Assembly (NCBI RefSeq): GCF_022984075.1 | Contig: NZ_JALAAD010000001.1 | Coordinates: forward strand, 682,001 to 746,000 | Direction: 5' to 3' | DNA from: Synechococcus sp. C9 | GTDB lineage: Bacteria > Cyanobacteriota > Cyanobacteriia > Gloeomargaritales > Gloeomargaritaceae | Length of the DNA stretch: 64,000 nucleotides | Shown here: in pieces, positions 1-64,000 of the stretch | How positions within the stretch are numbered: the stretch's first letter is position 1 | How the letters are laid out: each line of letters opens with the position of its first letter | Position numbers and translations under genes: made by a program | Notes under the pieces: generated by a model | Seen by the model: only the letters and a program-made list of their open reading frames with translations | What the model was told of the DNA's origin: nothing | Database searches by the model: none

Positions 1-70
1 TAAATGAGAATGGAACAGGGGTCGCAGGGCACCGCCCCGTTCTTGGTTCTCAGTAATCTTATGATGCCCA
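1..70 (+). repeat. Family-1 MITE-like repeat, truncated by window edge
   Basis: This stretch carries the family core GGTCGCAGGGC-ACC-GCCCCG followed by TTGGTTCT, which folds as a short GC hairpin. It is the same subtype as the partial copy near 60479-60530: the sequence after the core differs from the full-length copies and lacks the right terminal repeat. The left terminus lies outside the window. No coding capacity is seen. Confidence 0.7.
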
Positions 71-156
71 AGAATCTTTTAGCATTGCCGTATAAAAGCA
101 GTTCGTAATTGTTCAGGGATTGCCCACAGGTTTTGCCCAGACTTTGGACAAAAAAT

Positions 157-855
157 TTAGAAAAAGAGATGGCTTTCCGGTTGGATATTGATTTCCATCG
201 GCACGGCGGCAGGTTCACTTTGCAGGGCGTAAAGAATCGCTTGGGCGGCAGTTGCCGGGCGCAACATTTTCGTGCGATCTACTTTGAGAGGAATCTCATC
301 CCAAAAGGGCGTATCCACCCCGCCGAAATAAAATAAAGTAACTTTAATGCTGTAACGGCGCAATTCATCAGCCAAAACTTTGCTCAACCCCACCGCCCCA
401 AATTTGGACGCACAGTACGCCGCCGCCATCGGCATGGTATGTTTGCCCAAAATGCCAATCACATTGCAAATATGACCAGCCCGCTGGGTTTTCATCACCT
501 GTGCCGCCGCCTGTAGGGTGTAAAAATTCCCCTGGAGATTCACCGCCAATTGGGTCGCCAAATCCGCCGGTGTCAGCTTGTCCCAGGGTTTGAGAATCCC
601 AATTCCAGCGGCATTCACCAGTACGTCAATCCGACCAAAGGTAGCCACCGCCTCATTCATCAGGTTTTGCACCTGCGCCGGGTCGGTAATGTCCGTGGGT
701 ACTTTTAAGCCACCGGGGGCGGATAGAGTGTCCAACGCCTCTGGATGCCGCCCTGCCAAAACCAACTTTGCCCCCAAGGGATGCAACCGCTCGACCACGG
801 CTCGCCCAATCCCCCCGGTAGCACCCACCACGACAATGACTTTATCCTGCAACAT
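157..855 (-). CDS. Short-chain dehydrogenase/reductase (SDR), atypical active site
   Basis: A classical-size SDR of 232 residues, expected to be a cytosolic NAD(P)-dependent oxidoreductase of unknown substrate. The Rossmann glycine motif GATGGIG is at residues 11-17, the NAAG motif at 81-84 and the YxxxK pair is Y147/K151. The position 13 residues before the tyrosine, normally the catalytic serine of the Asn-Ser-Tyr-Lys set, reads as Gly134. The protein may therefore be a weak enzyme or a binding protein. It is transcribed divergently from the permease at 938, with an 82-bp shared upstream region. The ATG start at 855 fits the family. Confidence 0.88.
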   Translation of the reverse strand: MLQDKVIVVVGATGGIGRAVVERLHPLGAKLVLAGRHPEALDTLSAPGGLKVPTDITDPAQVQNLMNEAVATFGRIDVLVNAAGIGILKPWDKLTPADLATQLAVNLQGNFYTLQAAAQVMKTQRAGHICNVIGILGKHTMPMAAAYCASKFGAVGLSKVLADELRRYSIKVTLFYFGGVDTPFWDEIPLKVDRTKMLRPATAAQAILYALQSEPAAVPMEINIQPESHLFF

Positions 856-937
856 CTGTTACATTTCTTAAAACTCTGTTCACTATAGCAAATCGGGTGA
901 GCGTGTCACAATGGGCGGGGAGTAGGGGGCAAAGCGG

Positions 938-2134
938 GTGCGAACGGGATTGCTGGTGGCGGTGGTGGTGATGACCTATGTGGGGTTGGGGCTGGGGCGT
1001 TGGCCGGGGGTGGGGCTGAACCGACCGACGATTGCCTGGGTGGGGGTGGCGGGGGTGGTGGCCTTGGGGGGCATGACGGTGCCGGGGGCGTGGCAGGCGG
1101 TGGATGGGCGGACGATGGTGTTTTTGCTGAGCATGATGCTGGTGAATGGGGCGTTGACCGAGGCGGGGGTGTTTGGGTGGCTGTTGCAGGGGTTGGTGCG
1201 CCACAGTCGGCATCCCCTGGGGCTACTGCTGGTGGTGACGGGGGGGACGGGGGTGCTGTCGGCGTTTTTGCTGAATGATACCTTGGCTTTGGTGGCAACA
1301 CCCTTGCTCCTGCGGGTGACCCAAACTTTGGGGGTGAATCCGGTGCCCTACCTGCTGGCCTTGGCGGCGGCAACGAATGTGGGTTCCGTGGCGACCCTGG
1401 GCGGCAATCCCCAGAATATTCTGGTGGGGGGGTTGTCTGGGATCAGTTATGGCTGGTTTGCCCAGGTGATGGTGCCGGTCGCAGTGGTGGGGTTGCTGTT
1501 GGTGGCGGGCTGGGTGTGGCTGTTGTATCCCGAGGTGCGTTCCCGGCAACGGTTTCCGGCGGTGACCTTGGCGTGGACAACACCGGCGCAGGGGTTGGGG
1601 TTCCATCTGCTGGTGACAGGGGGGTTACTGTTGGGGTTGGCGGCGGGGGTGCCCTTGGCGGAAGCGGCGTGGGTGGGGGCGGCGGTACTGCTGTGTCGCC
1701 ACGGACGGCATCCGGAAACCTTGCTGGCGCAGGTGGATTGGGGACTGCTGGTGTTGTTTGGGGGGTTGTTTGTACTCACCCAGACCACCCGGGATTTGGG
1801 AATTCTCCAGCCGTTGGCGGATTTGGCGACCCACCCGTGGGAGTGGCTGGGGGTGACAACCCTACTGTCCAATTTGATTTCCAATGTGCCGACGGTTCTG
1901 CTCCTGTCTGCGGTCATCCCAGCGGCGGATACCCAGGGCTGGCTGTTGTTGGCGGCGGGGGCGACCCTGGCGGGGAATTTGACCCTGTTTGGGGCGGTGG
2001 CTAATCTGATTACCGTGGAGGCGGCGGGGCGGGCGGGGTATCCCGTCTCCTTTGTCAGCCATCTGCGCCTGGGGGTGCCCGTGACCCTTTCTACCCTGGG
2101 AGTGGCTTACCTCTGGATTCGGGCGGTCGGGTAG
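938..2134 (+). CDS. ArsB/NhaD/SLC13-like ion permease
   Basis: A 398-residue, very hydrophobic polytopic inner-membrane protein with about ten predicted helices. Two conserved blocks identify the ion-transporter superfamily (ArsB, NhaD, CitM): a loop with NDTLALVATP near residue 112, and the re-entrant-loop signature around ATNVGSVATLGGNPQNI near 147-163. A second half-repeat has SNLISNVPTVLLLS. Likely substrates are an anion such as arsenite or a dicarboxylate, or Na+/H+ exchange, and the sequence does not decide. The start is GTG at 938. The stop lies one base from the end of the convergent RNase gene. Codon use is extremely G-rich, which creates long spurious frames on both strands. Confidence 0.82.
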   Translation: MRTGLLVAVVVMTYVGLGLGRWPGVGLNRPTIAWVGVAGVVALGGMTVPGAWQAVDGRTMVFLLSMMLVNGALTEAGVFGWLLQGLVRHSRHPLGLLLVVTGGTGVLSAFLLNDTLALVATPLLLRVTQTLGVNPVPYLLALAAATNVGSVATLGGNPQNILVGGLSGISYGWFAQVMVPVAVVGLLLVAGWVWLLYPEVRSRQRFPAVTLAWTTPAQGLGFHLLVTGGLLLGLAAGVPLAEAAWVGAAVLLCRHGRHPETLLAQVDWGLLVLFGGLFVLTQTTRDLGILQPLADLATHPWEWLGVTTLLSNLISNVPTVLLLSAVIPAADTQGWLLLAAGATLAGNLTLFGAVANLITVEAAGRAGYPVSFVSHLRLGVPVTLSTLGVAYLWIRAVG

Positions 2135-2135
2135 G

Positions 2136-4127
2136 TCAGGGGGTCACTTCCCGCAGGTGAATGACATCCCGGTAGGGGTCCACGTGGGTCACTTGCACCT
2201 GGAGGTGTTCCCCCAATTTCACGGGTCGTTGCACCCGCATCCCCAATTCCAGCCCCAGTTCCTCTAACAGCACCAGCACCAGGTCCATGTCCTCCCGCAA
2301 CCAGCGCAGTACCAGGGCGGTCCACACCCCTTGGCCGTGGCGGCGCAGGTATTCCAGACTCCAATAGCGGTTGGTTTGCCGTTCCACCAGACTCGCCTCC
2401 TGGGTGGCCGCCGTCACACTCTGGAGAATGCTTTGCAATTCCGCCGCTGCAAAGACCGGGGCTTCCCCCCGCAGGTGCGCCTTGAGTTGCCAATGGGCAA
2501 GCAAATCCCCATAGCGGCGAATCGGGGACGTGGCCTGCACATAGGCATCTAGCCCCAAACTGGCATGACGACCAGGGGTAACACTCACCTCGCTTTTGGT
2601 CAAACAGCGGCGAATCGCACAGGTGCGCACCGGCCCCCCCGGCAGTTGCAACAATTCCTCCTCCGAGGGCAATTCCGGCTGGGGTTGGGAACGAAAGGGC
2701 ATGGCTAACCCAGCGTTTTGGGCATAGCGAGCCGTCACCTCCCCCGCCAGGATCATCATTTCCGCCACCATCAACCGGGCTGGGGAAGGCTGTTGCAACC
2801 GCACCTCCACCTGGTCATCAGTAACTTTGATGTCCGCCTCCGGCATCTGAATCTGGATTGCTCCTTGGGCTAACCGCCAATGTAACCGCCGTTCCGCCCA
2901 TTGGGATAGGTGCAGAAGTTCCCGTTCCCGCTCAATTTGCAACTGGAGCAATTCATCCACATCCTCATAGGTGAGGCGGTAGGTGGGGCGCACCCAACTG
3001 GCGGTGATCTGAAACTCGGCAATTGCCCCGGACGGCTCTAAAATCACCCCGAAACTGAGGGCACAACAGGTCTGCCCCTGCTGTAAACTCATGGGTCCGG
3101 TCGCCAAAACCTCCGGGAACATGGGAATCACCCCGGTGGGCAAATACACGCTCGTACTGCGGCGGCGGGCTTCCTGGTCCAAAATATCCCCTGGGGTCAG
3201 CCACCGCCCCGGGTCGGCAATGTGAATCCACAACCGCTCCCGCCCATCGGGCAACAGCTCCCAACTCAACCCGTCATCAATTTCCTTGGTGCTAATATCG
3301 TCAATGGTATAGACCTTCAGGGCGGTCAAATCCTTCCGCCAAGGGGCATCCAGGTCGGTGGGCGGGTCTTCAACACGCATGGCAACCGCCTCCAAAACAG
3401 CCGGGGGAAAGGTGGTGGGCAGGGAACTGCGCCGCAGTGCCAGGTTTTCGTGGGGATGCCACCAACCCAAATCCACGAGCAATTCATGGGCTCCCGCTGG
3501 GGTGACCGGGCGATCCAGATGCGCCAGCAATTCCGCTACGGGACGGGACTCCTGCCCCTCCAGGATAACAAATTGTTCTAGTTGCTCTAGGAGATGCCGT
3601 TCTTTCCCAGACCAGGTGACGGTTTCCCCTTGGAGTGCCTGCTGAATTTTGCTGTAAAATGTATTAACTTCTTCTTGCTTTTGCGCCGCCTTTTCCAACT
3701 GATGGCGAATGTCTTGCACCTGTTGGGGGGAGCGGGGTTCGTAGTAGTCCCCCTTTTGTTTGAAAAAAATCCGGTCTTGACTCAGCAGGCGGTGGGCGGC
3801 GTAGCAAATCGGCGGGTCGGTCTGGTTAAAAATTAATTGCGCCAGTTCCTGGGGGTTGGTGAGCCGGTGGTCGGGGCTGAGCAATTCCCAGGCTAATTCC
3901 AGGGCATCCGGGTCCTGGTAGGCACGGGCGGCTTGTTCAAATTCAGGGATATCCTCGGCTAGGTAGGTGCGTCCCGGCACGGCAAAGCTGATCTGGCGGG
4001 GATGCAGGCTGTAGTTGCGCCCCTGGGCATCGCTGGCGATCCAGTTTTTTTTGCCATCCGGGCGTTGGATCACCCCCAAGCGGGTGCCGCCGTCGGTCTG
4101 AAATTCGATTAAGGTGCCCTTGTCCAC
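2136..4127 (-). CDS. RNase II/R family 3'-5' exoribonuclease
   Basis: A 663-residue RNB-family exoribonuclease that degrades RNA processively from the 3' end. An N-terminal beta-rich domain (MDKGTLIEF start) is followed by the RNB catalytic core with TIDDISTKEIDDGLSW, where one of the four usual metal-binding aspartates is Glu. Later comes TSPIRRYGDLLAHWQL and a C-terminal S1-like barrel. The open frame runs upstream into recR, but the GTG at 4127 gives the start typical of cyanobacterial homologues, and the extra upstream translation is a shadow of recR. It is third in a minus-strand run msrB-recR-RNase, 62 bp after recR. Confidence 0.88.
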   Translation of the reverse strand: MDKGTLIEFQTDGGTRLGVIQRPDGKKNWIASDAQGRNYSLHPRQISFAVPGRTYLAEDIPEFEQAARAYQDPDALELAWELLSPDHRLTNPQELAQLIFNQTDPPICYAAHRLLSQDRIFFKQKGDYYEPRSPQQVQDIRHQLEKAAQKQEEVNTFYSKIQQALQGETVTWSGKERHLLEQLEQFVILEGQESRPVAELLAHLDRPVTPAGAHELLVDLGWWHPHENLALRRSSLPTTFPPAVLEAVAMRVEDPPTDLDAPWRKDLTALKVYTIDDISTKEIDDGLSWELLPDGRERLWIHIADPGRWLTPGDILDQEARRRSTSVYLPTGVIPMFPEVLATGPMSLQQGQTCCALSFGVILEPSGAIAEFQITASWVRPTYRLTYEDVDELLQLQIERERELLHLSQWAERRLHWRLAQGAIQIQMPEADIKVTDDQVEVRLQQPSPARLMVAEMMILAGEVTARYAQNAGLAMPFRSQPQPELPSEEELLQLPGGPVRTCAIRRCLTKSEVSVTPGRHASLGLDAYVQATSPIRRYGDLLAHWQLKAHLRGEAPVFAAAELQSILQSVTAATQEASLVERQTNRYWSLEYLRRHGQGVWTALVLRWLREDMDLVLVLLEELGLELGMRVQRPVKLGEHLQVQVTHVDPYRDVIHLREVTP

Positions 4128-4189
4128 GGTGGCGATTTGGTTACTAGCCTCTGGTTGCACAGGTTCTATTTCTATTATGAACCGGGGGG

Positions 4190-4807
4190 TCACAGTTCCC
4201 GGCGACCTTCGAGGGCTTTGGCGAGGGTCAGTTCGTCCGCATACTCCAAATCCCCCCCTACGGGCAGACCGGAGGCGATGCGGGTCACCCGGGTCAAAGG
4301 TTGCAACAGCCGCCCCAGGTATAAAATCGTGGTTTCGCCTTCGATGGTGGGGCTGAGGGCGAGAATCACTTCCTTGGGCTGGGTTTCCCCCACCCGTTTG
4401 ACCAGGGCGTTGATGGTCAGTTGTTCGGGGCCGATGCCGTCCATTGGGGAAATCACCCCCCCCAGCACGTGGTATTTGCCCCGGTATTCCCGGGTTTTTT
4501 CCAGGGCAATCACATCCCGGGAGTCGGTGACCACGCAAATGGTCTGGTTGTCCCGCTCTGGGTTGGCGCAAATCTCACAGATGGGTGCCGCCGACAGGTG
4601 ATAACAGATTTGGCAGTGCCCCACCTGTTGTTTGGCTTCCAACAGGGCGGTCGCCAGGGCGTGGATTTCCTGTTCTGGTTGTTTGACCAAATGGAGTGCC
4701 AACCGTTGGGCGGATTTGGGACCAATGCCAGGAAGGCGTTGCAGGCGTTCGATCAACCGGGCGAGGGGACGGGTGTAGGCGGAACTCAAGGAGCAACCCC
4801 AGGGCAA
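4190..4807 (-). CDS. recR: Recombination mediator protein RecR
   Basis: RecR works with RecF/RecO to load RecA on gapped DNA. Features seen: the N-terminal helix-hairpin-helix [20 protein letters not shown], a four-cysteine zinc finger ([16 protein letters not shown]), a Toprim domain with [12 protein letters not shown], and a C-terminal ATP-motif-like segment. Length (205 residues) is normal. The open frame starts with TTG at 4807. A second in-frame TTG five codons on (…[13 protein letters not shown]) resembles known N-termini equally well, so the exact start is open. It lies 21 bp after msrB and is probably cotranscribed with it. Confidence 0.95.
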
Positions 4808-4828
4808 TCCCTTTATGTTATGGCTATC

Positions 4829-5254
4829 TTAGCGGCTGATCACCGGGGCGGGTTCCCCTGCTGGGACAAAAATCAAGGCGACCCCATTGATGCAATAGCG
4901 TTCGCCGGTGGGACGGGGTCCATCGGGAAATACGTGCCCCAAATGACCGCCGCAGGTGTTGCAGTGGACTTCGACCCGGCGCATCCCGTAGGACAGGTCT
5001 TCGCTGGTGCCCACCGCTCCGGGAACTGGGGCATAAAAGCTGGGCCAGCCGGTACCGCTGTTGAACTTAGTATCCGAGGTGAACAGGAGGGTGCCACACC
5101 CGGCGCAGTAGTAATTCCCTGGGGCGTAATTTTTGTCCAGGGGGCTACTGCCTGCCCGTTCCGTGCCGTGCTGGCGGAGGATGCGAAATTGCTCCGGTTT
5201 CAGGATTTTTTGCCATTCCTCATCGGTGCGGGGCAAAGGGGCGGGGGGTTCCAT
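4829..5254 (-). CDS. msrB: Peptide methionine-R-sulfoxide reductase MsrB
   Basis: MsrB reduces the R-epimer of methionine sulfoxide in oxidised proteins, using thioredoxin-type reductant. The 141-residue protein has the structural zinc site (Cys50, Cys53, Cys98, Cys101), the GTGWPSF block near 67-73 and the catalytic Cys121 in RYCIN. It is first in the minus-strand msrB-recR-RNase run and divergent from guaA, with 128 bp between the two starts. No signal peptide is seen, so it acts in the cytosol. Confidence 0.95.
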
Positions 5255-5382
5255 AGGGGACTCACAGATGGATAGGAGGTCAATCGGTTTCTACCGATTT
5301 CTAATATAACGTTACGGACAGGGCAGGCGGTGGGTTGGCGGGCAGTTAGAATTGAAAAAATGAGTTTCCCCTTGCGCCAACC

Positions 5383-6990
5383 GTGCTTGCCGACCACCCT
5401 ACGACCCATTCCCCTGCCACGCCGCTGGTGCCCCACCGGCAGATGATCGCCATTCTGGATTTTGGTTCCCAGTATTCGGAATTGATCGCCCGCCGCATCC
5501 GGGAAACCCAAGTTTACTCGGAAGTGTTGCCCTACCACACCACCGTCGAGCAGTTGCGGGCTTGGCAACCCCGGGGGATTATCCTCTCCGGGGGCCCCAA
5601 TTCCGTCTATGACCGGGGGGCGCCCCAGTGTGACCCGGGGATTTGGCAGTTGGGGATTCCCATCCTGGGGGTGTGTTACGGGATGCAGTTGATGGTGCAA
5701 CAGTTGGGGGGGCGGGTGGTGCGCTCGGCCCTGGGGGAATACGGCAAGGCGGCACTGCACATTGACGACCCGACGGATTTATTGACCAATGTGGAGGACG
5801 GCACCACCATGTGGATGAGCCACGGGGACAGTGTGGTGCAACTGCCGGAGGGGTTTGCCATTTTAGCGCATACGGAAAATTGCCCCTGTGCGGCCATTGC
5901 CGACCACCAGCACAACTGGTATGGAGTGCAATTTCACCCGGAGGTGGTGCATTCCCAGGGGGGGATGGCGCTGATCCGCAATTTTGTCTATCACATCTGC
6001 GGCTGTGAACCCACCTGGACGACGGCGGCCTTTGTGGAGGAAGCCATTAATGAAATCCGGGTGAAAGTCGGGGACAAGCGGGTGCTGCTGGCCCTGTCCG
6101 GGGGGGTGGATTCCTCGACCTTGGCGTTTTTGTTGCACCGGGCGATTGGCAATCAACTCACCTGTGTGTTTATTGACCAGGGCTTTATGCGCAAGTTGGA
6201 ACCGGAGCGACTGGTCAAACTTTTCCATGAGCAATTTCATATCCCGGTGGAGTATGTCAACGCCCGGGAGCGGTTTTTGCAGGCGATCAAGGGGGTGACG
6301 GACCCGGAGGAAAAACGGCGGGTGATCGGGCATGAATTTATCCGGGTGTTTGAAAGCGAATCCAAACGTTTGGGCCCGTTTGACTATCTCGCCCAGGGAA
6401 CCCTCTACCCGGATGTGATCGAATCGGCGGGGGGTGCCCTTGACCCCCAAACCGGGGAGCGGGTGGCGGTGAAAATCAAAAGCCATCACAACGTGGGGGG
6501 ACTGCCCAAGGATTTGCAATTTAAGCTGATTGAACCCCTGCGCCGTCTGTTCAAGGACGAGGTGCGTAAGGTCGCCCGGGCTTTGAAGCTCCCGGATGAG
6601 ATCATCCAACGGCAACCCTTTCCGGGACCCGGTTTAGCCATTCGCATCATTGGGGAAGTCACCCCGGAACGGCTGGAAACCCTGCGGGAAGCGGATTGGA
6701 TCGTCCGGCAGGAAATCAACCGGCATGGCTTGTACAACCAACTGTGGCAGTCCTTTGCGGTGCTCTTGCCCGTGCGTTCCGTGGGGGTGATGGGGGATAA
6801 ACGCACCTATGCTTACCCGATTGTCCTGCGCTTTGTCACCAGCGAAGATGGGATGACGGCGGATTGGGCACGGGTACCCCACGAGTTTTTGGAACTGGTC
6901 GCCAACCGGATTGTCAACGAAGTGCCGGGGGTCAATCGGGTGGTGTATGACATCACCTCCAAACCGCCGGGGACGATTGAGTGGGAATAG
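5383..6990 (+). CDS. guaA: GMP synthase (glutamine-hydrolysing)
   Basis: Converts XMP to GMP using ATP and glutamine, the last step of guanylate synthesis. The class I amidotransferase domain has nucleophile Cys98 (GVCYGMQ) and His185/Glu187 (FHPEV). The ATP-pyrophosphatase loop SGGVDSS is at 239-245, and the C-terminal dimerisation domain ends KPPGTIEWE. The 535-residue length is typical of cyanobacteria, which carry a 20-residue leader before [21 protein letters not shown] at 5383 is taken as start. The ATG at 5360 is in another frame. All key residues are present. Confidence 0.97.
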
Positions 6991-7182
6991 GTAGCCGCTC
7001 AGGCGGGGATGGGTTATACTGCACTCTTGGTGGTGGCGGTCATGCCCAGGGTGCTGACCCCAAGGGAAATCGCCAGATACCGCTTTGTTTCTGCCCGGTC
7101 GTGGGGGTTGCTGGGGGTACGCCAAGGTACCAGTGCGGCGGTAGCTTCCCGATGAGGACGCTGTTCACCTTTACTAAGTTCT

Positions 7183-8001
7183 ATGACTTTGACCCCTCGC
7201 TTGATTCATCCGGTTGCCAATGGTCATTTGCCCAAGTTAGCTGATGGGGCTATAGCTGAAGATAATAATTTCGTGATCGTCACCAACCCGAACCCGGAAG
7301 TTTATTTAGACAGCGAACCGGTCATCCGCAGTCAAAAGACCGACCCGGAGTTGGGGCAACGGGTGGCGCAATTTTTGATCGCTAAAGGGGTAGCCACACC
7401 CCAGGTGGAGACGGGTTTGGATGATACCCAAAAGCGCACGTTGATTGCCCGGCATTTTGCGGAAATTATGCGAATTTTGGGTTTGGATTTGCGGGACGAT
7501 AGTTTGGCAGATACCCCCCGGCGGGTGGCGCAGATGTACGTGGATGAAATTTTCTATGGTTTGGACTGGCGCAATTTCCCCAAATGCACCACGGTGGACA
7601 ACAAGATGGGCTATAGCTCGATGGTGGTGGAGCGGAATATCAATGTGCAGAGCAATTGTGAGCATCACTTTGTAATCATTGATGGCCGGGCCCATGTGGC
7701 TTATATTCCCAAGGAAAAGGTGTTGGGGCTATCCAAGATCAACCGGGTGGTCGAGTACTTTGCCAAGCGTCCCCAGATTCAGGAGCGGTTGACGGAGCAG
7801 ATTTTCTATGCCCTGTCCTACATTCTGGAAACGGAGGATATTGCGGTGCTGATCCAGGCGAAGCACTACTGTGTCAAATCCCGGGGGGTGGAGGATGTGA
7901 ATTCCGATACGGTGACGAGTAAGCTGGGGGGGGTATTTCTCCTGAGTACGGCGACCCGTTCGGAGTTTATGCGGTTGGTGCATGGGGCGGTGATTTCCTA
8001 G
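7183..8001 (+). CDS. folE: GTP cyclohydrolase I
   Basis: Converts GTP to 7,8-dihydroneopterin triphosphate, the entry step to folate and pterins. The zinc ligands are visible as Cys159 and His162 (NCEHHF) and Cys230 (KHYCVKSRGVED). The active-site motifs SKINRVVEYFAKRPQIQERL and RSEFMRLV are intact. The protein is long (272 residues) because of an N-terminal extension of about 80 residues without recognised motifs, which is usual in cyanobacterial homologues. It sits 192 bp after guaA and 39 bp before the YbjN-like gene. It uses the product branch of guaA (GTP). Confidence 0.95.
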   Translation: MTLTPRLIHPVANGHLPKLADGAIAEDNNFVIVTNPNPEVYLDSEPVIRSQKTDPELGQRVAQFLIAKGVATPQVETGLDDTQKRTLIARHFAEIMRILGLDLRDDSLADTPRRVAQMYVDEIFYGLDWRNFPKCTTVDNKMGYSSMVVERNINVQSNCEHHFVIIDGRAHVAYIPKEKVLGLSKINRVVEYFAKRPQIQERLTEQIFYALSYILETEDIAVLIQAKHYCVKSRGVEDVNSDTVTSKLGGVFLLSTATRSEFMRLVHGAVIS

Positions 8002-8040
8002 GGATTTTGGTGTAATCTGCAATTAAAACCAGGTGTGCCT

Positions 8041-8484
8041 ATGGATGCGACATTCCCAGAACCGACCGCTGAAACCAACCTGATGGATGATGTGGAGACG
8101 GTGATCAGTTCTTTGGCGGAGGCGGATTCTGCCCAAGTCAGCCATTTGGAACAGGGGTGTGTCTGGCGGTTTCGCTATGGCACGGCGCAAGTTTACGTGC
8201 AGATGACCGGGGTGACCCCCGATGATACCTTTACCGTCTGGTCGGCGATTCTGAAGTTGCCGGTACAAAATCCGCTGGAATTGTATCAACAACTGTTGGC
8301 ATTGAATTGGGCGACGACGATGGAGGCCCGCTTTGCGATTTTGGACCAGGAGGTGGTGGTGGTGGGCACCCGCTCGGTGATGGAATTAGACCCTTCGGAA
8401 ATCGCCCGTATGATTACGATTGTGGCATCTTTAGCCGACCTATACGACGAGGAGTTGCAGGCGAAATTCCCGGCGGTGGCATGA
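8041..8484 (+). CDS. YbjN-domain (type III secretion chaperone-like) protein
   Basis: A small acidic soluble protein of 147 residues. Its alternating strand pattern (RFRYGTAQVYVQM, DTFTVWSAILKLPVQNP, ELYQQLLALNWATTMEARFAI) is the YbjN/SRPBCC-like chaperone fold found in nearly all cyanobacteria. Function is unknown. The start is set at ATG 8041, though an in-frame GTG lies two codons upstream. Its stop overlaps the ABC exporter start by four bases (ATGA at 8481-8484), so translation of the two is probably coupled. Confidence 0.75.
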   Translation: MDATFPEPTAETNLMDDVETVISSLAEADSAQVSHLEQGCVWRFRYGTAQVYVQMTGVTPDDTFTVWSAILKLPVQNPLELYQQLLALNWATTMEARFAILDQEVVVVGTRSVMELDPSEIARMITIVASLADLYDEELQAKFPAVA

Positions 8485-10322
8485 ACCGTTGGCGGCTGCG
8501 GATTCACCAACTGCTCGCCCAACCGACCTCCCGTCTGGCGGCGAGTGTTTTGTCCAAGTACCGCCTGCGCCTGCTGGGTACAGTGTTGTTGAATGTGGGC
8601 ACCGGTTTGCTGGAGGGTTCGACCTACCTCTCGGTGTACCTGGCGTTGAGTGTTTTGGGGGATGAGCAGTTTCGTGTCCCGTTTTTGTGGCGGTGGGTGG
8701 GGGACTGGCCCCGTTTGCAGGTGGTGGCGCTGTTGGTGGTGATTGCCCTGGGGTTTCAGGTTCTTCAAAGTGCTTTGAAGTATTTCAGCATCCTGATCAC
8801 TAGCTATCTGGGCAATCGGATCAGTATGTACGTAAGCCAATTGTTATTTGAGCGGATGTTACATTTTAGTTTTCCCTGTATTAGCCGTTATCGGCACGGG
8901 GAGTTGGTGAATTTTTTAGATTTGGGCATCTTGTCCAGTAGCCTGGTTTTAACCAGTAATCGTCTGGTGTTGGCGATGTGCCTGATGGCTTCCTACCTGG
9001 CGGTTTTGATTTGGATTTCCCCCTTGGTGTTGTTGTCAACCCTGGTTTTATCGGCGACGTTGATCTGGATGCAACGGCAAATTATCCCTCGGATTCAAAA
9101 GGCCGCCTTTTCCCTCACGGGGGAATCTGCCGATGTTAAAAGCCATATGGTCGAGAGCCTCCAGGCCCTGCGGGTGATTTACAGTTTTAATCGCCATGAC
9201 TACACCCTGGCGCAATTGCGGTATCTGCAACGGAATGTCCTGCGGCTGATTGACCGGCAGGTGGCCTGGAGTACCTTGCCTGACCCGCTTTCCTCGGTTT
9301 TGTCCACGACGGTACTTTCCGTGATGCTGTTGGGGGGGCTGTGGGTACTAAGCCAGGGCCGTCCCGTGAATTTGCTTTTGCCCACCTTGGCCACGTTTAT
9401 TTCGGCCTACAACCGGTTTGCCGCCCAGAGCCAGAATTTGGTGCGGATGTCCACGGAATTGGGGGTGCTGTGCGGTTCCCTGCAGATGTTAAATGGGTTT
9501 CTCGACCCCCAGGATAAGGAATTTTTGCGGACGGAGGGCTTGCCGTTTGCGGGCATCCAGCGGGAAATCCGGTTTGACCGGGTGACGTTGCAGTATCCGG
9601 GGACGGCGGCACCGGCGGTGGTGGATTTGAGTTTTACCCTCCCGGCGGGGCAGGTGACCGCTTTGGTGGGGGCTTCCGGGGCGGGGAAATCCTCCGTAGC
9701 GGACCTGCTGATTGGTCTGTATGAACCCACGGCGGGGCAAATTCTGGTGGATGGGGTGGACCGGCGGGAACTGTCCTTGGCGGACTGGTGGCAGTATCTG
9801 GGGGTGGTGAGTCAGGATAATTTTGTGTTCAATGCCACGATTCGGGAAAATATCCGTTTTGGCCGGTTGGAGGCGACGGATGCGGAGGTGGAGCGGGCGG
9901 CAGAGGCGGCCTATGCGGCGGAATTTATCGAGCGGTTGCCCGAGGGGTACGATACGGTGGTGGGGGAACGGGGCTACCGGCTTTCCGGGGGACAGCGGCA
10001 ACGGTTGGCCCTGGCACGGGCGATTTTGCGCCAACCCAAACTGTTAGTACTGGATGAGGCCACCTCGGCTCTGGATTCCCAATCGGAGGCTTTGGTGCAA
10101 CAGGCTTTGTATGCTTTTCAACAAAACCGCACGGTCCTGGTGATTGCCCACCGGTTGTCCACGATTCGCAATGCCGACCAAATCCTGGTGCTGGAGCAGG
10201 GGCGCTTGGTGGAGCAGGGCACCCACGAGGAATTGCTCCGCCGGGGGGGAGCCTATGCCCACTACTGGCAGTTGCAGGTGGCGGGGCAAAAACCGGCTCC
10301 GGAGTTAGGGGCGAGGGCGTAA
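8481..10322 (+). CDS. ABC exporter, fused membrane and ATPase domains
   Basis: A 613-residue half-transporter of the MsbA/lipid-peptide exporter class, acting as a homodimer in the inner membrane. Residues 1-335 hold about six membrane helices. The nucleotide-binding domain has Walker A GASGAGKSS (397-405), the Q-loop SQDNFVFNATIRENI, the signature RLSGGQRQRLALARAIL, Walker B LLVLDEATSALD and the switch His in IAHRLSTIRNADQI. The open frame extends upstream through the YbjN gene, but ATG 8481 gives the proper N-terminus. Cargo is not determined. It is followed 38 bp later by ssb. Confidence 0.9.
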   Translation: MNRWRLRIHQLLAQPTSRLAASVLSKYRLRLLGTVLLNVGTGLLEGSTYLSVYLALSVLGDEQFRVPFLWRWVGDWPRLQVVALLVVIALGFQVLQSALKYFSILITSYLGNRISMYVSQLLFERMLHFSFPCISRYRHGELVNFLDLGILSSSLVLTSNRLVLAMCLMASYLAVLIWISPLVLLSTLVLSATLIWMQRQIIPRIQKAAFSLTGESADVKSHMVESLQALRVIYSFNRHDYTLAQLRYLQRNVLRLIDRQVAWSTLPDPLSSVLSTTVLSVMLLGGLWVLSQGRPVNLLLPTLATFISAYNRFAAQSQNLVRMSTELGVLCGSLQMLNGFLDPQDKEFLRTEGLPFAGIQREIRFDRVTLQYPGTAAPAVVDLSFTLPAGQVTALVGASGAGKSSVADLLIGLYEPTAGQILVDGVDRRELSLADWWQYLGVVSQDNFVFNATIRENIRFGRLEATDAEVERAAEAAYAAEFIERLPEGYDTVVGERGYRLSGGQRQRLALARAILRQPKLLVLDEATSALDSQSEALVQQALYAFQQNRTVLVIAHRLSTIRNADQILVLEQGRLVEQGTHEELLRRGGAYAHYWQLQVAGQKPAPELGARA

Positions 10323-10360
10323 ATGCTATTCTGGGGCTAACCCTTCGCTGAGAACCAGTT

Positions 10361-10711
10361 ATGACGTGGGCAATGGTAACGGTCTGTGGTTACGTGGCGG
10401 CCAAACCGACGATTCGCCATTTTGAACGGGGCACGGTGCTGTGCAGTTTTCCCCTGTACGTAAGCCGCCGCAAAACGGAAGGGGAGGAGGTTCCCCCCTT
10501 GAAATTTCAGGTGGAAATATGGGGCAATCAGGCGGAAACGGCCATGAATTTATTGGATAAGGGGGCACGCACCACCGTCACCGGGCGGCTGGATGAAGAC
10601 CATTACACGGATAAAGAGGGACAACCGGCCACGGCGTTGAAAATCCGCTTTGCGGAGGTGTTGGATTACGGGGTGAAACCGGCGGAGGAACCGGCACCGG
10701 CCAGTCCATGA
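10361..10711 (+). CDS. ssb: Single-stranded DNA-binding protein (OB fold)
   Basis: A 116-residue cyanobacterial SSB that coats single-stranded DNA in replication and repair. The OB-fold strands are visible: VCGYVAAKPTIRHFERGTVLCSFPLYVSRR, then LKFQVEIWGNQAE, LDKGARTTVTGRLDED and ALKIRFAEV. It lacks the long acidic C-terminal tail of E. coli SSB and ends in a short Pro/Glu-rich stretch. The stop overlaps the ribD start by four bases (ATGA). The ATG at 10361 is chosen, and a second ATG four codons later is possible. Confidence 0.88.
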   Translation: MTWAMVTVCGYVAAKPTIRHFERGTVLCSFPLYVSRRKTEGEEVPPLKFQVEIWGNQAETAMNLLDKGARTTVTGRLDEDHYTDKEGQPATALKIRFAEVLDYGVKPAEEPAPASP

Positions 10712-11817
10712 CCGCAGATGAACACTACATGACCCGTTGCCTGGAGTTGGCCCAACAGGCGTGGGGACGTACCAGTCCCAATCCCTTGGTGGGGGCGGTG
10801 ATTGTCCAAGCCGGGCAGGTGGTGGGGGAGGGGTTCCATCCCCAGGCGGGACAGCCCCATGCGGAGGTGTTTGCTCTGCGGGCGGCGGGGGATCAGGCTC
10901 GGGGGGCCACCCTCTATGTGAACTTGGAGCCGTGTAATCACTTTGGCCGTACTCCCCCCTGTACGGAAGCGGTGATCCAAGCCGGGATTCGGCGGGTGGT
11001 GGTGGGGATGATTGACCCCGACCCCCGGGTGACAGGGAGCGGGATTGCCCGGTTACGGCAGGCGGGCATTGAGGTGACGGTGGGGGTGTTGGCCGAGGAC
11101 TGTCAGGCTCTCAACGAAGGGTTTTGCCATCGGGTGCAGACCGGGCGGGCCTTTGGCATTCTCAAGTACGCCATGACCCTAGATGGAAAAATTGCCAGCA
11201 GTACGGGGGACAGCCTCTGGATCACGGGGGAGGCGGCCCGGCAATGGGTTTATCGCCTGCGTTCCCGTTGTGATGCGGTGATCACCGGCGGGAATACGGT
11301 GCGGCGGGACAATCCGGCCTTGACCACCCACGGGTTAACCCCCCATTCGCCCCTGCGGGTGGTGTTGTCCCACAGCCTGAATTTGCCCTGGGATGCCCAG
11401 GTGTGGCAGGGGGATGAACAGCGGCGCACCCTATTGATCACGCCCCGGCGGGCCGAGCGACCAGCGCTATTAGAAAAACTCCAGGCTTTGGGGGTAGAGG
11501 TGCTGGAACTAGAACCCTGTACTCCGGCAACGGTGGTGGCAGAACTGACCCAGCGGGGTTGTAATACGGTGCTGTGGGAATGTGGGGGGACTCTGGCGGC
11601 CCAGGCGATCCGGGCAGGGGCCGTGCAAAAAATCATGGCGTTTATCGCCCCAAAACTCATTGGGGGTGTCCAGGCACCGACCCCGGTGGGGGACTTGGGC
11701 GTGACCCAGATGCAGAGGGCACTGGCATTAACCCGTTGTCACCTGGAACCCATCGGGCAGGATTGGCTCATCCAAGGTTATCTCCCAGCCGAGACCCCAC
11801 CCTTGGGAATTATCTAA
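10708..11817 (+). CDS. ribD: Bifunctional riboflavin deaminase/reductase
   Basis: Carries out two successive steps of riboflavin synthesis: deamination of the diaminopyrimidine and reduction of its ribose. The deaminase zinc site is His51-Ala-Glu53 with Cys76 and Cys85 (EPCNHFGRTPPC). The reductase domain begins near residue 147 with KYAMTLDGKIASSTGDS and contains DAVITGGNTVRRDNP. Length of 369 residues is standard. It is translationally coupled to ssb by the ATGA overlap. It converges on the CHAT-domain gene, with 21 bp between the stops. Confidence 0.95.
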   Translation: MTADEHYMTRCLELAQQAWGRTSPNPLVGAVIVQAGQVVGEGFHPQAGQPHAEVFALRAAGDQARGATLYVNLEPCNHFGRTPPCTEAVIQAGIRRVVVGMIDPDPRVTGSGIARLRQAGIEVTVGVLAEDCQALNEGFCHRVQTGRAFGILKYAMTLDGKIASSTGDSLWITGEAARQWVYRLRSRCDAVITGGNTVRRDNPALTTHGLTPHSPLRVVLSHSLNLPWDAQVWQGDEQRRTLLITPRRAERPALLEKLQALGVEVLELEPCTPATVVAELTQRGCNTVLWECGGTLAAQAIRAGAVQKIMAFIAPKLIGGVQAPTPVGDLGVTQMQRALALTRCHLEPIGQDWLIQGYLPAETPPLGII

Positions 11818-11838
11818 ATTACGGCAATCTGAATGACT

Positions 11839-14800
11839 TTACCAGGGGCTACCGATGAGGGTAAACGCCGCCCAGTAGTAGGGATGGTTCAACACCTGAT
11901 CCCCCCGCTGGGCAATCGCTGACGGCACCGGAATGCCGCCCCGCACCCCCCGCAGTTCGCCCCCTTTAATCGTGACTTTCCCTCGCAACATGGCAATTTG
12001 CGCCTGCCGCAATGCCTCCGCCTTGATGGGTGCCTGCCGCAGATTTTTGTAAAACTCGGTCATCAACGCCAGGGTGCCCTCATCCGACACATACCACAGG
12101 GAAGCTAGGGCACTTTTCACCCCCGCCTGCACCGCCAAACCCGCAAACCCCAATTCCGCACTCACATCCCCCACCGACGTCCGACAGGCACTCAGGGTCA
12201 ACAATTCCACCACATTCGGTTCCCGCAGAGGCAATTGCCGCAGTTGAGGTAAATTCAACCGTTGATTGTTGCCAAATTCAATGTAAGAATCGCTCAATCG
12301 TCCCGGGGCAAAATCCGCATGGGTCGCCAAGTGGATGATGGGATAACCGCCCTGCAATCGCTCCTGGGTCAAGCGTTGCACCGTAAATTCCTGATTCAAA
12401 AAGGACTGCCCCGGCCATTCCTCCGTAATCACCTTCAATTCCACCGGTACCGCTGGTAAAGGCGCTTGATTGGCAAAGGTATCGGCCCCCATCGCCAACA
12501 CCCGACTATCCCGCAGGTTGCGGTAACGGGTATCAATCAAATTCACGCTGGGAATCAGAGCCGTGCTGTATTTTTCCACCAAAAACCGCTGGCCATCATG
12601 CAGAGCCGCCACGGGCAATAACCGCAAGCCATTGTCCATCGAGAACAGCAGGGTATCAATCCCCTGGGCTTGCAATTCTTTTTCAATGGGCGCAATGAAC
12701 CACCGGTACAACTGCTGGGCATCTTTTAGGTAAGCATCGCTGGTACGCTGGCGGGGGTCTCTCAAAGCATTCAAAAATCGTTCCACCACCGGCATCAAGT
12801 TGGCTCGTTTCGCTTCAGGAATCCCCCGCACCACGGGCTGGACTTTGGCTTCCCGCTGGGCAAATGGCTCGGTGGACGCAACCAAACCTGCTCTAGCCAC
12901 CCCTGCCCGACTCCCCGGCGGAATAGCGGCAATCGTCAACTGCTGTTCATCCACCACCAAATAAACAATGGCGGTTTTTTTGCCCGTTTCCTTAGCCAAG
13001 CGACTGAGCATATTCCCAATCGCTTCGACCGAGTTTAAGTTATTAATGGGGCTGACTCCTAAAAAGCGATCAAATTCCTTGGTAAATAAGGTATCTAGTG
13101 GCAAAATTGCCGCAAAATCCCCGCTACCTAATGCTGTTCTGATTTCCCCGCCAAAAGGGACAATACTAGTAGTTCCCTCTTGGGGAGTTTGGATAGTACC
13201 GGAATCAATTACAAGGAGACCATCCCCAGAAAAACTTTCCAGGCTACCAGTATTGATATTGCCGCCTGCACCCAAAAAGATACCTTCACTGGTAATATCA
13301 CCGGTTTGGATATTGCCAAACTCATTAACAATCAGGACAACCCCGGCAAGACTCAATAGTTCAGCGGTATTGATACTACTTGCCTCCCCAAAGGTAGCAA
13401 TACCAATGCTTCCCAAGAGGGTAGCGATATTACCAGTACGGATATTGCCGGAAGTGCTAACAATGAAAACATCCCCAAGCAAGGTAATGATATCGCCGGT
13501 TTGGATATTGCCGAACTCGCTAATAATATTGACATTCCCAAGGGCAGAAGTGATGTTACCAGATTTAACATTACCGGAAGTGCTACCAGTGCTACCGACG
13601 AGGACATCCAAAGAAGCAGTAATATCACCGGTTTCAATGTTGCCGGACTCGCTGACAACGCTAACTTTCCCAAGGTCAGAAGTAAGATTACCGGTTACAA
13701 TATCACTGGCAATGCTCGCAACATTTATATCCCCAAGTTCAGAAGTGAGATTACCAGTTTGGATAGTGCCGGAAGTGCTACCAGTGCTACCGATGAGGAC
13801 ATCCAAGGAAGCAGTTATATCACCGGTTTGAATGTTACCAACCTCGCTCACAACACTGACATTCCCAAGGGCAGAAGTGATGTTACCAGATTTAACATTA
13901 CCGGAAGTGCTACCAGTGTTACCGACGAGGACATCAAAAGAAGCAGTGATATCACCGGTTTGAATATTACCAACCTCGCTCACAACACTGACATTCCCAA
14001 AAGAACTTTGTAAATCACCCGTATTGATGCTACCATCTGAAGTCAAAGCAATGCCTTCGGTTGCGACAATATCGCCTGTAGAGATACCATTTCCTGCCCT
14101 GAAAGACACCTCCCCATCGGATAAAGAAATCAAGGCATTGGCATTGATAGTGTTATCCGCAGAGAACGATAGACTGAGACCAGAACCAGAAATTTGATTG
14201 CTAATAGTAATATTATTGCCTGCATCTATTGACAAAGTAGTATCGCCAAAAGTTCCAACAATGTCACCGTTAAAAGTAATATCATTGCTCGCCCGAAGTA
14301 CCACATTATTTGTAGATAATTGAGAAACCAAGGCAGTATTACTAATAAACACGTCCCGTCCTGGTATGGCAAGGAAAAGGATCAGTGGCAATCGATTATC
14401 ATCAGGCGCACTAAACGCATCAATTAAGGTGATATTTACGGTAATATTGACTGGATCAAGCAGGAGGGTACCTGTCTTGCCCTTAGGTGCCGACGTATCC
14501 ACATTCCCCGTGAATCTTAAACTTTCTTTCCCCGATACTTCCACCAATCCCCCATCCCCAGCGTTCTGTCCTCCCTTGGCGGTGATCCTGCCCCGAAAAT
14601 CCGTCCCCTTGTCCGCCCACACAATCACCCTGCCTCCATCTCCAGAGTTAACCGCATCGGCAGTTAATTGAGAATCACGACTCACAAACGTATATTGGGC
14701 GTTGGGTTGTGTCCCTTTGCCCTGAAATTCACCCCCGATTAAAATCTCACCGCCCCCGGTAAATCCTGAAGCGTTAATTTCACTGTTTACTAAGGCGATT

Positions 14801-15720
14801 TGGGTGCCAAAAACGCCCACATTACCCCCCATTTGACTCGCACTCGAAACATCTAACGCCCCAGAAACAATTGTGGTGCCCGTACTTGTAGGAATTTGCA
14901 CATTAGAACCCGCTACCCTCACCGTGCCATTGCTATTTTGAGTAACCGTGGTTACCCCACCCCCGGTGAGCAATTCCGGCAGACGAGTAGTAGGAATATT
15001 TCCCTCCCCATCCATCATTTGGGCGGCTTGTTGGGGGTTAAATTCTAAACTTAATAATTGCCCCGCTTGCGACAACCGCACCAGATTTTCCCCCGGCACG
15101 GCGGCTAGAGTGATATTCCCCCCTGGTGCTTGAATTGTGCCCGTATTAATCACTTGACCGGCAATCAAACTCACATTTTGCCCTGGATTAACCGTTAAAT
15201 TTCCCTCATTGACAATCGCCGCCGGGTCTTTGCGGTCAAAAGCAAACCCAATCGGTTCCCCCGCCAATTTGCTGTAGTCATTCACCCCAACAGCATTAAA
15301 ACTCCCACCCGGAAACATAATCCGGTCAGCAGTGGTAGCTCTAAACGAAGCGGGCACATTCAAACTCGCCCCTTGCCCAAACACAATCCCCGCCGGGTTC
15401 ATCAGGTACAAATTGCTATTGCCGCCCGTGACTTTGATCAGCCCGTTAATCACCGACACTTCGCCGCCCGTCACCCGTGCCAGAATGTTGCGGATCGCCG
15501 GGTTAGACAGGAAATGGGCAATCTGCGCCTGACTCAAGCCAAATTTGGCAAAACTGTGAAAGAGATTCGCCCCCGCCCTCGTGCCGCCCGTGATGTCAAA
15601 CTGCTGACCATTCACCGTTACTTGCGTCCCCAGCCCGTTGGGAACAACCTGCGCCTGAGCAGGACAGGCAAAAGCCAGACACACCATCCATAACGACCAA
15701 CGCCAGCGCAACATTTGCAT
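11839..15720 (-). CDS. Secreted TPS-domain/beta-helix protein with C-terminal CHAT protease domain
   Basis: A 1293-residue exoprotein. Residues 1-23 form a signal peptide ending AQA. Residues about 24-160 are the two-partner-secretion (filamentous haemagglutinin N-terminal) domain, with the hallmark NPAGIVFGQGASLNVPASF. Residues 430-900 are repeated rungs of the type GNIQTGDITASLDVLV with a period near 20-22, indicating a beta-helix. The last 330 residues are a CHAT (caspase-like) domain with the catalytic pair His1134 (HLATHADF) and Cys1179 (LTLSACRTS). CHAT domains are cysteine peptidases. Secreted TPS-CHAT fusions occur in cyanobacteria, but their substrate and role are unknown. No TpsB pore gene is in the window. 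Confidence 0.92.
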   Translation of the reverse strand: MQMLRWRWSLWMVCLAFACPAQAQVVPNGLGTQVTVNGQQFDITGGTRAGANLFHSFAKFGLSQAQIAHFLSNPAIRNILARVTGGEVSVINGLIKVTGGNSNLYLMNPAGIVFGQGASLNVPASFRATTADRIMFPGGSFNAVGVNDYSKLAGEPIGFAFDRKDPAAIVNEGNLTVNPGQNVSLIAGQVINTGTIQAPGGNITLAAVPGENLVRLSQAGQLLSLEFNPQQAAQMMDGEGNIPTTRLPELLTGGGVTTVTQNSNGTVRVAGSNVQIPTSTGTTIVSGALDVSSASQMGGNVGVFGTQIALVNSEINASGFTGGGEILIGGEFQGKGTQPNAQYTFVSRDSQLTADAVNSGDGGRVIVWADKGTDFRGRITAKGGQNAGDGGLVEVSGKESLRFTGNVDTSAPKGKTGTLLLDPVNITVNITLIDAFSAPDDNRLPLILFLAIPGRDVFISNTALVSQLSTNNVVLRASNDITFNGDIVGTFGDTTLSIDAGNNITISNQISGSGLSLSFSADNTINANALISLSDGEVSFRAGNGISTGDIVATEGIALTSDGSINTGDLQSSFGNVSVVSEVGNIQTGDITASFDVLVGNTGSTSGNVKSGNITSALGNVSVVSEVGNIQTGDITASLDVLIGSTGSTSGTIQTGNLTSELGDINVASIASDIVTGNLTSDLGKVSVVSESGNIETGDITASLDVLVGSTGSTSGNVKSGNITSALGNVNIISEFGNIQTGDIITLLGDVFIVSTSGNIRTGNIATLLGSIGIATFGEASSINTAELLSLAGVVLIVNEFGNIQTGDITSEGIFLGAGGNINTGSLESFSGDGLLVIDSGTIQTPQEGTTSIVPFGGEIRTALGSGDFAAILPLDTLFTKEFDRFLGVSPINNLNSVEAIGNMLSRLAKETGKKTAIVYLVVDEQQLTIAAIPPGSRAGVARAGLVASTEPFAQREAKVQPVVRGIPEAKRANLMPVVERFLNALRDPRQRTSDAYLKDAQQLYRWFIAPIEKELQAQGIDTLLFSMDNGLRLLPVAALHDGQRFLVEKYSTALIPSVNLIDTRYRNLRDSRVLAMGADTFANQAPLPAVPVELKVITEEWPGQSFLNQEFTVQRLTQERLQGGYPIIHLATHADFAPGRLSDSYIEFGNNQRLNLPQLRQLPLREPNVVELLTLSACRTSVGDVSAELGFAGLAVQAGVKSALASLWYVSDEGTLALMTEFYKNLRQAPIKAEALRQAQIAMLRGKVTIKGGELRGVRGGIPVPSAIAQRGDQVLNHPYYWAAFTLIGSPW
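13500..14030 (-). repeat. In-frame tandem DNA repeats encoding beta-helix rungs
   Basis: Inside the CHAT gene, segments beginning near 13501, 13621, 13800 and 13920 repeat almost word for word at DNA level (for example ATATCACCGGTTTGAATATT and TGCCGGAAGTGCTACCAGTG, + strand). They encode GNIQTGDITASLDVLVGSTG-type rungs. The near-identity suggests recent expansion by unequal recombination or slippage, so repeat number may vary between strains. Confidence 0.75.
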
Positions 15721-16276
15721 CGTTTTGTTTCCTAAATTAAATATAATTTAGTACATCTTTTAATCCTACCCTAATTGTAGGGTGAAGTTACGGAAACACA
15801 AGAAATTTTAATTTACCAAGGAGCAAATTGCTGTTTGAAGAAAGGGCACCTCTATAAATTCAAAGTTAGCGGTCGCAGCGCCCTTGGTTCTGAATAATAT
15901 GGGTATGCCAACGATGAAATTTATGGCTATGTCACGCAGGCTATGGGTTGGCTCCAATAAATAGAGATGCCCTTAATTCACTAATGATTGGCATAGGACA
16001 TAATTTTAACAAACCCCTCTCTGTGAAAGGATTTTGAGTGTTGATTACAGTACAACATCAGGAGCCTATTAATTTTTGTACTTACACGGTAGATTTGGAA
16101 ACCCCATTTTCTCCTTGGCGATTATCAATAATGCAGGTGTTATTCTCAATAGCTATGAATTAATAGATGCGTCTATCATCATTTACTTAAGACTCTCCCA
16201 TATCCAACCCCTCCGTGTGTCACCTTCGATATTATCTGAACAACAGGTTATAGTCAAAAAGATTCATTAAAAACCT
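15721..16276. other. Intergenic region (556 bp) without recognised gene
   Basis: This AT-rich gap separates the CHAT gene start from the cysteine lyase. It holds a family-2 repeat (15842-15974) and, nearer 16277, sequence with stop codons in most frames. The only longer frame (16076-16270) begins with TTG, lacks a ribosome site and resembles nothing known. The CHAT gene promoter should lie in 15721-15840, where the sequence is AT-rich, but no clear -35/-10 pair stands out. Confidence 0.6.
15842..15974 (+). repeat. Family-2 MITE-like repeat (133 bp)
   Basis: The ends are inverted repeats: AAGGGCACCTCTATA on the left and AATAGAGATGCCCTT on the right. The interior carries GGTCGCAG and TTGGTTCT, also found in family 1, and GTCACGCAGGCTAT, which recurs in other family-2 copies (21878, 62152). 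It is non-coding. Confidence 0.75.
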
Positions 16277-17428
16277 ATGAAGAAACCGATGGATATTGAC
16301 CCCCAGCGCAGTTATTTCCTGGCGTTGCAGGACAAAATATACCTCAATTTTGGCGGTCAAGGCACCCTGCCAACCCCGGCGATCACCGCCATGCAGTCAG
16401 CCTACCTGGAAGGTCAAAAATACGGGCCCTTTAGCCGCCGTGCCCTGGATTGGGTAGCAGAGCAAGAGCATTTGACCCGCACCGCCTTGGCAGAAACCTT
16501 AAACGTTGCCACAACGGACATTACCCTCACCCAGTCCACGACCCAGGGCTGTGCCATTGTCCTCTGGGGCTGGTCTTGGCAACCGGGAGACCATCTCCTG
16601 CTCAGCGATGGGGAACATCCAGGGGTGGTGGCAAATGTGGCGCAATTGGCACGAAAGTTCGGCGTGACCTGGAGTACCTGCCCCCTGAGTTATTGTACTG
16701 ATAATAGCGTGACAATTTTAGAACAATTTATCCAGCCCACTACCCGGATGCTGGTGTTGAGCCATATCCTTTGGCACACGGGGGAAGTGCTGCCCCTGGC
16801 GGAGATTGGGGCATTTTGTGCCGCCCACAATATCAAATTATTGGTAGATGGGGCGCAATCCCTGGGGGTATTGCCCCTAGATTTAACTGGGGTGGATTTT
16901 TACGCCGCCACCGGGCACAAATGGCTCTGTGGCCCGGCAGGGTTAGGGGTTTTGTATATTCACCCGCAGTACCGGGAGTCCCTGCAACCCACCCACTGCG
17001 GCTGGCGGGGCTTACAGGGATTTACGGATGGGCAACCCCAGTGGTCAGCGGACGGACAACGGCACGAAATTGCTACCACCGCCTGGGAATTGGGGGTGGG
17101 ACTGCGGGCTAGTTTAACCCTGCACCAGTCCTGGGGTACAGCCAGTCAACGGTACGAGCGTTTGATCCACACCGCTGGGGCACTGTGGACGGAACTGGGG
17201 ACGATCCCACACCTCACCCGCCTTCTGCCTTACCCGCCCTCCAGTGGGCTGGTCAGTTTTCGGAGCGCAGACCATGACCCGGAAACCCTTGCCCAAACGT
17301 TGGAACAGCGGGGAATCTGCGTGCGAGCGGTTGCCGCTGGGGCTTGTGTGCGGGCTTCTGTCCATTACCTCACCACCACCCAGGAAGTCCAGCAACTCGC
17401 CCAGGTTTTGCGGGAACTAGAGGGATGA
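16277..17428 (+). CDS. PLP-dependent cysteine/cystine C-S lyase (class V aminotransferase fold)
   Basis: A 383-residue fold-type I PLP enzyme. The PLP-binding Lys215 lies in [10 protein letters not shown] and the pyridine-N aspartate is Asp191 in VDGAQSLG. It resembles the cyanobacterial C-DES lyase, which splits cystine or cysteine to release sulfur for iron-sulfur assembly, more than a true SufS/IscS desulfurase: the active-site loop cysteine region differs. The ATG at 16277 starts 6 bp after a frame of doubtful reality. The 3' end overlaps the psbJ stop by 12 bp on the opposite strand. Confidence 0.82.
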
Positions 17429-17539
17429 ACCCACCCCCACGTAGGAACCCCAGAAAAAGAGGGCGACCACTGCCAGTACCCCCATACCGGCGACCGTACC
17501 CACCAACCACAGGGGAATGCGACCGGAAGACATACGCAT
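17417..17539 (-). CDS. psbJ: Photosystem II protein PsbJ
   Basis: A 40-residue single-span thylakoid protein ([20 protein letters not shown]…[13 protein letters not shown]) needed for plastoquinone handling and assembly at the acceptor side of PSII. It has a strong Shine-Dalgarno GGAGGT seven bases upstream. It is last in the psbE-F-L-J cluster, 42 bp after psbL. Its stop overlaps the 3' end of the convergent cysteine lyase gene by 12 bp. Confidence 0.95.
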
Positions 17540-17581
17540 TGTTTACCTCCTTGCTAATGAATTGAAACCCGGAAGGCGTAC

Positions 17582-17698
17582 CTAATTGAAAAAATAACTG
17601 GAGAATAAAATTGCCAGCACAAAAATCAACAACAATCCCAAGAATAGGGACGTGCGATTCAGTTCAACCGGCTGGGTATTGGGGTTTTTGTCAGCCAT
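17582..17698 (-). CDS. psbL: Photosystem II protein PsbL
   Basis: A 38-residue single-span protein with the signature [20 protein letters not shown] and the C-terminal SSYFFN. PsbL sits at the PSII monomer interface and protects against back electron flow from plastoquinol. It is one residue shorter than the common 39-residue form. The start is 13 bp after the psbF stop. A ribosome site AGGAG precedes it. Confidence 0.96.
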
Positions 17699-17711
17699 GA
17701 TGTCAACACTC

Positions 17712-17846
17712 CTAACGGCGAATAAACTGCATGGCGGCAATGGCCCCCAAAAAGAAAATGGTCGGCACCGCCAGCGTATGTACCGCTAACCAGCGCACCG
17801 TAAAAATGGGGTAGGACACCGGCTCATCTGAGCGATTGGTGGTCAT
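17712..17846 (-). CDS. psbF: Cytochrome b559 beta subunit PsbF
   Basis: A 44-residue single-span protein ([20 protein letters not shown]…QFIRR). The haem-ligand histidine is in [19 protein letters not shown]. It forms the b559 haem site together with PsbE. Its ATG overlaps the psbE TGA by four bases (ATGA at 17843-17846), which would couple synthesis of the two subunits of one haem protein at about equal amounts. Confidence 0.97.
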
Positions 17847-18109
17847 GGGTTTTCTCCTAAACTTTGTTGAAATGCGTCAATTTGTTGCCGGGCTTGATAC
17901 CGTTCGGACACCACCGGTGGCTTGTCCTGCACCGGGCTGAAATAGGTGTCGGGACGGGGGGTACCAAACACGTCGTAGGCTAAACCGGTACTAACAAACA
18001 ACCAACCCGCAATGAACAGGGCGGGAATGGTAATGCTGTGGATCACCCAATAACGGACGCTGGTGATGATGTCCGCAAACGGGCGTTCCCCCGTACTACC
18101 TGATGCCAT
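17843..18109 (-). CDS. psbE: Cytochrome b559 alpha subunit PsbE
   Basis: An 88-residue PSII core subunit. Haem is bound by the histidine in [19 protein letters not shown] at the start of the single membrane span. The lumenal part carries [10 protein letters not shown]. It is the first gene of psbE-F-L-J, a conserved cyanobacterial operon. A perfect AGGAGG sits eight bases before the ATG (18118-18123). The gene upstream on the same strand is holA, 65 bp away, so an own promoter is expected in that gap or inside the holA end. Confidence 0.98.
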
Positions 18110-18117
18110 AGAACTGA

Positions 18118-18171
18118 CCTCCTCTCAAGGATTTAACGTCACTGCCCATACTCATCTTAAGTTCTATTGTA
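18118..18171 (-). promoter_or_regulatory. psbEFLJ leader: strong ribosome site and -10-like box
   Basis: AGGAGG at 18118-18123 matches the anti-Shine-Dalgarno perfectly, at 8-base spacing from the psbE ATG. A -10-like TACAAT lies at 18166-18171. The expected -35 position falls inside the holA stop region and reads TCGGTT, a poor match, so the promoter part is tentative. Confidence 0.4.
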
Positions 18172-18174
18172 ATT

Positions 18175-19176
18175 TTATTGTGCCGGGAAACCGACCCGAC
18201 TGTACAGACCACACAGCAAAATAATTTGGGTCGTCAAGGTGACCCCTGCCGGTGCGCCCCGCTTGATCCCCACCTCCATCTCGAATAGTAGTGCTAGGGT
18301 TTGCGTCAAAGCGGCTAGGGAAAGGGAACGGACTTCTTTTTCTAAAAAATAAATCCGTTTGGGGTTGCCCAGGTTGGTCATGGCTGTCACTGTTTCGGCG
18401 GTCACCTGTTTATCTACGTGCATCAATTTCACCCACAACCAAAGGCGAAACTGGCTCACCAAGGTCGCCGTAATCCGCAAGGGCGGTTCGTTCATCGTTA
18501 GTAAATTGTCCAGCAATCTTAAGGCTATATCCGTCTGTCCCTGACGAATGGCTTGGGCAAGTGCCAAACTGGTCTGGGTGGTGGCGGGCACCAGGGGTTG
18601 AATTTCCTTGGCACTCAGGGGGCGGCGGTCATGGGGGCGGAGCAGGCTAATTTTTTGCAATTCCTGCGCCAGCCGGTAACGGTCATTGCCCACCGCTTCC
18701 ACCAGATAATCCACCGCATCCCCTTGCAGCGGGACATCCCAAGTTTGCGCCGTATCCCGCACCATCTCTGCCAGAGCATCCGTTTTCCAGGGGGGAATGG
18801 GGTTAAATTCCCGCACGGTTCCCTGTTGATTGAATAATTGTCCCAACTTGGATTTAGCGGGTAATTTGTTGATCCCAGTAAATAACACCGTCGAATTGTC
18901 GGGTAACTGAGGAACCAAATCGAGCAAGGTTTGTACCAATTCGTCAGGACATTTTGTGCCCAGGGGGGCATCGGTGATCCAGGTCAACCGTCCCCCACTG
19001 CCGAAGGGTAACGTGCGACTTTCTGCCAGGGCATTTTGGATCATTTCCAGGGAATCCCCTGCCACTTTTTGGTAATTAAAACTTTGCCAATCGGGGTCAA
19101 CCACCTGCTTGATTAATTGCTGGGCGGCTTGTTTGATTTGATGGTCATCTTCCCCCCAAAAGTAATAAATTGGCAT
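18175..19176 (-). CDS. holA: DNA polymerase III delta subunit
   Basis: A 333-residue clamp-loader delta subunit, which opens the beta sliding clamp at primer termini. The N-terminus MPIYYFWGEDDHQIKQA, the AAA+-like region with VLFTGINKLPAKSKL, and the C-terminal collar domain (QIILLCGLYSR) match the cyanobacterial HolA family. There is no intact Walker site, as expected for delta. It lies 5 bp downstream of the CruP-like gene and upstream of psbE on the same strand. Confidence 0.9.
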   Translation of the reverse strand: MPIYYFWGEDDHQIKQAAQQLIKQVVDPDWQSFNYQKVAGDSLEMIQNALAESRTLPFGSGGRLTWITDAPLGTKCPDELVQTLLDLVPQLPDNSTVLFTGINKLPAKSKLGQLFNQQGTVREFNPIPPWKTDALAEMVRDTAQTWDVPLQGDAVDYLVEAVGNDRYRLAQELQKISLLRPHDRRPLSAKEIQPLVPATTQTSLALAQAIRQGQTDIALRLLDNLLTMNEPPLRITATLVSQFRLWLWVKLMHVDKQVTAETVTAMTNLGNPKRIYFLEKEVRSLSLAALTQTLALLFEMEVGIKRGAPAGVTLTTQIILLCGLYSRVGFPAQ

Positions 19177-19181
19177 GGGCG

Positions 19182-20762
19182 TTAGCGATGATAATCGTGA
19201 CCACTGCCATAATAGTATTGCTCAAAACGGCGCATTTGCTCATAATTGGATGCAGATGGGGGCGATTTTTGTGCCAGCCAGGAATAAAGCACCAACATCC
19301 CATAGTGCCCTGTCCAATTGAACAATGAATTTACCCCCACATGACTCATCACCTGGGCAATGAGACCAGGATTGCGGCGCATCATTCCGACTAGGGTTTG
19401 GGTTAAACCGGGCAATTGGATCACATCTTGTAAAAAGGGTTTGAGGACGTGATCCCCCGCCTGCGCCATTACCGCAAACGCCGTTGCCAAAACCTCATTC
19501 ACAAAGTTAGGAGGCAAATCCCGATCCAAAGGCACCCGCATCACCTGTTGAAATAACCAAGTTAAAGACAAATTGGGCTGATAGGGTTGTAATAAACTTA
19601 AACTTTGCCGGTCCAGGGCATCCGCTTTTAAGGCAGAATCAATCCCGGTCAAAAGCCTGGGCAAATGCCGCAATAAGGTTCCAAATCCCCCAAAACTCAG
19701 GGGGGACTGCATTCCACTGCTATCTCCCACCGGCAAAATCCGTGCCCAGCGACTGCCCAGGGGACTGTGGCGATAACTGGGAAAAAAACCAAATAGCAAT
19801 CGTTGCCAGGATAACTGCCCTAAATCCACCCCTTGATAGGCAGGTAAATGTTCTAAATATGCCTCAAATAACTCAGTCAAACTGGGGCGTTGGGGATGGA
19901 CATCCACATAGGTAAATAAATAGACAGTGCGACCATCCTGGGCGGGAAATGCCTCCCAAAAATATTGACAATGATTAATAATCGGTGTAGTTGTCACAAT
20001 CAAATCCCCATATTCTCGCTGAGGGAACCCCTGGGCACATCCACCGACCACCAAACAGATACCGTCAGGAATTTGTCCCCGCCGGGCTAATTTGGTTAAC
20101 GGAGAAAAGTGTCCCATCATATCAATTAAAAGACGACTTTTATGGGTCAATTCTCCCGCCTGAATTTCCACGCCATCCCCCTTGATTTTAATGCTTTTGA
20201 GCGGTTGATATTCACCGACATATCCCCCATTTTGGATAAATTTATTTTTGAGTAAATCTAATAACAAATCCGGGCGTACTCCCAGGTTTAATACATCCTC
20301 GACCTCCCAGGTTTGACTTTGATAAAATCGAATCCGACCAGGGTTATATGCTGTCACAATTACCGTTGCCAATTCAGCGGGGGTGAGTAGCTCTAAATCC
20401 AGCAACATATCCAGTTCCGCCCGGGAAATATTCCATTCCTGCCGCCGCCCGTACAGAGCACCCCGCTCCAGTACCGCCACCCGATAGCCCTTGTGACGCA
20501 AACCCCAACCCAGCAAAATCCCCAGCGTACCGCCAGCGATGACCACATCCCAGTCCGTCTGTCCACACAGTTCGGTGGTCGCCAATACCGGTATTTCCCC
20601 CGCCTGTCCTTCTGCCCAAGTGCCCCGCCCCGCTCCCCCAACGGCGACAAAAGGCATCGGTTGTTGATGTTTCAGCGCCGACCATGCCCGGTCTGCCCGT
20701 TGCAACTCCGACCAAGGGTTACCTGGCACGGTTTGAAATAGGTCAATCAGGTTGCAGGACAT
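19182..20762 (-). CDS. cruP: CruP/CruA-type FAD-dependent carotenoid cyclase-family protein
   Basis: A 526-residue flavoprotein of the CruA/CruP family. The dinucleotide-binding motif is DVVIAGGTLGILLGWGLR near residue 72, followed by VAVLERG and by the family signature RRQEWNISRAELDMLLDLEL. The later LPVGDSSGMQSPLSFGGFGTL is the FAD/product motif. CruA cyclises lycopene in some cyanobacteria and green sulfur bacteria. CruP is a paralogue with weak or stress-related activity. The AGGTLGI and QEWNISR forms favour CruP. No true cyclase gene is in the window. It probably shares a transcript with holA. Confidence 0.68.
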   Translation of the reverse strand: MSCNLIDLFQTVPGNPWSELQRADRAWSALKHQQPMPFVAVGGAGRGTWAEGQAGEIPVLATTELCGQTDWDVVIAGGTLGILLGWGLRHKGYRVAVLERGALYGRRQEWNISRAELDMLLDLELLTPAELATVIVTAYNPGRIRFYQSQTWEVEDVLNLGVRPDLLLDLLKNKFIQNGGYVGEYQPLKSIKIKGDGVEIQAGELTHKSRLLIDMMGHFSPLTKLARRGQIPDGICLVVGGCAQGFPQREYGDLIVTTTPIINHCQYFWEAFPAQDGRTVYLFTYVDVHPQRPSLTELFEAYLEHLPAYQGVDLGQLSWQRLLFGFFPSYRHSPLGSRWARILPVGDSSGMQSPLSFGGFGTLLRHLPRLLTGIDSALKADALDRQSLSLLQPYQPNLSLTWLFQQVMRVPLDRDLPPNFVNEVLATAFAVMAQAGDHVLKPFLQDVIQLPGLTQTLVGMMRRNPGLIAQVMSHVGVNSLFNWTGHYGMLVLYSWLAQKSPPSASNYEQMRRFEQYYYGSGHDYHR

Positions 20763-21081
20763 CGGTAAGTATAAGGAACTATAGCCATCCTACCCCGTAC
20801 TTGGTGCTGGGAAATTTCTGTTCATTAATCGAGTAGAATTGTTTAGCACTACAAATGGTGTGATGGAAGGCATTAACAATCAAATTAAATTAATGGGCAC
20901 CTCGATCAATGCAAAGTTAGCAGTCGCAGGGGCACTCCCCGCCCTTGGTTCTGGAGAATTTCTGTATGACTACGGTACGCAAGCTAACGCTAATCAAATA
21001 GAATTTTAACCAGATTCTCTAATGAGAGCCAAGGGAACGCAAAATCGCTATACTAAAAACCAGAGTGGTAAATTTAAGAAT
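20763..21081. other. Divergent intergenic region with degenerate repeat and nth promoter-like box
   Basis: It contains a degenerate family-2/family-1 hybrid repeat starting about 20895 (GGGCACCTCGATC … GCAGTCGCAGGGGC … CCTTGGTTCTGGAGAATTT). A TATACT box at 21050-21055 lies 26 bp before the second ATG of nth. The open frame of nth reaches back to 21022, but a promoter there would place the transcription start after that codon. Confidence 0.45.
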
Positions 21082-21786
21082 ATGGCAATTATCCGTCGCA
21101 TCGCCGTTCGTAAACAACGAGCCAATGAAGTATTAGTCCGTCTCAAACGCCGTTATCCTGATGCTACCTGCACGTTAAATTATCAAACACCGGTGCAATT
21201 ACTGGTGGCAACCATCCTTTCTGCCCAATGTACTGATGAACGGGTCAATCAGGTCACACCCGCTTTATTTGCCCGTTTCCCAGATGCGGCAACCCTAGCG
21301 GCGGCGGATTTAGAAGAGTTAGAAAATTTGATTAAATCTACCGGTTTTTATCGCAACAAAGCCCGCCATATTCAGGGAGCCTGCCGCAAAATTATGAGTG
21401 AATTTGGGGGGAAAGTACCCAAGGAAATGTCTCAATTGCTCACTTTGCCGGGGGTGGCCCGGAAAACCGCCAATGTGGTGCTTGCCCATGCCTATGGGAT
21501 TAATGCCGGAGTGACCGTAGATACCCATGTCAAGCGGGTTTCCCACCGCCTGGGGCTGACGGAACACACCGATCCGATTCGCATTGAGCGGGATTTGATT
21601 GAATTGCTCCCCCAACCCGATTGGGAAAATTGGTCCATTCGTCTGATTTATCATGGGCGAGAGACCTGCACCGCCCGTAATCCCCGCTGTGATGAATGCT
21701 TTTTGGGGGATTTGTGTCCTTCCCGAGATAGTATTGTGGCTATTAGTCAAGTTAGCAATAAAATTAGTAATAAAAAGGGTGGCTAA
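21082..21786 (+). CDS. nth: Endonuclease III (base-excision DNA glycosylase/AP lyase)
   Basis: Removes oxidised pyrimidines and cuts at abasic sites. Seen: the helix-hairpin-helix LLTLPGVARKTANVVLAHAY with its catalytic lysine, the catalytic aspartate in VTVDTHVKRVSHRLGL, and the C-terminal [4Fe-4S] motif C-x6-C-x2-C-x5-C (CTARNPRCDECFLGDLC). An in-frame ATG at 21022 would add 20 polar residues. 21082 is preferred because of the TATACT box between them. An alternative start does not affect the assignment. Confidence 0.93.
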   Translation: MAIIRRIAVRKQRANEVLVRLKRRYPDATCTLNYQTPVQLLVATILSAQCTDERVNQVTPALFARFPDAATLAAADLEELENLIKSTGFYRNKARHIQGACRKIMSEFGGKVPKEMSQLLTLPGVARKTANVVLAHAYGINAGVTVDTHVKRVSHRLGLTEHTDPIRIERDLIELLPQPDWENWSIRLIYHGRETCTARNPRCDECFLGDLCPSRDSIVAISQVSNKISNKKGG

Positions 21787-21877
21787 ATACCTCGATTTGG
21801 GCGCTGGTAAACATTTTTCAATTAGAACTTTTGCCCCACTTTCCAATTAGATAAGATAAATTCATTACTATCAATTC

Positions 21878-22012
21878 AAGGGCACCTCTATTGATTGCTA
21901 CCACTGGAAGATTGTTTCGCCAAAATGCCGATATTAATGGCTACGCCACGCAGGCTATCAAGAACCATAAACGGGAGCTACGCCCCTGCGACCGATTTTT
22001 AGAAGTGTCCTC
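21878..22012 (+). repeat. Family-2 MITE-like repeat abutting a gene end
   Basis: Left end AAGGGCACCTCTAT, right end TTAGAAGTGTCC, imperfect inverted repeats. The interior has GGCTACGCCACGCAGGCTAT and the TACGCCCCTGCGACCGA core in reverse. The right end reaches the stop codon of the membrane-protein gene at 22011. Confidence 0.7.
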
Positions 22013-22709
22013 AAGAGAGCCAGTTCTTATCAATTTCCAGAACCATAGGCATCCGCAGAAAATCCGCTAAAGTGTAGCCTAAATTCTCAAGATCAGCTAA
22101 CTGTTTGCTACTTAATTCTGATTGAGATAATTCCCTAATGGAACCACACTCAATTGAACGGTCTATTTGGAAATAATTATTATTTTGTGGGGAATCACTG
22201 GCTATTACTAAAGAATGGAAATACTTTCTATCAGTATCGCTCGCATAGGAATCAACCCGTATGCAAACCCGAGAATACATAGATAGATTTCTGTTTTTGA
22301 CAGAACCCTGCCGGTTTAATAACCTAGAAAAACGAGATTGGATAAGGTGTATTAACATTCCTCTTTCTAAATCAAAAATCAACTCATCTTTAACTATCGC
22401 ATTTAGCCAGGATAGAATAAAGCCAATCATCAAAAAAATTAACCAAAAGATAGGTAATAACACGGTCTCAGGTATAGCTAAAGGCTCACCATTCAGGAAA
22501 GTGGATTCAATAAATTGGCTTAACCGAGCAAGGTAAATGTCAGGGAAGTTTCCACCACCAAGGACAAAAGAAAATGCGAGTAAAACCCAGAGAAGAACGA
22601 AACAGTATATGGGAAGGCGGGCAATAAGCTCAGCGATCCCATGATTGCGAACAATCTTAGCCTGAAACGGACTGATTTGCACCCATTTTGTTGTTCCTCT
22701 TATAGCCAT
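22011..22709 (-). CDS. Hypothetical membrane protein, two N-terminal helices
   Basis: A 232-residue protein not recognised. Two hydrophobic segments lie at about residues 33-55 and 78-103 (LPIYCFVLLWVLLAFSFVLG; VLLPIFWLIFLMIGFILSWL). Before the first is a short amphipathic start, and after the second a soluble domain of about 125 residues rich in strands (CIRVDSYASDTDRKYFHSLV). The charge pattern suggests the soluble parts face the cytosol. It is AT-rich compared with its neighbours, hence possibly acquired. Its stop codon lies at the edge of a family-2 repeat, so the C-terminus may have been altered by that insertion. No ribosome site is obvious. Confidence 0.6.
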   Translation of the reverse strand: MAIRGTTKWVQISPFQAKIVRNHGIAELIARLPIYCFVLLWVLLAFSFVLGGGNFPDIYLARLSQFIESTFLNGEPLAIPETVLLPIFWLIFLMIGFILSWLNAIVKDELIFDLERGMLIHLIQSRFSRLLNRQGSVKNRNLSMYSRVCIRVDSYASDTDRKYFHSLVIASDSPQNNNYFQIDRSIECGSIRELSQSELSSKQLADLENLGYTLADFLRMPMVLEIDKNWLS

Positions 22710-22887
22710 AATAATCCTTTAACTTGGGAGTATTCTTTGGGAATTTTTTTCTAAATTAATCTCTTTCCCGTGATGCGTCAAGTGATTTTTATGACTCGGC
22801 AAAAGCTGGTAGAAATGGGCAATAAAAATGGATGCACCTTAAGCGCACCCCCTCATTACTACCCAGAAATTCCCCTAAGAATGATGC

Positions 22888-23949
<1,062 letters not shown>

Positions 23950-23975
23950 TTAATACCCCGTAACAGAATCCGCTC

Positions 23976-24623
23976 ATGTCTAGCCTGCGTGAGTTACCCG
24001 TATTCCCCCTGCCGGAGGTCGTCCTGTTCCCCGGTTCCCCCCTGCCTCTGCACATTTTCGAGTACCGCTATCGGATGATGATGGCCTCGGTTTTGGAGAC
24101 GGATAAACGCTTTGGGGTGCTGATGTGGAATCCCCAGGAGGGGCGGCCCGCCAGCGTCGGTTGTTGTGCGGAAATTTTGCGCTACGAACGGCTCCCGGAT
24201 GGACGCATGATGATTCTTACCCTGGGACAACAGCGGTTTCAGGTGTTGAATTACGTCCGGGAAAAACCGTTTCGGGTGGCACTGGTGGAATGGATTGAGG
24301 ATGCCTCCCCCACGGAAGATGTGCAATCCCTGGCACGGGAAGTGAAGGAACTTCTGCAGGATGTGGTGCAATTATCCGCCAAACTCACCGACCAGGAGGT
24401 GGATTTACCCGAAAAATATCCCACCCTGCCCCGGGAATTTTCCTACTGGGTCGCCAGCAATTTTCAAGGGGCACCCCTGGAGCAACAAGCCCTTTTGGAA
24501 ATGCAGGATACGGCGGGTCGTCTGCGGCGGGAATCGGAAATTTTGGCATCCACCCGTAGCCATCTGGCCGCCCGGACTGCCCTCAAGGAGGCTTTCAAAG
24601 ACCAGGCGGAACCCAACTTTTAA
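23976..24623 (+). CDS. LON N-terminal (substrate-binding) domain protein
   Basis: A 215-residue stand-alone LON substrate-binding (PUA-like) domain without the ATPase or protease parts. The start RELPVFPLPEVVLFPGSPLPLHIFE is diagnostic. FRVALVEWIED and a helical C-terminal half follow. Such proteins are near-universal in cyanobacteria, and a role as adaptor or chaperone in proteolysis is only assumed. It is divergent from hemB with 104 bp between starts. Confidence 0.88.
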   Translation: MSSLRELPVFPLPEVVLFPGSPLPLHIFEYRYRMMMASVLETDKRFGVLMWNPQEGRPASVGCCAEILRYERLPDGRMMILTLGQQRFQVLNYVREKPFRVALVEWIEDASPTEDVQSLAREVKELLQDVVQLSAKLTDQEVDLPEKYPTLPREFSYWVASNFQGAPLEQQALLEMQDTAGRLRRESEILASTRSHLAARTALKEAFKDQAEPNF

Positions 24624-24727
24624 TGGGCTTGCCACTGCGGTTGGTCAGAGTCAACCCTTTATGTATTGATAAATCTGCGGTTACAATGACAAACAGTTGC
24701 GGCTATGGATAACCAATTAATTTTGAT

Positions 24728-25474
24728 ATGCACCGCTGGCGTTCTTGGTATTGGTTCGGTTTAGGAGTTTTAATTTCAGTAATTATTGTTATCTCATCGG
24801 TTTATGCCCTGGCTGATTGGACAAAAAACCAACAACCTGCAAAAGTACCCCTTGCCAATACACCCGCACCGATGACCATCCCCACGCCAACGCCTGCTCC
24901 TACCATTTCCCAACCCATGTCCACCCCCCTCGGCACAAAATACGGTCATTTCCCCTACACAGAAATCAGCCAGAATCGGCTCATCGTGGTTGCCAGTTAT
25001 GGACAAAAAGAATATCAGCGTTATGTGGAAATGGAACGGGAGGCGGGTTTGGCTTTATTTCGCTTGATGAATGCGGCACGGGATCGGGGACTGTGGATCA
25101 TCCCCATTTCCGGTTTTCGGACAGTGGATTATCAAGCGGATTTATTCCGTCGTCAGGTGCAAAAGCAAGGGTCAGAAATTACTGCCGCCCGCATTAGCGC
25201 ACCCCCCGGTTATAGCGAACATCACACGGGTTTGGCGATTGATTTGGGGAATGGATTTGCCGCTGGGGAAGGGAAACCCGATATTACCGAACAATTTGGC
25301 AAAACCCAAGCCTATGAATGGTTACAAAAAAATGCCCAGACCTACGGTTTTGAACTGTCCTATCCCCCCAACAATTCCCAAGGCGTGATGTATGAACCCT
25401 GGCACTGGCGATATGTGGGTTCGGACTACGCTCGGCAGGTTTTTGCCCAAGCCCGCAGTGGCCCCAAAGGTTAA
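24728..25474 (+). CDS. VanY-like D-alanyl-D-alanine carboxypeptidase (M15B)
   Basis: A 248-residue envelope protein. A single N-terminal membrane anchor (residues about 9-29) is followed by a Pro/Thr-rich linker and a zinc peptidase domain: SGFRTVDYQ, the zinc pair in SEHHTGLAIDLG, and the last ligand in EPWHWRYVG. It trims the terminal D-Ala from peptidoglycan stem peptides in the periplasm. It lies alone between a LON-domain gene and rpmF. Confidence 0.9.
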   Translation: MHRWRSWYWFGLGVLISVIIVISSVYALADWTKNQQPAKVPLANTPAPMTIPTPTPAPTISQPMSTPLGTKYGHFPYTEISQNRLIVVASYGQKEYQRYVEMEREAGLALFRLMNAARDRGLWIIPISGFRTVDYQADLFRRQVQKQGSEITAARISAPPGYSEHHTGLAIDLGNGFAAGEGKPDITEQFGKTQAYEWLQKNAQTYGFELSYPPNNSQGVMYEPWHWRYVGSDYARQVFAQARSGPKG

Positions 25475-25563
25475 ATAAGGCTTAACCGTGTCGTGCAAGG
25501 ATGATTTTGGGTTGGGGGCAGGCAATGAGTGCCGATTGTTTTAGCACCAGTTCTATAACGTGA

Positions 25564-25569
25564 TATGAT
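25564..25569 (+). promoter_or_regulatory. Extended -10 box for rpmF
   Basis: TGATATGAT forms an extended -10 element (TG-N-TATGAT), 27 bp before the rpmF ATG. No convincing -35 is visible, as allowed for extended -10 promoters. Confidence 0.4.
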
Positions 25570-25596
25570 AAAAAACGCTGTCAATTGAATACCCCC

Positions 25597-25785
25597 ATGG
25601 CCGTTCCTAAGAAGAAAACGTCCAAAGCCCGCAGTAGTCGGCGCAAAGCGGTTTGGAAGCGGGAAGCCCTCTTTTCTGCCCGCAAAGCCCTGTCTCTGGC
25701 CAAGTCCATCCTGACCGGTCGTTCTCGCAGTTTCTACTACCCACCCGCCGACGAGGGGGACGAGGGGGGCGAGACGGAAACATAG
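25597..25785 (+). CDS. rpmF: 50S ribosomal protein L32
   Basis: A 62-residue basic protein starting [20 protein letters not shown], the cyanobacterial L32 form without the zinc-binding cysteines of some bacteria. The C-terminal tail is acidic ([11 protein letters not shown]). The ATG at 25597 is preferred to the in-frame ATG at 25585, which would add MNTP. Its last 49 bp overlap the 3' end of coaBC on the opposite strand, so the acidic tail and the CoaBC C-terminus are encoded by the same DNA. Confidence 0.96.
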
Positions 25786-26972
25786 AAATCCCGGCACGCA
25801 TCGAGAATTTGGTGCGCCAGGGTTAATTTCGGCAGAAGCGGCCAATCCCGCCGTTGCCCGAGCCGATCCAGCCAAATGCCCCGGTTGGTAATACTCCCAA
25901 AGCCCGCTCCTGGCTCATCTACTGGGTTGGCGACGATGGCATCCAGGTTTTTATGCTGTAATTTTTCCCAGGCGGGGGAAGTGATGTCCCCGGTTTGGGC
26001 GGCGAACCCGACCAGCAGTTGGTGGGGTTGTTTACTGGTTCCCAACGCCCGCAAAATATCCGGCACCGGTTGCAAGGGCAAACAGTCCGGCAAATCCTTT
26101 TTACGCAGTTTTTCCGGGTGGTAGTGCCGGGGTTGCACATCCCCCACCGCCGCCGCCATCAAACACCAGTCCTGGGCAGGAAAGCTCGCCACCACCGCCT
26201 GGTACATTTCTGCTCCACTGGTCACCGCCACCACCCGGTCTAAAGCGGGCAGAGACCCCCCCAAGGGAGCGTGGATCAAGGTCACTTCAGCGCCCCGATG
26301 GTTGGCCGCCTGGGCCAGAGCCAGCCCCATCGCTCCCGTAGCCGGATTGCCCAAAAACCGCACCGGGTCAAGATGTTCCCGGGTTCCCCCCGCTGTGACC
26401 AGGATTTTATAGCCCGCCAAATCCCTCTTGCCGCCGGTGATGAGGAGCGAATGCACCCAGGGATGAATTTCCTCCGGCTGAGCCATGCGCCCCGGCCCCA
26501 CCGCATCACAGGCCAGCAAACCCGACCGGATACCCACACTGTGAAATTGCGACCAAGATTGGATTTTTTGGTAATTATCTTGAACCGATTGTTTCTGCCA
26601 CATGGTGGTATTCATCGCCGGAGCAACCAGGACGGGGGCGGTACTGGCTAAGAGGGTATTGGTGAGTAGGTCATCCGCTTGTCCGTGGGCAATTTTGGCG
26701 AGTAAATCCGCCGTCAGAGGGGCAACCAGGATCACTTCTGCCCATTCCCCCAATTCGATGTGCAGGGGTCGTCCCGTGGCCTGCCAAAAATCCCCGTCCG
26801 TATAGGCGGGCTGGCGGCTCAGGGTACTGACGGTGAGGGGGGTGATAAACCGCTCGGCCATCTGCGTCACAATCACCCGCACCTGATGGTTTTCCTGCAC
26901 CCACCGGGAAATCAATTCACAAATTTTATAGGCGGCAATGCCCCCGCCAATCCCCACCAAAATCCGACCCAT
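25737..26972 (-). CDS. coaBC: Bifunctional phosphopantothenoylcysteine decarboxylase/synthetase
   Basis: Two steps of coenzyme A synthesis in one 411-residue flavoprotein. The N-terminal CoaC part has [12 protein letters not shown], the catalytic His region [31 protein letters not shown] and PAMNTTMW. The C-terminal CoaB part has [17 protein letters not shown] and AAVGDVQP. The open frame continues upstream, but ATG 26972 begins [16 protein letters not shown]. This ATG overlaps the stop of the upstream DCC gene by one base (TGATG), so they are probably coupled. Confidence 0.95.
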
Positions 26973-27358
26973 CAGGGGCCCGTCACCCGATAAATGTCTG
27001 CCCTGGCTCCGAACCATTCGTAGCGATGATCCCGGATTTGGGCATAGCAGGCATCCCCCCAGGCTTTCAGACCGTCCAGGCCCCGGTAGGTGTCCACCCA
27101 GGGTGCCAACCCCGGCAGTAAGCTCACCAACTGTTCCACGGCGGCACTGCCCTGCCAACGCTGGTCAGGCTCATCCATGTTAATCACCATCATCCCCTGG
27201 GCGCAGGTGTCGGGGGTAATGCCCCAGGCGGCTAACGCCGTTTCATCCTGCATCGGTAGGTAGGTAAATAAACGGCCTTGGTCCAGGGCATGAACCGCCT
27301 GCACACCCGTACTACACAGGTTGCACTGGCCATCGTAAATAATGAGGTACTGGGGCAT
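26972..27358 (-). CDS. DCC-family thiol-disulfide oxidoreductase (DUF393)
   Basis: A 128-residue thioredoxin-like protein with the family signature YDGQCNLCSTGV, a CxxC redox pair at about residues 12-15. Later MVINMDEPDQRWQGSAAVEQL corresponds to the conserved strand-helix block. Substrate is unknown. It overlaps coaBC by one base and is divergent from aat (48 bp between starts). Redox activity is inferred from the CxxC motif only. Confidence 0.85.
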   Translation of the reverse strand: MPQYLIIYDGQCNLCSTGVQAVHALDQGRLFTYLPMQDETALAAWGITPDTCAQGMMVINMDEPDQRWQGSAAVEQLVSLLPGLAPWVDTYRGLDGLKAWGDACYAQIRDHRYEWFGARADIYRVTGP

Positions 27359-27406
27359 CGCTCTGCCATAAATTTATCCTTAATGTAACCTAATGGAACG
27401 CAGTCC

Positions 27407-28027
27407 ATGACCGACTTTGACCTGGATTTGGTCATGCGGGGCTACCGCCAGGGCTATTTCCTGATGGCGGATCAGCAGACCGGCTCCTTGCGCTGGTACC
27501 GGAGTCGTGAACGGGCGTTGATCCCCCTCGATGACCGCTTCCATTGCCCCCGCTCCCTCCGGCGTAAATTCCGTCAGTTCACCGTCCGCCTGAACCAGGA
27601 CTTTGCAGGGGTGGTGGCCGGTTGTGCCGACCGACAGGAAACCTGGATTTCCGAAGAATTACAACATTTATACAAAGAATTGCACCAAGCCGGTCATGCC
27701 CACAGTTGGGAAACCTGGCAGGATGGGGTCTTGGCGGGGGGTATTTTGGGCATCGTCATTGGCAAAGCCTTCATCGGCGAATCCATGTTCCATCGGGTGA
27801 CGGATGCCTCCAAAGTCGCCCTGGTGACCCTGGTGCAACACCTGCGCCAGCAGGAATTTCAGTTGTTTGATGCCCAGTTGATGAACCCCCATCTGGCTCG
27901 CTTTGGCGCCTATTCCATCAGCGACCGGGAATATCGGCGGTTACTCGCTCAGGCGGTACGGCAAGTTCCAGACCATGACAAAAGATTACACAGACGTTCC
28001 AGGGGGGAACCGAATGTTTTACAGTAG
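27407..28027 (+). CDS. aat: Leucyl/phenylalanyl-tRNA-protein transferase
   Basis: Adds Leu or Phe to N-terminal Arg/Lys of proteins, marking them for ClpS/ClpAP degradation. Characteristic segments are [29 protein letters not shown], the core [20 protein letters not shown] with [19 protein letters not shown], and [23 protein letters not shown]. Length of 206 residues is normal. It is followed 31 bp later by psaI on the same strand. Confidence 0.95.
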
Positions 28028-28058
28028 CTAGGAAATTCTTGTCATTTTGGAGTGCATT

Positions 28059-28169
28059 ATGGCGGCGGCGTTTCTCCCGAGCATTTTGGTGCCCCTGGTG
28101 GGTTTGGTGTTACCGGCGGTGGCGATGGCATTTCTGTTCGTTTACATCGAAAAGGACGAAATCGCCTAA
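28059..28169 (+). CDS. psaI: Photosystem I subunit VIII (PsaI)
   Basis: A 36-residue single-span protein that stabilises PsaL in PSI trimers. The frame reads [20 protein letters not shown] then [16 protein letters not shown]. The AxFLPxILxPxVxxxxPA start and FxYIExD end match PsaI. A GGAG sits six bases before the ATG. It lies between aat and the phycobilin lyase gene, all on the plus strand. psaL is not adjacent. Confidence 0.88.
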
Positions 28170-28211
28170 TTCCCCTGTTAAGATAAAAAAGTTGCTGTTT
28201 GTTCATCCCCG

Positions 28212-28781
28212 ATGGATGCCAAGGATTTTTTTGCCCGCAGTGCAGGTCAATGGCATTCCCAACGGGTGACCCATCATTTGGCCTTTCGGCAAACGGAAAT
28301 GGGTCGCTCGCTCATTTCGGTCACGTCCCTGCCCTTGGATGATCCCGGCGTGAATGCCGTCTGTACGTTGTACCAATATTCCTGGGAGCAGGCGCATGGA
28401 GCGTCCCGGGTGACCTGGCAGGGGGTGATGGGTTGGGACAAGGAAGGGGAACAGCAAAATGGCAGTACAGTGATGGTACTTATTCCCACGGGTGAGCGGA
28501 CGGGGAAACTCCTCCGGGAGGTCGGTTATGCGGAGAAAAGCCCGGTGGCCGGTTCCTACGAGATGGATGAAACGGGTGCCATGACCCTAGTCACGGAATA
28601 TGAAACCCTACGCTCCCAGGAACGGCTTTGGTTTGAGGGAGAAACCATCCGTCTGCGTACCAGCACCCTCGGTTATGGGTTTGGGGGCATGAGCATGGCT
28701 ACCTTTGCCGTGGAAACCCGGGCGGAATTGACCCCTCCCGCTGACATCAAGGGCACACCCCCGACCATTTTGGGTTGGTAA
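28212..28781 (+). CDS. CpcS/CpeS-family phycobiliprotein lyase
   Basis: A 189-residue lipocalin-fold chromophore lyase that attaches phycocyanobilin (or a related bilin) to a phycobiliprotein cysteine. Family marks are DFFARSAGQWHSQRVTHHLA at the N-terminus, AGSYEMDETGAMTLVTEYE in the middle and ERLWFEGETIRLRTSTL. The subtype (CpcS, CpcU or CpeS) cannot be fixed by eye. It follows psaI by 42 bp, grouping two light-harvesting functions. Confidence 0.87.
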   Translation: MDAKDFFARSAGQWHSQRVTHHLAFRQTEMGRSLISVTSLPLDDPGVNAVCTLYQYSWEQAHGASRVTWQGVMGWDKEGEQQNGSTVMVLIPTGERTGKLLREVGYAEKSPVAGSYEMDETGAMTLVTEYETLRSQERLWFEGETIRLRTSTLGYGFGGMSMATFAVETRAELTPPADIKGTPPTILGW

Positions 28782-28862
28782 CGCACTTTAGCCGATTGGT
28801 TCTGATGTGACCCGTTCGGTGGCGTCAATTGCAATTGATAAAACTATCTGTAAGGAAAATTA

Positions 28863-29843
28863 ATGAAAGCAATTGTATGTACAGAGTATGGTTCTCCTGA
28901 GGTGATGCAACTGCAAGAAGTAGAGAAGCCAACGCCCAAAGCCAATGAAATACTGATTAAAATATATGCCACCACTGTCACCTCAGCAGACCGACGCATC
29001 CGCAAAGCTGACTCATTTCCAGTGCGATTTTTCTACGGTTTTCCCAGACCTAAAAAAAATACCATTTTGGGGTCGGAATTAGCCGGAGAAATTGAAGCGG
29101 TTGGCAAAAATGTCAAACAATTCAAAGTAGGTGATCCGGTCTTTGCCGGTGCCGGAATTGGTCTTGGTGCCAATGCGGAATACATTTGTTTGCCGGAAAC
29201 GGGTGCGGTTGCCATCAAACCGACCAATATGACCTATGAGGAAGCGGCGGCTATTCCTTTTGGGGCAACAACTTCCCTATTTTTCCTGAGAGACAAGGGC
29301 AAGATTCAGAGGGGGCAGGAGGTTTTGATTTATGGGGCTTCTGGGGCATTGGGGATGGCTGCCGTCCAGCTTGCCAAGTTCTTTGGAGCACAGGTAACGG
29401 GGGTGTGTCGCACAGCGAAATTGGACTTGGTGAAATCTCTGGGAGCTGATAGCGTAATTGACTATACGCAAGAGGATTTTACTCAAAACGGTAAGACCTA
29501 CGATATTATTTTTGACACCAGCGGTAAAAGCCCATTTGCAGGTTGCCTAAAGTCTCTGAAACCGGATGGACGTTATCTGAGGGCAGTTCATATTAATCTC
29601 TTGCCAATCCTGCGGGGGCTGTGGACGTCCATGACCAGCCGTAAGCAAGTCATGGGTGGGGTAGCAATCGAACGTCAAGAGGATTTGCTATTCCTCAAAG
29701 AGTTAATTGAGGCGGGGAAAATCAGGTCGGTCATCGATAGATGTTACCCATTAGAGCAGACTGCCGAGGCGCACCGGTATGTTGAACAAGGAGGAAAAAA
29801 AGGCAATGTCGTTATCACTGTGGGGCAACAAAATAAAGGCTAA
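28863..29843 (+). CDS. NAD(P)-dependent alcohol dehydrogenase/quinone oxidoreductase (MDR family)
   Basis: A 326-residue medium-chain dehydrogenase/reductase. The GroES-like half begins [20 protein letters not shown]. The Rossmann motif is [20 protein letters not shown] near residue 152. The catalytic-zinc cysteine and structural-zinc cysteines are absent, placing it with zinc-independent quinone oxidoreductases. A ribosome site AAGGA precedes the ATG. The sequence is clearly more AT-rich than the surrounding genes and is followed by a dense block of mobile repeats, so horizontal acquisition is plausible. Confidence 0.88.
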
Positions 29844-30081
29844 TCAAATTAAATGAAAATCCTAATTGAATTTAGAACAAAGGTCGTCGGGGCACCTTCT
29901 CCGTACTTGGTTTTAGAGAATTTTGGTATGCCTGCAACAGGCAAACTAGCCTTAATCAATTAGGGTTACTATAGCTAAACATACAAAGGTTGACATGATA
30001 TGGGTCGCTGGGCGTAGCCCCGCATTGGTTTCCCAGAATCTTAAGGCGACAACCTTAACCTACCTAGCTATATAATTTCTG

Positions 30082-30180
30082 TAGCAATCCTAAATGAGAA
30101 TGGAACAGGGGTCGCAGGGGCACCGCCCCCGTCCTTGGTTCTGGAAAATTTCTGTTTGTTAATCAAGTAACGTTGCTATA
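30082..30180 (+). repeat. Family-1 MITE-like repeat, tandem copy A
   Basis: Reads TAGCAATCCTAAATGAGAAT … GGTCGCAGGGGCACCGCCCC … TTGGTTCT … AAGTAACGTTGCTATA. The ends are imperfect inverted repeats and the centre is a GGGGC-ACC-GCCCC hairpin. It is in the same orientation as, and two bases from, copy B. Confidence 0.85.
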
Positions 30181-30182
30181 GA

Positions 30183-30283
30183 TATAGCAATCCTAAATGA
30201 GAATAGAATAGGGGTCGCAGGGGCACCGCCCCCGTCCTTGGTTCTAGGAAATTTCTGTTTGTTAATCAAGTAACGTTACTATA
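30183..30283 (+). repeat. Family-1 MITE-like repeat, tandem copy B
   Basis: Differs from copy A by only a few substitutions (GAATAGAATA for GAATGGAACA). The ends are TATAGCAATCC and GTTACTATA. The close match and head-to-tail arrangement suggest local duplication or insertion of one copy beside the other. Confidence 0.85.
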
Positions 30284-30435
30284 GATATTAGTGTCCTGAA
30301 ACGTGCTATTTTTAACTTGGTAGTGATCAGGAATCTGCCTGTATCCCCAGTCATCACAAAATGAAATTTTTGCTGGCAATGGTTACCATTTGATGAATAG
30401 GATGAACATCAACAACGGTGGCTAACGAGTGACCC

Positions 30436-31692
30436 ATGTCAGAAATGCACATTGCCGTTGTCGGTGGGGGAGCCGCCGGTTTTTTTGGAGCAATTCAGGC
30501 CGCCCGCCAATTTCCCCAGCTCCGCATCACAATTTTGGAAGCCCTACCCCAACCCCTGACCAAGGTACGCATCTCCGGCGGCGGACGGTGCAATGTCACC
30601 CACCACTGCTTTGACCCACTCCTGCTGAGCCAACACTACCCCAGGGGCGGCCAGGTGCTCCGGGGACTGTTGACCCGCTTTCAACCCCGGGATGTGCTGG
30701 ACTGGTTTGCCCAAGAAGGGGTGACGCTCAAAACTGAACCCGATGGTCGCATTTTTCCCTGTAGTGATGATAGCAGTACGATTACCACAGCGTTGGTGCG
30801 GGCGGCACAGCGGGCACATATCACCATCCAAAATCAGCATAAAATCCATACCATTCGCCGCCAAGGGGACGGGTTTCACCTGGAATGGGCGGGGGGCGGT
30901 CTGGTCTGTGACCGGGTTTTGCTGGCGACGGGCAGTAGTCCTTCGGGTTATGCCATTGCCACTCAGTTGGGACATCGGTTAATCCCACCGGTACCGGCGC
31001 TGTTCACCCTGCACATTCCTGACCCGGCATTGTGGGCATTGGCGGGGGTGAGTTTGCCCCAGGTGCGTTTGAAATGGCTGGGGGAGGGATTGCCCCGGCT
31101 GGCGCAAAAACATCGGGAACAGCAGGGAGCTTTGCTGATCACCCATTGGGGCCTCAGCGGCCCGGTGGTACTGCGGTTGTCCTCATGGTTGGCTCGTTTT
31201 CTCCACGCTTGTCAATACCAAGGGCAACTCCAGGTGCATTGGTTACCGGCGTGGGGGCGGCAAAAATTGTATGAACAGTGTCAGTTATTACGCACCCAAG
31301 TGGCGGCGAAAACCCTGGGGAATTATCGTCCGGTGCGGGAACTGCCCCAGCGGTTGTGGCATTATTTACTCGCCTGCGCCCACATTCCCCAGGAACGCCG
31401 GTGGGGGGAACTCTCCGGGCGGGAGTTGGAACAATTGTTATTACAAATGACGGCGAAGGTGTATCCGGTCACGGGCAAAGGCATTTTCAAAGAGGAATTT
31501 GTCACCTGTGGCGGGGTGCCTTGGGGGGAGGTGGATAGCCGCACCCTGCACAGCCGGGTCTGTCCGGGGCTGTACTTGGCGGGGGAGGTGCTGGACATGG
31601 ACGGGCTGACGGGGGGATTCAATCTCCAGGCGGCGTGGACCACCGGTTGGATTGCCGGGCAGGCGTTGGGAGCCAGGAATGAAGATGACTAA
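30436..31692 (+). CDS. HI0933/YhiN-family flavoprotein
   Basis: A 418-residue FAD protein of the HI0933-like (TIGR00275) family. FAD-binding motifs: IAVVGGGAAGFFGAIQAA at the N-terminus, ISGGGRCNVTH near residue 50, VLLATGSSPSGYAIATQLGH, and the C-terminal PGLYLAGEVLDMDGLTGGFN. Its physiological substrate is not established for the family. Its 3' end overlaps the plsC start by 14 bp, so the two are probably cotranscribed. Confidence 0.9.
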   Translation: MSEMHIAVVGGGAAGFFGAIQAARQFPQLRITILEALPQPLTKVRISGGGRCNVTHHCFDPLLLSQHYPRGGQVLRGLLTRFQPRDVLDWFAQEGVTLKTEPDGRIFPCSDDSSTITTALVRAAQRAHITIQNQHKIHTIRRQGDGFHLEWAGGGLVCDRVLLATGSSPSGYAIATQLGHRLIPPVPALFTLHIPDPALWALAGVSLPQVRLKWLGEGLPRLAQKHREQQGALLITHWGLSGPVVLRLSSWLARFLHACQYQGQLQVHWLPAWGRQKLYEQCQLLRTQVAAKTLGNYRPVRELPQRLWHYLLACAHIPQERRWGELSGRELEQLLLQMTAKVYPVTGKGIFKEEFVTCGGVPWGEVDSRTLHSRVCPGLYLAGEVLDMDGLTGGFNLQAAWTTGWIAGQALGARNEDD

Positions 31693-32365
31693 ACCCGCAC
31701 CCGATGCCCCGCATTTATCCCCTTGGCTGACGGGAGCCGCCTATTACTTGGGTAAATATCTTATATTTCCTTTGTACTTTGGGAAAATCACGATTACCGG
31801 GCAGGAGCAGATTCCCTCGGCAGGGTCCTTATTGGTCACGCCCACCCATCGTTCTCGCTGGGATGCGGTGTTGGTGCCCCACAGCGTGGGCTGGCTGGTG
31901 TCCGGGCGGCATCTCTATTTCATGGTGGCGGCGGAGGAGGTGCGGGGGTTCCAGGGCTGGTGGATTCGGCGGTTGGGGGGATTTCCGGTGCAACGGGAGC
32001 AACCGGGACGGGAGGCGTTGACCCAGGCGATCACCCTGCTCAGCCGGGGGGATAGTTTGGTGATGTTCCCGGAGGGCAAAATTTCCCGGGAGGGGACGCT
32101 CTTACCTCTGAAACCGGGGCCGGTGCATCTGGCGTTGCAGGCGGTGCAACACAACCCGGAATTAGTTTTACATATTTTGCCTGTATATCTAAAGTACAGC
32201 CATCCCTACCAACCCTGGCGTACCCAGGTGGTGATCCAAATTGGTGCCCCTTTGCGGGTATTGCCCCCCATGAACCAATCCCTGCGCCAGGCGACTTTGG
32301 CGTTAACTGAACGGCTCCGGTCATCCCTGCTGGCCTTGGGTGAGGGACTGCACCACCCGCTCTAA
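31679..32365 (+). CDS. 1-acyl-sn-glycerol-3-phosphate acyltransferase (PlsC-like)
   Basis: A 228-residue membrane-associated acyltransferase of phospholipid/galactolipid synthesis. The HX4D active-site motif is THRSRWDAVL, and the second glycerol-phosphate block is FPEGKISREG. GRHLYFMVAAEEV and GGFPVQREQ correspond to the other conserved blocks. The start is ATG 31679 inside the previous gene. An ATG two codons on is possible. The last 45 bp overlap the 3' end of murF on the opposite strand. Confidence 0.9.
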   Translation: MKMTKPAPDAPHLSPWLTGAAYYLGKYLIFPLYFGKITITGQEQIPSAGSLLVTPTHRSRWDAVLVPHSVGWLVSGRHLYFMVAAEEVRGFQGWWIRRLGGFPVQREQPGREALTQAITLLSRGDSLVMFPEGKISREGTLLPLKPGPVHLALQAVQHNPELVLHILPVYLKYSHPYQPWRTQVVIQIGAPLRVLPPMNQSLRQATLALTERLRSSLLALGEGLHHPL

Positions 32366-33661
32366 CCCCAGGGAATGGGAGGCTTTGACCAACACCCGAT
32401 CCCCCGGTTGCAGGTAGGTTTGTAAATGGTGAATCATTGCCTCCCGGTCGGGCAAAATCTCGGTGGGCACTGGCTTAGCCGCCGTCGCCAGGGGGTAGAT
32501 TTCCGGGTCATCGAGTAGTATTAAATAATCATAATGTAATTCGCTAATTAACCGTCCGACCTGAGCATGGAGCGAGACGGAATGTTCCCCCAATTCCCGC
32601 ATGGCACCCAATACGGCGATGTGGCGTTGTCCGGGGGTTTGTTTCAGGGTGTGCAAGGTGGCGCAAACGGCTTCCGGGCTGGCGTTGTAGGTTTCGTCGA
32701 GCAGGAGAATATCCGGGGCAGTTTGCCACCAGCGACTCCGCCCCGCCGGTACATCCAGGGACAGGGGTTGGGTCGGCCAGGGCACACCCAGGGTTTGGGC
32801 GACGACCAGGGCTGCCAAAAAATTCAGGGCATTGTGGGCGCCAGGCAGGGGCAACGGGGCACGCCAATCCCCCACGATTAACTCAGACTCTGTGACCTGT
32901 GCCTGCATATGCCCCTGGTGCCACCCATAGGTGCAGGTCGCCCCCTCCCAAACCGCCCTTGCTGTATGATGTAATAACTCATTCTCCCGCCAGTAAATGG
33001 CTGTGCCCTGGGGGTCGAGATGGGCAAAGAGTTCACATTTCGCCTGGGCAATCGCTTCCCGGGAACCCAAGCGACCAATGTGCGCTGTGCCGACGGTGGT
33101 AATCACCCCCACATTGGGCTGGGCGATTTGCGCCAGGCGGGCAATTTCCCCCCGTCCCCGCATCCCCATTTCCAGCACCACATAGTTGTATGCCCGGCTC
33201 AGTTGCAACAGGGTTTTCGGCACCCCGATGTCGTTGTTTTCGTTGGCGGCGGTTTTCAGCACCCGCCCCTGGGTGGACAGCACCGCAGCAATCAATTCCT
33301 TAGTGGTGGTTTTCCCCGCCGAGCCAGTGACGGCAATGACGGGGATGGTAAATCGCCGACGCCACCAGGTTGCCAGGGTTTGGTAAGCCGTGAGCGTATC
33401 GGGAACGAGCAACAGCGGCATCTCCGGGGAAAAAAGCTCTTGCTTGTGGACAATGGCCGCCACCGCCCCTTGAGCCAACGCCTGGGGGATAAATTCATGG
33501 CCATCCCACCGTTCCCCTGGCAAGGCGACAAAGACTTCCCCCGCCTGTACCTGTCGGCTATCGGTGGTGATCCCCGCAACCACACCCGTCAGCGGTTGGC
33601 TAGGGGTCGCCCCCAGGATGGCAATCAATTGCTCCAGCCGCAACAAAGGGCATTTCCTCAA
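32321..33661 (-). CDS. murF: UDP-N-acetylmuramoyl-tripeptide-D-alanyl-D-alanine ligase
   Basis: Adds D-Ala-D-Ala to UDP-MurNAc-tripeptide in peptidoglycan synthesis. The Mur ligase ATP loop is VIAVTGSAGKTTTKELIAAVL. ANENNDIGVPKTLL, EMGMRGRGEIARLAQIAQPN and DETYNASPEAV are MurF-specific blocks. At 446 residues it is full length. The start codon is TTG (33661), since no in-frame ATG or GTG fits. A small gene precedes it by 15 bp on the same strand. Confidence 0.95.
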   Translation of the reverse strand: MRKCPLLRLEQLIAILGATPSQPLTGVVAGITTDSRQVQAGEVFVALPGERWDGHEFIPQALAQGAVAAIVHKQELFSPEMPLLLVPDTLTAYQTLATWWRRRFTIPVIAVTGSAGKTTTKELIAAVLSTQGRVLKTAANENNDIGVPKTLLQLSRAYNYVVLEMGMRGRGEIARLAQIAQPNVGVITTVGTAHIGRLGSREAIAQAKCELFAHLDPQGTAIYWRENELLHHTARAVWEGATCTYGWHQGHMQAQVTESELIVGDWRAPLPLPGAHNALNFLAALVVAQTLGVPWPTQPLSLDVPAGRSRWWQTAPDILLLDETYNASPEAVCATLHTLKQTPGQRHIAVLGAMRELGEHSVSLHAQVGRLISELHYDYLILLDDPEIYPLATAAKPVPTEILPDREAMIHHLQTYLQPGDRVLVKASHSLGLERVVQSLTQGQQG

Positions 33662-33676
33662 TGGTTCATCCTGATT

Positions 33677-33865
33677 TTACAGGTCTTCTTCCGCTTGCGT
33701 GCGATAAACCCGCACCAATTCGTGAATGGCAAAGTTCAGGACTTCCACCAGGGATTCCGGCGGCAGGAGGTCACAAATGTGCAGGATTTGCTCCATCACC
33801 GCCTCCCGATTGATGGGGGGTGGGTTCTGTTGACCCGGCGCTAACGGCTCACTCACAGGATTCAT
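33677..33865 (-). CDS. Small hypothetical protein upstream of murF
   Basis: A 62-residue acidic protein, not recognised: a Pro-rich start (MNPVSEPLAPGQ) then helices INREAVMEQILHICDLLPPE and SLVEVLNFAIHELVRVYRTQ. The helical part resembles small cyanobacterial regulators only in general pattern. It is placed 15 bp ahead of murF, so it could be its operon partner. ATG 33865 is chosen over an upstream TTG at 33886. No strong ribosome site is seen. Confidence 0.5.
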   Translation of the reverse strand: MNPVSEPLAPGQQNPPPINREAVMEQILHICDLLPPESLVEVLNFAIHELVRVYRTQAEEDL

Positions 33866-34304
33866 CGGGGGAAGCAAAAATGCCAAAAATCACAAAAACG
33901 GCAATAGTCGCAGGTAAGGAATAGAACTGCGTTCATGATGCTTGACTCCACTGTGGTAATTGCGGAGAAAATCAATGCTCCGTATTTTTACCCTAGAAGT
34001 TGTCACCCACTGCAGGGTCAAGGCCCGATAGCATAAAATATTTTTATAAAAATTTCCGCATATTTACGGATGAAATTTTTGAGTTACTTATGGGTAAATC
34101 GCTCTACCCAGCACCTATAGCAATTTTTATGAGAATTATTACGGATACCAGCCAAGGGTTCCTCCCCTCCCCGGGCAGTCTCTCTCAGAAACTTTACAAA
34201 AATTATTGATCATTCCGTGAAATTAGGTTAAGCTATCGGGACAAGGTCAAAAAAATTGAGCTATTGTGTGCAGAATTACGCAGTTTATCTGAGGGGGAAC
34301 GTTG
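33866..34304. other. Intergenic region (439 bp), nothing recognised
   Basis: AT-rich sequence between the small hypothetical gene and the DUF2949 gene. A frame at 34000-34209 starts with TTG, has no ribosome site and gives a compositionally unlikely peptide. No repeat of either family is seen. Promoters for both flanking genes must lie here, but no pair of boxes is convincing. Confidence 0.4.
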
Positions 34305-34508
34305 ATGTTGTTGGGGCGAGATCCACGGTTAATCCGGTTTTTACAAGAGGAATTGGCGGTATCGGCGGCTTCGATTGAGATGGCGATGCGGCGGGAGGAT
34401 TCGGGGCAGGGGCCACTGCCGATGGTGCTATGGCGTTATGGGTTGATTAGTTTAGACCAATTGGATCAGGTGTTTGCTTGGTTGGATACCGTAGATGCGG
34501 TGAATTAG
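34305..34508 (+). CDS. DUF2949 family protein
   Basis: A 67-residue cyanobacterial protein: LIRFLQEELAVSAASIEMAM then GPLPMVLWRYGLISLDQLDQ. This matches the DUF2949 pattern of a helical, winged-helix-like unit. The function is unknown. A purine-rich GAGGGGG lies 8 bases before ATG 34305 and decides the start over the TTG at 34302. It stands alone, followed by the long repeat-rich gap before the DprA gene. Confidence 0.75.
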   Translation: MLLGRDPRLIRFLQEELAVSAASIEMAMRREDSGQGPLPMVLWRYGLISLDQLDQVFAWLDTVDAVN

Positions 34509-34652
34509 GGTGGTATGCCCCCGCCTGAGGGTTTGGACATGGGATGGATGGTGCCCAGTTCTATCTTTTGACCTGCGCCAAAAATTCTTTCACCAAATTT
34601 TCTTGTTCAGATGCTGATAGCTTAGGATTAGGGTTGGAAAAAAGAGAGTTTC

Positions 34653-34720
34653 AAGGGCACTTCTAAAAATCGGTCGCAGGGTGGGATTTATGGTTGGTTC
34701 AAATAAATAGAAGTTCCCTT
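34653..34720 (+). repeat. Short family-2 MITE-like repeat (68 bp)
   Basis: Left end AAGGGCACTTCTAAAAATCG, right end AATAGAAGTTCCCTT, clear inverted repeats. The interior has GGTCGCAGG and ATGGTTGGTTCAAATA. It is an internally deleted member of the family. Confidence 0.7.
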
Positions 34721-34747
34721 TAATCTTCTACAATTTTAGATTGGCGA

Positions 34748-34848
34748 TATAGCAATCCTAAATGAAAATGGAACAGGGGTCGCAGGGGCACCGCCCCCGC
34801 ATTTGGTTTTGGGAAATTTTTATTTGTAAATCAAGTAGGATTGCTATA
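34748..34848 (+). repeat. Family-1 MITE-like repeat, full length (101 bp)
   Basis: The best-defined copy. Its ends TATAGCAATCCTA and TAGGATTGCTATA are a perfect 13-bp inverted repeat. The core CAGGGGCACCGCCCCCG forms a hairpin. No open reading frame of note is inside. Confidence 0.85.
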
Positions 34849-34919
34849 GAGGTGCCCTGTAATAAAATTGTAATAATAAACAATTACTTGGATAGCACTA
34901 TCTCCCACCCGATTAGGGG

Positions 34920-34968
34920 ACAAATGTCCAGGAGAACCTTGTCCACCCTGCCCCCAGGGATAACCCCT
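34920..34968 (+). repeat. Left direct repeat (copy A) of the DprA-RecQ cassette
   Basis: ACAAATGTCC (34920-34929) is followed by a 39-bp segment starting AGGAGAACCTTGTCC (34930-34968). The 39 bp are identical to 38952-38990, about 4 kb away in the same orientation. Only these two copies were found in the window. Confidence 0.75.
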
Positions 34969-35215
34969 GTAGAACCCATTTGAGATTTCAAGGAGGAGAT
35001 GCGAGACGTTGCAACATACAGTCTTTTAGGTAGTTATGGGATACAGCTAAAATTCCGCTTGCCGTAGGTTGATCACGTTGGGCTTTTAGAATAATCAAGG
35101 TTTTTTTGTATCCCTTAATTTATAAATAGACTGTATCCAAGCATCTTTGTTATTGATTAATCCTTCTTCTTTTGCAAATTGGTTTGCCAAATGTTGCTAC
35201 TGTACCCCATAATAG

Positions 35216-35347
35216 AAGAAAAGACTGTACCAGGGGGCGAGTGGCAATGTGGATTTTGACGAATTTGGGGACGTGGTGGGCAGTTATGACGTGTGGCAGG
35301 TGACACCGGAGGGCAAAATTAAAGTGATTGACCGGGTGACACCTTAA
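35216..35347 (+). pseudogene. 3' remnant of a branched-chain amino acid ABC substrate-binding protein gene
   Basis: The frame reads YQGASGNVDFDEFGDVVGSY then DVWQVTPEGKIKVIDRVTP and a TAA stop. This matches the extreme C-terminus of periplasmic Leu/Ile/Val-type (NatB/LivK) binding proteins, where GASG-x-VDFD-x-x-GDV and W-x-V-x-x-GKI are conserved. An in-frame TAG lies just upstream and no start or N-terminal part exists nearby, so only about 40 codons survive. It sits inside the direct-repeat-bounded cassette. Confidence 0.7.
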
Positions 35348-35467
35348 AACATCTCCGAAAATACAGGTTATTTGGCTCAAATGCCCATACTCATTCGAGA
35401 ACCAGAAACCGGGGGCTAGGTTCCTGCGACCCATTTTTGGAAGTGCCCATTAGCCAGTGTCAAAGCC

Positions 35468-36757
35468 CTAATTAAGGCTGATTAGATGCAACTGTTTATT
35501 CTCCCGATTTAATACATACTTTGTACTTTTCTTTATCACCAGCTTTTCCTGTATGGCTTTCTTTAGCCAAATTCGCACCTGACCCACCCCAACATCTAAC
35601 AGTTCAGCAAGTTCTTTATCTCCTTGCGGTTCACGTAAATGATGTAGAAGTAAAGGTAACACAGCTTCATAAGCATTTTTAGGCAACTTTGATGTCAGTT
35701 CCTTTTCTTGAGGGTTAGCATTATTTGACTGAATTTCTAATTGATTTTTTTTGTTTATATCTAATTGTTTTGAAGTGCTTGTTTGAGTTCCTGTCGTGTG
35801 GATTTGTTTCTGTTCTTCTAGCAAATCTAGTAGGCTACGATTCCATGGTTGGAACGGGAAAGGTATCGCTCCTAATTTAACGAGCTGATAATTTCCCTGG
35901 GGCACATTTCCTTCTAATCGAACCCAAACAAAAATTCTGTTTTCTCTCTTTAATTCTTCCTTGGCTCCAGCCCAGGTTCCACCTTTTTCGTAAGAGGAAT
36001 TTACAACCAGAGCATGATCAGCTAGGGCATACACATATTTATTCCGGTTCATTGCATTTCCCACATTAAATCCCACAGAGGGATCATAGGGTGAGATTAA
36101 GACAACTCGACCTTCACGAAGTCCCTGACGATACTTCATTGATACCGCCGCTTTGCTCAAACTATCTGCTAAAACTCCAACCGATGTACCTCCAACAGAA
36201 ATAGCCGCTAGCATAGCAGTCTCGTCAACGCCACGTGCGCCGCCCGATACGATTTGTATTCCTTGTTCAGCACACTTTTCAGCGATGCGTTGGGTATATC
36301 CAAGCCCCTCATCATCGATGTCGCGAGAACCAACTACGGCTAACCCCCCTGCCGATAGTAAATCTCGATTTCCTACACCATATAGAATTGGGGGAGCTAA
36401 GTGCTTTAATTTCTGCTTCAACCTTTGTGGATAAGTTTCATCACTACGACTTAGTATCCACAAACCCTTACTTGTCCAGTTTTCCACAGCAACTGCTAGC
36501 ATAGCTCCTCGCTCCAAAAGCCGAACTATTCTTTGGGGGTTGAGGTCTCCATTGATCTGATGGAAAACCCAGTTTTTCCCTTCTGTCGTCAGTAAATCGG
36601 CAGGGCGCAGATTATCTTGGTGTAATTTTCGTGCTAAAGCATTGTACTCACTAAGACTCAGGGGCATCGGTTCAACTTGACGGGATTCACCAAATCCTGC
36701 ACATAGAAGCAGAATTGCTTGGGTGTCAGGTTGTAAGATATGCGTAAGTACTGCCAT
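35468..36757 (-). CDS. DprA/SMF-like protein paired with RecQ-PRTase helicase
   Basis: A 429-residue protein. The Rossmann core has LAVVGSRDIDDEGLGYTQ (about 139-156) and IVSGGARGVDETAMLAAI (about 169-186), matching the DprA nucleotide/ssDNA-binding fold. Further blocks are NAMNRNKYVYALADHALVV and EKGGTWAGAKEELKR, versions of the DprA GRNR and SGTxxTA motifs. A C-terminal winged helix (about 360-415) follows a low-complexity Asn/Lys linker. Its ATG directly follows the helicase stop (TAGATG), so the pair is an operon. It is AT-rich and differs from housekeeping DprA. A conflict role like ShosA is inferred from the pairing. Confidence 0.82.
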   Translation of the reverse strand: MAVLTHILQPDTQAILLLCAGFGESRQVEPMPLSLSEYNALARKLHQDNLRPADLLTTEGKNWVFHQINGDLNPQRIVRLLERGAMLAVAVENWTSKGLWILSRSDETYPQRLKQKLKHLAPPILYGVGNRDLLSAGGLAVVGSRDIDDEGLGYTQRIAEKCAEQGIQIVSGGARGVDETAMLAAISVGGTSVGVLADSLSKAAVSMKYRQGLREGRVVLISPYDPSVGFNVGNAMNRNKYVYALADHALVVNSSYEKGGTWAGAKEELKRENRIFVWVRLEGNVPQGNYQLVKLGAIPFPFQPWNRSLLDLLEEQKQIHTTGTQTSTSKQLDINKKNQLEIQSNNANPQEKELTSKLPKNAYEAVLPLLLHHLREPQGDKELAELLDVGVGQVRIWLKKAIQEKLVIKKSTKYVLNRENKQLHLISLN

Positions 36758-38851
36758 CTATTCTCCCTGACTCAGCGAATTGAGGGCTAAAGCTAATGGA
36801 AATACTTTACCACTGCCTGCCTGACGCAACAGAGCGGTGATCACTGTAAATGTCCAGCGAGAATCTACCATATCGTCAATCAAGAAGACAGAGCCTGCCA
36901 TTCCTCGCCAAGGACTAACCGTAAATGCGCCATCTAGGTTCTTAGCTTGTTGAGTGCTATTCTTCATCTCTTTTTGTGGACGGTTTTGTTTGATTTTCTT
37001 AACACAGGGAACAAAAGGAATGTTTAATTTACGAGCTAAACGGTCGGCAAAGCTGGGCACTAGTTCAGGACGGGTGAGGGAAGGGACACAAGTTACCCAT
37101 GTGGGAAAGGGATTGGGTTGCCAACGCTGAATTAAATCGTACACGGCATCCACCAGTTCGTCACTAAAGTAATTATCTTGGTACTTGCCTTGTTTGACCA
37201 GATTTCCCCAACCTGCATCACCCCAAATTGATAATGCGCGACCAGTCTCAGCTCGTAAATTTTGAGGGATATTCCCTCTCCATGCGTAAGTTAAAAGTCC
37301 ACCAGTAATCCACTGTTTGCGTGGCTCAATAATCTGGTCTGTTCTGCGGAGAAAAAGGACTGCCTCTTGGGCTTTGGCTGAAGAGTAGGTTTCTGGAATG
37401 AGAGCTTTTCCCAAACAAACAGCACAGCGTCCACATTCTTTTGTAGTGTTGTCGTCCAACTCTTGGGCTAAAAACATCATCAGACAGCTATTTGTATTGA
37501 GATAATCCAACATACGAGCTTGTTCATGCTTTCTGATAGCAGTAAGCTGAGCAATTTTAGCGTGATTTACTTGGTAGTTAATTGGTGTGGAATACCAGCG
37601 ACTCCCAATTTTTGCAACTGGAGAGGGTTCTTCGACGGATAATAATTTTAGGACTTTTTCAATTTGTCCCCTAGAAAGATTTAATTTTTCCTCTATTCCA
37701 GCAATGGATAAACCGTCTTCTTGATTGAGAACAGCCAGGATTTCTAGGACATGGCGCTCTGGGGGAAAAGCGGATTCAATAAAATAATTGGTGATTTCTT
37801 CATCTTCATCGCCACTTAGTAAGATGCCATAAGCCTGCGAAACTGCTCTGCCTGCCCGTCCTACTTGTTGGTAGTAATGAACCACTGAGCCTGGACGCTG
37901 ATAGTGAATTACAAATCCAAGGTCAGGTTTATCAAAACCCATTCCTAGGGCAGAGGTTGCCACTAAAGCCTTGATTTCATTATTTAGTAGCCTTTCCTCC
38001 AAAACTATACGCTGTTCAGGTTCAAGTTGCCCAGAATAGGCTTCGGCATCAATTTTTTGTGTTCTTAACCACTCTGCAACCTGTTCTGCATCTCTAATTG
38101 TCAGAGTATAAATGATTCCACTGCCCGGCAAATTGGGAAGGTGCTCGGCTAACCATGCCAATCTCTCTGCCTGACTGGGTAAATATATGTTTTGCAGGGA
38201 TAAGCTCTGCCTCGTTAGCGTTCCCCTAACTACACGCAGTTTTGTACCAAGCTGAGCACATATATCATTTATGACTCGATCGTTTGCTGTTGCTGTTGTT
38301 GCCAGCACGGAAATCGTTGGAGGTAAGGCTTGCAGGATGCGTACAATTCGCCGGTAGTCGGGACGAAAATCATGCCCCCAATCAGAAATGCAATGAGCCT
38401 CGTCAACTACAAAAAATCCAATTCTCGCGGATAGAGGTAATAAAATCTGCTCGCGAAACTCGTCGTTTGCCAGACGCTCTGGTGAAATCAGAAGTATATC
38501 AATCTGATCAGATAGCAGTTGTTTTTGGATAATTTCCCATTCTGATTGATTGCTGGAGTTGATAGTTCCCGCTCGCAGTCCGATTCGTTCAGCGGCAGAA
38601 ATTTGATTGCGCATTAAAGCGAGGAGGGGAGATATGATTAGGGTTGCTCCCATACCTCGATCGCGAAGAAGGCGGGTAGTTAAAAAATATACGAGACTCT
38701 TTCCCCATCCGGTTCTTTGTACGACTAATAAACGAGTGCTTGGATTTAATAAATGCTCGATCGCTTCCCATTGCCCGTCCCGAAAGTTTGCTACTGGATT
38801 ATCCAGTGCAGTACGGAGTAGTTGCAGAGCAGTAGCTTGCAGGTCAGGCAT
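36758..38851 (-). CDS. RecQ-like DNA helicase with C-terminal phosphoribosyltransferase-like domain
   Basis: A 697-residue fusion. The helicase core has a variant Walker A QRTGWGKSLVYF (45-56), DEAHCISDWGHDFRPDY (150-166), motif V TSALGMGFDKPD and motif VI QQVGRAGRA. The RecQ zinc knuckle uses Cys456, 473, 476 and 479. A winged-helix-like part lies at about 370-425. From about 585 the chain turns into a phosphoribosyltransferase-like domain: CVPSLTRPELVPSFADRLA and the PRPP-loop-like FLIDDMVDSRWTF (656-668). No HRDC domain is seen. It is first in a two-gene operon with the DprA-like protein. It could act on foreign DNA, as suggested by the ShosTA-like pairing. Confidence 0.88.
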   Translation of the reverse strand: MPDLQATALQLLRTALDNPVANFRDGQWEAIEHLLNPSTRLLVVQRTGWGKSLVYFLTTRLLRDRGMGATLIISPLLALMRNQISAAERIGLRAGTINSSNQSEWEIIQKQLLSDQIDILLISPERLANDEFREQILLPLSARIGFFVVDEAHCISDWGHDFRPDYRRIVRILQALPPTISVLATTATANDRVINDICAQLGTKLRVVRGTLTRQSLSLQNIYLPSQAERLAWLAEHLPNLPGSGIIYTLTIRDAEQVAEWLRTQKIDAEAYSGQLEPEQRIVLEERLLNNEIKALVATSALGMGFDKPDLGFVIHYQRPGSVVHYYQQVGRAGRAVSQAYGILLSGDEDEEITNYFIESAFPPERHVLEILAVLNQEDGLSIAGIEEKLNLSRGQIEKVLKLLSVEEPSPVAKIGSRWYSTPINYQVNHAKIAQLTAIRKHEQARMLDYLNTNSCLMMFLAQELDDNTTKECGRCAVCLGKALIPETYSSAKAQEAVLFLRRTDQIIEPRKQWITGGLLTYAWRGNIPQNLRAETGRALSIWGDAGWGNLVKQGKYQDNYFSDELVDAVYDLIQRWQPNPFPTWVTCVPSLTRPELVPSFADRLARKLNIPFVPCVKKIKQNRPQKEMKNSTQQAKNLDGAFTVSPWRGMAGSVFLIDDMVDSRWTFTVITALLRQAGSGKVFPLALALNSLSQGE

Positions 38852-38884
38852 GGTTTTGTTAGTTCTTAGAGCGTATTTTTCTGA

Positions 38885-38911
38885 ATTATAAATTAATTTA
38901 CGCTAATTCAA
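38885..38911 (-). promoter_or_regulatory. Putative promoter of the recQ-dprA operon
   Basis: On the minus strand a perfect -10 TATAAT (38885-38890) follows a -35-like TTGAAT (38906-38911) with a 15-base spacer, shorter than the ideal 17. It lies 34 bp upstream of the helicase ATG, inside the right direct repeat. Confidence 0.5.
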
Positions 38912-38928
38912 TCTAACCTGATTCGCAA

Positions 38929-38990
38929 ACAAATGTCCGGGAGAACCAAACAGGAGAACCTTGTCCACCCTGCCCCCAGGGATAACCCCT
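38929..38990 (+). repeat. Right direct repeat (copy B) of the DprA-RecQ cassette
   Basis: ACAAATGTCC (38929-38938), then a 13-bp insert-like GGGAGAACCAAAC that partly duplicates AGGAGAACC, then the 39-bp segment identical to copy A (38952-38990). The last base begins a TATAAT box (38990-38995) 24 bp before the aldolase start, so this copy appears to carry the aldolase promoter. Copy A has TGTAGA there instead. Confidence 0.75.
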
Positions 38991-39018
38991 ATAATCAAAC
39001 CAGATTCCTGTGGGGCAA

Positions 39019-39957
39019 ATGCTCATGCAACCACGCATCAAAGAAATTCTCAGTTGGTATGGCAGTGACAACCCTGGCACCCTGACGAATCTGGCTCGTT
39101 TACTCAATCACGGGCGGCTCGCAGGCACGGGCAAACTGGTGATCCTGCCGGTGGATCAGGGGTTTGAGCATGGCCCGGCGCGCAGTTTTGCCAGCAATCC
39201 CCCCGCCTACGACCCCCATTACCACTTTGAATTGGCGATTGCCTCCGGGTGTAATGCCTATGCCGCTCCCCTGGGTTTTTTAGAGGCGGGTGCCAGGGAC
39301 TTTGCCGGGGAAATCCCCCTAATTCTCAAGGTGAATGACCACGATGTGCTGTTGGATGAAGCCGACCCCACCCAAGCGTTGACCGGGAGCGTCCAGGATG
39401 CCCTGCGGTTGGGCTGTGTGGGCATTGGGTTTACGATTTATCCCGGCTCTGCCCGCCGCTTGGAAATGTACCAACAAATCCGTGCCTACGCCGAAGAGGC
39501 CAAGCGCAACGGTTTGGTCGTGGTCATCTGGTCCTATGCCCGGGGGTCGGGGCTGAGTCGGACGGGGGAAACGGCGATTGATGTGGTTGGCTATGCGGCG
39601 CAGATTGCCGCCCAATTGGGAGCACACATTATCAAAGTCAAGTTGCCAAGTGAACATATCGAACAGGCGGCGGCACGGCAGGTCTATGAAAAAATGCAAA
39701 TTCCGATTGCCACCCTCAGCGACCGAGTACGCCATGTGGTGCAATGTACCTTTAACGGGCGTAGAATTGTGATCTTTTCCGGGGGAGCCACTGCCACCGA
39801 TGCCGTGGTACTCGATGAAATCCGTGCCATTCAAGCCGGGGGCGGGTTTGGTTCAATTATTGGGCGCAATTCATTCCAGCGTCCCCGGGCCGAGGCACTC
39901 AAACTTTTAGAGCAAATTATGGAAATTTACCAAGGCAAAATTCATCCATCTAAATAA
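39019..39957 (+). CDS. Class I fructose-bisphosphate aldolase (DhnA/FbaB type)
   Basis: A 312-residue archaeal-type class I aldolase, cleaving or forming fructose-1,6-bisphosphate through a Schiff base in glycolysis and the Calvin cycle. Family blocks: KLVILPVDQGFEHGPARSF, LILKVNDHDVL, GIGFTIYPGSARRLEMYQQI, the Schiff-base lysine region AHIIKVKLPS, and VIFSGGATATDAV with GFGSIIGRNSFQRP. ATG 39019 or 39025 is preferred over the GTG at 39010. A TATAAT box lies 24 bp upstream in the cassette's right direct repeat. Confidence 0.9.
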   Translation: MLMQPRIKEILSWYGSDNPGTLTNLARLLNHGRLAGTGKLVILPVDQGFEHGPARSFASNPPAYDPHYHFELAIASGCNAYAAPLGFLEAGARDFAGEIPLILKVNDHDVLLDEADPTQALTGSVQDALRLGCVGIGFTIYPGSARRLEMYQQIRAYAEEAKRNGLVVVIWSYARGSGLSRTGETAIDVVGYAAQIAAQLGAHIIKVKLPSEHIEQAAARQVYEKMQIPIATLSDRVRHVVQCTFNGRRIVIFSGGATATDAVVLDEIRAIQAGGGFGSIIGRNSFQRPRAEALKLLEQIMEIYQGKIHPSK

Positions 39958-39977
39958 CCTTAAATCTGCCATCTCCA

Positions 39978-40325
39978 CTAATATCCTTCCAGGGCAATAT
40001 AGAGTTTTTTAGGGGCTTCCTCGAAGTAGTCAAACAGGTGGGGGCAAAGGTTAAATTCATGGTCTTCGTATTCCGAACAAACATATCTTGACCAGCCGCC
40101 ATCCGACAGGATTAAATCCGCCGTAATGGTTACTTCCCCCGGTGGGTAGTCTTCGGTGTCCACCAGGATGCGCTCCAAAGTGTGCCAGTTTTGATCAGCC
40201 ATAATGGCATCAATCAACTCACTCGTGCCCAGGACAAAAGGTTCATCTAAAACCCCCAGTTCATAGTCGCTGTACACCCAGGCATACGGGGTGCGGCGTA
40301 GATTGGTAATCGTGACGTAGGACAT
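39978..40325 (-). CDS. Conserved-looking hypothetical protein
   Basis: A 115-residue acidic protein starting MSYVTITNLRRTPYAWVYSD, rich in Tyr, Asp and Glu, with ILVDTEDYPPGEVTITADLI and FNLCPHLFDYFEEAPKKLYI. No family is recognised with certainty. Strand-helix alternation suggests a compact soluble domain. ATG 40325 is used, and the frame continues further upstream without better starts. It converges with the aldolase gene (20 bp between stops). Confidence 0.6.
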   Translation of the reverse strand: MSYVTITNLRRTPYAWVYSDYELGVLDEPFVLGTSELIDAIMADQNWHTLERILVDTEDYPPGEVTITADLILSDGGWSRYVCSEYEDHEFNLCPHLFDYFEEAPKKLYIALEGY

Positions 40326-40692
40326 AGTTTCATGCCAGATTGAGAAGGGTGGATAACGGTTTGATATGTGAAGTAATCGTAAACCCATAGCAATAGTGTA
40401 GCAAGCTCACCTGGATGGTGGGTAAAAATTTTATACTTAGAAAGATAAAAGATACCTATAGCAATCCCACTTGATTTGCAAATAAAAAGTTTCCAGAACC
40501 AAGGACGGGGGCGGTGCCCCTGCGACCCCTGTTCTATTTGATTTAGGATTGCCATATATGATCTAATTTGGATAAAAATAATTGACAATTTGCTAATTAG
40601 AAGGATGCAGTATCTCTAGGTGTATAATTTCAGTTGAGATAGCATTTCCGGTTCCGAGTCCATAGGTCTGTCTGTCGTTTAAGGTTACCTGC
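40326..40692. other. Intergenic region (367 bp) with one family-1 repeat
   Basis: Divergent spacer between the hypothetical gene and the DUF3531 gene. It contains the reverse-oriented family-1 repeat at 40457-40558. Nothing else was recognised. Confidence 0.5.
40457..40558 (-). repeat. Family-1 MITE-like repeat, reverse orientation
   Basis: Ends are TATAGCAATCC on the left and GGATTGCCATATA on the right. The core appears reversed as AGAACCAAGGACGGGGGCGG then TGCCCCTGCGACCCC. Its length of 102 bp matches the other full copies. Confidence 0.85.
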
Positions 40693-41145
40693 ATGAATAT
40701 CCAATTCCGGGAAGTGGATACGTTCAACCTGTGGATATGGGTGGAATTTCCCCAGCCACCTACCCAGGAGCAAAAGGAGTACTTGCAAGAGATTTTTAGC
40801 TCTTGGTTTCTCCTCGGAAAGTTGGGGGGATTTAATGCGGAAAATTTACAGGTTCACGACCAGGGCTATGACCTGAATTTTTTTCCCTATGATGCCCAAA
40901 TTAGCGATGAGGCATTTTTAGCAGTGATGCACAATATGGGGGAAGTGGAATATCAAGATGGTTGGGCACGCTGTTGGTTTGATCTAGGCACCAGCGATGG
41001 GATTGCCCTGGATATTTTATTAAATGTATTGCGCCAATTTAACCGGGAATATGTGCCCCTAAAAACTGTGATCGTTGGTGGGGTCAACCCCGATTGGCCG
41101 GTGGATCATTTCGAGCCGGAATCGCCGTTGCAGGGGCAATTTTGA
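40693..41145 (+). CDS. DUF3531 family protein
   Basis: A 150-residue protein found across cyanobacteria and plastid-bearing lineages. Diagnostic stretch: FSSWFLLGKLGGFNAENLQV near residues 35-54, preceded by MNIQFREVDTFNLWIWVEF. The function is unknown. No signal peptide or membrane span is seen. It converges on the pentapeptide-repeat gene with 19 bp between stops. Confidence 0.8.
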   Translation: MNIQFREVDTFNLWIWVEFPQPPTQEQKEYLQEIFSSWFLLGKLGGFNAENLQVHDQGYDLNFFPYDAQISDEAFLAVMHNMGEVEYQDGWARCWFDLGTSDGIALDILLNVLRQFNREYVPLKTVIVGGVNPDWPVDHFEPESPLQGQF

Positions 41146-41164
41146 ACCCGATTGGTAACCCACC

Positions 41165-42244
41165 TTAGGGGTTTTGAGTACGACCAACCATTTTATCCAA
41201 ACCCACGGTGCCGTTCAGGTTCGTGCCCCCCATAATCGCCTGCCGCACCTGCGCTCCCGTCAGGTCAGCCCCCGCGAGGTTCGCCCCGGTCAGATTGGTG
41301 TCGGTTAGATTTACCACACTCAAATTACTCCCACTCAAATTGGCGTTTTGCAACCGGGAACGGGAAATATTCGCGCCCCGCAAATCACTATTACTCAAAT
41401 CCGCTTCCACCAAATTCGTCGAAGGTAAATTCGCCGTGACTAAACTGACTTTTTTCAACTTAGCCCCCTCCAAATTCGCCTGGGACAAATTCACCCGATC
41501 CAATCGGGAGGCGGTCAAATCTACCTTAGTTAAATCCGCTTGACTTAAATCCGCTTCCCGCAGGTTTGCGCCCCCCAATTTCGCCCCCGCTAAGTCCGCC
41601 CGACTCAAGCGCACCCGGGGTAAGGTCGCCCCGACCAAACTTGCTCCCCGCAATTTCACCCCTTCCATCCGGGCATCGGTCAAATCCGCTTGGTCTAAAT
41701 TTGCGCCATTCAAAACCGCATTTTGCATCCGCACTTGGGACAAATTTACCCCGGTCAACACGGAACCGGTTAAATCGGCTCCCGTTAAATTGACATCTGC
41801 TAAATTGGCTTTTTCTAGGTTCACCAAACTGAGGGAAGCCTGCCGCAAATTGGCTTCGCTGAAATCCGTATGGGATAACTGGGCACCGTTCAAATTGGCT
41901 CGCTCTAAATTGGCACGGATGAAAATACTTTTGCTCAGGTTAGCATTTCCCAAATCCGCCTGTTTCAAATTGGCATTTCCGAAATTTGCTTCGCTAATAT
42001 CCGCATTAAATAACTTGGCTCCCTCTAAATTTACCCCCTGCAAATTCGCCCCTTTGAGGTTGGCATTCCCCAAATTCGCCCCCGGGAGTACCATCCCCCG
42101 CAGGTCTGCCCCGGATAAATCACACTTGGGACACTGATTGGTGCTGGCTAATTGCTGTAGGTGTTCTGGATTGGCGGCTAGGGCTGGATACACACCCATC
42201 ACTGCCGCTGTAACTAAGATAACTCCCCACCCGGTTCTTCTCAT
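41165..42244 (-). CDS. Secreted pentapeptide-repeat protein
   Basis: A 359-residue protein. A signal peptide (MRRTGWGVILVTAAVMGVYP…ALA) and a short spacer with a CPKC motif (NQCPKCDLSGADLRG) precede about 58 A(N/D)LxX pentapeptides (LPGANLGNANLKGANLQGVN and so on) spanning residues 45-345. These fold as a right-handed quadrilateral beta-helix. Many cyanobacterial members are exported to the thylakoid lumen or periplasm. The role is unknown. The CxxC before the helix is conserved in other cyanobacterial pentapeptide proteins. Confidence 0.92.
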   Translation of the reverse strand: MRRTGWGVILVTAAVMGVYPALAANPEHLQQLASTNQCPKCDLSGADLRGMVLPGANLGNANLKGANLQGVNLEGAKLFNADISEANFGNANLKQADLGNANLSKSIFIRANLERANLNGAQLSHTDFSEANLRQASLSLVNLEKANLADVNLTGADLTGSVLTGVNLSQVRMQNAVLNGANLDQADLTDARMEGVKLRGASLVGATLPRVRLSRADLAGAKLGGANLREADLSQADLTKVDLTASRLDRVNLSQANLEGAKLKKVSLVTANLPSTNLVEADLSNSDLRGANISRSRLQNANLSGSNLSVVNLTDTNLTGANLAGADLTGAQVRQAIMGGTNLNGTVGLDKMVGRTQNP

Positions 42245-42408
42245 ACGCTTATCTCCTGCCTAACCAAATGCTAACCATTACCAGACAATTTGCCTGCCAT
42301 TATACTGCATCATGCCAGTTTTTGTTAGGTCATTTGCATTGAATTATGGGCATTCCCTGGGGATAACCGGCTGGTGGGTCGCTCCATCACGACCTCAAGG
42401 GATGAATT

Positions 42409-42609
42409 TTATTTTGTGGTTGCATCCGCTAGGGCCAAATCCTCTAACCGGAAGGTCACCAATTTATCCCAATTGCCCCCCTCAAACAACACGGCGGCAC
42501 GGCCATCGGTGAGCCGTTGCACTTGCCCTTGGAATCCGTAATACATATCCCCGGGGTTGACCACCCGCACGGGGGAACCGGGTAAAATGGGCGAGGGATT
42601 TTGACTCAT
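42409..42609 (-). CDS. ndhS: NAD(P)H-quinone oxidoreductase subunit S (NdhS)
   Basis: A 66-residue SH3-like subunit of the photosynthetic NDH-1 complex that helps bind ferredoxin. The core [20 protein letters not shown] and [17 protein letters not shown] match NdhS closely. It is a peripheral thylakoid-surface protein. It is divergent from cysE, 122 bp apart. Confidence 0.9.
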
Positions 42610-42731
42610 GGGGCAACCTCTTAAATATTTCTACCTATGACTGTAGCCAAAACCATCACGGGTCACAAGGGGGACGAGACAGAAATTGCTTATGATCTTA
42701 TGATGGATAAAAGTGATAGGGATAATCTGGG

Positions 42732-43451
42732 ATGCGGGTATTGGAAACCTTGGTTGCCGACTTTCGGATTATTTTTGAACGGGACCCAGCGGCTCGCAAC
42801 CCCCTGGAGGTGATGCTGTGTTACCCTGGCTGGCACGCCGTTGTCCTGTACCGTTTGGCGCACGCCCTCTACCAATGGCGACTGCCCCTGATTCCCCGCC
42901 TCATTTCCCATATCGCCCGCTTCCTGACTGGGATTGAGATTCATCCGGGGGCGCAAATTGGGCGGGGCTTTTTCATTGACCACGGCATGGGCGTGGTGAT
43001 TGGGGAAACCACGGTGATTGGGGATTATTGTCTGCTTTACCAGGGAGTCACCTTGGGGGGTACCGGCAAGGAAAAGGGGAAACGTCACCCCACCCTGGGG
43101 GATCACGTGATTGTGGGGGCGGGAGCCAAGGTGTTGGGGAATATCACCCTGGGGAACCATGTGCGGGTGGGGGCGGGTTCGGTCGTCCTGCGCCCCGTGC
43201 CTTCCCACTGTACGGTGGTGGGGATTCCCGGTCGTCTGATTTGCAGAGATGCCACGGTTGAACCCCTAGAGCATGGCCGCCTGCCGGATTCGGAAGCCCA
43301 GGCCATTCGGGTATTGGTGGACCGGATTGACGAATTGGAACGGCAAGTCCTCGCCCTGCGCCAGGGTCAAGCGGCCCCGGAACCCACGCCCGTCACGGTG
43401 GCGGAACAACAACGGGTGATTGGGGAATTTCTGGATGGGGCGGGGATTTAG
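42732..43451 (+). CDS. cysE: Serine O-acetyltransferase
   Basis: Makes O-acetylserine for cysteine synthesis. The left-handed beta-helix of hexapeptide repeats runs from about residue 75 to 175, with [20 protein letters not shown], the active-site histidine region, and [20 protein letters not shown]. After it comes a 60-residue helical tail. The N-terminal [20 protein letters not shown] is usual. The last 59 bp overlap the 3' end of the symporter gene on the other strand. Confidence 0.94.
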
Positions 43452-44706
43452 CCACCAGCGCCGTAGCGACCATTCCCCCGTGTACCGTCACCAAGGCCCG
43501 AAAGGGATTCACCAGCGGGTCAACGGCAATCAGCAAGGCCAGCACCCCATCCAGGGGTAAACCCAGGGGTTGCAGGACAATGCCCACGGAAGCCAGGGTC
43601 GCCACCCCCACCGCCCCCGCCGTGGCCACGCCCCCCAGCACCGCCCCCAACAGCAGAACCAACCAGGCTGGCCACGCCAAATTCTGTTGGTACAACTGCG
43701 CCGTGAACACACTCACCAGGGCAAAGTAGGCCACCACCCCGAACCGACAGACCGTAATCGCCAGGGGTGCCATCAGATTCACCTGTTGACGGTCAAACCC
43801 CAGATTGCCCAAGCCCTGAATCGCCGCCGGGAGCGAAGCCAAACTATTACTGGTCGTCCAGGCTAAGACCGCCGCTGAACCCTGTTCCTGCCACACCTGC
43901 CGCAGGGGACAACCGGAACGCCCCAGGATCACCCCCGTCCCGGCGATAAAGAACCCCACCAACAACAACACCGCTGTCAGGACAAACCGCAAAACCGCCA
44001 ACACCGGCCCCACCCCCGTCCCGGCCACCTGGGGGGCGATCAGACAAAAAATCCCCAGGGGCAACATCAGGGTAATCCCCCGGATCAGGGCATTAAAGGT
44101 TTCGTAAATCCCTTCCAAACCCCGCAAGACCCGGCTGGTGGCCCCATTATTCAGCATCCCTAGGGTAATCCCCAACAGCACCGCAAAGGTGACCACCTGC
44201 AACGCATTGGCCTGGGTGAGGGCGGCAAAGATATTATCGGGAAACAACGCCCGCACAAATTGCACCAGGAGCGAGGGGGGCGGCGGGGTCGCCGGGGCCT
44301 GCAAGGTTAACTCCACATCCACCCCCGTATTTTGGATATAACGCCCCAGGGTCGCCAACACCTCGGGATTGCGAATCACCCCCGGCTGAACCAGGGCCCC
44401 GGTCACCACACTCACGCCACTTACCCCCACCAGCCCCAGCCCAAACACCAGCAATAACCGCCGCAAAAATTGCCCCATCCCCTGATTGCTGGCCAGACGG
44501 CTGACACTCATGGTCACGGCGGCCAAGAGGATGGGTAACACGCATAATTTCAACAACGCCAGGTACACCTCCCCCAACACCTGTACCCTGATTGCCAGTC
44601 CGGGCACCCAGACCCCCACCCCAATCCCCAAACCCACCCCCAGCATCACCGGCAGGGGGGAATGCCACCAGCGCCCCCAACGTTCCCCAGGATTTTTAGC
44701 CGCCAT
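43393..44706 (-). CDS. Na+/H+-dicarboxylate (DAACS) symporter family protein
   Basis: A 437-residue polytopic inner-membrane transporter of the GltP/GltT/SstT fold, with about eight helices and two hairpins. Family marks: [20 protein letters not shown], the serine-rich hairpin [18 protein letters not shown] near residue 270, and [20 protein letters not shown], a variant of the DxxRTxxNVxGD motif in which Arg is kept but several other binding residues differ. The substrate is therefore uncertain. The frame continues upstream into the kinase gene, and ATG 44706 is taken as start. It follows the kinase gene by 38 bp. Confidence 0.85.
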
Positions 44707-44744
44707 ATCCACCCCTATCCTTCCTCCAGCGTACCGCCAGCCGG

Positions 44745-46448
44745 TTACAGAAAATCCGTATTCCGGGGTGGCGGCCCAAACAGGGTATTCAGGCGTTTTA
44801 AGGCCAAACGAGCCGACTGAAACCGCTTGCGCCAATCCACATCCAGCAGGTGGCTCAAAACCTCAGTCAGTTCCGGGCTACAGGTGACCTGCCCCTGCCA
44901 GTCCAATTGGTTGGTATTGGGAATTTTGGGCAAAACTTGCGGGGATTGCCCGGTCAGGGCTTCCACGGCGATCACGCCAAGCGAATACAGGTCACTGGTC
45001 AGGTTGGGCTGTCCCCAGCACTGTTCCGGTGCCATATACCCAGGGGTACCGACGGCCACGGTGGCACTGGCGGGTTTCTGGTGGAGTTGTCCCGACAGGG
45101 ATGAGGGTAAAACCTTCACCGCCCCAAAATCAATCAACACCAACTTGCGGTCCGTGGCCCGGCGAATCACATTATCCGGCTTAATATCCCGGTGAATCAC
45201 CTTGTGGCTTTGGACAAAATCCAGAATTGTTAATAACTCCCACAGCAACCACACCACATCCAGTTCCGCCCAAGGCCGGTCTAAGCCGAATTCCTGGCTC
45301 AGGGCTTGCCCCTCAATAAAATCCTGAATGATATAAAATTCCTCCTCCCCCTCCAGATAGGCCAACAGCAGGGGAATCTGGTCGTGGCGACCCAACCGTT
45401 CCAAAGTGGCCGCCTCCGTGGCAAACAACCGGCGGGCGGTGGTCAATATCTTGGGGTCATGGCTATCCAGGCGGAGCCGCTTAATCACACACTTGGGTTC
45501 CCCCGGTCGCTGGGTATCCCGCCCCAGATAGGTTTCGCAAAAGCCGCCAGTGGCTAAACTCCGTTCCCGCAGATACCGGTTGCCGAGCAATTCCTGACGT
45601 TTGGGGGAGGGGAGGGGCTGGCTTTGCGATTCCCCCACCAGCAGTAACCCCGGTACCCCCGCCGACGGGGGCAGACAGCGGACACTAAAGCGACAGGGAT
45701 GCCATTGGGAATTTTTCCCCTGCAAACGCCCGGACAGGGTGGGGGCGGGCGTGGGATTTTGTAATAACACTTGTGTGGACACATCCAAAAATATCTGCCG
45801 GTCTTCGGGATGGAGCAAACTCAAAAAATCTTGCCCCAGCACCTCCGGGAGACTTTTTTCCAACAGACGGGCGAGCGGCGGATTTTGGTAATAAACCACC
45901 CCTTCAGGACTGAGGACCACCACCAATTCCATCACCAGCGACTCCAACACCTGGGTCAGGTGCAGTTCCGGGGGGATTTGCGCCATCGCCTGGGGGGGCA
46001 TGGGTAGCACCGCCATCGTTTCCTCCTCCGGGGTCGTGACCAGGTTGACCTGCGCCATGAGTTCGGGGGGCAAATTGGGCGTGCGCCGAAACTGAATCAC
46101 CCCCCGGGGTTCCAGGTCAAACTGACAGCCCAGACTAATTTCTCCCGATTCTCCCAGGGGCATTTCCTCCCCCCGCAGATGGACCACCTGCTGGGTATCC
46201 CCCAGGCGCACAAACGTCCCATTCCGACTGTCATCCCGCAGATAAAAATGCTGATGCCGGTACTCAATGCGGGCATGGTTGCGGGAGGCATAGCCGTTAT
46301 CCACCACCAGGTCACTGGCGGGGTTGCGTCCCAAAAATGCCACCGGTCGCATGGTACCCAGCCACAATTCCTGGGTATTGCCGTGTAAATGTAAATACAT
46401 GGGTTCTGGGTCAACCGCCGCTGGGGGAAGAGGGGACATGGAGGGCAT
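44745..46448 (-). CDS. FHA-PAS-Ser/Thr protein kinase
   Basis: A 567-residue soluble signalling protein. Residues 20-115 are an FHA phosphothreonine-binding domain (FLGRNPASDLVVDNGYASRN). Residues about 168-275 are a PAS sensor (VVLSPEGVVYYQNPPLARLL; FLSLLHPEDRQIF). Residues 290-555 are a Hanks-type kinase with Lys323, HRDIKPDN (419-426), DFG (440-442) and TPGYMAPEQ. The glycine loop is LATGGFCETYLG. All catalytic residues are present. ATG 46448 is preferred over an upstream TTG. It probably shares a transcript with the symporter downstream. Confidence 0.93.
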   Translation of the reverse strand: MPSMSPLPPAAVDPEPMYLHLHGNTQELWLGTMRPVAFLGRNPASDLVVDNGYASRNHARIEYRHQHFYLRDDSRNGTFVRLGDTQQVVHLRGEEMPLGESGEISLGCQFDLEPRGVIQFRRTPNLPPELMAQVNLVTTPEEETMAVLPMPPQAMAQIPPELHLTQVLESLVMELVVVLSPEGVVYYQNPPLARLLEKSLPEVLGQDFLSLLHPEDRQIFLDVSTQVLLQNPTPAPTLSGRLQGKNSQWHPCRFSVRCLPPSAGVPGLLLVGESQSQPLPSPKRQELLGNRYLRERSLATGGFCETYLGRDTQRPGEPKCVIKRLRLDSHDPKILTTARRLFATEAATLERLGRHDQIPLLLAYLEGEEEFYIIQDFIEGQALSQEFGLDRPWAELDVVWLLWELLTILDFVQSHKVIHRDIKPDNVIRRATDRKLVLIDFGAVKVLPSSLSGQLHQKPASATVAVGTPGYMAPEQCWGQPNLTSDLYSLGVIAVEALTGQSPQVLPKIPNTNQLDWQGQVTCSPELTEVLSHLLDVDWRKRFQSARLALKRLNTLFGPPPRNTDFL

Positions 46449-46692
46449 TTCACCCAAGGGATTGTTCTTAATTTAGCGGAAATTGCCGGGGATGATGCCG
46501 GTGGAGATTCAGCATAGATAGTTAGTTCCCACACATTTATCTAGCAATCTCACAGGATGTGTTAATAATAAATCTCAAGAATCAAGACAACGGAATGCTT
46601 GCAGTACAGGGAGGAAAATGCCCCTAAAACCTATTTTAGAGGTGTTCTAATCAAACTTGCGGCCCGAGTATTTGAACAAGTAGAGAAGGATA

Positions 46693-48813
46693 TTACTTCA
46701 GTTCTTCTATTCCCAATATCCCTTTGGGTGATAAATCCCTTCTGACATAACATAGATTACCTCTGTGGGCACATATTATTGACCCTTCCCACAATAAATA
46801 CTTCGGTGCCAATAATTGATCAATTAGTCGGCGATCCTCTTCAGAATGAAATTCTAAGTAGATTACTTTAATTTCAAAATTACAGTTCATGATACTTCTC
46901 AAAATCTCGACTTCACAGCCTTCAGTATCTACTTTAAGGATGTCAATATATTTTATATTATTTTCCAACAAGAATGTGTCTGCTTGTTTGAGTTCGATGG
47001 TAATGTATCGAGAAGCAAGAGAATTTGCATGGATAGAACTATGTACAGAACTCTCGCCTGTATAAAATTTTTTGCTCACATTATCACTATACAAACCGAT
47101 GGGGAAAGTATAACAATTTCTGAGTTTACGGGCGTTGTCTTGGAGTAGCAGAAAGGCAAATGGATCAGGTTCAAAACAATATATCCTAGCGTGAGGATAG
47201 TTGACTCGAAAGTGAGTGGCAGATAAACCGATATTGGCACCAATATCAACAACTACACTAACATCATCAATAAAATCCAAAATCGGATAACAACCATTAT
47301 TGATCTCATTGATGACATATTCTGAAGCACCATCAGAAACATAAGTTATACTATAATAATTCCCTTGTTTGGTAGGCCAATTTAAATTTTTGAGACTAGC
47401 TGTTTTTTCTAAACTTGAATAAATGATCCGATGGTTTTCATCTAAGCAAATTGGAAATTTTGACTGCACCGGGACTGAATTACTACTAAATATGTACGCA
47501 TCCCATTTTGAATTAGTACTAATATCCAAATCGTCAATCCAGTGAATTTGTGAACTTACGCCCGCATTTTCAATCATTGTGAGTTTTTCTTCGGTTTGCT
47601 TATGTACATAAATCACGGCTCTGGAAAGATCAACGAAATCAATAGCAAAAATAATAGGACAATCTTCAGCAACTAAAATATGAATCTTATCTTGAAGTCG
47701 GTGTAATTCTTGAATCTGTTGATAGATTTCCAGGCGAACTTCTAGCAGTTCTGCATATTGTTTGCTTATTTCAAAGCGAGGGTCATGATCTGTCAAAAAA
47801 AAGCTAGAGGCATTACTTTCAAATATCCATCTATATAAGTCATTAATTCTATAATTGGGATGCAAATATTCATAAAATTTAGTATAGGCATTTTGTGCCA
47901 TAGAGATAGTTTCTTCTGGATGACTAAGATACCAGAAAATTTTCTCTATTAACTCCTCCTTACAAGAGTAAACATCACAATCTTGTCTCGGCTTAAGAAG
48001 CCTATCAAACCCAGACTGAGGTGAAATTTTATCTGTGAGTAGAAAACCCCCAGCAGAAACGACTTCCAAATTGCGGAGATTCAAGTCGCCATTGAGACTA
48101 CAGTTTAAGGAAATCAAAGAACTCGCATAGATTTTGGCAGATGCACTTCTATCATAAGTTCCTACTTCAAACACTAAAGACGATTCTTTTGTTACATCGT
48201 TAACCGCATCAATGATATGTCCTCGATAGGGATGTAAATAAGGATTACCACAAATGAATACTGCTTTGTTCTCCCGTTCTCTGATAAATTCATGCGAAAA
48301 TGTAGTCATTGTAATCAAAGGAAACCATCCTATATTATCAAAACCACAGGCATAGAACCAGTGCATATGTTGCCTACAATAAGGAAAACAAATATAGTCA
48401 TACTTTTCCAAGTGTAGATAGGTTAGAATATCGCTAATAGATTTGGAATAACCATGATGAGTATCTAAAACGATAGCTACAGTCGGGCATTGAAAGGCTT
48501 CAAGATTATAGGGCAGATTAAGCTGCCATCCAGAAATTGTAACCACAATCAAATCAAAGCCATGCCTATCAACAATATTTTTTTGAACAAACTCATAAAT
48601 GTCATAGGGTTCTCCCACGGGGGTGAAAGCATCTACATTTATTGTATTTATAAATTTAGGTATATTTTCGTCAATTTTAACCTGTTGGGTACAAAGCGTA
48701 ACTTGATTTTTAGAAAACCTAATTGGTGCTACCTGATTTGGATTAGACTCCCAGCTTAATAATATTTTTAACTCACTTGTCAATAATTTAGGCTCTAACA
48801 TGGTAGGTAACAA
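46693..48813 (-). CDS. Fusion of CgeB-like glycosyltransferase and FkbM-type methyltransferase
   Basis: A 706-residue AT-rich gene product. The first 340 residues resemble CgeB/group 1 glycosyltransferases (VFICGNPYLHPYRGHIIDAV; SSLISLNCSLNGDLNLRNLE then VVSAGGFLLTD, the sugar-nucleotide-binding region). A 150-residue linker lacks recognised motifs. The C-terminal 200 residues are an FkbM SAM methyltransferase: VVVDIGANIGLSATHFRVNY, FEPDPFAFLLLQDN and ILKVDTEGCEVEILR. A role in building or methylating a surface glycan is inferred. Base composition is far from that of the neighbours, indicating transfer. It stands alone. Confidence 0.85.
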   Translation of the reverse strand: MLPTMLEPKLLTSELKILLSWESNPNQVAPIRFSKNQVTLCTQQVKIDENIPKFINTINVDAFTPVGEPYDIYEFVQKNIVDRHGFDLIVVTISGWQLNLPYNLEAFQCPTVAIVLDTHHGYSKSISDILTYLHLEKYDYICFPYCRQHMHWFYACGFDNIGWFPLITMTTFSHEFIRERENKAVFICGNPYLHPYRGHIIDAVNDVTKESSLVFEVGTYDRSASAKIYASSLISLNCSLNGDLNLRNLEVVSAGGFLLTDKISPQSGFDRLLKPRQDCDVYSCKEELIEKIFWYLSHPEETISMAQNAYTKFYEYLHPNYRINDLYRWIFESNASSFFLTDHDPRFEISKQYAELLEVRLEIYQQIQELHRLQDKIHILVAEDCPIIFAIDFVDLSRAVIYVHKQTEEKLTMIENAGVSSQIHWIDDLDISTNSKWDAYIFSSNSVPVQSKFPICLDENHRIIYSSLEKTASLKNLNWPTKQGNYYSITYVSDGASEYVINEINNGCYPILDFIDDVSVVVDIGANIGLSATHFRVNYPHARIYCFEPDPFAFLLLQDNARKLRNCYTFPIGLYSDNVSKKFYTGESSVHSSIHANSLASRYITIELKQADTFLLENNIKYIDILKVDTEGCEVEILRSIMNCNFEIKVIYLEFHSEEDRRLIDQLLAPKYLLWEGSIICAHRGNLCYVRRDLSPKGILGIEELK

Positions 48814-49365
48814 TAATTTCTTTACGCATCAAAGTATAGATTAAAAACGCCTAAGGATATTTTAATTTATGCAAAACGTTAGTTTCCGAAAGAAAACTTT
48901 ACATTTTGAAAGAAAACTTTACATTTTGAAGAACCGAGAAAGATTGATAATTTAATTTACTTCTAGAAATTAGGTTCTCACCCCCATCTATTCATTAATC
49001 TTTTTAGCCACAAGTGTTGAATCCTGCAACAAACTTTACATATTGAGGCGTGGAACGACCCGATTGAGCCAATGGACAAAATTCCACTCCTGCCGTATTA
49101 AAATTTGTATATATCATAACTTATCTACTAATTTACTTCCATACATCCGTGGAACTTTTAACAGTTGCAATATCAAATAAACTATTAAAATTACATAAGG
49201 GCATCTCTATTTATTGCCACCACGGGAAGATTACTTCGTTAAAATGCCCATATTAATGGCTACGCCCCTGCGACCCATTTTTAGAAGTGCCCTTCAGTTA
49301 ATTCAGAATCAGCAGTCACAAAAGCCATCCCTGTACCTGGTGGTTGATTTGGGATACGGTAATCA
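48814..49365. other. AT-rich intergenic region (552 bp) with repeats
   Basis: No gene was recognised. Near 48889-48930 a 20-bp unit beginning GAAAGAAAACTTTACATT occurs twice in tandem. A family-2 repeat is at 49197-49294. A frame at 49214-49429 is largely that repeat and is rejected. The rest is AT-rich spacer matching the composition of the glycosyltransferase gene. Confidence 0.5.
49197..49294 (+). repeat. Family-2 MITE-like repeat (98 bp)
   Basis: Left end AAGGGCATCTCTATTTATTG, right end TTTTTAGAAGTGCCCTT, clear inverted repeats. The interior GCCACCACGGGAAGATTACTT and AAAATGCCCATATTAATGGC closely match the copy at 21878. Confidence 0.8.
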
Positions 49366-50949
49366 TCAGCGCCGCCCGGGCCAACGGGACAGGATTTTAT
49401 CGGTTAATAAAACGGTTTCGGGAATTTGACACATCAGAATTGCCCCCGCAAACACCAATAAACCCGCACTGCCCGCCACCACTAACCCCAGAAACGTTCC
49501 CAAAACCGCCTCCCCCCAGTGCCACAAGCCCCAGGCGACCGCCCCTGCCAACCCACTAGCCAGCATAATTTGTACCAACACCCCCAACCAACTGCGCCAG
49601 GGCAACCCCTGTAATTTGTAATGCAATAAGATCAACAAACCGATAAACGTGACCAGATTTACCCCCGCCGTCGCCAGCGCCAACCCCGGTGCCCCCATTT
49701 CCCGTACCAATAACCAATTCAGCCCCGCATTCAAGCCAATCCCCAGCACACTCAACCGAAACGGCGTATCCCCGTCCCCCAGGGCATAAAACACCCGCAC
49801 CAGCACATCCCGCCCCAGATAAACGAACATTCCCACCCCATAGGCGGCTAAAATTTCCCCCACCAACTGGGAAGCCTCCCCATCAAAGGCATAGCGTTCA
49901 TACACCAGCCGTACAATTGGCAAAGCCAGCACCGCCAACAAAACCCCCAAAGGGAGCATCACCAGAGCCACCAATACCAAACTTTGGCGAATCCGTTGGG
50001 TCAACTCCGGCCAATCCTCGGGGTCAGCCAACCGGGAAAACAAGGGCAAATAGGGCACCAAAATCATATTGGACAAAATCCCCAGGGGAGCCTGCACCAG
50101 CAAATTGGCATAACCCAATGCCGCCGCCGCCTGCGGCAGATAGGACGCAAATTGCAAATCCACATACACATTGATATGCAACATCCCCGAAGCAAAGGTC
50201 GCAGGTAATAACACATTCAGTACAGATTGCACCCCTGGATGTCGCCAATTCCAGCGCAACCGCCCCCAATAAATTCCCATTTTTGCTTGAGGTCGCAACT
50301 GCACCAACCACTGCGCCACCCCCCCGCACAGGATACTCCCCGCCAACACCTGCCCCCCCAACAGGCTAAACTCTGTCTGCCAGAGCCGATTCCCCAGCCA
50401 GAGCCACGCCCCCCCCAACCCCAGCAGTACACTCACACTCGAAAAAATCGGACTAATGGACGGCAACCAATACTGATCCCGTGCCGTCAACACCCCAAAC
50501 CCAATGCCAATCCAGCCCGCCAGCACCGCCAAGGGAGCCAGGATTTGCAACTGCGCCACCGCAATCGTTTGGGTAATTTGCCCCGTCTCACTTTGATTCA
50601 ACCCCGGAGCTACCAACTGAATCAGCGGCTCAGCCCCCACCACCATCCCCACACTCAGCACCACCAAAAACACCGTCACCCAGGTCAACACCGTTTCCAC
50701 GATCACCGCCGCTTCCCGTTCCTCATACTTGCTCACCACGCTGACAATGGCACTGTGGAACGGTCCATTGATCCCTCCCAAAAGAATTAACAGAAACCCT
50801 GGAATCACATAGGCATAACTGTAGGCATCCGCCACCACCCCCACTCCAAATGCCGCCGCAATCGCCTGTTCCCGAAATAGTCCTAGAATTTTACTCAAAA
50901 TCGTCGCCACCGCCACCAACCCGGCAATTCGAGCCAAGGAACGAGTCAT
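49366..50949 (-). CDS. murJ: Lipid II flippase MurJ
   Basis: Moves lipid II across the inner membrane for peptidoglycan synthesis. A 527-residue MOP-superfamily protein with about 14 helices. The start MTRSLARIAGLVAVATILSK, then ILGLFREQAIAAAFGVG, is diagnostic, and LVYERYAFDGEASQLVGEIL is a conserved mid-protein block. The open frame extends upstream through a repeat, so ATG 50949 is chosen. The sequence just before it (GAGGTGTCCTGATG) gives a Shine-Dalgarno-like GAGGTG that belongs to the terminus of the adjoining family-2 repeat. Confidence 0.95.
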   Translation of the reverse strand: MTRSLARIAGLVAVATILSKILGLFREQAIAAAFGVGVVADAYSYAYVIPGFLLILLGGINGPFHSAIVSVVSKYEEREAAVIVETVLTWVTVFLVVLSVGMVVGAEPLIQLVAPGLNQSETGQITQTIAVAQLQILAPLAVLAGWIGIGFGVLTARDQYWLPSISPIFSSVSVLLGLGGAWLWLGNRLWQTEFSLLGGQVLAGSILCGGVAQWLVQLRPQAKMGIYWGRLRWNWRHPGVQSVLNVLLPATFASGMLHINVYVDLQFASYLPQAAAALGYANLLVQAPLGILSNMILVPYLPLFSRLADPEDWPELTQRIRQSLVLVALVMLPLGVLLAVLALPIVRLVYERYAFDGEASQLVGEILAAYGVGMFVYLGRDVLVRVFYALGDGDTPFRLSVLGIGLNAGLNWLLVREMGAPGLALATAGVNLVTFIGLLILLHYKLQGLPWRSWLGVLVQIMLASGLAGAVAWGLWHWGEAVLGTFLGLVVAGSAGLLVFAGAILMCQIPETVLLTDKILSRWPGRR

Positions 50950-51310
50950 CAGGACACCTCTATAAATTTCATTTTGGGAATGCCAAAATTCTGATAGCTT
51001 GCGTGGCACAGCCATAGAACCAAATGCGGGGGTTGCCCCCCTGCGACCGCTAATTGTAATTGGGAATTGACACAGACTTCCATGCGTTCTACCCAGTCAA
51101 TATACCTAGCCTACCCCACCCCGGTTCCCAGATTTTTATTGCCCCATTCATCCCTAAAAATATCCTTTTGTAACAGCTTTTTGTAACAGAGTTTAAGAAA
51201 TATCCCATTTGAATGAACCCACCTAAATAAACGCAAAATTAGCGACAAATACGCCCCCAGAACCCCAAATTTTGGGCTAAATAAAAAATACTGCCAATGG
51301 GGAGGGAGCC
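50950..51310. other. murJ upstream region with family-2 repeat
   Basis: Divergent spacer (361 bp). The first 105 bp are a family-2 repeat. At 51166-51189 the 11-mer TTTTGTAACAG occurs twice with 13-base periodicity, possibly a regulator site. The rest shows no gene. GGAGG at 51301-51305 is the ribosome site of the next small gene. Confidence 0.45.
50951..51055 (-). repeat. Family-2 MITE-like repeat directly upstream of murJ
   Basis: Left end AGGACACCTCTATAAATTTC matches the family terminus. The interior has the reversed core GGGGGTTGCCCCCCTGCGACCG. The right end is diffuse, near 51055. The left end lies one base from the murJ start codon. Confidence 0.7.
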
Positions 51311-51514
51311 ATGCTCAACCAATTAACCCATGCCTTACGCAACCGGGATATGGGAGCCGCCACCGCCATTCTCCACAAAATGCAACAGGTCATGACCCCC
51401 CGACAGATGATGCACCATGTCCTCGTCGCCGCCGAACGACTCGCCTGGGATGAGGGGGATGCCCAAGTCGCCCGGTGGTTGCTGAGTAATCCGGCTCAAC
51501 GGTGGTACCGTTAA
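51311..51514 (+). CDS. Small hypothetical protein
   Basis: A 67-residue, probably all-helical protein (MLNQLTHALRNRDMGAATAI; MTPRQMMHHVLVAAERLAWD) not recognised. It has a strong ribosome site: GGAGG five bases before the ATG. This and the codon use similar to housekeeping neighbours argue that it is real. It converges on ndhM, 32 bp between stops. Confidence 0.6.
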   Translation: MLNQLTHALRNRDMGAATAILHKMQQVMTPRQMMHHVLVAAERLAWDEGDAQVARWLLSNPAQRWYR

Positions 51515-51546
51515 ATCTCGGGCAAATTCACTGGGTAATGAACCCG

Positions 51547-51891
51547 CTAATTCCCCTGAGCCATGTCCAACCGGGGTCGCCCCATGCTGTAATTCAACAC
51601 CCGGCTATTGAGGTTGTAAGAAATTTCCCCTTTTTGCAACATCCCCCGGATCAGGTGTTCCAGGTCAGAACCAATCCGGCGCAGGGTATAATCCGTCAAA
51701 TCTGCTCCCTGGTAGGCTTTGACCAATTCGGCGAATTTCTCATGCACCCGTGCCAAAGCCGCTTCCGTCCAGTTGAATTCGTTGTCCGGGTCCACATCCA
51801 CAGTCAGTTCCGTGTCACTGGGGACGAGGGCACCGTCTTGCACCGTAGCGGCAAAAATCCGAATGTGACGGGTGGTACTTTTGAGCAACAT
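51547..51891 (-). CDS. ndhM: NAD(P)H-quinone oxidoreductase subunit M (NdhM)
   Basis: A 114-residue peripheral subunit specific to the photosynthetic NDH-1 complex. Diagnostic sequences: MLLKSTTRHIRIFAATVQDG at the start, TVDVDPDNEFNWTEAALARV, and the C-terminal MLQKGEISYNLNSRVLNYSM. It is followed upstream on the same strand by a secreted protein gene, 52 bp away. With ndhS (42409) it is the second NDH-1 subunit in the window. Confidence 0.96.
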   Translation of the reverse strand: MLLKSTTRHIRIFAATVQDGALVPSDTELTVDVDPDNEFNWTEAALARVHEKFAELVKAYQGADLTDYTLRRIGSDLEHLIRGMLQKGEISYNLNSRVLNYSMGRPRLDMAQGN

Positions 51892-51943
51892 GAGCAGTTT
51901 CTCCAGGATTTGTTCCTATTGTAAAGCACCTCCATCCCCGTCG

Positions 51944-52474
51944 TTAGGAACCTGGCGGTAAGGTTTGACTGAGGGTGAATAAAATCTCCAGAGCCGCCCG
52001 GGCATCTTCCCGTGCCGTTGCATTTTGGGGACTAATTTTGCTGGTGAATAAGCAGTTTTGGGGCACCGTCAACACCGGCTTCATCTCACTGTTGGTAATT
52101 TTGAAATTCTCATAGGTTAAATAGCGGGTTTCCAACACCATCCCCCGGGCGGGTCCAGCCATCAAACACATCGGGCCACCCGGTTCCCCAACCTGAATCC
52201 CCCCCGATAGGCTGTCATAGCTAAAACTGCGCCGCAAACGCTCCAAACGCTGGGCGAGTTCGGGTTTGATGGGGACATTTTGCCCGTCAATCGTGAGAAA
52301 AAATTGGTCATCTACCGAACTGGTATTGGGGTCAATATCCGTGCCATAAAACCGAATGTCCCGCACCACTTGGTCATCGGACTGGAGCTTGAGTTTTAGG
52401 AGTTCTACGGGAGTTTTTGCCATCGCTATCTGGGGAATCAAGGTCAGAAAAATTGCAAGTGCATATTTGAACAT
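51944..52474 (-). CDS. Secreted protein of unknown function
   Basis: A 176-residue protein with a clear signal peptide (MFKYALAIFLTLIPQIAMA, cleavage near residue 19). The mature part has two cysteines far apart (MCLMAGPARG; PQNCLFTSK) that could form a disulfide, and no recognised domain. It may share a transcript with ndhM downstream, 52 bp apart. Its ribosome site is weak. No functional assignment is offered. Confidence 0.65.
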   Translation of the reverse strand: MFKYALAIFLTLIPQIAMAKTPVELLKLKLQSDDQVVRDIRFYGTDIDPNTSSVDDQFFLTIDGQNVPIKPELAQRLERLRRSFSYDSLSGGIQVGEPGGPMCLMAGPARGMVLETRYLTYENFKITNSEMKPVLTVPQNCLFTSKISPQNATAREDARAALEILFTLSQTLPPGS

Positions 52475-52636
52475 TAGAGGGCTGGTTTTTGGGATTACTT
52501 TCCTAAGAGACGACTACGAGTACTTCCTGGTTCCTGTAAAATAGAATTAAAGACCTGACGCAAGTTATTTCGTCCCTGGGTCTGTCCCGCATTCCCCGCT
52601 CGCCCTCCTATATTTTACGATTTCCCCTCCTTAATC

Positions 52637-52852
52637 ATGCTACCCGAAACCCTCTTGACCCAACTCCAATCCCTGCCTCCAAAACAAATACAGGTAGTGA
52701 TTGACTTTGTGGAATTTTTGCATCAAAAATATGGCATATCCACAAATCAAGAGAAATTACCACGAACCCTGGGATTATATCAAGGTATGGGTTGGATCAG
52801 CGAAGACTTTGATGCGCCACTTCCCGACGAATTCTGGCTAGGAGGGGCATGA
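52637..52852 (+). CDS. DUF2281-type antitoxin
   Basis: A 71-residue protein: MLPETLLTQLQSLPPKQIQV, then VIDFVEFLHQKYG, a linker, and a C-terminal toxin-binding tail (APLPDEFWLGGA). The N-terminal helix pair is typical of DUF2281 antitoxins, which neutralise and coregulate with a PIN-domain RNase. Its stop overlaps the toxin start by four bases (ATGA). Confidence 0.85.
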   Translation: MLPETLLTQLQSLPPKQIQVVIDFVEFLHQKYGISTNQEKLPRTLGLYQGMGWISEDFDAPLPDEFWLGGA

Positions 52853-53235
52853 AACTATTGCTTGATACCCATGTTTTGATCTGGAGTGTCCTTGAACCCG
52901 ACCGATTATCTCAGCGAGTGATTGACTTATTTATAGATAGAAATAATGAAATATTTTTCAGCCTGGTGAGTATCTGGGAAATGCAAATTAAAATTCAGCT
53001 TGGCAAGTTGAACTTTACCGTGCCACTCTCGGAAATTATTACCAGTCAGCAACACGCTAATGATTTGCAACTGTTAGCCATTACTACCACGCATATCTAC
53101 GCCTTGGCACATTTACCTAACCACCATCGTGACCCCTTCGACCGCCTGCTGGTTGCTCAAGCCATGACGGAACAAATGCCCTTGCTGAGTGCGGATGCTC
53201 GGTTCAATGGCTATCCTGTGACCCGGTGGTGGTAG
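52849..53235 (+). CDS. PIN-domain RNase toxin (VapC-like)
   Basis: A 128-residue PIN nuclease. The acidic metal-binding residues are present: Asp in LLLDTHVLIW, Glu in VSIWEMQIKI, Asp in NHHRDPFDRLL and Asp in LLSADARF. It would cut RNA (often tRNA or rRNA) when freed from its antitoxin. It is AT-rich relative to mutL next door, suggesting acquisition as a module. Translation is coupled to the antitoxin by ATGA. Confidence 0.9.
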   Translation: MKLLLDTHVLIWSVLEPDRLSQRVIDLFIDRNNEIFFSLVSIWEMQIKIQLGKLNFTVPLSEIITSQQHANDLQLLAITTTHIYALAHLPNHHRDPFDRLLVAQAMTEQMPLLSADARFNGYPVTRWW

Positions 53236-53302
53236 GTGGAAGAATACCACTAAAATTACCCCTAAAATCATTATTCCCAGGCATCTTGGACGAGTATTCC
53301 TG

Positions 53303-54895
53303 GTGACGCCCATGACCCTCCACCGCCTCGCCCCGGAACTCATTGAACGGATGGCCGCTGGGGAAGTGATTGATTCCCTGGGGGCTGTGGTGCGGGAACT
53401 GGTGGAAAATGCCCTGGATGCCCAGGCCACCCACCTGCACCTGCGGGTGGAACCGGATGGGGTACGGCTGGCGGACAATGGGGTGGGAATGACCCCGGAA
53501 ATGCTTACCCTGGCGGCCACCGCCCACACCACCAGCAAAATTCAGCATCCCCAGGACTTGCATCACATCCAGACCCTCGGGTTTCGGGGGCAAGCCCTCT
53601 ACAGTCTGGCGCAATTGGCGGATTTGACCATTGCCAGCCGGTGTCCTTCTGCGCCCCAGGGTTGGCAGGTACGGTATGATGCCCAGGGGCAGGCGCACCC
53701 CCCCCAACCCGTTCCCCTCGCTCCCGGTACGGTAGTGACGGTACAGCGGCTGTTTGCGAATTGGCCGCACCGCCAGGCGGGTTTACCCAGTTGGCCCCAA
53801 CAACTGCGCCAGATTCAGCTGTGGATTCAGCAAATGGCCCTGTGTCATCCCCAGGTCACTTGGCAAGTGGAATTTCCCGGCAAAACCTGGCACCTCTGGC
53901 CGGGTACCCTGCGGGAGCGTTTGACCCAAATCCTGCCCCAGGTGGCGGACTCCCAGTGGCAAATCGGTCAGGAGGAACACCTCACCCTGGCGTTTGCCCT
54001 GCCGGATCAGCACCACCGCCCCCGCCCCGACCGGATTTGGCTGGCCGTCAATGGCCGCTGTGTGGAATGGCCCGAAGTGCATACCGCCATCCTCCAGCAT
54101 TTTCAACGGCTCCTGCCCCGGGGACGCTTTCCCCTCTTCTTTGCCCATTTCCATCTGCCGCCCTCAGTCGTGGACTGGCACCGCCACCCCGCCAAAACCC
54201 AACTGTACATCAAAAATTTAGAACATTGGCAAGCGAAATTACTGCATTTGTGCGAGCAAAGTATGAGCATTGCCCCCCCCAGCAAAACCGATTACCCCCG
54301 GGTGCAAAAACTGATGCAGGTGGCAGAAACCACCGCCCGCTACCACGCCCGCCCTACCCTCAAAGCCTTAGCGCAAATCCATCGCACCTATATCCTGGCG
54401 GAACACCCGGCGGGGTTGTGGCTGGTGGAACAACACATCGCCCATGAGCGGGTTTTGTATGAACAATTACAGTCCCAATGGCAGGGGATCACCCTAGACA
54501 GCCCGGTGATTTTGCCCCCCCTCAGCCCACAGCAAGTGGAGCGTTTGACCCAGTACGGATTGCCCCCCGAACCCTTTGGCCCCCAGCAATGGGCGGTGCG
54601 CCAGATTCCCCAGGTGTTGCGGGAACGTCCGGCGGAATGGGCCGATGCCCTGGTGGAACTGAGTCACTGCACCGACCGGGAACAGGCCACCGTGAATTTA
54701 GCCTGCCGCAGTGCGATTCGCAACGGCACGGACTTAACCCTCCCCCAGATGCAAACCCTGCTGGCGCAATGGCAGGCCACCCAAGCCCCCCGCACCTGCC
54801 CCCACGGGCGACCCATTTGCCTCACCCTGGCGGAAACCCAACTGGCACGGTTTTTCCGGCGGCATTGGGTCATTGGCAAAAGCTACGGGATTTAG
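53303..54895 (+). CDS. mutL: DNA mismatch repair protein MutL
   Basis: A 530-residue MutL. The GHKL ATPase part has IERMAAGEVIDSLGAVVREL, ENALDAQATHL, DNGVGM and GFRGQALYSL; the last has Gln where Glu is usual in GFRGEAL. The C-terminal part keeps an endonuclease-type motif, EQHIAHERVLYE in place of DQHAxxER, and CPHGRPICLTLAETQLARFF. Both sites are near-canonical, so activity is expected but untested. Start: ATG 53312 or GTG 53303. It overlaps the STAS gene stop by four bases. Confidence 0.94.
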   Translation: MTPMTLHRLAPELIERMAAGEVIDSLGAVVRELVENALDAQATHLHLRVEPDGVRLADNGVGMTPEMLTLAATAHTTSKIQHPQDLHHIQTLGFRGQALYSLAQLADLTIASRCPSAPQGWQVRYDAQGQAHPPQPVPLAPGTVVTVQRLFANWPHRQAGLPSWPQQLRQIQLWIQQMALCHPQVTWQVEFPGKTWHLWPGTLRERLTQILPQVADSQWQIGQEEHLTLAFALPDQHHRPRPDRIWLAVNGRCVEWPEVHTAILQHFQRLLPRGRFPLFFAHFHLPPSVVDWHRHPAKTQLYIKNLEHWQAKLLHLCEQSMSIAPPSKTDYPRVQKLMQVAETTARYHARPTLKALAQIHRTYILAEHPAGLWLVEQHIAHERVLYEQLQSQWQGITLDSPVILPPLSPQQVERLTQYGLPPEPFGPQQWAVRQIPQVLRERPAEWADALVELSHCTDREQATVNLACRSAIRNGTDLTLPQMQTLLAQWQATQAPRTCPHGRPICLTLAETQLARFFRRHWVIGKSYGI

Positions 54896-55257
54896 GAACG
54901 CCCCACGTTCTTAGCAAAATCCTCCTGATCCACATACACCATCAGTACTTTGTCCAAAGAAGTCATCCGCAACAGTTGCAGGATCATATGGCGGGGCGCA
55001 ATCAACCCCATCTGTCCCCCCAGCCCCCGCACGTGCTTATGGCAGGCCACCAACGCCCCCAACCCCGCACTATCCAAAAATTCTACCCGGGAGAGGTCAA
55101 TCCCCAAATAGCAGGGCTGACCCTGCACCACCGCCTCGTACTGTTGCCGAAAACGGGTCGCCTGGGTACTGTCTAGGCGGGTGATGGGCAAAGTAATGGT
55201 CGTCGGTGGTTGTCCGTAACTTTCCTCCGTTGCCGGGGTCAGGATGAAAAGTTCCAT
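54892..55257 (-). CDS. STAS-domain protein (anti-sigma-factor-antagonist-like)
   Basis: A 121-residue STAS domain. The core YLGIDLSRVEFLDSAGLGAL carries the serine that is phosphorylated in SpoIIAA/RsbV-type switches, near residue 63. LLRMTSLDKVLMVYVDQED is the C-terminal helix-strand. Partner kinase or phosphatase genes are not nearby, although a Hanks kinase is at 44745. It converges on mutL. Confidence 0.87.
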   Translation of the reverse strand: MELFILTPATEESYGQPPTTITLPITRLDSTQATRFRQQYEAVVQGQPCYLGIDLSRVEFLDSAGLGALVACHKHVRGLGGQMGLIAPRHMILQLLRMTSLDKVLMVYVDQEDFAKNVGRS

Positions 55258-55278
55258 AGGAAAATTTGGGGGAAGTGA

Positions 55279-55533
55279 TTACTCAGATAAATTATCACAG
55301 GCCACTGGTTCAAAACGATACACCGGGGTGGACATCATTCGGTCAGGGGGTTGACCCTCTACAATTAACCGTTGCAAGTGGGTCACCGTCTCCGGGGCAA
55401 ACAGCACTTCGCCGGTTTCCTCATCCACCCGTGCCGGGACATTTTCAAAGATGTAAAACATTCCATTCAATGCCAGTGAATAAGTAACCCGTTGATCTGT
55501 CAGGTTTTCTTGACTGTAGTGCTTGCCAGTCAT
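55279..55533 (-). CDS. YgiT-like antitoxin lacking zinc cysteines
   Basis: An 84-residue protein. RVTYSLALNGMFYIFENVPA, RVDEETGEVLFAPETV and THLQRL follow the YgiT-type pattern (VTL-x-L-x-x-x-G-x-x-x-x-x-ENVPA, then C-x-x-C-GE). The second CxxC is VDEETGE here and the first pair is absent, so the zinc knuckle is lost. Its ATG overlaps the stop of the upstream DUF4258 gene by four bases (ATGA). Antitoxin role is inferred from the pairing. ATG 55533 is chosen although the frame continues to 55566. Confidence 0.7.
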   Translation of the reverse strand: MTGKHYSQENLTDQRVTYSLALNGMFYIFENVPARVDEETGEVLFAPETVTHLQRLIVEGQPPDRMMSTPVYRFEPVACDNLSE

Positions 55534-55871
55534 GGGATTCTCCTTATGGTAAAGTCTTGATTCCATCGCTGAGGATCGGGTTGGTAAAGTGTAATTATTT
55601 TAATCAATGGGCGGCTCGAATAGCTAGATTGCATATGAATAGGTCTCCCCCGTAAAGTCAAACCACAAATCAGACAACTGGAACCATATTTATCGTCTGG
55701 GTAATCTTCAATGATGCGACCTTGGGCAATGGCTTCTTTAATCTCCTCAACTTGGATGTAACGAAGGATAGCTTGATCAACGGCGTGTTTAGAAAATTCA
55801 AATGCATTCCTGGCAAATTTTTCCCGAATCAGCCGCATTTCCTGGATCAACCTTTCTGAATCCATAGGCAT
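55530..55871 (-). CDS. DUF4258 protein, probable toxin
   Basis: A 113-residue protein. EFSKHAVDQAILRYIQVEEI, QGRIIEDYPDDKYGSSCLIC, GLTLRGRPIHMQSSY and IITLYQPDPQRW give the DUF4258 fold, related to RelE-like ribonucleases, with the conserved histidines and the YxPDPxxW end. In many bacteria DUF4258 precedes a YgiT-type antitoxin, as here. The gene order toxin-then-antitoxin is reversed from most systems. ATG 55871 or 55865. Confidence 0.8.
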   Translation of the reverse strand: MPMDSERLIQEMRLIREKFARNAFEFSKHAVDQAILRYIQVEEIKEAIAQGRIIEDYPDDKYGSSCLICGLTLRGRPIHMQSSYSSRPLIKIITLYQPDPQRWNQDFTIRRIP

Positions 55872-55939
55872 CAGGGCTAGCTTTGAATTCTCAACGGTTA
55901 TACTAATTTTAAGCGTTCCATTGCGGTACCCATCCTAAG

Positions 55940-56341
55940 ATGAAACAACGGGTCACCCTCACCTTTCCCCGCCAGATGGTACAAATCCCCATCACCTACC
56001 GCCTGGCCAAGGACTTTAATATCGCCGCCAACATCATTCGGGCCCAGGTCGCCCCCAACCAAGTGGGGAAATTGGTGGTGGAATTAGCCGGGGACATGGA
56101 TCAACTGGCGGCGGCGCTGGAATGGTTGGCCGATAGCGGCATCGAGGTCGCCCACAGTAGCCGGGAAATCCTGATTGATACGGAACGCTGTATCGACTGT
56201 GGCCTCTGCACCGGGATTTGCCCCACCCAAGCCCTCACCCTGGACCGGGAATTTCGGCTCCATTTCACCCGCACCCGCTGTATTGTCTGTGAGCAATGTA
56301 TTCCCACCTGCCCAGTCGTTGCCATTACCACCAACTTCTAA
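55940..56341 (+). CDS. NIL-domain ferredoxin, two [4Fe-4S] clusters
   Basis: A 133-residue protein. Residues 1-75 form a NIL ligand-binding domain (MKQRVTLTFPRQMVQIPITY; NIIRAQVAPNQVGKLVVELA). Residues 83-130 contain two CxxCxxCxxxCP motifs (CIDCGLCTGICP, CIVCEQCIPTCP). NIL domains elsewhere sense methionine or regulate transporters. The fusion to a bacterial-type ferredoxin is common in cyanobacteria and is thought to serve electron transfer in sulfur metabolism, which is not proven. Confidence 0.9.
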   Translation: MKQRVTLTFPRQMVQIPITYRLAKDFNIAANIIRAQVAPNQVGKLVVELAGDMDQLAAALEWLADSGIEVAHSSREILIDTERCIDCGLCTGICPTQALTLDREFRLHFTRTRCIVCEQCIPTCPVVAITTNF

Positions 56342-56531
56342 AATCCGGGCCCCAAGTGCCAGCGTTTGTACCAACTTCGTTCTTGTCAAGTCCTTGCCAA
56401 TCCCAGCGAAAGGTTGTTTAATAACTGATTAAGGTACTTAGATGCCAGAACGACACTGTCGCTTCTTCCAGAATTAAGCTCCCCTACAAGATCGGTACAT
56501 TTTCTTAGTCACTTAATCGTTACTTGCGACT

Positions 56532-56681
56532 ATGCCTAGAACCAAACCCCCTTCGGATCGTGTACTGACCATTCGTTTACCCAACGAGGAGCTTCTCAAA
56601 CTGGAAAGCTACTGCGCCGCCAAAGGTCGCACCAAGACCGATGTCCTGCGGGAACTGATTCGCAAACTCCGCAACAACTGA
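56532..56681 (+). CDS. Small ribbon-helix-helix (CopG-like) protein
   Basis: A 49-residue frame: MPRTKPPSDRVLTIRLPNEE followed by LLKLESYCAAKGRTKTDVLR and ELIRKLRNN. The strand VLTIRLPNE, helix LLKLESYCAAKG, turn RTKTD and helix VLRELIRKL match the RHH DNA-binding fold. Such 45-50-residue RHH proteins are common in cyanobacteria and can be autoregulatory. It is 52 bp before the nitrilase gene on the same strand. No adjacent toxin is seen, so this is not an evident antitoxin. Confidence 0.72.
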   Translation: MPRTKPPSDRVLTIRLPNEELLKLESYCAAKGRTKTDVLRELIRKLRNN

Positions 56682-56733
56682 CCCGCACCCCGATGCTCCG
56701 GTTCCCTGTCACGCCCCCTGCGCTCCCCTGCCG

Positions 56734-57546
56734 ATGATCCATTCCTACTTGGCGGCGGCGGTTCAGATGACCAGCGGTTCAGATGTGGAAAAAAATCTGG
56801 CCCAGGTGACTGAGTGGGTGGATTTGGCTTGCCACCGGGGCGCTACCCTGGTCGGTTTGCCGGAAAATTTCGCCTTCATGGGGGACGAACGGGAAAAGGT
56901 TGCCCAGGCGGCCCACATTGCCCAGGCGGCGGAGCAATGCCTGCGTACCCTCGCCCAACGGTTTCAAGTCACCCTACTGGCGGGGGGAATGCCCGTGCCG
57001 GTGGATGGGGAGCGGGTGGTGAACCGGGCGCTGGTGATTAGCCCTGATGGGCACATCCAAGTCCGTTATGACAAAGTCCATCTATTTGATGTCAATCTCC
57101 CGGACGGCAACACCTACCAGGAATCCCGCACGGTGCTGGCGGGGCTGACCCTACCGCCGGTCTATTCCCAGCCGGAATTGGGGCAGATTGGCTTGTCCAT
57201 CTGCTACGACGTGCGTTTTCCCGAACTGTATCGCCATCTGGCCAAAATCGGGGCGGAAATTCTCTTTATCCCGGCGGCGTTTACGGCCTACACGGGCAAG
57301 GATCACTGGCAAGTCCTCCTGCAAGCCCGGGCGATTGAAAATACCTGTTATGTCTTGGCACCGGCGCAGGTGGGGTGGCACTATCCCCGGCGGCAAACCC
57401 ACGGCCACGCCATGATTATTGACCCCTGGGGGGTGGTGCTGGCGGATGCGGGGGATCAACCAGGGCTGGCAATTGCGGAAATCAACCCGGAACGGTTGGC
57501 GCAAGTCCGGCGGCAAATGCCCAGTCTCCAGCATCGGGTTTTTTAG
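56734..57546 (+). CDS. Carbon-nitrogen hydrolase (Nit1/Nit2-like)
   Basis: A 270-residue nitrilase-superfamily amidase. The catalytic triad is visible: Glu44 (LPENFAFMG), Lys114 (RYDKVHLFDV) and Cys157 (LSICYDVRFPE). The closest pattern is the Nit1 (deaminated glutathione amidase) branch. The omega-amidase Nit2 branch is an alternative. It would clear wrongly transaminated glutathione. It overlaps the 3' end of ldpA by 65 bp on the opposite strand. Confidence 0.9.
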   Translation: MIHSYLAAAVQMTSGSDVEKNLAQVTEWVDLACHRGATLVGLPENFAFMGDEREKVAQAAHIAQAAEQCLRTLAQRFQVTLLAGGMPVPVDGERVVNRALVISPDGHIQVRYDKVHLFDVNLPDGNTYQESRTVLAGLTLPPVYSQPELGQIGLSICYDVRFPELYRHLAKIGAEILFIPAAFTAYTGKDHWQVLLQARAIENTCYVLAPAQVGWHYPRRQTHGHAMIIDPWGVVLADAGDQPGLAIAEINPERLAQVRRQMPSLQHRVF

Positions 57547-58480
57547 GGGCAATCAGTTCCTGAGCAGTCCGCACAGCGGCGGCTAAAACGTCTGCGTTGT
57601 CTAAATTTTGTAAATACGGTTGCAGTAATTTCCGGGCGTAACTGCCGTAGGCCACCCCATGCACAGGCAGGTTTAATTTTTGTACTAAAGGCCAAGTTGC
57701 CTGATTGGTGCCCCCCGCCAATTGGACAAACCCCGGCGGCCCCTGATCCAGAATTTTTTGCGCCAGCCGTATGGTTGCCCAGGTGGTGCCTGCCCCAATA
57801 TCCCCACTCATGGGACGGCCATCCGCTTGCCAGATCAATGCACAGGGCAAAGGTGTAATAATTTTATACAAATTCCATAAGTACGGAATCACCTGTGGAT
57901 GGTCGGGACAACTAATTGCTAAAACCTGTAACCGGTGCACCCAGGGCTGAAGTTCCCGCCACAGGTGGGCAAAACTGGTTTCATGCCCGGTTTGGGTGTG
58001 GATTTCCAGGGCGGCAATCGGTTGGTGGTGCAGTAATTCAATCACGGCGGCGGGACGGTGGACGTAGGTGCGGGCGGTGATGTACTGGTAGGGGCAAATT
58101 TCCAAACAACGCCCACAGCCATAGCAACGGGCCGCATCCACCCCAGCGGTGCTAATCGCCGCTACCGGGCATACCCGTTCACAGGGGCGGGGGCAATCCG
58201 GGGGGCACACCTGCGGGTCAAAATGGGCCTTGCGGAAGTGGGGGTCCGTATCGTCGTTCAAACTCACCATCAACAAGGGGGGTGGGGTTCCTGCCCGTTG
58301 AATGCCTCGCCCAGCCGCCGCCACCACCGCCGGGTCCGCACACACATCAATGCAGTTCACCCCCGCCAGGGTAAAGACCCAACTCAGGGGTTCGATGCTG
58401 GCTGTGTCCTGATAGCTGGCACCGCAGATGAGTTTCGACCAGGAACCTGCTTTCAGTGCCCTTAGATGGCCTGAATCCAC
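57482..58480 (-). CDS. ldpA: Light-dependent period protein LdpA (iron-sulfur clock input)
   Basis: A 332-residue iron-sulfur protein that conveys redox state to the Kai circadian clock in Synechococcus elongatus. The start LRALKAGSWSKLICGASYQD and AGVNCIDVCADPAVV match LdpA. Cysteine clusters are VCPPDCPRPCERVCP and CYGCGRCLEICPY. The C-terminal half is the LdpA-specific domain. GTG 58480 is taken as start, 19 bp inside the YCII gene. It ends the minus-strand run thyX-dcd-YCII-ldpA. Confidence 0.9.
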   Translation of the reverse strand: MDSGHLRALKAGSWSKLICGASYQDTASIEPLSWVFTLAGVNCIDVCADPAVVAAAGRGIQRAGTPPPLLMVSLNDDTDPHFRKAHFDPQVCPPDCPRPCERVCPVAAISTAGVDAARCYGCGRCLEICPYQYITARTYVHRPAAVIELLHHQPIAALEIHTQTGHETSFAHLWRELQPWVHRLQVLAISCPDHPQVIPYLWNLYKIITPLPCALIWQADGRPMSGDIGAGTTWATIRLAQKILDQGPPGFVQLAGGTNQATWPLVQKLNLPVHGVAYGSYARKLLQPYLQNLDNADVLAAAVRTAQELIAPKKPDAGDWAFAAGLAPTVPG

Positions 58481-58731
58481 GGAATGACCTCGTAATCCGT
58501 CCAAATCCCGTTTTGCCAGTAGGGGTCCTGTTCGATCAAGGTTTGCACCTGGGTCGCATCCGCCGCCTCATAAATGCCAAAAAACCGCCGCAAATCTTGG
58601 GTGGGGCCAATGGTGACCAGCACCCCCTGGGCTTTTTGTTGCGCCAAACCCGCCAAGTGCGCCTCCCGATATGGTGCCCGTTTGGTTGCCACTTCGTCGC
58701 AATAGTGGCCGGTCACGATAAACTTGGCCAT
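58462..58731 (-). CDS. YCII-family protein
   Basis: An 89-residue YCII domain: MAKFIVTGHYCDEVATKRAP, REAHLAGLAQQKAQGVLVTI, FFGIYEAADATQVQTLIEQD, and VIPWIQAI at the end. The conserved His is in REAHLAG. Members are ferredoxin-fold proteins, some with dehydrochlorinase or lyase-like activity, most unknown. The start ATG 58731 lies 7 bp after dcd, so it is in an operon with it. It overlaps ldpA by 19 bp. Confidence 0.85.
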   Translation of the reverse strand: MAKFIVTGHYCDEVATKRAPYREAHLAGLAQQKAQGVLVTIGPTQDLRRFFGIYEAADATQVQTLIEQDPYWQNGIWTDYEVIPWIQAI

Positions 58732-58738
58732 CGCCCCC

Positions 58739-59254
58739 TTACCCTTTGGAACCCTGCGCCTGTCGGTCAAAATTATACCGCCCCGTCTCCCCGTAATGAC
58801 GTTGGGGCACATTCGACAAACGGTGCAAAATCACCTGGGCAATTTTCAACCCCGGATAAATCCCCAACCGCCGGAACCGGGTCGTATTCCGTAGCGCCAT
58901 CGTCAGATGGGAACCCTGCCACCCTGGGTCCAACCATAATGCTAGGGCTAAATCAAACCCTTCCCGCGCCCGGGAGGACTTGAGCCGCACCTCGCCAGCG
59001 GTAAATAGGGGGATGTGAAACACCTCCAAAGAAGCCACCAAAAGCCAGGTTTGGGGTGCCAAAATGTAGGGCTGGTTAATATCATAATTACTTAAATCCA
59101 GTGGTATTTGTTCCCCGTCCTCCTGCTCAATTAAACCGGACGTACCGATGCGAATATCTAAAGAAGCTGGATTAATCAAACTGGGGTCAAAAGGAGCAAC
59201 CAAGGGTGGGTTTGCTTGACAGAGTTGATTCAGTTCGTGGTCGGTAAGAATCAT
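58739..59254 (-). CDS. dcd: dCTP deaminase
   Basis: Converts dCTP to dUTP, feeding dTMP synthesis. A 171-residue homotrimeric beta-barrel enzyme: PFDPSLINPASLDIRIGTSG, the catalytic SSRAREGFDLALALWLDPGW block and IYPGLKIAQVILHRL. It is close to dUTPase in fold, but the SSRAREG motif fits Dcd. Its ATG overlaps the thyX stop by four bases, and it is followed by YCII 7 bp later. The pairing with thyX gives one dTTP-supply operon. Confidence 0.9.
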   Translation of the reverse strand: MILTDHELNQLCQANPPLVAPFDPSLINPASLDIRIGTSGLIEQEDGEQIPLDLSNYDINQPYILAPQTWLLVASLEVFHIPLFTAGEVRLKSSRAREGFDLALALWLDPGWQGSHLTMALRNTTRFRRLGIYPGLKIAQVILHRLSNVPQRHYGETGRYNFDRQAQGSKG

Positions 59255-60228
59255 AGATTTTGCTCTGATGAATTAAGTGAATACAGGGGGGAACTACCAT
59301 CTTCAATCATCGCCCGATAGCTATAAAACCCCCGGAAATTGCGGGTAAATACCGGCGCAGTTTGTCCTGGGATCAAAGCATAGCAGGGAATTTTGGGGGG
59401 AGCGATAAAATACTCACTGACTGCCATTGCGCTATGTTCCAAAGGCCCCATGTGCCCATCCTGTAATAGTTGGTTATGCAGTCGCACATCCTCTTGCACA
59501 TCCCGTTTGCCGTCATGGGTGGCGTAGGATAACCGGGCACATCTCGCCGTCGCCACTTGTAATTGTTCTGATAAAGATAAACCAGGCGGCATTTGATCCC
59601 CAAAGGGAATATGCCATTCCCCTGGTTTTAATTCTTCAGGAATAGATTGATCAATCTTACTTTTAATCGCAATTGCCCAGGTTCTAAATTCAGGGCGACA
59701 GGGTTTATCCGTTCGCAGGTGAAAGAAATTGTCCCACTCGGTCGCCGTGATGAGAATGGGAATCCGCATAAACGGTTTAAGCAAGTCGTTGACGTGTTGT
59801 TTATGCACCCCTTGCTCTGCCAATTTACGAGCCAATTTGATATTTTGCTCTAAGGCAGACATCCAAATGGTTTCATTGGTTTGCTGAAAAGCCGGGTCGT
59901 CAATTTCTATCCCCTGCATCCCCTTTTGATGTTGACTGAATTGGGGGATAAATGGGTCATCTAAAATGCGCTGAATCACTCGCTCCACCGGAATTGCCCG
60001 TGATGAACCACTGGAACGGCTGGTGACTTCCGTGAAGGGGTTGGTATCCCCTAGCACCTCCACCATCCCCCCCTGGCGCAACAGCCGATGGGTTGCTAAT
60101 TCTTGTAACAGCGTGTAAGGGAAGCGGGTCAATAGCACCGTCACCATCCGGTCGCCCGTGGCTTGGTTGCGGGAATCGGCTTTAATTTTTATGTCGCCGG
60201 GGTCGGTCATGGCTTGGCAACCGTTCAT
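59251..60228 (-). CDS. thyX: FAD-dependent thymidylate synthase (divergent ThyX motif)
   Basis: A 325-residue flavin-dependent thymidylate synthase, methylating dUMP to dTMP. The ThyX motif is split: ELATHRLLRQGG, about 16 residues of insert, then EVTSRSSGSSRAIPVERVIQ. The C-terminal active-site block is DGHMGPLEHSAMAVSEYF. The common ThyX motif RHRxxSxNxxSxR is therefore only partly kept. ATG 60228 has an AGGTGA before it, and 60210 is also possible. It is first in the thyX-dcd-YCII-ldpA run. Confidence 0.88.
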   Translation of the reverse strand: MNGCQAMTDPGDIKIKADSRNQATGDRMVTVLLTRFPYTLLQELATHRLLRQGGMVEVLGDTNPFTEVTSRSSGSSRAIPVERVIQRILDDPFIPQFSQHQKGMQGIEIDDPAFQQTNETIWMSALEQNIKLARKLAEQGVHKQHVNDLLKPFMRIPILITATEWDNFFHLRTDKPCRPEFRTWAIAIKSKIDQSIPEELKPGEWHIPFGDQMPPGLSLSEQLQVATARCARLSYATHDGKRDVQEDVRLHNQLLQDGHMGPLEHSAMAVSEYFIAPPKIPCYALIPGQTAPVFTRNFRGFYSYRAMIEDGSSPLYSLNSSEQNL

Positions 60229-60366
60229 TCACCTGGCAGTGCCATTCCTTGTGATTGTAACAAGGTTATTCCTGGGGGGAAAGGGCTTGACCTCTCCCAC
60301 AATGCAATTATTTTTTATTTGTTCTTGATTAGGTAGTGCTATCTAAGTAATTGTTGATTATTACAA

Positions 60367-60467
60367 TATAGCAGTCCTAAATGAGAATGGAACAGGGGTC
60401 GCAGGGGCACCGCCCCCGTACTTGGTTCTAGGGAATTTGTGTTGATTAATCGAATGGGATGGCTCTA
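60367..60467 (+). repeat. Family-1 MITE-like repeat
   Basis: Left end TATAGCAGTCCTAAATGAGA, core GGTCGCAGGGGCACCGCCCC then TTGGTTCT, right end diverged (GGGATGGCTCTA). About 101 bp. Confidence 0.8.
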
Positions 60468-60478
60468 TTGAGAAAGCC

Positions 60479-60530
60479 AGGGGTCGCAGGGCACCGCCCC
60501 GTCTTGGTTCTCGATAACCTTGTGATTGCC
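60479..60530 (+). repeat. Partial family-1 repeat, subtype of position 1
   Basis: Core AGGGGTCGCAGGGCACCGCC then CCGTCTTGGTTCTCGATAAC, without the usual right terminus. It resembles the copy at 1-70 more than its immediate neighbour. Confidence 0.65.
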
Positions 60531-60619
60531 ACATCCCATGACACGAATAAAAGTGTACTGGGCTGGTTGCCACCCCAAAAAGTGTCCTATGGTGTGGATC
60601 AGCCAGTTGAGGTTTGCCC

Positions 60620-61762
60620 GTGCCAAGTGGGGCGGAGGTGGGGTTAATTTTTGCCCTGGGATTTTTGGGAAGTTTCGGTCACTGCGCCGGGATGTGTGGG
60701 CCACTGGTGTTGGGCGTGGCTTGGGGGCAAAAACATCTGACCTGGGGGCAACGGTGGCGGCAACAGGTGGGATTGCATCTGGGACGGGTGTTGACCTACG
60801 CCGGGGTGGGGGCACTCTTGGGGCAGGCGGGTTCCCTATTGGTCGCCGGGGGGCAACTGGCGGGGGTGGGCAGTGGGGTGCGCCAGGGGGTGACGGTGGC
60901 GGTGGGGTTGCTGTTGATCTGGAGCGGTTGGCGTTCCCAGGTGCCGAACTGGTTGCGCTGGGGCTGGCATCCCCGGGGAAATCCCCCTCAAAATCCGGTG
61001 CTTTTGGGTGTGTTGTGGGGGCTGATTCCCTGCGGTTTTTTGTATGTGGCGCAATTGCAGGCGGTGGCGACCCTCAATCCCTGGGCGGGGGCGGTCTTGC
61101 TGGGGGCATTTGGGTTGGGAACCGTGCCGGTGTTGTTGGGGCTGGGGCTGTGGTTGAGCCGGGTGGGGACGGAGCGGGGGCAACAACTGAGCCGTTGGGC
61201 GGGGCGCTTGACCGTTCTGATGGGGGTATTGATGCTCCTGCGGACAGACAGCATGGTGGACATCACTGGCTATGGCAGTTTGCTCCTGCTGGGGCTGGCA
61301 TTGCTGGCACGACCTCTGCAACGGCTGTGGGGGGGATTGCGTCCCCTGCGGCGGCACTTGGGGGTGGGGGCGTTTGTCCTGGCGGGGCTTCATACCCTGC
61401 ACATGGTGGAACACAGTTTTCAGTGGGATTTGCTGGGAATTTTCTTTTTGCCACCGCTGCCATTTTGGGGCATCATACTCGGTACTCTCGGACTGGGACT
61501 GATGGTGCCCTTGGCTGTGACCAGTACGGATGGCTGGGTACGCCGGTTGGGCAAGCGTTGGCACCAATTACATCGTTGGGCGATAGGGATATGGTTCCTG
61601 GTGGGGGCGCATATTGGCTTACTCATGGGGGCACGGTGGGGAATCCTCGGCAATGTCACGTTTATTTTGGGGATAATTTTGGTAATCCTTCTGCGACAAT
61701 CCTGGTGGTGGCGGTGGTGGGGGCGAGAGGCGTGGTATGAACCGGCTGATGTTGGGTATTAG
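60620..61762 (+). CDS. Membrane fusion: TauE/UreH-like domain plus MsrQ/YedZ-like haem domain
   Basis: A 380-residue polytopic protein. The N-terminal 190 residues are a UreH_2/TauE-like transporter domain with the paired-cysteine motif GHCAGMCGPLVLGVAWG at its start and a second proline-cysteine site WGLIPCGFLYVAQLQAV. The C-terminal 170 residues resemble the ferric-reductase/MsrQ haem-b domain: GAFVLAGLHTLHMVEHS and RLGKRWHQLHRWAIGIWFLV, with haem-ligand-like histidines. Together these suggest electron or metal transfer across the membrane. GTG 60620 or TTG 60614 is the start. It overlaps the next gene by 26 bp. Confidence 0.75.
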   Translation: MPSGAEVGLIFALGFLGSFGHCAGMCGPLVLGVAWGQKHLTWGQRWRQQVGLHLGRVLTYAGVGALLGQAGSLLVAGGQLAGVGSGVRQGVTVAVGLLLIWSGWRSQVPNWLRWGWHPRGNPPQNPVLLGVLWGLIPCGFLYVAQLQAVATLNPWAGAVLLGAFGLGTVPVLLGLGLWLSRVGTERGQQLSRWAGRLTVLMGVLMLLRTDSMVDITGYGSLLLLGLALLARPLQRLWGGLRPLRRHLGVGAFVLAGLHTLHMVEHSFQWDLLGIFFLPPLPFWGIILGTLGLGLMVPLAVTSTDGWVRRLGKRWHQLHRWAIGIWFLVGAHIGLLMGARWGILGNVTFILGIILVILLRQSWWWRWWGREAWYEPADVGY

Positions 61763-62147
61763 CGTTGCACTGGGGTTGGGCGTTCCGGTTTTTGCCCACA
61801 CGGTACAGCGGGCTGGGAATGTGGCAGTACTGTGGCACGTGGCACCCAACCACAACCCCCGGGCGGGACAACCTGCGCAGGTTTGGGTCGCACTCACTCG
61901 CCGGGGTGGGCAACCGATTTTTAACCGGGAAGTCGCCTGCACCTTGCAAATACGCCAGGAACCCCAGGGCACCCTGCTGGTGACCACCCGTTTACAGGGG
62001 ATCAATGTGGAACGCTATCGGGACACCCCTGCGGCTACGGTGACCTTTCCCCAACCGGGTCGTTACCAATTGGGCTTGGCGTGTCAACCCAAAACCGCCG
62101 ATTTGAAACCCTTTTCCTTCACCTATGGGGTAACGGTGGGGCGGTAA
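61737..62147 (+). CDS. Exported FixH/YtkA-like beta-sandwich protein
   Basis: A 136-residue protein with an N-terminal signal peptide or anchor (MNRLMLGISVALGLGVPVFA). The mature part HTVQRAGNVAVLWHVAPNHN, PRAGQPAQVWVALTRRGG and PQPGRYQLGLACQP has strand patterns of FixH/CopC/YtkA-type periplasmic proteins, often involved in copper handling. It begins inside the preceding fusion gene, so cotranslation is likely and a common function with it is inferred. Confidence 0.65.
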   Translation: MNRLMLGISVALGLGVPVFAHTVQRAGNVAVLWHVAPNHNPRAGQPAQVWVALTRRGGQPIFNREVACTLQIRQEPQGTLLVTTRLQGINVERYRDTPAATVTFPQPGRYQLGLACQPKTADLKPFSFTYGVTVGR

Positions 62148-62151
62148 TGAT

Positions 62152-62294
62152 AAGGCACCTCATATTTATTTGCACCCATTGAAATTGAAGGTTATTGGGC
62201 AAGAATGCCTATACCAATGGTTATGCCACGCAGGCTATCAAGAACCATACACCGCAGGTGCCTTTTTGACAGCGCCCCATCCTTAGAAGTGCCC
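62152..62294 (+). repeat. Family-2 MITE-like repeat downstream of dnaA
   Basis: Left end AAGGCACCTCATATTTATTT, right end CCTTAGAAGTGCCC. The interior GGTTATGCCACGCAGGCTAT plus CAAGAACCATA is shared with the copy at 21878. It lies between the FixH-like stop and the dnaA stop. Confidence 0.75.
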
Positions 62295-62299
62295 ATCAT

Positions 62300-63664
62300 T
62301 TAACTGCCCAAATCTTGCGCTGAACGGTGAATCCGGTCTTTGATTTGCGCTAATAATTGGGCAAATTTGGGGTCACTATCCCGTCTTTGGGCAATCTTTT
62401 CACAGGCATACAGCACCGTGGTATGGTCTTTGCCCCCAAAAAATTGACCGATCTGGGGCAGGCTCAAACTGGTGTACTGCCGCACTAAGTACATGGCTAC
62501 TTGCCGGGGAAAACTCACCTGGCGACGGCGGGTGCTGAACATCAAATCTTGAGCAGACACCTCAAAGGCAGCAGCCACCATATCCACTACCAATTCTGGG
62601 GTGGTTTTGGTCATCTGCACTGGCGAATTGAGTAAATCCGCCACATTTTCCACCGTGATCGCCGCCCCGGAAATAGCGGTGTACGCCAGGGTGCGAATCA
62701 AAGCGCCTTCCAATTCCCGAATGTTGGACGTGTAACGGGTGGCAATGTAGGTGATCACCTCCACCGGCAAATACACATTTTCCTGCTCCGCTTTTTTTTG
62801 CAAAATCGCCATGCGGGTCTCCAAATCCGGGGCTTGAATATCGGCAATGAGCCCCATCGAAAACCGGGAACAGAGGCGTTCTTGCAAGCGGGGAATGCAG
62901 GCCGGGGGGCGGTCGGAGGCAATCACCACCTGTTTACCCGCCTCGTGCAGGGCATTAAACGTATGGAAAAATTCCTCCTGGGTATATTCTTTCCCTTCAA
63001 TGAATTGAATATCATCCACCAAGAGCAAATCCGCCGCCCGATATTTCTCCCGAAACTGTTGCATATTATCCCGGCGAATCGCCTCAATTAAATCATTAGT
63101 AAATTGCTCCGTGGAAACGTAAAACACCCGTGCCTCCCGATTAATCTCCAGCCGGTAATGCCCAATCGCCTGCATCAGATGGGTTTTGCCCAAGCCCACC
63201 CCACCGCACAAAAACAGGGGGTTAAACTCCCGCCCCGGGGATTCCGCTACCGCTAGCGCCGCCGCATGAGCCATCCGGTTGGTTGCCCCCACCACAAACC
63301 GGCCAAAGGTGTACTTGCTATTGAGGGTCAAACTGGTCGGTTCCACGTCCTTCGACACGTCCCGATAGGGCACCAGCGGGGCAGGGGTGGCGGTCGTCGC
63401 CGGGATCATGTCGTTTTCCAGGCTGTCAATCTCCACCTCCAGCGGTTCCCCCCACACTTCCGCCACCACCCCACTAATCGTGTTCAGGTAGGACTTGACC
63501 AGCCAGTTGCGGGCGAAGAGATTGGGAGCCAGCAGGCGCAAACGCTTCTCTGTCAGGGCATCCGGGCGGATGGTCTTGATCCAGGTTTCAAACGTAGGGC
63601 GGCTCAGACGGAGTTGGAGTTGCTCCAAGACCGTCTGCCACCGTGTTTCCAGGGATTCGGTCAC
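62300..63664 (-). CDS. dnaA: Chromosomal replication initiator DnaA
   Basis: A 454-residue initiator. Domain [21 protein letters not shown] then [11 protein letters not shown]+ domain: Walker [19 protein letters not shown], Walker [15 protein letters not shown], sensor and arginine-finger regions [15 protein letters not shown]. Domain IV: the DNA-binding signature [23 protein letters not shown] 63664 is chosen because the long upstream frame reads through the rpmH region. It is divergent from rpmH. Whether replication starts here is not shown by the sequence. Confidence 0.95.
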
Positions 63665-63743
63665 GGCAGGTATCGGCGTTGAGTGAGGTTTGATAGGGAT
63701 CAGGCTACCCCATTTTTCCCCGGCTGAATAGCCCCCCTTCCCC

Positions 63744-63773
63744 TTGACTTGGTTAAGCTTTGTGTGGTATTTT
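63744..63773 (+). promoter_or_regulatory. Putative rpmH promoter
   Basis: TTGACT (63744-63749) as -35 and TATTTT (63768-63773) as -10 with an 18-base spacer, 35 bp before the rpmH ATG. No clear cluster of DnaA boxes was found in the 144-bp dnaA-rpmH spacer. Confidence 0.5.
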
Positions 63774-63808
63774 TGAGGGTCTTGTGAACTCTCGTAACGG
63801 TACCCCCT

Positions 63809-63949
63809 ATGACCAAGCGCACCTTGGAAGGCACCAACCGCAAACGCCTGCGCCGTTCTGGTTTTCGGGCACGGATGGCGACTCCCGGCGGACGGCGAGT
63901 CCTGCAAGCCCGGCGGGCTAAGGGACGCAAGCGGTTAGCCCTGGTCTAG
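63809..63949 (+). CDS. rpmH: 50S ribosomal protein L34
   Basis: A 46-residue, highly basic protein: [20 protein letters not shown] then [20 protein letters not shown] and KRLALV, the cyanobacterial L34 form. It lies divergent from dnaA and directly ahead of rnpA (start one base after the rpmH TAG), the usual bacterial rpmH-rnpA order. Confidence 0.96.
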
Positions 63950-63950
63950 G

Positions 63951-64000
63951 GTGGGGTTGCCCCGGTGCTACCGTCTGCGGGGACATCGGGTTTTTGCCGC
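63951..64000 (+). CDS. rnpA: Ribonuclease P protein component, 5' part (cut by window end)
   Basis: Only 16 codons are present: GTG start, then GLPRCYRLRGHRVFA, matching the LPxxxRLR start of RnpA, the protein subunit of RNase P that matures tRNA 5' ends. The position immediately after rpmH supports the call. The gene continues past 64000. Confidence 0.75.
   Translation, partial: MGLPRCYRLRGHRVFA

What the first reader, a model, noticed from the sequence alone, without database searches (positions are those of the whole stretch)
35468..38851. DprA-like protein plus RecQ-phosphoribosyltransferase fusion: candidate defence system
Seen: a two-gene minus-strand operon (TAGATG junction) of a RecQ-like helicase carrying a C-terminal phosphoribosyltransferase-like domain (FLIDDMVDSRWTF), followed by a DprA/SMF-like protein with an added winged helix. 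Known: in ShosTA, an anti-phage toxin-antitoxin-like system of P4-type satellites, a phosphoribosyltransferase-domain protein (ShosT) pairs with a DprA-domain protein (ShosA). Inference: this operon is a helicase-armed relative in which RecQ senses or unwinds foreign DNA, DprA binds single strands and the PRTase domain is the effector. The AT-rich composition and mobile surroundings fit a defence cassette.
Basis: partly seen in the sequence, partly recalled or inferred. Interest (0 to 1): 0.82.

Follow-up and report, generated by a model that had tools for sequence, protein, structure and literature searches.

The report
Cyanobacterial PsyrTA toxin-antitoxin defence pair
The two genes are a well-formed copy of an already named toxin-antitoxin pair linked to virus defence (PsyrTA, also called RqlHI), acquired recently by this cyanobacterium, so the find is real but essentially ordinary.

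Summary
Window 36758-38851(-) encodes a 697-aa RecQ-type helicase with a C-terminal phosphoribosyltransferase (PRTase) domain. Its stop codon abuts the ATG of a 429-aa DprA-like protein with a C-terminal winged helix (35468-36757, -).

The pair is not a new relative of ShosTA. It matches the PADLOC models PsyrT (E 1.7e-303) and PsyrA (E 1.8e-137) end to end. This is the known PsyrTA/RqlHI system, in which the PRTase domain of the helicase is genotoxic and the DprA-like partner binds and restrains it (Russell & Mulvey 2015).

All motifs needed for activity are intact, and AlphaFold plus Foldseek confirm the RecQ core and the DprA/ShosA-like fold. Only the two genes are shared among unrelated cyanobacteria. 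Full-length PsyrT is in 8 of 291 genomes of the class, absent from all six congeners searched, and nearest (83%) in another family. The cassette is AT-rich and flanked by a 43-nt direct repeat that occurs nowhere else in the genome. This is a horizontally acquired accessory cassette.

Its neighbours here are housekeeping genes, not a defence island. Anti-phage activity of this copy, its trigger and the PRTase substrate remain untested. Verdict: new member of a known kind; low interest.

The parts
36758..38851 (-). psyrT (rqlH-like): 697-aa RecQ-type helicase with C-terminal PRTase domain, the toxin
   Evidence: PADLOC PsyrT PDLC03928 E 1.7e-303, residues 5-693 of 697 on model positions 5-686 of 689; AlphaFold pLDDT 88.4
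38264..38779 (-). DEAD helicase domain (residues 25-196), Walker A TGWGKS 47-52, DEAH box D150-H153
   Evidence: Pfam DEAD E 1.5e-24; Walker A and D150, E151, H153 invariant in 27 homologues
37844..38137 (-). Helicase_C domain (residues 239-336), motif VI QQVGRAGR 328-335
   Evidence: Pfam Helicase_C E 1.8e-17; motif VI invariant
37412..37534 (-). RecQ zinc-binding region (residues 440-480; C456, C473, C476, C479)
   Evidence: Pfam RecQ_Zn_bind E 7e-4; the four cysteines are at least 90% conserved
36848..36886 (-). PRPP-binding loop FLIDDMVDSRWTF, residues 656-668
   Evidence: D659, D660, S664, W666, T667 invariant and D663 nearly so in 27 homologues; same position as E. coli RqlH DIVD663, whose change abolishes toxicity
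36782..37264 (-). PRTase domain, approximately residues 530-690
   Evidence: Pribosyltran matched by 19 of 27 homologues; C-terminal profile finds PRTases; strand/helix order in the model fits a PRTase
35468..36757 (-). psyrA (rqlI-like): 429-aa DprA-like protein, the antitoxin
   Evidence: PADLOC PsyrA PDLC03927 E 1.8e-137, residues 8-414 on model 3-394 of 398
35867..36475 (-). DprA/SMF Rossmann domain (residues 95-297), GSRD 143-146 and SGGARGVD 171-178
   Evidence: PF02481 E 3.1e-38; Foldseek DprA (3maj, 3uqz) and ShosA (8zva)
35510..35674 (-). C-terminal winged helix (residues 362-416)
   Evidence: H-H-H-E-E pattern, pLDDT 91-96; PH0730-like_N match below cut-off
36755..36760 (-). TAG|ATG junction, genes directly adjoining
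   Evidence: Sequence; same junction in G015
34929..34971 (+). left copy of a 43-nt direct repeat flanking the cassette
   Evidence: 98% identical to the right copy; its 37-nt core occurs only twice in the genome with up to 3 mismatches
38951..38993 (+). right copy of the 43-nt direct repeat
   Evidence: homology of congener G004 to the neighbouring aldolase gene starts at 38989, at the repeat's end

Best explanation
This is a PsyrTA (RqlHI) toxin-antitoxin pair, recently acquired by horizontal transfer. PsyrT is a RecQ-family helicase that carries a PRPP-binding PRTase domain at its end. When PsyrT is loaded on DNA the PRTase makes a genotoxic lesion or product that triggers SOS and stops growth. 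PsyrA, a DprA-like protein, binds PsyrT and holds the PRTase in check. When an invader upsets PsyrA, for instance by offering it single-stranded or recombining DNA, PsyrT is released and the cell halts before the phage multiplies (abortive infection). Shown here: family membership, intact motifs, folds, pairing and mobility. Shown by others in E. coli: toxicity through the PRTase, restraint by RqlI with physical interaction, SOS induction. Inferred: the trigger, the PRTase chemistry, and that this copy protects against phage.
For: Full-length matches to the PsyrT and PsyrA models. Walker A, DEAH, motif VI, zinc cysteines and PRPP loop conserved across 27 homologues from cyanobacteria to Proteobacteria, Nitrospirae and Actinobacteria. 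The partner gene lies directly downstream in 33 of 37 loci. Folds: RecQ core (Foldseek), DprA and ShosA. In E. coli RqlH, mutation of the PRPP loop (DIVD663EVME, D663A) or deletion of the PRTase removes toxicity, and RqlI counteracts it and physically interacts with it (PMC4670107). PsyrTA is listed as an abortive-infection system (PMC10855318). Patchy and mobile: 8 of 291 genomes; absent in six congeners; T and A 83% identical to G015 of another family, against 80% for GuaA and 59% for porphobilinogen synthase; only the two genes are shared between distant loci.
Against: Neighbours are housekeeping genes, and 126 neighbours of eleven other cyanobacterial copies held few PADLOC matches, mostly explainable as housekeeping or transposon genes. 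An E. coli PsyrTA tested in its native host gave no detectable phage protection and a growth defect on overexpression (PMC12409345). One homologous locus (L055) has PsyrT without a recognisable PsyrA. Some related Nostoc and Scytonema genomes keep the pair with the same neighbours, so it can be stably kept. Toxicity, neutralisation and defence were not tested for this copy.
Confidence: 0.85

Rival explanations
1. A DNA-repair or DNA-uptake module rather than a defence system: the RecQ-PRTase and the DprA-like protein handle incoming or damaged single strands, like ComFA/ComFC with DprA in natural transformation, and toxicity is a by-product of imbalance.
For: DprA and the ComFC PRTase both handle single-stranded DNA in transformation, and ComFC binds PRPP (PMC9005727). 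Iyer et al. 2017 note the DNA-uptake or SOS-like alternative. Kept in the same neighbourhood in some Nostoc relatives.
Against: The genome has its own canonical DprA (C1:2179639, E 4e-76) and a separate RecQ-like helicase (C1:425734). The pair is rare and horizontally moved, unlike competence genes. RqlH is toxic without RqlI in E. coli.
Confidence: 0.12
2. A selfish addiction module kept by toxin-antitoxin logic, with no regular role in defence.
For: Two-gene toxin-antitoxin layout; psyrTA was first validated by shotgun cloning as a toxin-antitoxin pair; no protection seen for one E. coli copy; here outside a defence island.
Against: Chromosomal in this genome and mostly on large contigs elsewhere; other reports list it as an abortive-infection system. 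Addiction and defence are not exclusive.
Confidence: 0.2
3. A helicase-armed ShosTA variant, a new system.
For: PsyrA also matches ShosA models (E 3.6e-30) and ShosA structures.
Against: The match to PsyrA (1.8e-137) and to PsyrT (1.7e-303) is far stronger and full length; the helicase-PRTase plus DprA layout is what defines PsyrTA/RqlHI.
Confidence: 0.02

Closest known systems
PsyrTA (PADLOC/DefenseFinder; validated as a toxin-antitoxin pair by Sberro et al. 2013, as cited in PMC8790059)
   Same: Both proteins match the models full length; same gene order and domain layout
   Different: Cyanobacterial host; PsyrT 48-70% identical to most other members; not tested experimentally
RqlHI of extraintestinal pathogenic E. 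coli (Russell & Mulvey 2015)
   Same: RecQ-like helicase with toxic C-terminal PRTase, DprA-like inhibitor downstream; PRPP-loop residues at the same numbers (D660-D663)
   Different: Host and sequence; RqlHI was described through SOS induction, low-oxygen growth and survival in the host rather than phage
ShosTA
   Same: DprA-like antitoxin (ShosA fold) with a PRTase toxin
   Different: Its toxin partner is a PRTase protein without a RecQ helicase (own knowledge); the helicase portion is what sets PsyrT apart
DpdF of the Dpd system
   Same: SF2 RecQ-branch helicase; several DpdF models match the helicase and C-terminal parts (PMC10925250)
   Different: Different partners; weaker match than to PsyrT
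ComFA/ComFC with DprA (natural transformation)
   Same: Helicase, PRTase and DprA functions in one pathway
   Different: Separate proteins, no toxin-antitoxin behaviour

Membership tests
PsyrTA / RqlHI | RecQ-family helicase core with Walker A, DEAH and motif VI intact | tested here: met
PsyrTA / RqlHI | PRTase domain fused C-terminally with intact PRPP loop | tested here: met
PsyrTA / RqlHI | Adjacent co-oriented DprA-like partner with C-terminal helix-turn-helix / winged helix | tested here: met
PsyrTA / RqlHI | Full-length match to PADLOC PsyrT and PsyrA models | tested here: met
PsyrTA / RqlHI | Helicase-PRTase toxic alone, neutralised by partner through direct contact | not testable with these tools
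   Known for E. coli RqlHI; needs bench work for this copy
PsyrTA / RqlHI | Protection against phage | not testable with these tools
   Reported for the family, not detected for one E. coli copy
PsyrTA / RqlHI | Accessory, patchy distribution typical of defence/TA systems | tested here: met
   8 of 291 genomes of the class; absent from six congeners
PsyrTA / RqlHI | Location in a defence island (usual for defence systems, not a defining feature) | tested here: not met
ShosTA | DprA-like antitoxin of the ShosA type | tested here: inconclusive
   Matches ShosA at E 3.6e-30 but PsyrA at 1.8e-137
ShosTA | PRTase toxin without helicase | tested here: not met
   The PRTase here is fused to a RecQ helicase

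The most novel reading that the evidence does not exclude
The PRTase domain acts directly on DNA: the helicase feeds it single strands and it transfers phosphoribose from PRPP onto bases or ends, a form of DNA modification not yet demonstrated. The evidence does not exclude this (Russell & Mulvey speculated on it), but it would be a property of the whole PsyrTA family, not of this locus.
Probability: 0.12. Interest if true: 0.6.

Novelty: new member of a known kind. Interest (0 to 1): 0.18.

Why it matters
It adds a clean, recently transferred cyanobacterial example of PsyrTA with a close relative (83%) in another family, useful for comparison. The open questions about the family, namely what the PRTase does and what releases it, are not answered by this locus.

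Tried and rejected
(1) New helicase-armed ShosTA variant: rejected, since PADLOC assigns PsyrT and PsyrA full length. (2) Core housekeeping pair: rejected by distribution and by the separate canonical DprA and RecQ-like helicase. (3) Defence island: no PADLOC hit among ten nearby window proteins. In 126 neighbours of eleven other cyanobacterial copies, hits were DndA/SspA (probably a cysteine desulfurase), Cas12f/Cas12u3 (probably TnpB), a glycogen-branching enzyme, an NYN nuclease and a few mads genes; no matched control set was run. (4) Phage carriage: no phage record at E 1e-60; 13 plasmid records and 5 viral contigs held distant relatives. (5) PDB search with the C-terminal 208 residues alone gave only chance matches; the PRTase was confirmed by other routes. 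A whole-chain Foldseek search was swamped by helicases, so no separate structural hit list exists for the PRTase domain. (6) Promoters and terminators: nothing above shuffled expectation. (7) Empty site: the nearest congener G002 is syntenic up to 34555 and then continues with a different gene, so no simple empty site was found.

Full report
Observation. The two minus-strand ORFs are at the coordinates given, intact, and joined as TAG|ATG. The first protein (697 aa) has DEAD, Helicase_C and RecQ zinc-binding matches and a weak Pribosyltran match at its end. The second (429 aa) is DprA-like, with a C-terminal winged helix in the predicted structure. The weak PRTase call is real: 19 of 27 homologues match the family, best 6.2e-10; a profile of their C-termini picks out true PRTases ahead of all other ORFs from the same DNA; and the model shows the expected strand-helix order with the loop FLIDDMVDSRWTF at residues 656-668.

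Identity. PADLOC assigns the proteins to PsyrT (E 1.7e-303) and PsyrA (E 1.8e-137), both essentially full length; ShosA is a much weaker second match (E 3.6e-30). PsyrTA is the same arrangement as RqlHI of pathogenic E. coli. There, RqlH without RqlI induces SOS and filamentation and slows growth; removal of the PRTase domain, or mutation of DIVD663 or D663 in its PRPP loop, removes this; and RqlI counters it and physically interacts with RqlH (PMC4670107). Rousset et al. list shosTA, syrTA and rqlHI together as systems with DprA-type antitoxins (PMC9122126). PsyrTA is described as a toxin-antitoxin system giving phage protection by abortive infection (PMC10855318), although one E. coli copy gave no detectable protection (PMC12409345).

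Integrity. In 27 PsyrT sequences, the homologues being 49-70% identical to the window protein, the Walker A motif, the DEAH box, motif VI, the zinc cysteines and the PRPP loop are conserved and present here. In 26 PsyrA sequences the DprA motifs GSR and SGGARGVD are kept. AlphaFold models are confident (pLDDT 88.4 and 86.5). Foldseek matches the first to RecQ cores and the second to DprA and to ShosA of E. coli.

Distribution and transfer. The partner gene lies directly downstream in 33 of 37 loci from cyanobacteria to Proteobacteria and other phyla. Of the four exceptions, L036 ends 48 bases after the helicase gene, L034 has under 1 kb left, L061 is incomplete, and only L055 has ample sequence without a recognisable partner. 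Full-length PsyrT occurs in 8 of 291 genomes of the class, 7 of 130 genera, and in none of six congeners or the one other family member searched. The nearest copies, G015 and G269, belong to other families, yet PsyrT is 83% and 81% identical. For comparison, between this genome and G015 the highly conserved GuaA is 80% and porphobilinogen synthase 59% identical; other genomes with equally similar GuaA (G028 80%, G177 81%) have PsyrT at only 59% and 69%. DNA similarity to G015 covers 35450-38882, little more than the two genes, and distant loci share no other gene. Close relatives within Nostoc-like and Scytonema-like groups do share neighbours, so the pair can settle. Plasmid records also hold relatives, one of them in Nostoc.

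Setting. GC over the pair is 41-46% against 57-61% to the left. A 43-nt direct repeat (34929-34971 and 38951-38993) brackets the cassette, and its core occurs nowhere else in the genome. Synteny with the nearest congener ends at 34555. Homology of another congener to the adjacent aldolase gene starts at 38989, at the end of the right repeat. These facts fit an insertion between the repeats, but no clean empty site was found and no transposase or integrase was recognised nearby. Neighbours are murF, a DUF2949 gene, an aldolase and a DUF3531 gene; none of ten nearby proteins matches a defence model.

Mechanism. Most likely PsyrT is a DNA-loaded toxin whose PRTase harms the cell's DNA or nucleotide supply, PsyrA is its bound inhibitor, and phage infection releases the toxin. 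The first two steps rest on RqlHI experiments and conserved residues; the release step and the defence role of this copy are inference. What the PRTase acts on is not established in the sources read here.

Verdict. A real, intact and recently acquired PsyrTA system; a new member of a known kind, of low interest in itself.

Noticed in passing
34766-34849 and 40456-40539: An 84-nt inverted pair (89% complementary) that belongs to a dispersed repeat family: a 28-nt core has 34 copies in this genome and 69 in congener G002, none in G004, G007 or G015. It looks like a lineage-specific miniature mobile or REP-like element.
   Followed up: partly
39010-39957: A DeoC/LacD-type aldolase gene beside the cassette is itself patchy: among six congeners only G004 has it (90% identical, elsewhere in the genome, with one stop in the frame).
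   Followed up: partly
35016-35229: Three short copies of an inverted sequence (ATACAGTCTTTT...GGGATACAG) near the antitoxin's 3' end; similar stretches lie near a transposase gene in congener G002, possibly remnants of an insertion sequence.
   Followed up: no
L066:15563-18790: The G015 copy of the pair lies about 2.3 kb from a 1075-aa protein that looks, by eye, like a HEAT-repeat/NTPase/sulfatase-modifying-factor fusion, and near a ParA/ParB-like pair.
   Followed up: no
L055: A Solirubrobacteraceae PsyrT homologue (48%) with no recognisable PsyrA next to it, and a diverged PRPP loop (LLDDLRLSGWT); fits reports of RqlH without RqlI.
   Followed up: no
11839-15720: A 1293-aa filamentous-haemagglutinin-type protein with many near-identical internal repeats and a CHAT-like end, judged by eye from the translation.
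   Followed up: no

Follow-up and report, generated by a model that had tools for sequence, protein, structure and literature searches.

Several described systems bear on the locus analyzed here. In Bacillus subtilis, copper import in copper starvation requires YcnJ, a CopC-CopD-YtkA importer (PMC13344008). For cyanobacteria, one review credits CtaA with copper import (PMC12292863) and another states that it exports copper (PMC7558416), leaving copper entry into the cytosol unsettled. Membrane haem cupric reductases have been described in eukaryotes, and CcoG, called the first specific bacterial cupric reductase, uses iron-sulfur clusters (PMC7558416). In the YedZ/STEAP branch of the ferric reductase superfamily, His115, His209 and His222 (NOX numbering) are kept and the first haem-spanning histidine is replaced by arginine (PMC3591440). 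Copper-responsive control in Synechocystis is attributed to a PetR regulon of four genes, petE, petJ, slr0601 and slr0602 (PMC7896320), and an analysis of petR gene context names petP, comB and petJ (PMC9252766).

The window, a 64,000-nucleotide stretch of the genome of Synechococcus sp. C9, contains a gene whose product joins a DsbD_2 transmembrane half to an MsrQ/STEAP-like haem half, followed by a gene for an exported partner protein (Table 1). Each half scores above its Pfam cut-off within the one open reading frame: DsbD_2 (PF13386) at 129.9 bits against a gathering score of 24.9, covering positions 2-199 of the 199-position profile, and Ferric_reduct at 35.9 bits against 28 (E 8.8e-9). 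Both domains occur together in the window fusion and in all 46 aligned relatives (47/47), with DsbD_2 detected in all 47 at E 0.01. A GTDB collection holds 404 relatives, the best 80 of which all carry cyanobacterial titles. These 404 relatives and the two domains in 47/47 proteins indicate that the fusion is not a chance join. The original prediction, which placed both halves in one membrane protein with a GHCAGMCG cysteine pair near its start and histidine-bearing helices at its end, is thus borne out. Its TauE/UreH label for the first half stands in the DsbD_2 match, a family also called UreH_2; no Pfam TauE match was obtained. DsbD_2/UreH_2 membrane proteins carry the annotation "sulfite exporter TauE/SafE". 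Searches with the pair returned no viral relatives and, by sequence, no relatives of solved structure.

Table 1. Coordinates of the fusion gene, the partner gene and their features in the window. A2 and A4 are alignments of the partner with 32 and 35 rows.
Feature	Position	Strand	Remarks
Possible ribosome-binding site, GAGG	60609..60612	+	seven-base spacer before GTG 60620
Fusion gene, DsbD_2 (UreH_2-like) transmembrane half and MsrQ/STEAP-like haem half	60620..61762	+	380 aa, GTG start
DsbD_2 domain, residues 10-204	60647..61231	+	E 1.4e-37
GHCAGMCG motif	60677..60700	+	His21, Cys22, Met25, Cys26 invariant, 47/47 (alignment)
Pro137-Cys138-Gly139, third conserved Cys	61028..61036	+	invariant, 47/47 (alignment)
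Haem-type half, residues 208-371	61241..61732	+	STEAP/cytochrome b561/NOX-like fold in model
Arg245	61352..61354	+	13 residues before His258; YedZ/STEAP signature arginine, 47/47 (alignment)
His258	61391..61393	+	aligns with E. coli MsrQ His91; predicted haem ligand, 47/47 (alignment)
His261 and His265	61400..61414	+	predicted periplasmic end of His258 helix; candidate metal-docking site
His318	61571..61573	+	aligns with E. coli MsrQ His151, 47/47 (alignment)
His331	61610..61612	+	aligns with E. coli MsrQ His164; predicted haem ligand, 47/47 (alignment)
Partner gene, exported beta-sandwich protein, FetP/P19/CrdA-like fold	61737..62147	+	136 aa; 26-bp overlap with fusion
Predicted signal peptide of partner, residues 1-20, ...VFA	61737..61796	+	putative site, from pattern
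His21 of partner, likely first mature residue	61797..61799	+	invariant, 32/32 (A2) and 35/35 (A4)
His34 of partner	61836..61838	+	invariant (alignments)
Cys68 of partner	61938..61940	+	invariant (alignments)

The haem half falls in the YedZ/STEAP branch by its profile match and by the presence of Arg245, His258, His318 and His331, and it is predicted to bind haem. In the model of the fusion, residues 208-371 are matched by STEAP1, STEAP2 and STEAP4 with VIA-align Z scores of 13.5-14.1, only slightly above the value of about 13 that, as the tool cautions, helical proteins may commonly reach. The Foldseek list for the same model contains no match with E < 0.001, and the assignment rests on the VIA-align scores, the profile and the histidines rather than on Foldseek. 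Absence of ferric-reductase-like similarity in the C-terminal half had been named beforehand as the observation that would count against an MsrQ-type haem domain; the similarity was found by both profile and structure, and the aligned MsrQ histidines further support the domain. Like the STEAP metalloreductases, which are animal cupric/ferric reductases, this half has arginine in place of the first haem-spanning histidine; unlike them, the fusion has no oxidoreductase domain, is joined to a transporter-like half, and is bacterial. Identity to E. coli MsrQ is 33% over 135 columns. In addition to its DsbD_2 half, the fusion differs from MsrQ in having His261 and His265, each kept in 46/47 fusion proteins and absent from the E. 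coli protein. By the counts of lysine and arginine in its loops, the fusion is predicted to have its C terminus inside and His258 and His331 towards the periplasm.

The N-terminal half matches the DsbD_2 profile over the whole domain, and differs from other DsbD_2 membrane proteins in its attachment to a haem half. Its model is less sure, with mean pLDDT values of 58-61 in the blocks covering residues 71-90 and 47 at residues 111-120, and it gives no clear fold match; weak matches to Rnf and Nqr subunits (Z 8.6 and 7.8) were not used as evidence.

The partner gene overlaps the fusion gene as described in the original prediction, and a signal-peptide-like start supports export of its product to the periplasm. 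A signal-peptidase-like pattern precedes His21 in 35/35 rows of A4 and 26/32 rows of A2. A CopC-type brace calls for a mature N-terminal histidine and a second histidine, for which His21 and the invariant His34 would be the candidates. Cys68 is part of a CxC in 26/32 rows of A2; the genus of the window has VxC. The earlier FixH/YtkA-like label did not hold: these profiles gave no match in the window partner at E 1 or in 35 aligned partners at E 0.1, and a FixH identity was rejected. NCBIfam likewise gave no match for the partner and Pfam only a sub-threshold PKD. The best structural matches are FetP, P19 and FtrA (Foldseek E 5.1e-5; FetP at Z 13.6 and rmsd 2.2 over 106 aligned residues), and CrdA matches at Z 12.9, the aligned lengths being 101-106 residues. 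P19, FetP and FtrA are copper-binding proteins tied to iron uptake. Identity to FetP/P19/FtrA and CrdA is about 10%, and in contrast to the shared fold, the partner has no sequence-profile match to these families: there was no P19/FetP chain among its six PDB sequence matches at E 10, and no such Pfam match. The partner may bind copper, through ligands that differ from those of CrdA, because CrdA is described as containing no histidine or cysteine (PMC9182242).

A search for the same fusion in other genomes, proposed with the original prediction, found it in 212 of 388 cyanobacterial genomes, 211 of which also encode the partner; the cuts for a strong fusion match (1e-50) and for PetR (1e-20) were set by us, and the Fisher values computed for these genome counts, like those for the exact motif sites below, are descriptive only, the species being related by descent. 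PetR is missing from 35 of the 212 fusion genomes, including that of the window, and the genomes of two families listed with PetR (f31 and f36) gave no strong fusion match and no partner match. Plastocyanin is no predictor of the pair: a Copper-bind match was present in 52/59 genomes, including the two members of the genus that lack the pair.

A link to copper comes from the motif GTCAAAAGACNNNNNGTCA, first noticed beside petR, the gene for a copper-sensing regulator. It was read by eye in four loci (L057, L072, L189 and L190), and exact sites occur in 188/249 petR genomes versus 9/139 others. The motif lies upstream of the fusion in 66/116 loci, two of which (L057 and L072) were among those first read, compared with at most seven for any of 100 shuffled motifs; the 116 include at least four duplicate record pairs (L053/L093, L055/L094, L056/L095 and L058/L146), none with the motif. 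With one locus per genome, it precedes the fusion in 13/22 PetR genomes and 1/15 without PetR, the remaining 9/22 PetR genomes having no site within 2.5 kb upstream. Orientation is of the petJ type in 50/51 fusion sites. The 11 site-gene pairs behind the petE orientation count trace to seven distinct sites, spread over four genomes. This count is not independent of the petJ count because in three of these genomes the sites sit between divergent petE and petJ; the petE site in L219 stands alone. Some petJ site pairs are counted twice in overlapping loci, a single site can be common to petR and either petJ or the fusion, and loci L193-L221 were retrieved by the exact motif itself. In 19/66 loci there is no divergent gene next upstream that the site could serve; in 26/66, a divergent M28 peptidase gene could share or own it.

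The motif would bind PetR, and is probably an operator of the type used in the PetRP regulon. The fusion loci and the Synechocystis regulon thus share the PetR sensor family and probably the operator type, but the pair is not among the four published members. Because the motif stands in petJ orientation, the operon is expected to be induced together with cytochrome c6 at copper depletion in many PetR cyanobacteria. The window genome has neither PetR (no PF03965 match) nor a motif site, and keeps the pair despite their absence.

The neighbouring genes lend no support to the cytochrome oxidase maturation locus first envisaged; the recurrent copper-relevant ones instead encode cytochrome c6 (petJ, a same-strand upstream gene in 10/116 fusion loci), PetR (6/116), PetP (6/116) and an exported His-rich protein (17/116), and four loci have a same-strand gene for subunit I of cytochrome bd oxidase downstream. 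Cytochrome bd oxidase needs no copper. The operator-type motif and the petJ/petRP neighbours support the proposed copper link with evidence beyond that originally offered.

Since the pair is widespread in cyanobacteria and many members carry a copper-starvation motif, it may serve copper uptake, and we consider it an even call that it is a copper-deficiency-induced reductive copper acquisition system. From the computed fusion, haem-ligand pattern, partner co-occurrence, motif and petJ/petRP neighbourhood, we infer haem and copper binding, reduction, and the direction of transport in the pair. The exported partner would collect periplasmic copper, probably Cu(II), through His21, His34 and Cys68, with His21 at the mature N terminus. 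MsrQ has been proposed to be reduced by the quinone pool or by a flavin reductase of the cytosol, and the haem half may use either source of electrons to reduce Cu(II) to Cu(I) at the periplasmic face, near His258, His261 and His265. Cu(I) would then cross the membrane through the DsbD_2 half, via Cys22, Met25 and Cys26 and Cys138, for delivery to cytosolic copper carriers; metal transport and electron transfer may in this way be coupled in the fusion, as was first suggested. More tentatively, we advance the full description: one polypeptide that joins a cupric reductase of the haem type to a channel for Cu(I) and is served by a dedicated periplasmic protein that captures copper. It would be the copper importer that cyanobacteria induce in copper starvation, would form a major branch of the PetR regulon, and would be a bacterial counterpart, in a single chain, of the metalloreductase and copper channel of eukaryotes. 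YcnJ likewise combines an extracellular Cu(II) site with a membrane domain and a role in copper starvation (PMC13344008), but it has a different membrane domain, lacks a haem half and is a single polypeptide. The pair is a direct candidate for copper entry into the cyanobacterial cytosol that can be tested in model cyanobacteria. If the proposal is correct, the PetR regulon extends beyond its four published genes, and the motif and orientation rule are offered for testing. A literature search, which stopped short of the study defining PetRP, found no paper on the pair, and we did not find the pair in print as a branch of the PetR regulon.

The exported partner with its copper-protein-like fold would also suit a pair that acts entirely in the periplasm or lumen and imports no copper: Cu(II) would be reduced by the haem half, and the partner would pass Cu(I) on to plastocyanin or cytochrome oxidase. 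Genome L189 has a PepSY_TM protein gene ahead of a partner copy adjoining petRP, an arrangement that we also count towards copper acquisition; PepSY_TM is a family of periplasmic haem reductases that includes a putative copper reductase, and for its relative CrpH a periplasmic role serving oxidase function has been put forward (PMC13038864). We nevertheless regard the periplasmic reading as unlikely, as it gives the conserved DsbD_2 half and the three cysteines invariant in it no role, and no haem-copper oxidase was present among 20 neighbour or partner proteins scanned, the sole oxidase being of the bd type.

The same cysteines could instead form a DsbD/CcdA-like thiol conduit, exchanging electrons between haem and Cys22, Cys26 and Cys138 to keep periplasmic thiols reduced, whether to support the making of cytochrome c6 or to act on the partner's CxC. 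CcdA/DsbD proteins are defined by a redox cysteine pair in TM1 and TM4, and the DsbD_2 and DsbD_TM families are related, with 7/47 fusion members also matching the DsbD_TM profile; petJ recurs as an upstream neighbour, and co-regulation with cytochrome c6 fits such a role as well. The window genome, however, already encodes another protein, of 236 aa, that resembles CcdA and matches DsbD_TM. The top 50 structural hits for the partner name no protein with a thioredoxin fold, and the genus of the window keeps one cysteine of the CxC, whereas His21 is invariant. This function is judged quite unlikely.

The substrate could be iron, because the P19/FetP proteins that best match the partner are tied to iron uptake; with the Ferric_reduct domain of the fusion, the pair would then supply iron reductively when cytochrome c6 replaces plastocyanin. 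Such a role appears improbable: no Ftr1-type permease occurs among the 20 neighbour or partner proteins scanned (a GTPase in locus L142 also matches FeoB_N, weakly), the motif belongs to a copper sensor, and the copper protein CrdA matches the partner almost as well. Methionine sulfoxide repair, with the haem half feeding MsrP, is highly improbable and was rejected, since, despite an MsrQ profile score of 52 bits and three conserved haem histidines, the score lies below the NCBIfam cut-off of 130 bits for the MsrQ equivalog (NF003831), and Oxidored_molyb (MsrP, PF00174) has no match in the window genome or its six genus neighbours, although the fusion is present in the former and in four of the latter.

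The pair comprises a membrane protein in which a DsbD_2 half is fused to a haem-type half (the fusion) and a small exported protein encoded directly behind it (the partner). The fusion contains a DsbD_2 domain (residues 12-206 counted from a possible TTG start; 129.9 bits against a Pfam cut-off of 24.9) and, in the same chain, a Ferric_reduct domain (228-329; 35.9 bits against a cut-off of 28), in agreement with the original prediction of transporter-like and haem-type halves in one membrane protein. Its NCBIfam MsrQ score is 52 bits, and because this is under the cut-off of 130, the protein is MsrQ-like yet not classed as MsrQ. A search for the same fusion in other genomes recovered both domains in all 46 aligned relatives, drawn from the best 80 of 404 genome_contigs relatives, and thus in all 47 proteins including that of the window. 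The TTG, six bases 5′ of the GTG, is possible as a start, but the GTG is favored by a GAGG seven bases ahead of it and by four genus relatives, three of which (L053, L054, and L055; not L056) have the first start codon of the fusion at the same position. The sequence GGGCACCGCCCC occurs seven times in the window versus 1.33 expected, with two copies in the intergenic region directly 5′ of the fusion, and is possibly a dispersed repeat of this 2.96 Mb genome.

Features of the window and of related loci (L handles, fetched loci)
Feature	Coordinates	Strand	Remark
Fusion ORF	60620-61762	+	GTG start, 380 aa
Partner ORF	61737-62147	+	ATG start, 136 aa; overlaps fusion 3′ end by 26 bp
GGGCACCGCCCC copies	27, 30118, 30221, 34786, 40508, 60405, 60489		
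Multicopper-oxidase-like gene	L091:8090-9043		
PepSY_TM-c7-partner array	L189:1-4389		
Cytochrome bd oxidase subunit I gene	L106:12135-13352		
c7 gene	L097:6955-7434		

Counting from the GTG, His21, Cys22, Met25, Cys26, and Cys138 of the first half and Arg245, His258, His318, and His331 of the haem half are invariant in all 47 members. The three histidines of the haem half align with His91, His151, and His164 of E. coli MsrQ. According to a review devoted to proteins with the ferric reductase domain (PMC3591440), three of four histidines are retained in YedZ and STEAP1, and an arginine takes the place of the first haem-spanning histidine in YedZ and STEAP; in the fusion, Arg245 stands 13 residues before His258. 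Two further histidines, His261 and His265, are each kept in 46 of 47 members (30 and 31, respectively, in alignment set A1, the window protein and 33 others) and are without counterparts in E. coli MsrQ. The His265 counterpart is kept in four stand-alone haem proteins (L178, L179, L180, and L184), which are judged by size and position to come from Gloeobacter-like genomes, and is not kept in two others (L181 and L182).

The AlphaFold2 model of the fusion (mean pLDDT 82.7, pTM 0.60) is weak at residues 71-90 and 111-120. Residues 208-371 overlay with STEAP1, STEAP2, and STEAP4 (Z 14.1, 14.0, and 13.5; rmsd 3.6-4.2 over 153-162 residues), followed by cytochrome b561 (Z 13.5) and NADPH oxidases (Z 9.5-13.0), with apparently unrelated entries beginning at Z 9.2; the alignment tool warns that helical models frequently attain such Z values without kinship. 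Since, in addition, a Foldseek search of the model gave no match with E < 0.001, the haem assignment rests chiefly on the profile and the histidines. Similarity of the C-terminal half to ferric-reductase-like domains, on which the original prediction depended, is thus found in both the Ferric_reduct match and the STEAP overlays. The model helices, together with mean Lys/Arg counts over the 47 members (1.6-4.7 in predicted inner loops and 0-1.1 in predicted outer loops), suggest 11 membrane helices with the N terminus outside and the C terminus inside. In this arrangement, the first helix would carry Cys22/Cys26 at its inner end, and the His258/His331 pair would sit close to the periplasmic face.

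The partner had been labeled FixH/YtkA-like, a label that did not hold: none of 35 partners matches a FixH or YtkA profile at E 0.1, and the window protein matches nothing in NCBIfam and, in Pfam, PKD alone, below threshold. The gene overlap was borne out, as was a signal-peptide-like start; in two alignment sets, a signal-peptidase-like pattern ends directly before His21 in 26 of 32 members and in all 35, respectively. His21 itself is invariant (32/32 and 35/35), as are His34 and Cys68, and the predicted mature N-terminal histidine is reminiscent of CopC-type copper sites. The partner model (pLDDT 89.4; best Foldseek E 5.1e-5) overlays with 106 residues of FetP (Z 13.6, rmsd 2.2) and 101 residues of H. 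pylori CrdA (Z 12.9), and other P19/FtrA/HftA proteins also align. Sequence identity in these overlays is ∼10%, and many of the matches are copper-bound by entry title. The best of them, P19/FetP/FtrA, are iron-uptake proteins that bind copper, and this likeness favors a role of the pair in reductive iron uptake, which we nevertheless regard as improbable. CrdA has micromolar Cu(II) affinity yet no His or Cys (PMC9182242), so the putative copper ligands of the partner differ from those of CrdA.

The most economical reading, on which our confidence is evenly divided, is that the pair is a reductive copper acquisition system. Anatomy, co-occurrence, and motif were computed, and we infer binding, reduction, and the direction of transport: the partner would capture copper, the haem half would reduce it, and Cu(I) would pass through the DsbD_2 half. 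Among working systems, the closest is YcnJ of Bacillus (PMC13344008), which imports copper during copper starvation and joins an extracellular copper site to a membrane domain; on the redox side, the closest is STEAP. Each half and the fold of the partner are already known. No publication describing their combination, the tight pairing, or the PetR-type motif was found in the literature searched.

Matches to fusion and partner are each found in 41 of 59 relatives. In a set of 388 genomes of the class, a strong fusion match (best E < 1e-50, our own cut; 35 genomes with weak matches only are counted as lacking it) occurs in 212 and a partner in 226: 211 have both, one (85% complete) the fusion alone, 15 the partner alone, and 161 neither. 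Two genus members, G001 and G003, have neither gene. The partner lies within the locus in 63 of 80 loci, in 62 of these directly downstream on the same strand; these 80 loci and 36 more make up the 116 used below. Because fusion and partner are also found at separate positions (e.g. in genomes G015, G025, and G041), co-occurrence is not due to adjacency alone. In two Gloeobacter-like genomes (L089 and L090), the partner is beside a divergent petJ (cytochrome c6) with PetR-like sites, the haem protein stands alone, and no fusion was found, an arrangement that is maybe ancestral. A multicopper-oxidase-like gene is near the partner in a third Gloeobacter-like genome.

According to a commentary (PMC7896320), PetR of Synechocystis is a repressor of petE and an activator of petJ, and PetP degrades PetR in the presence of copper; the PetR regulon comprises these two genes and two of unknown function, the latter being slr0601-slr0602 (PMC12382314). 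The motif GTCAAAAGACNNNNNGTCA, read in petR-side intergenic regions of four loci (L057, L072, L189, and L190), occurs, when two mismatches at most are allowed, in the 1,200 bp preceding the fusion at 66 of 116 loci; 67 of its 88 matches in the 2,084,085 bp searched fall within the 145,003 bp upstream of fusions, and 100 letter-shuffled motifs reached at most 7 loci (mean 0.96). In 19 of 66 cases the site is preceded by a gene on the strand of the fusion, and in 47 by a divergent gene, 26 times an M28 peptidase. The site thus goes with the fusion rather than one divergent gene, although sharing between the two is possible. Of 249 genomes with PetR (E cut 1e-20), 188 contain exact sites, versus 9 of 139 without.

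For site-gene pairs within 450 bp, the site is opposite to petJ (30/34), the fusion (50/51), and c7, an exported His-rich protein (15/15), and in the same orientation as petR (10/10) and petE (11/11). The petE pairs go back to seven distinct sites; these come from four genomes, in three of which petE and petJ share a promoter. The pair thus has a petJ-type arrangement and is presumably activated. With one locus per genome (37 genomes, own included), 13 of 22 PetR genomes carry the site no more than 2.5 kb ahead of the fusion, as does one of 15 without PetR, that one 87% complete; since nine PetR genomes have no site in this interval, the motif is not a universal rule. The window's genome has no PF03965 (PetR) match and no GTCAAAAGACNNNNNGTCA site, so the pair is kept there under some other control. 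It has a cytochrome c6-like match elsewhere, a plastocyanin-type match, and a separate CcdA-like protein, and no Oxidored_molyb/MsrP match. Second partner copies away from the fusion, with the motif 140-163 bp upstream, are observed in three genomes (G333, G374, and G335).

Twenty PetR genomes without the pair hold 29 exact sites in 14 genomes (one for a backward-motif control), with petJ nearby at 15 of these loci, petE at 6, and petR at 4, and a small protein downstream of the site in 12 of the loci examined; these neighbors agree with the regulon as published, provided that the small protein is Slr0601. A small protein with an ITPTG motif, mostly about 116-126 aa, has PetR-type sites upstream in L197, L199-L205, L207, L208, and L216, from genomes without the pair, and could be of the Slr0601 family.

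On the same strand upstream of the fusion, c7 is found at 17 of 116 loci and petJ at 10, and a PetR-like BlaI repressor and a PetP-like M56 protease lie upstream at 6 each. The order petJ-fusion-partner with divergent petPR is observed in L072 and fusion-partner with divergent petPR in L190; in L062 and L063, petJ is 3 bp 5′ of the fusion. Counted by eye, at least 18 genomes of eight families have petR no more than 10 kb away from the fusion. The genome of L189 has its fusion on a different contig and two copies of the partner; in L189, one copy comes after a PepSY_TM gene (E 4.4e-76) and c7 in an array divergent from petRP, which suggests that another haem reductase family can replace the fusion. 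The c7 proteins (about 140-230 aa; 17 loci, one of them tabulated) have no Pfam or NCBIfam family among the members scanned and are candidate copper-binding proteins. Four loci (L106, by Pfam at 421 bits; L131, L132, and L169, by cluster) carry a gene for subunit I of cytochrome bd oxidase, which is on the same strand as the pair and follows it at a distance of two or three genes. The other recurrent neighbors, an M28 peptidase, an epimerase, and an ABC exporter, look unrelated to the pair.
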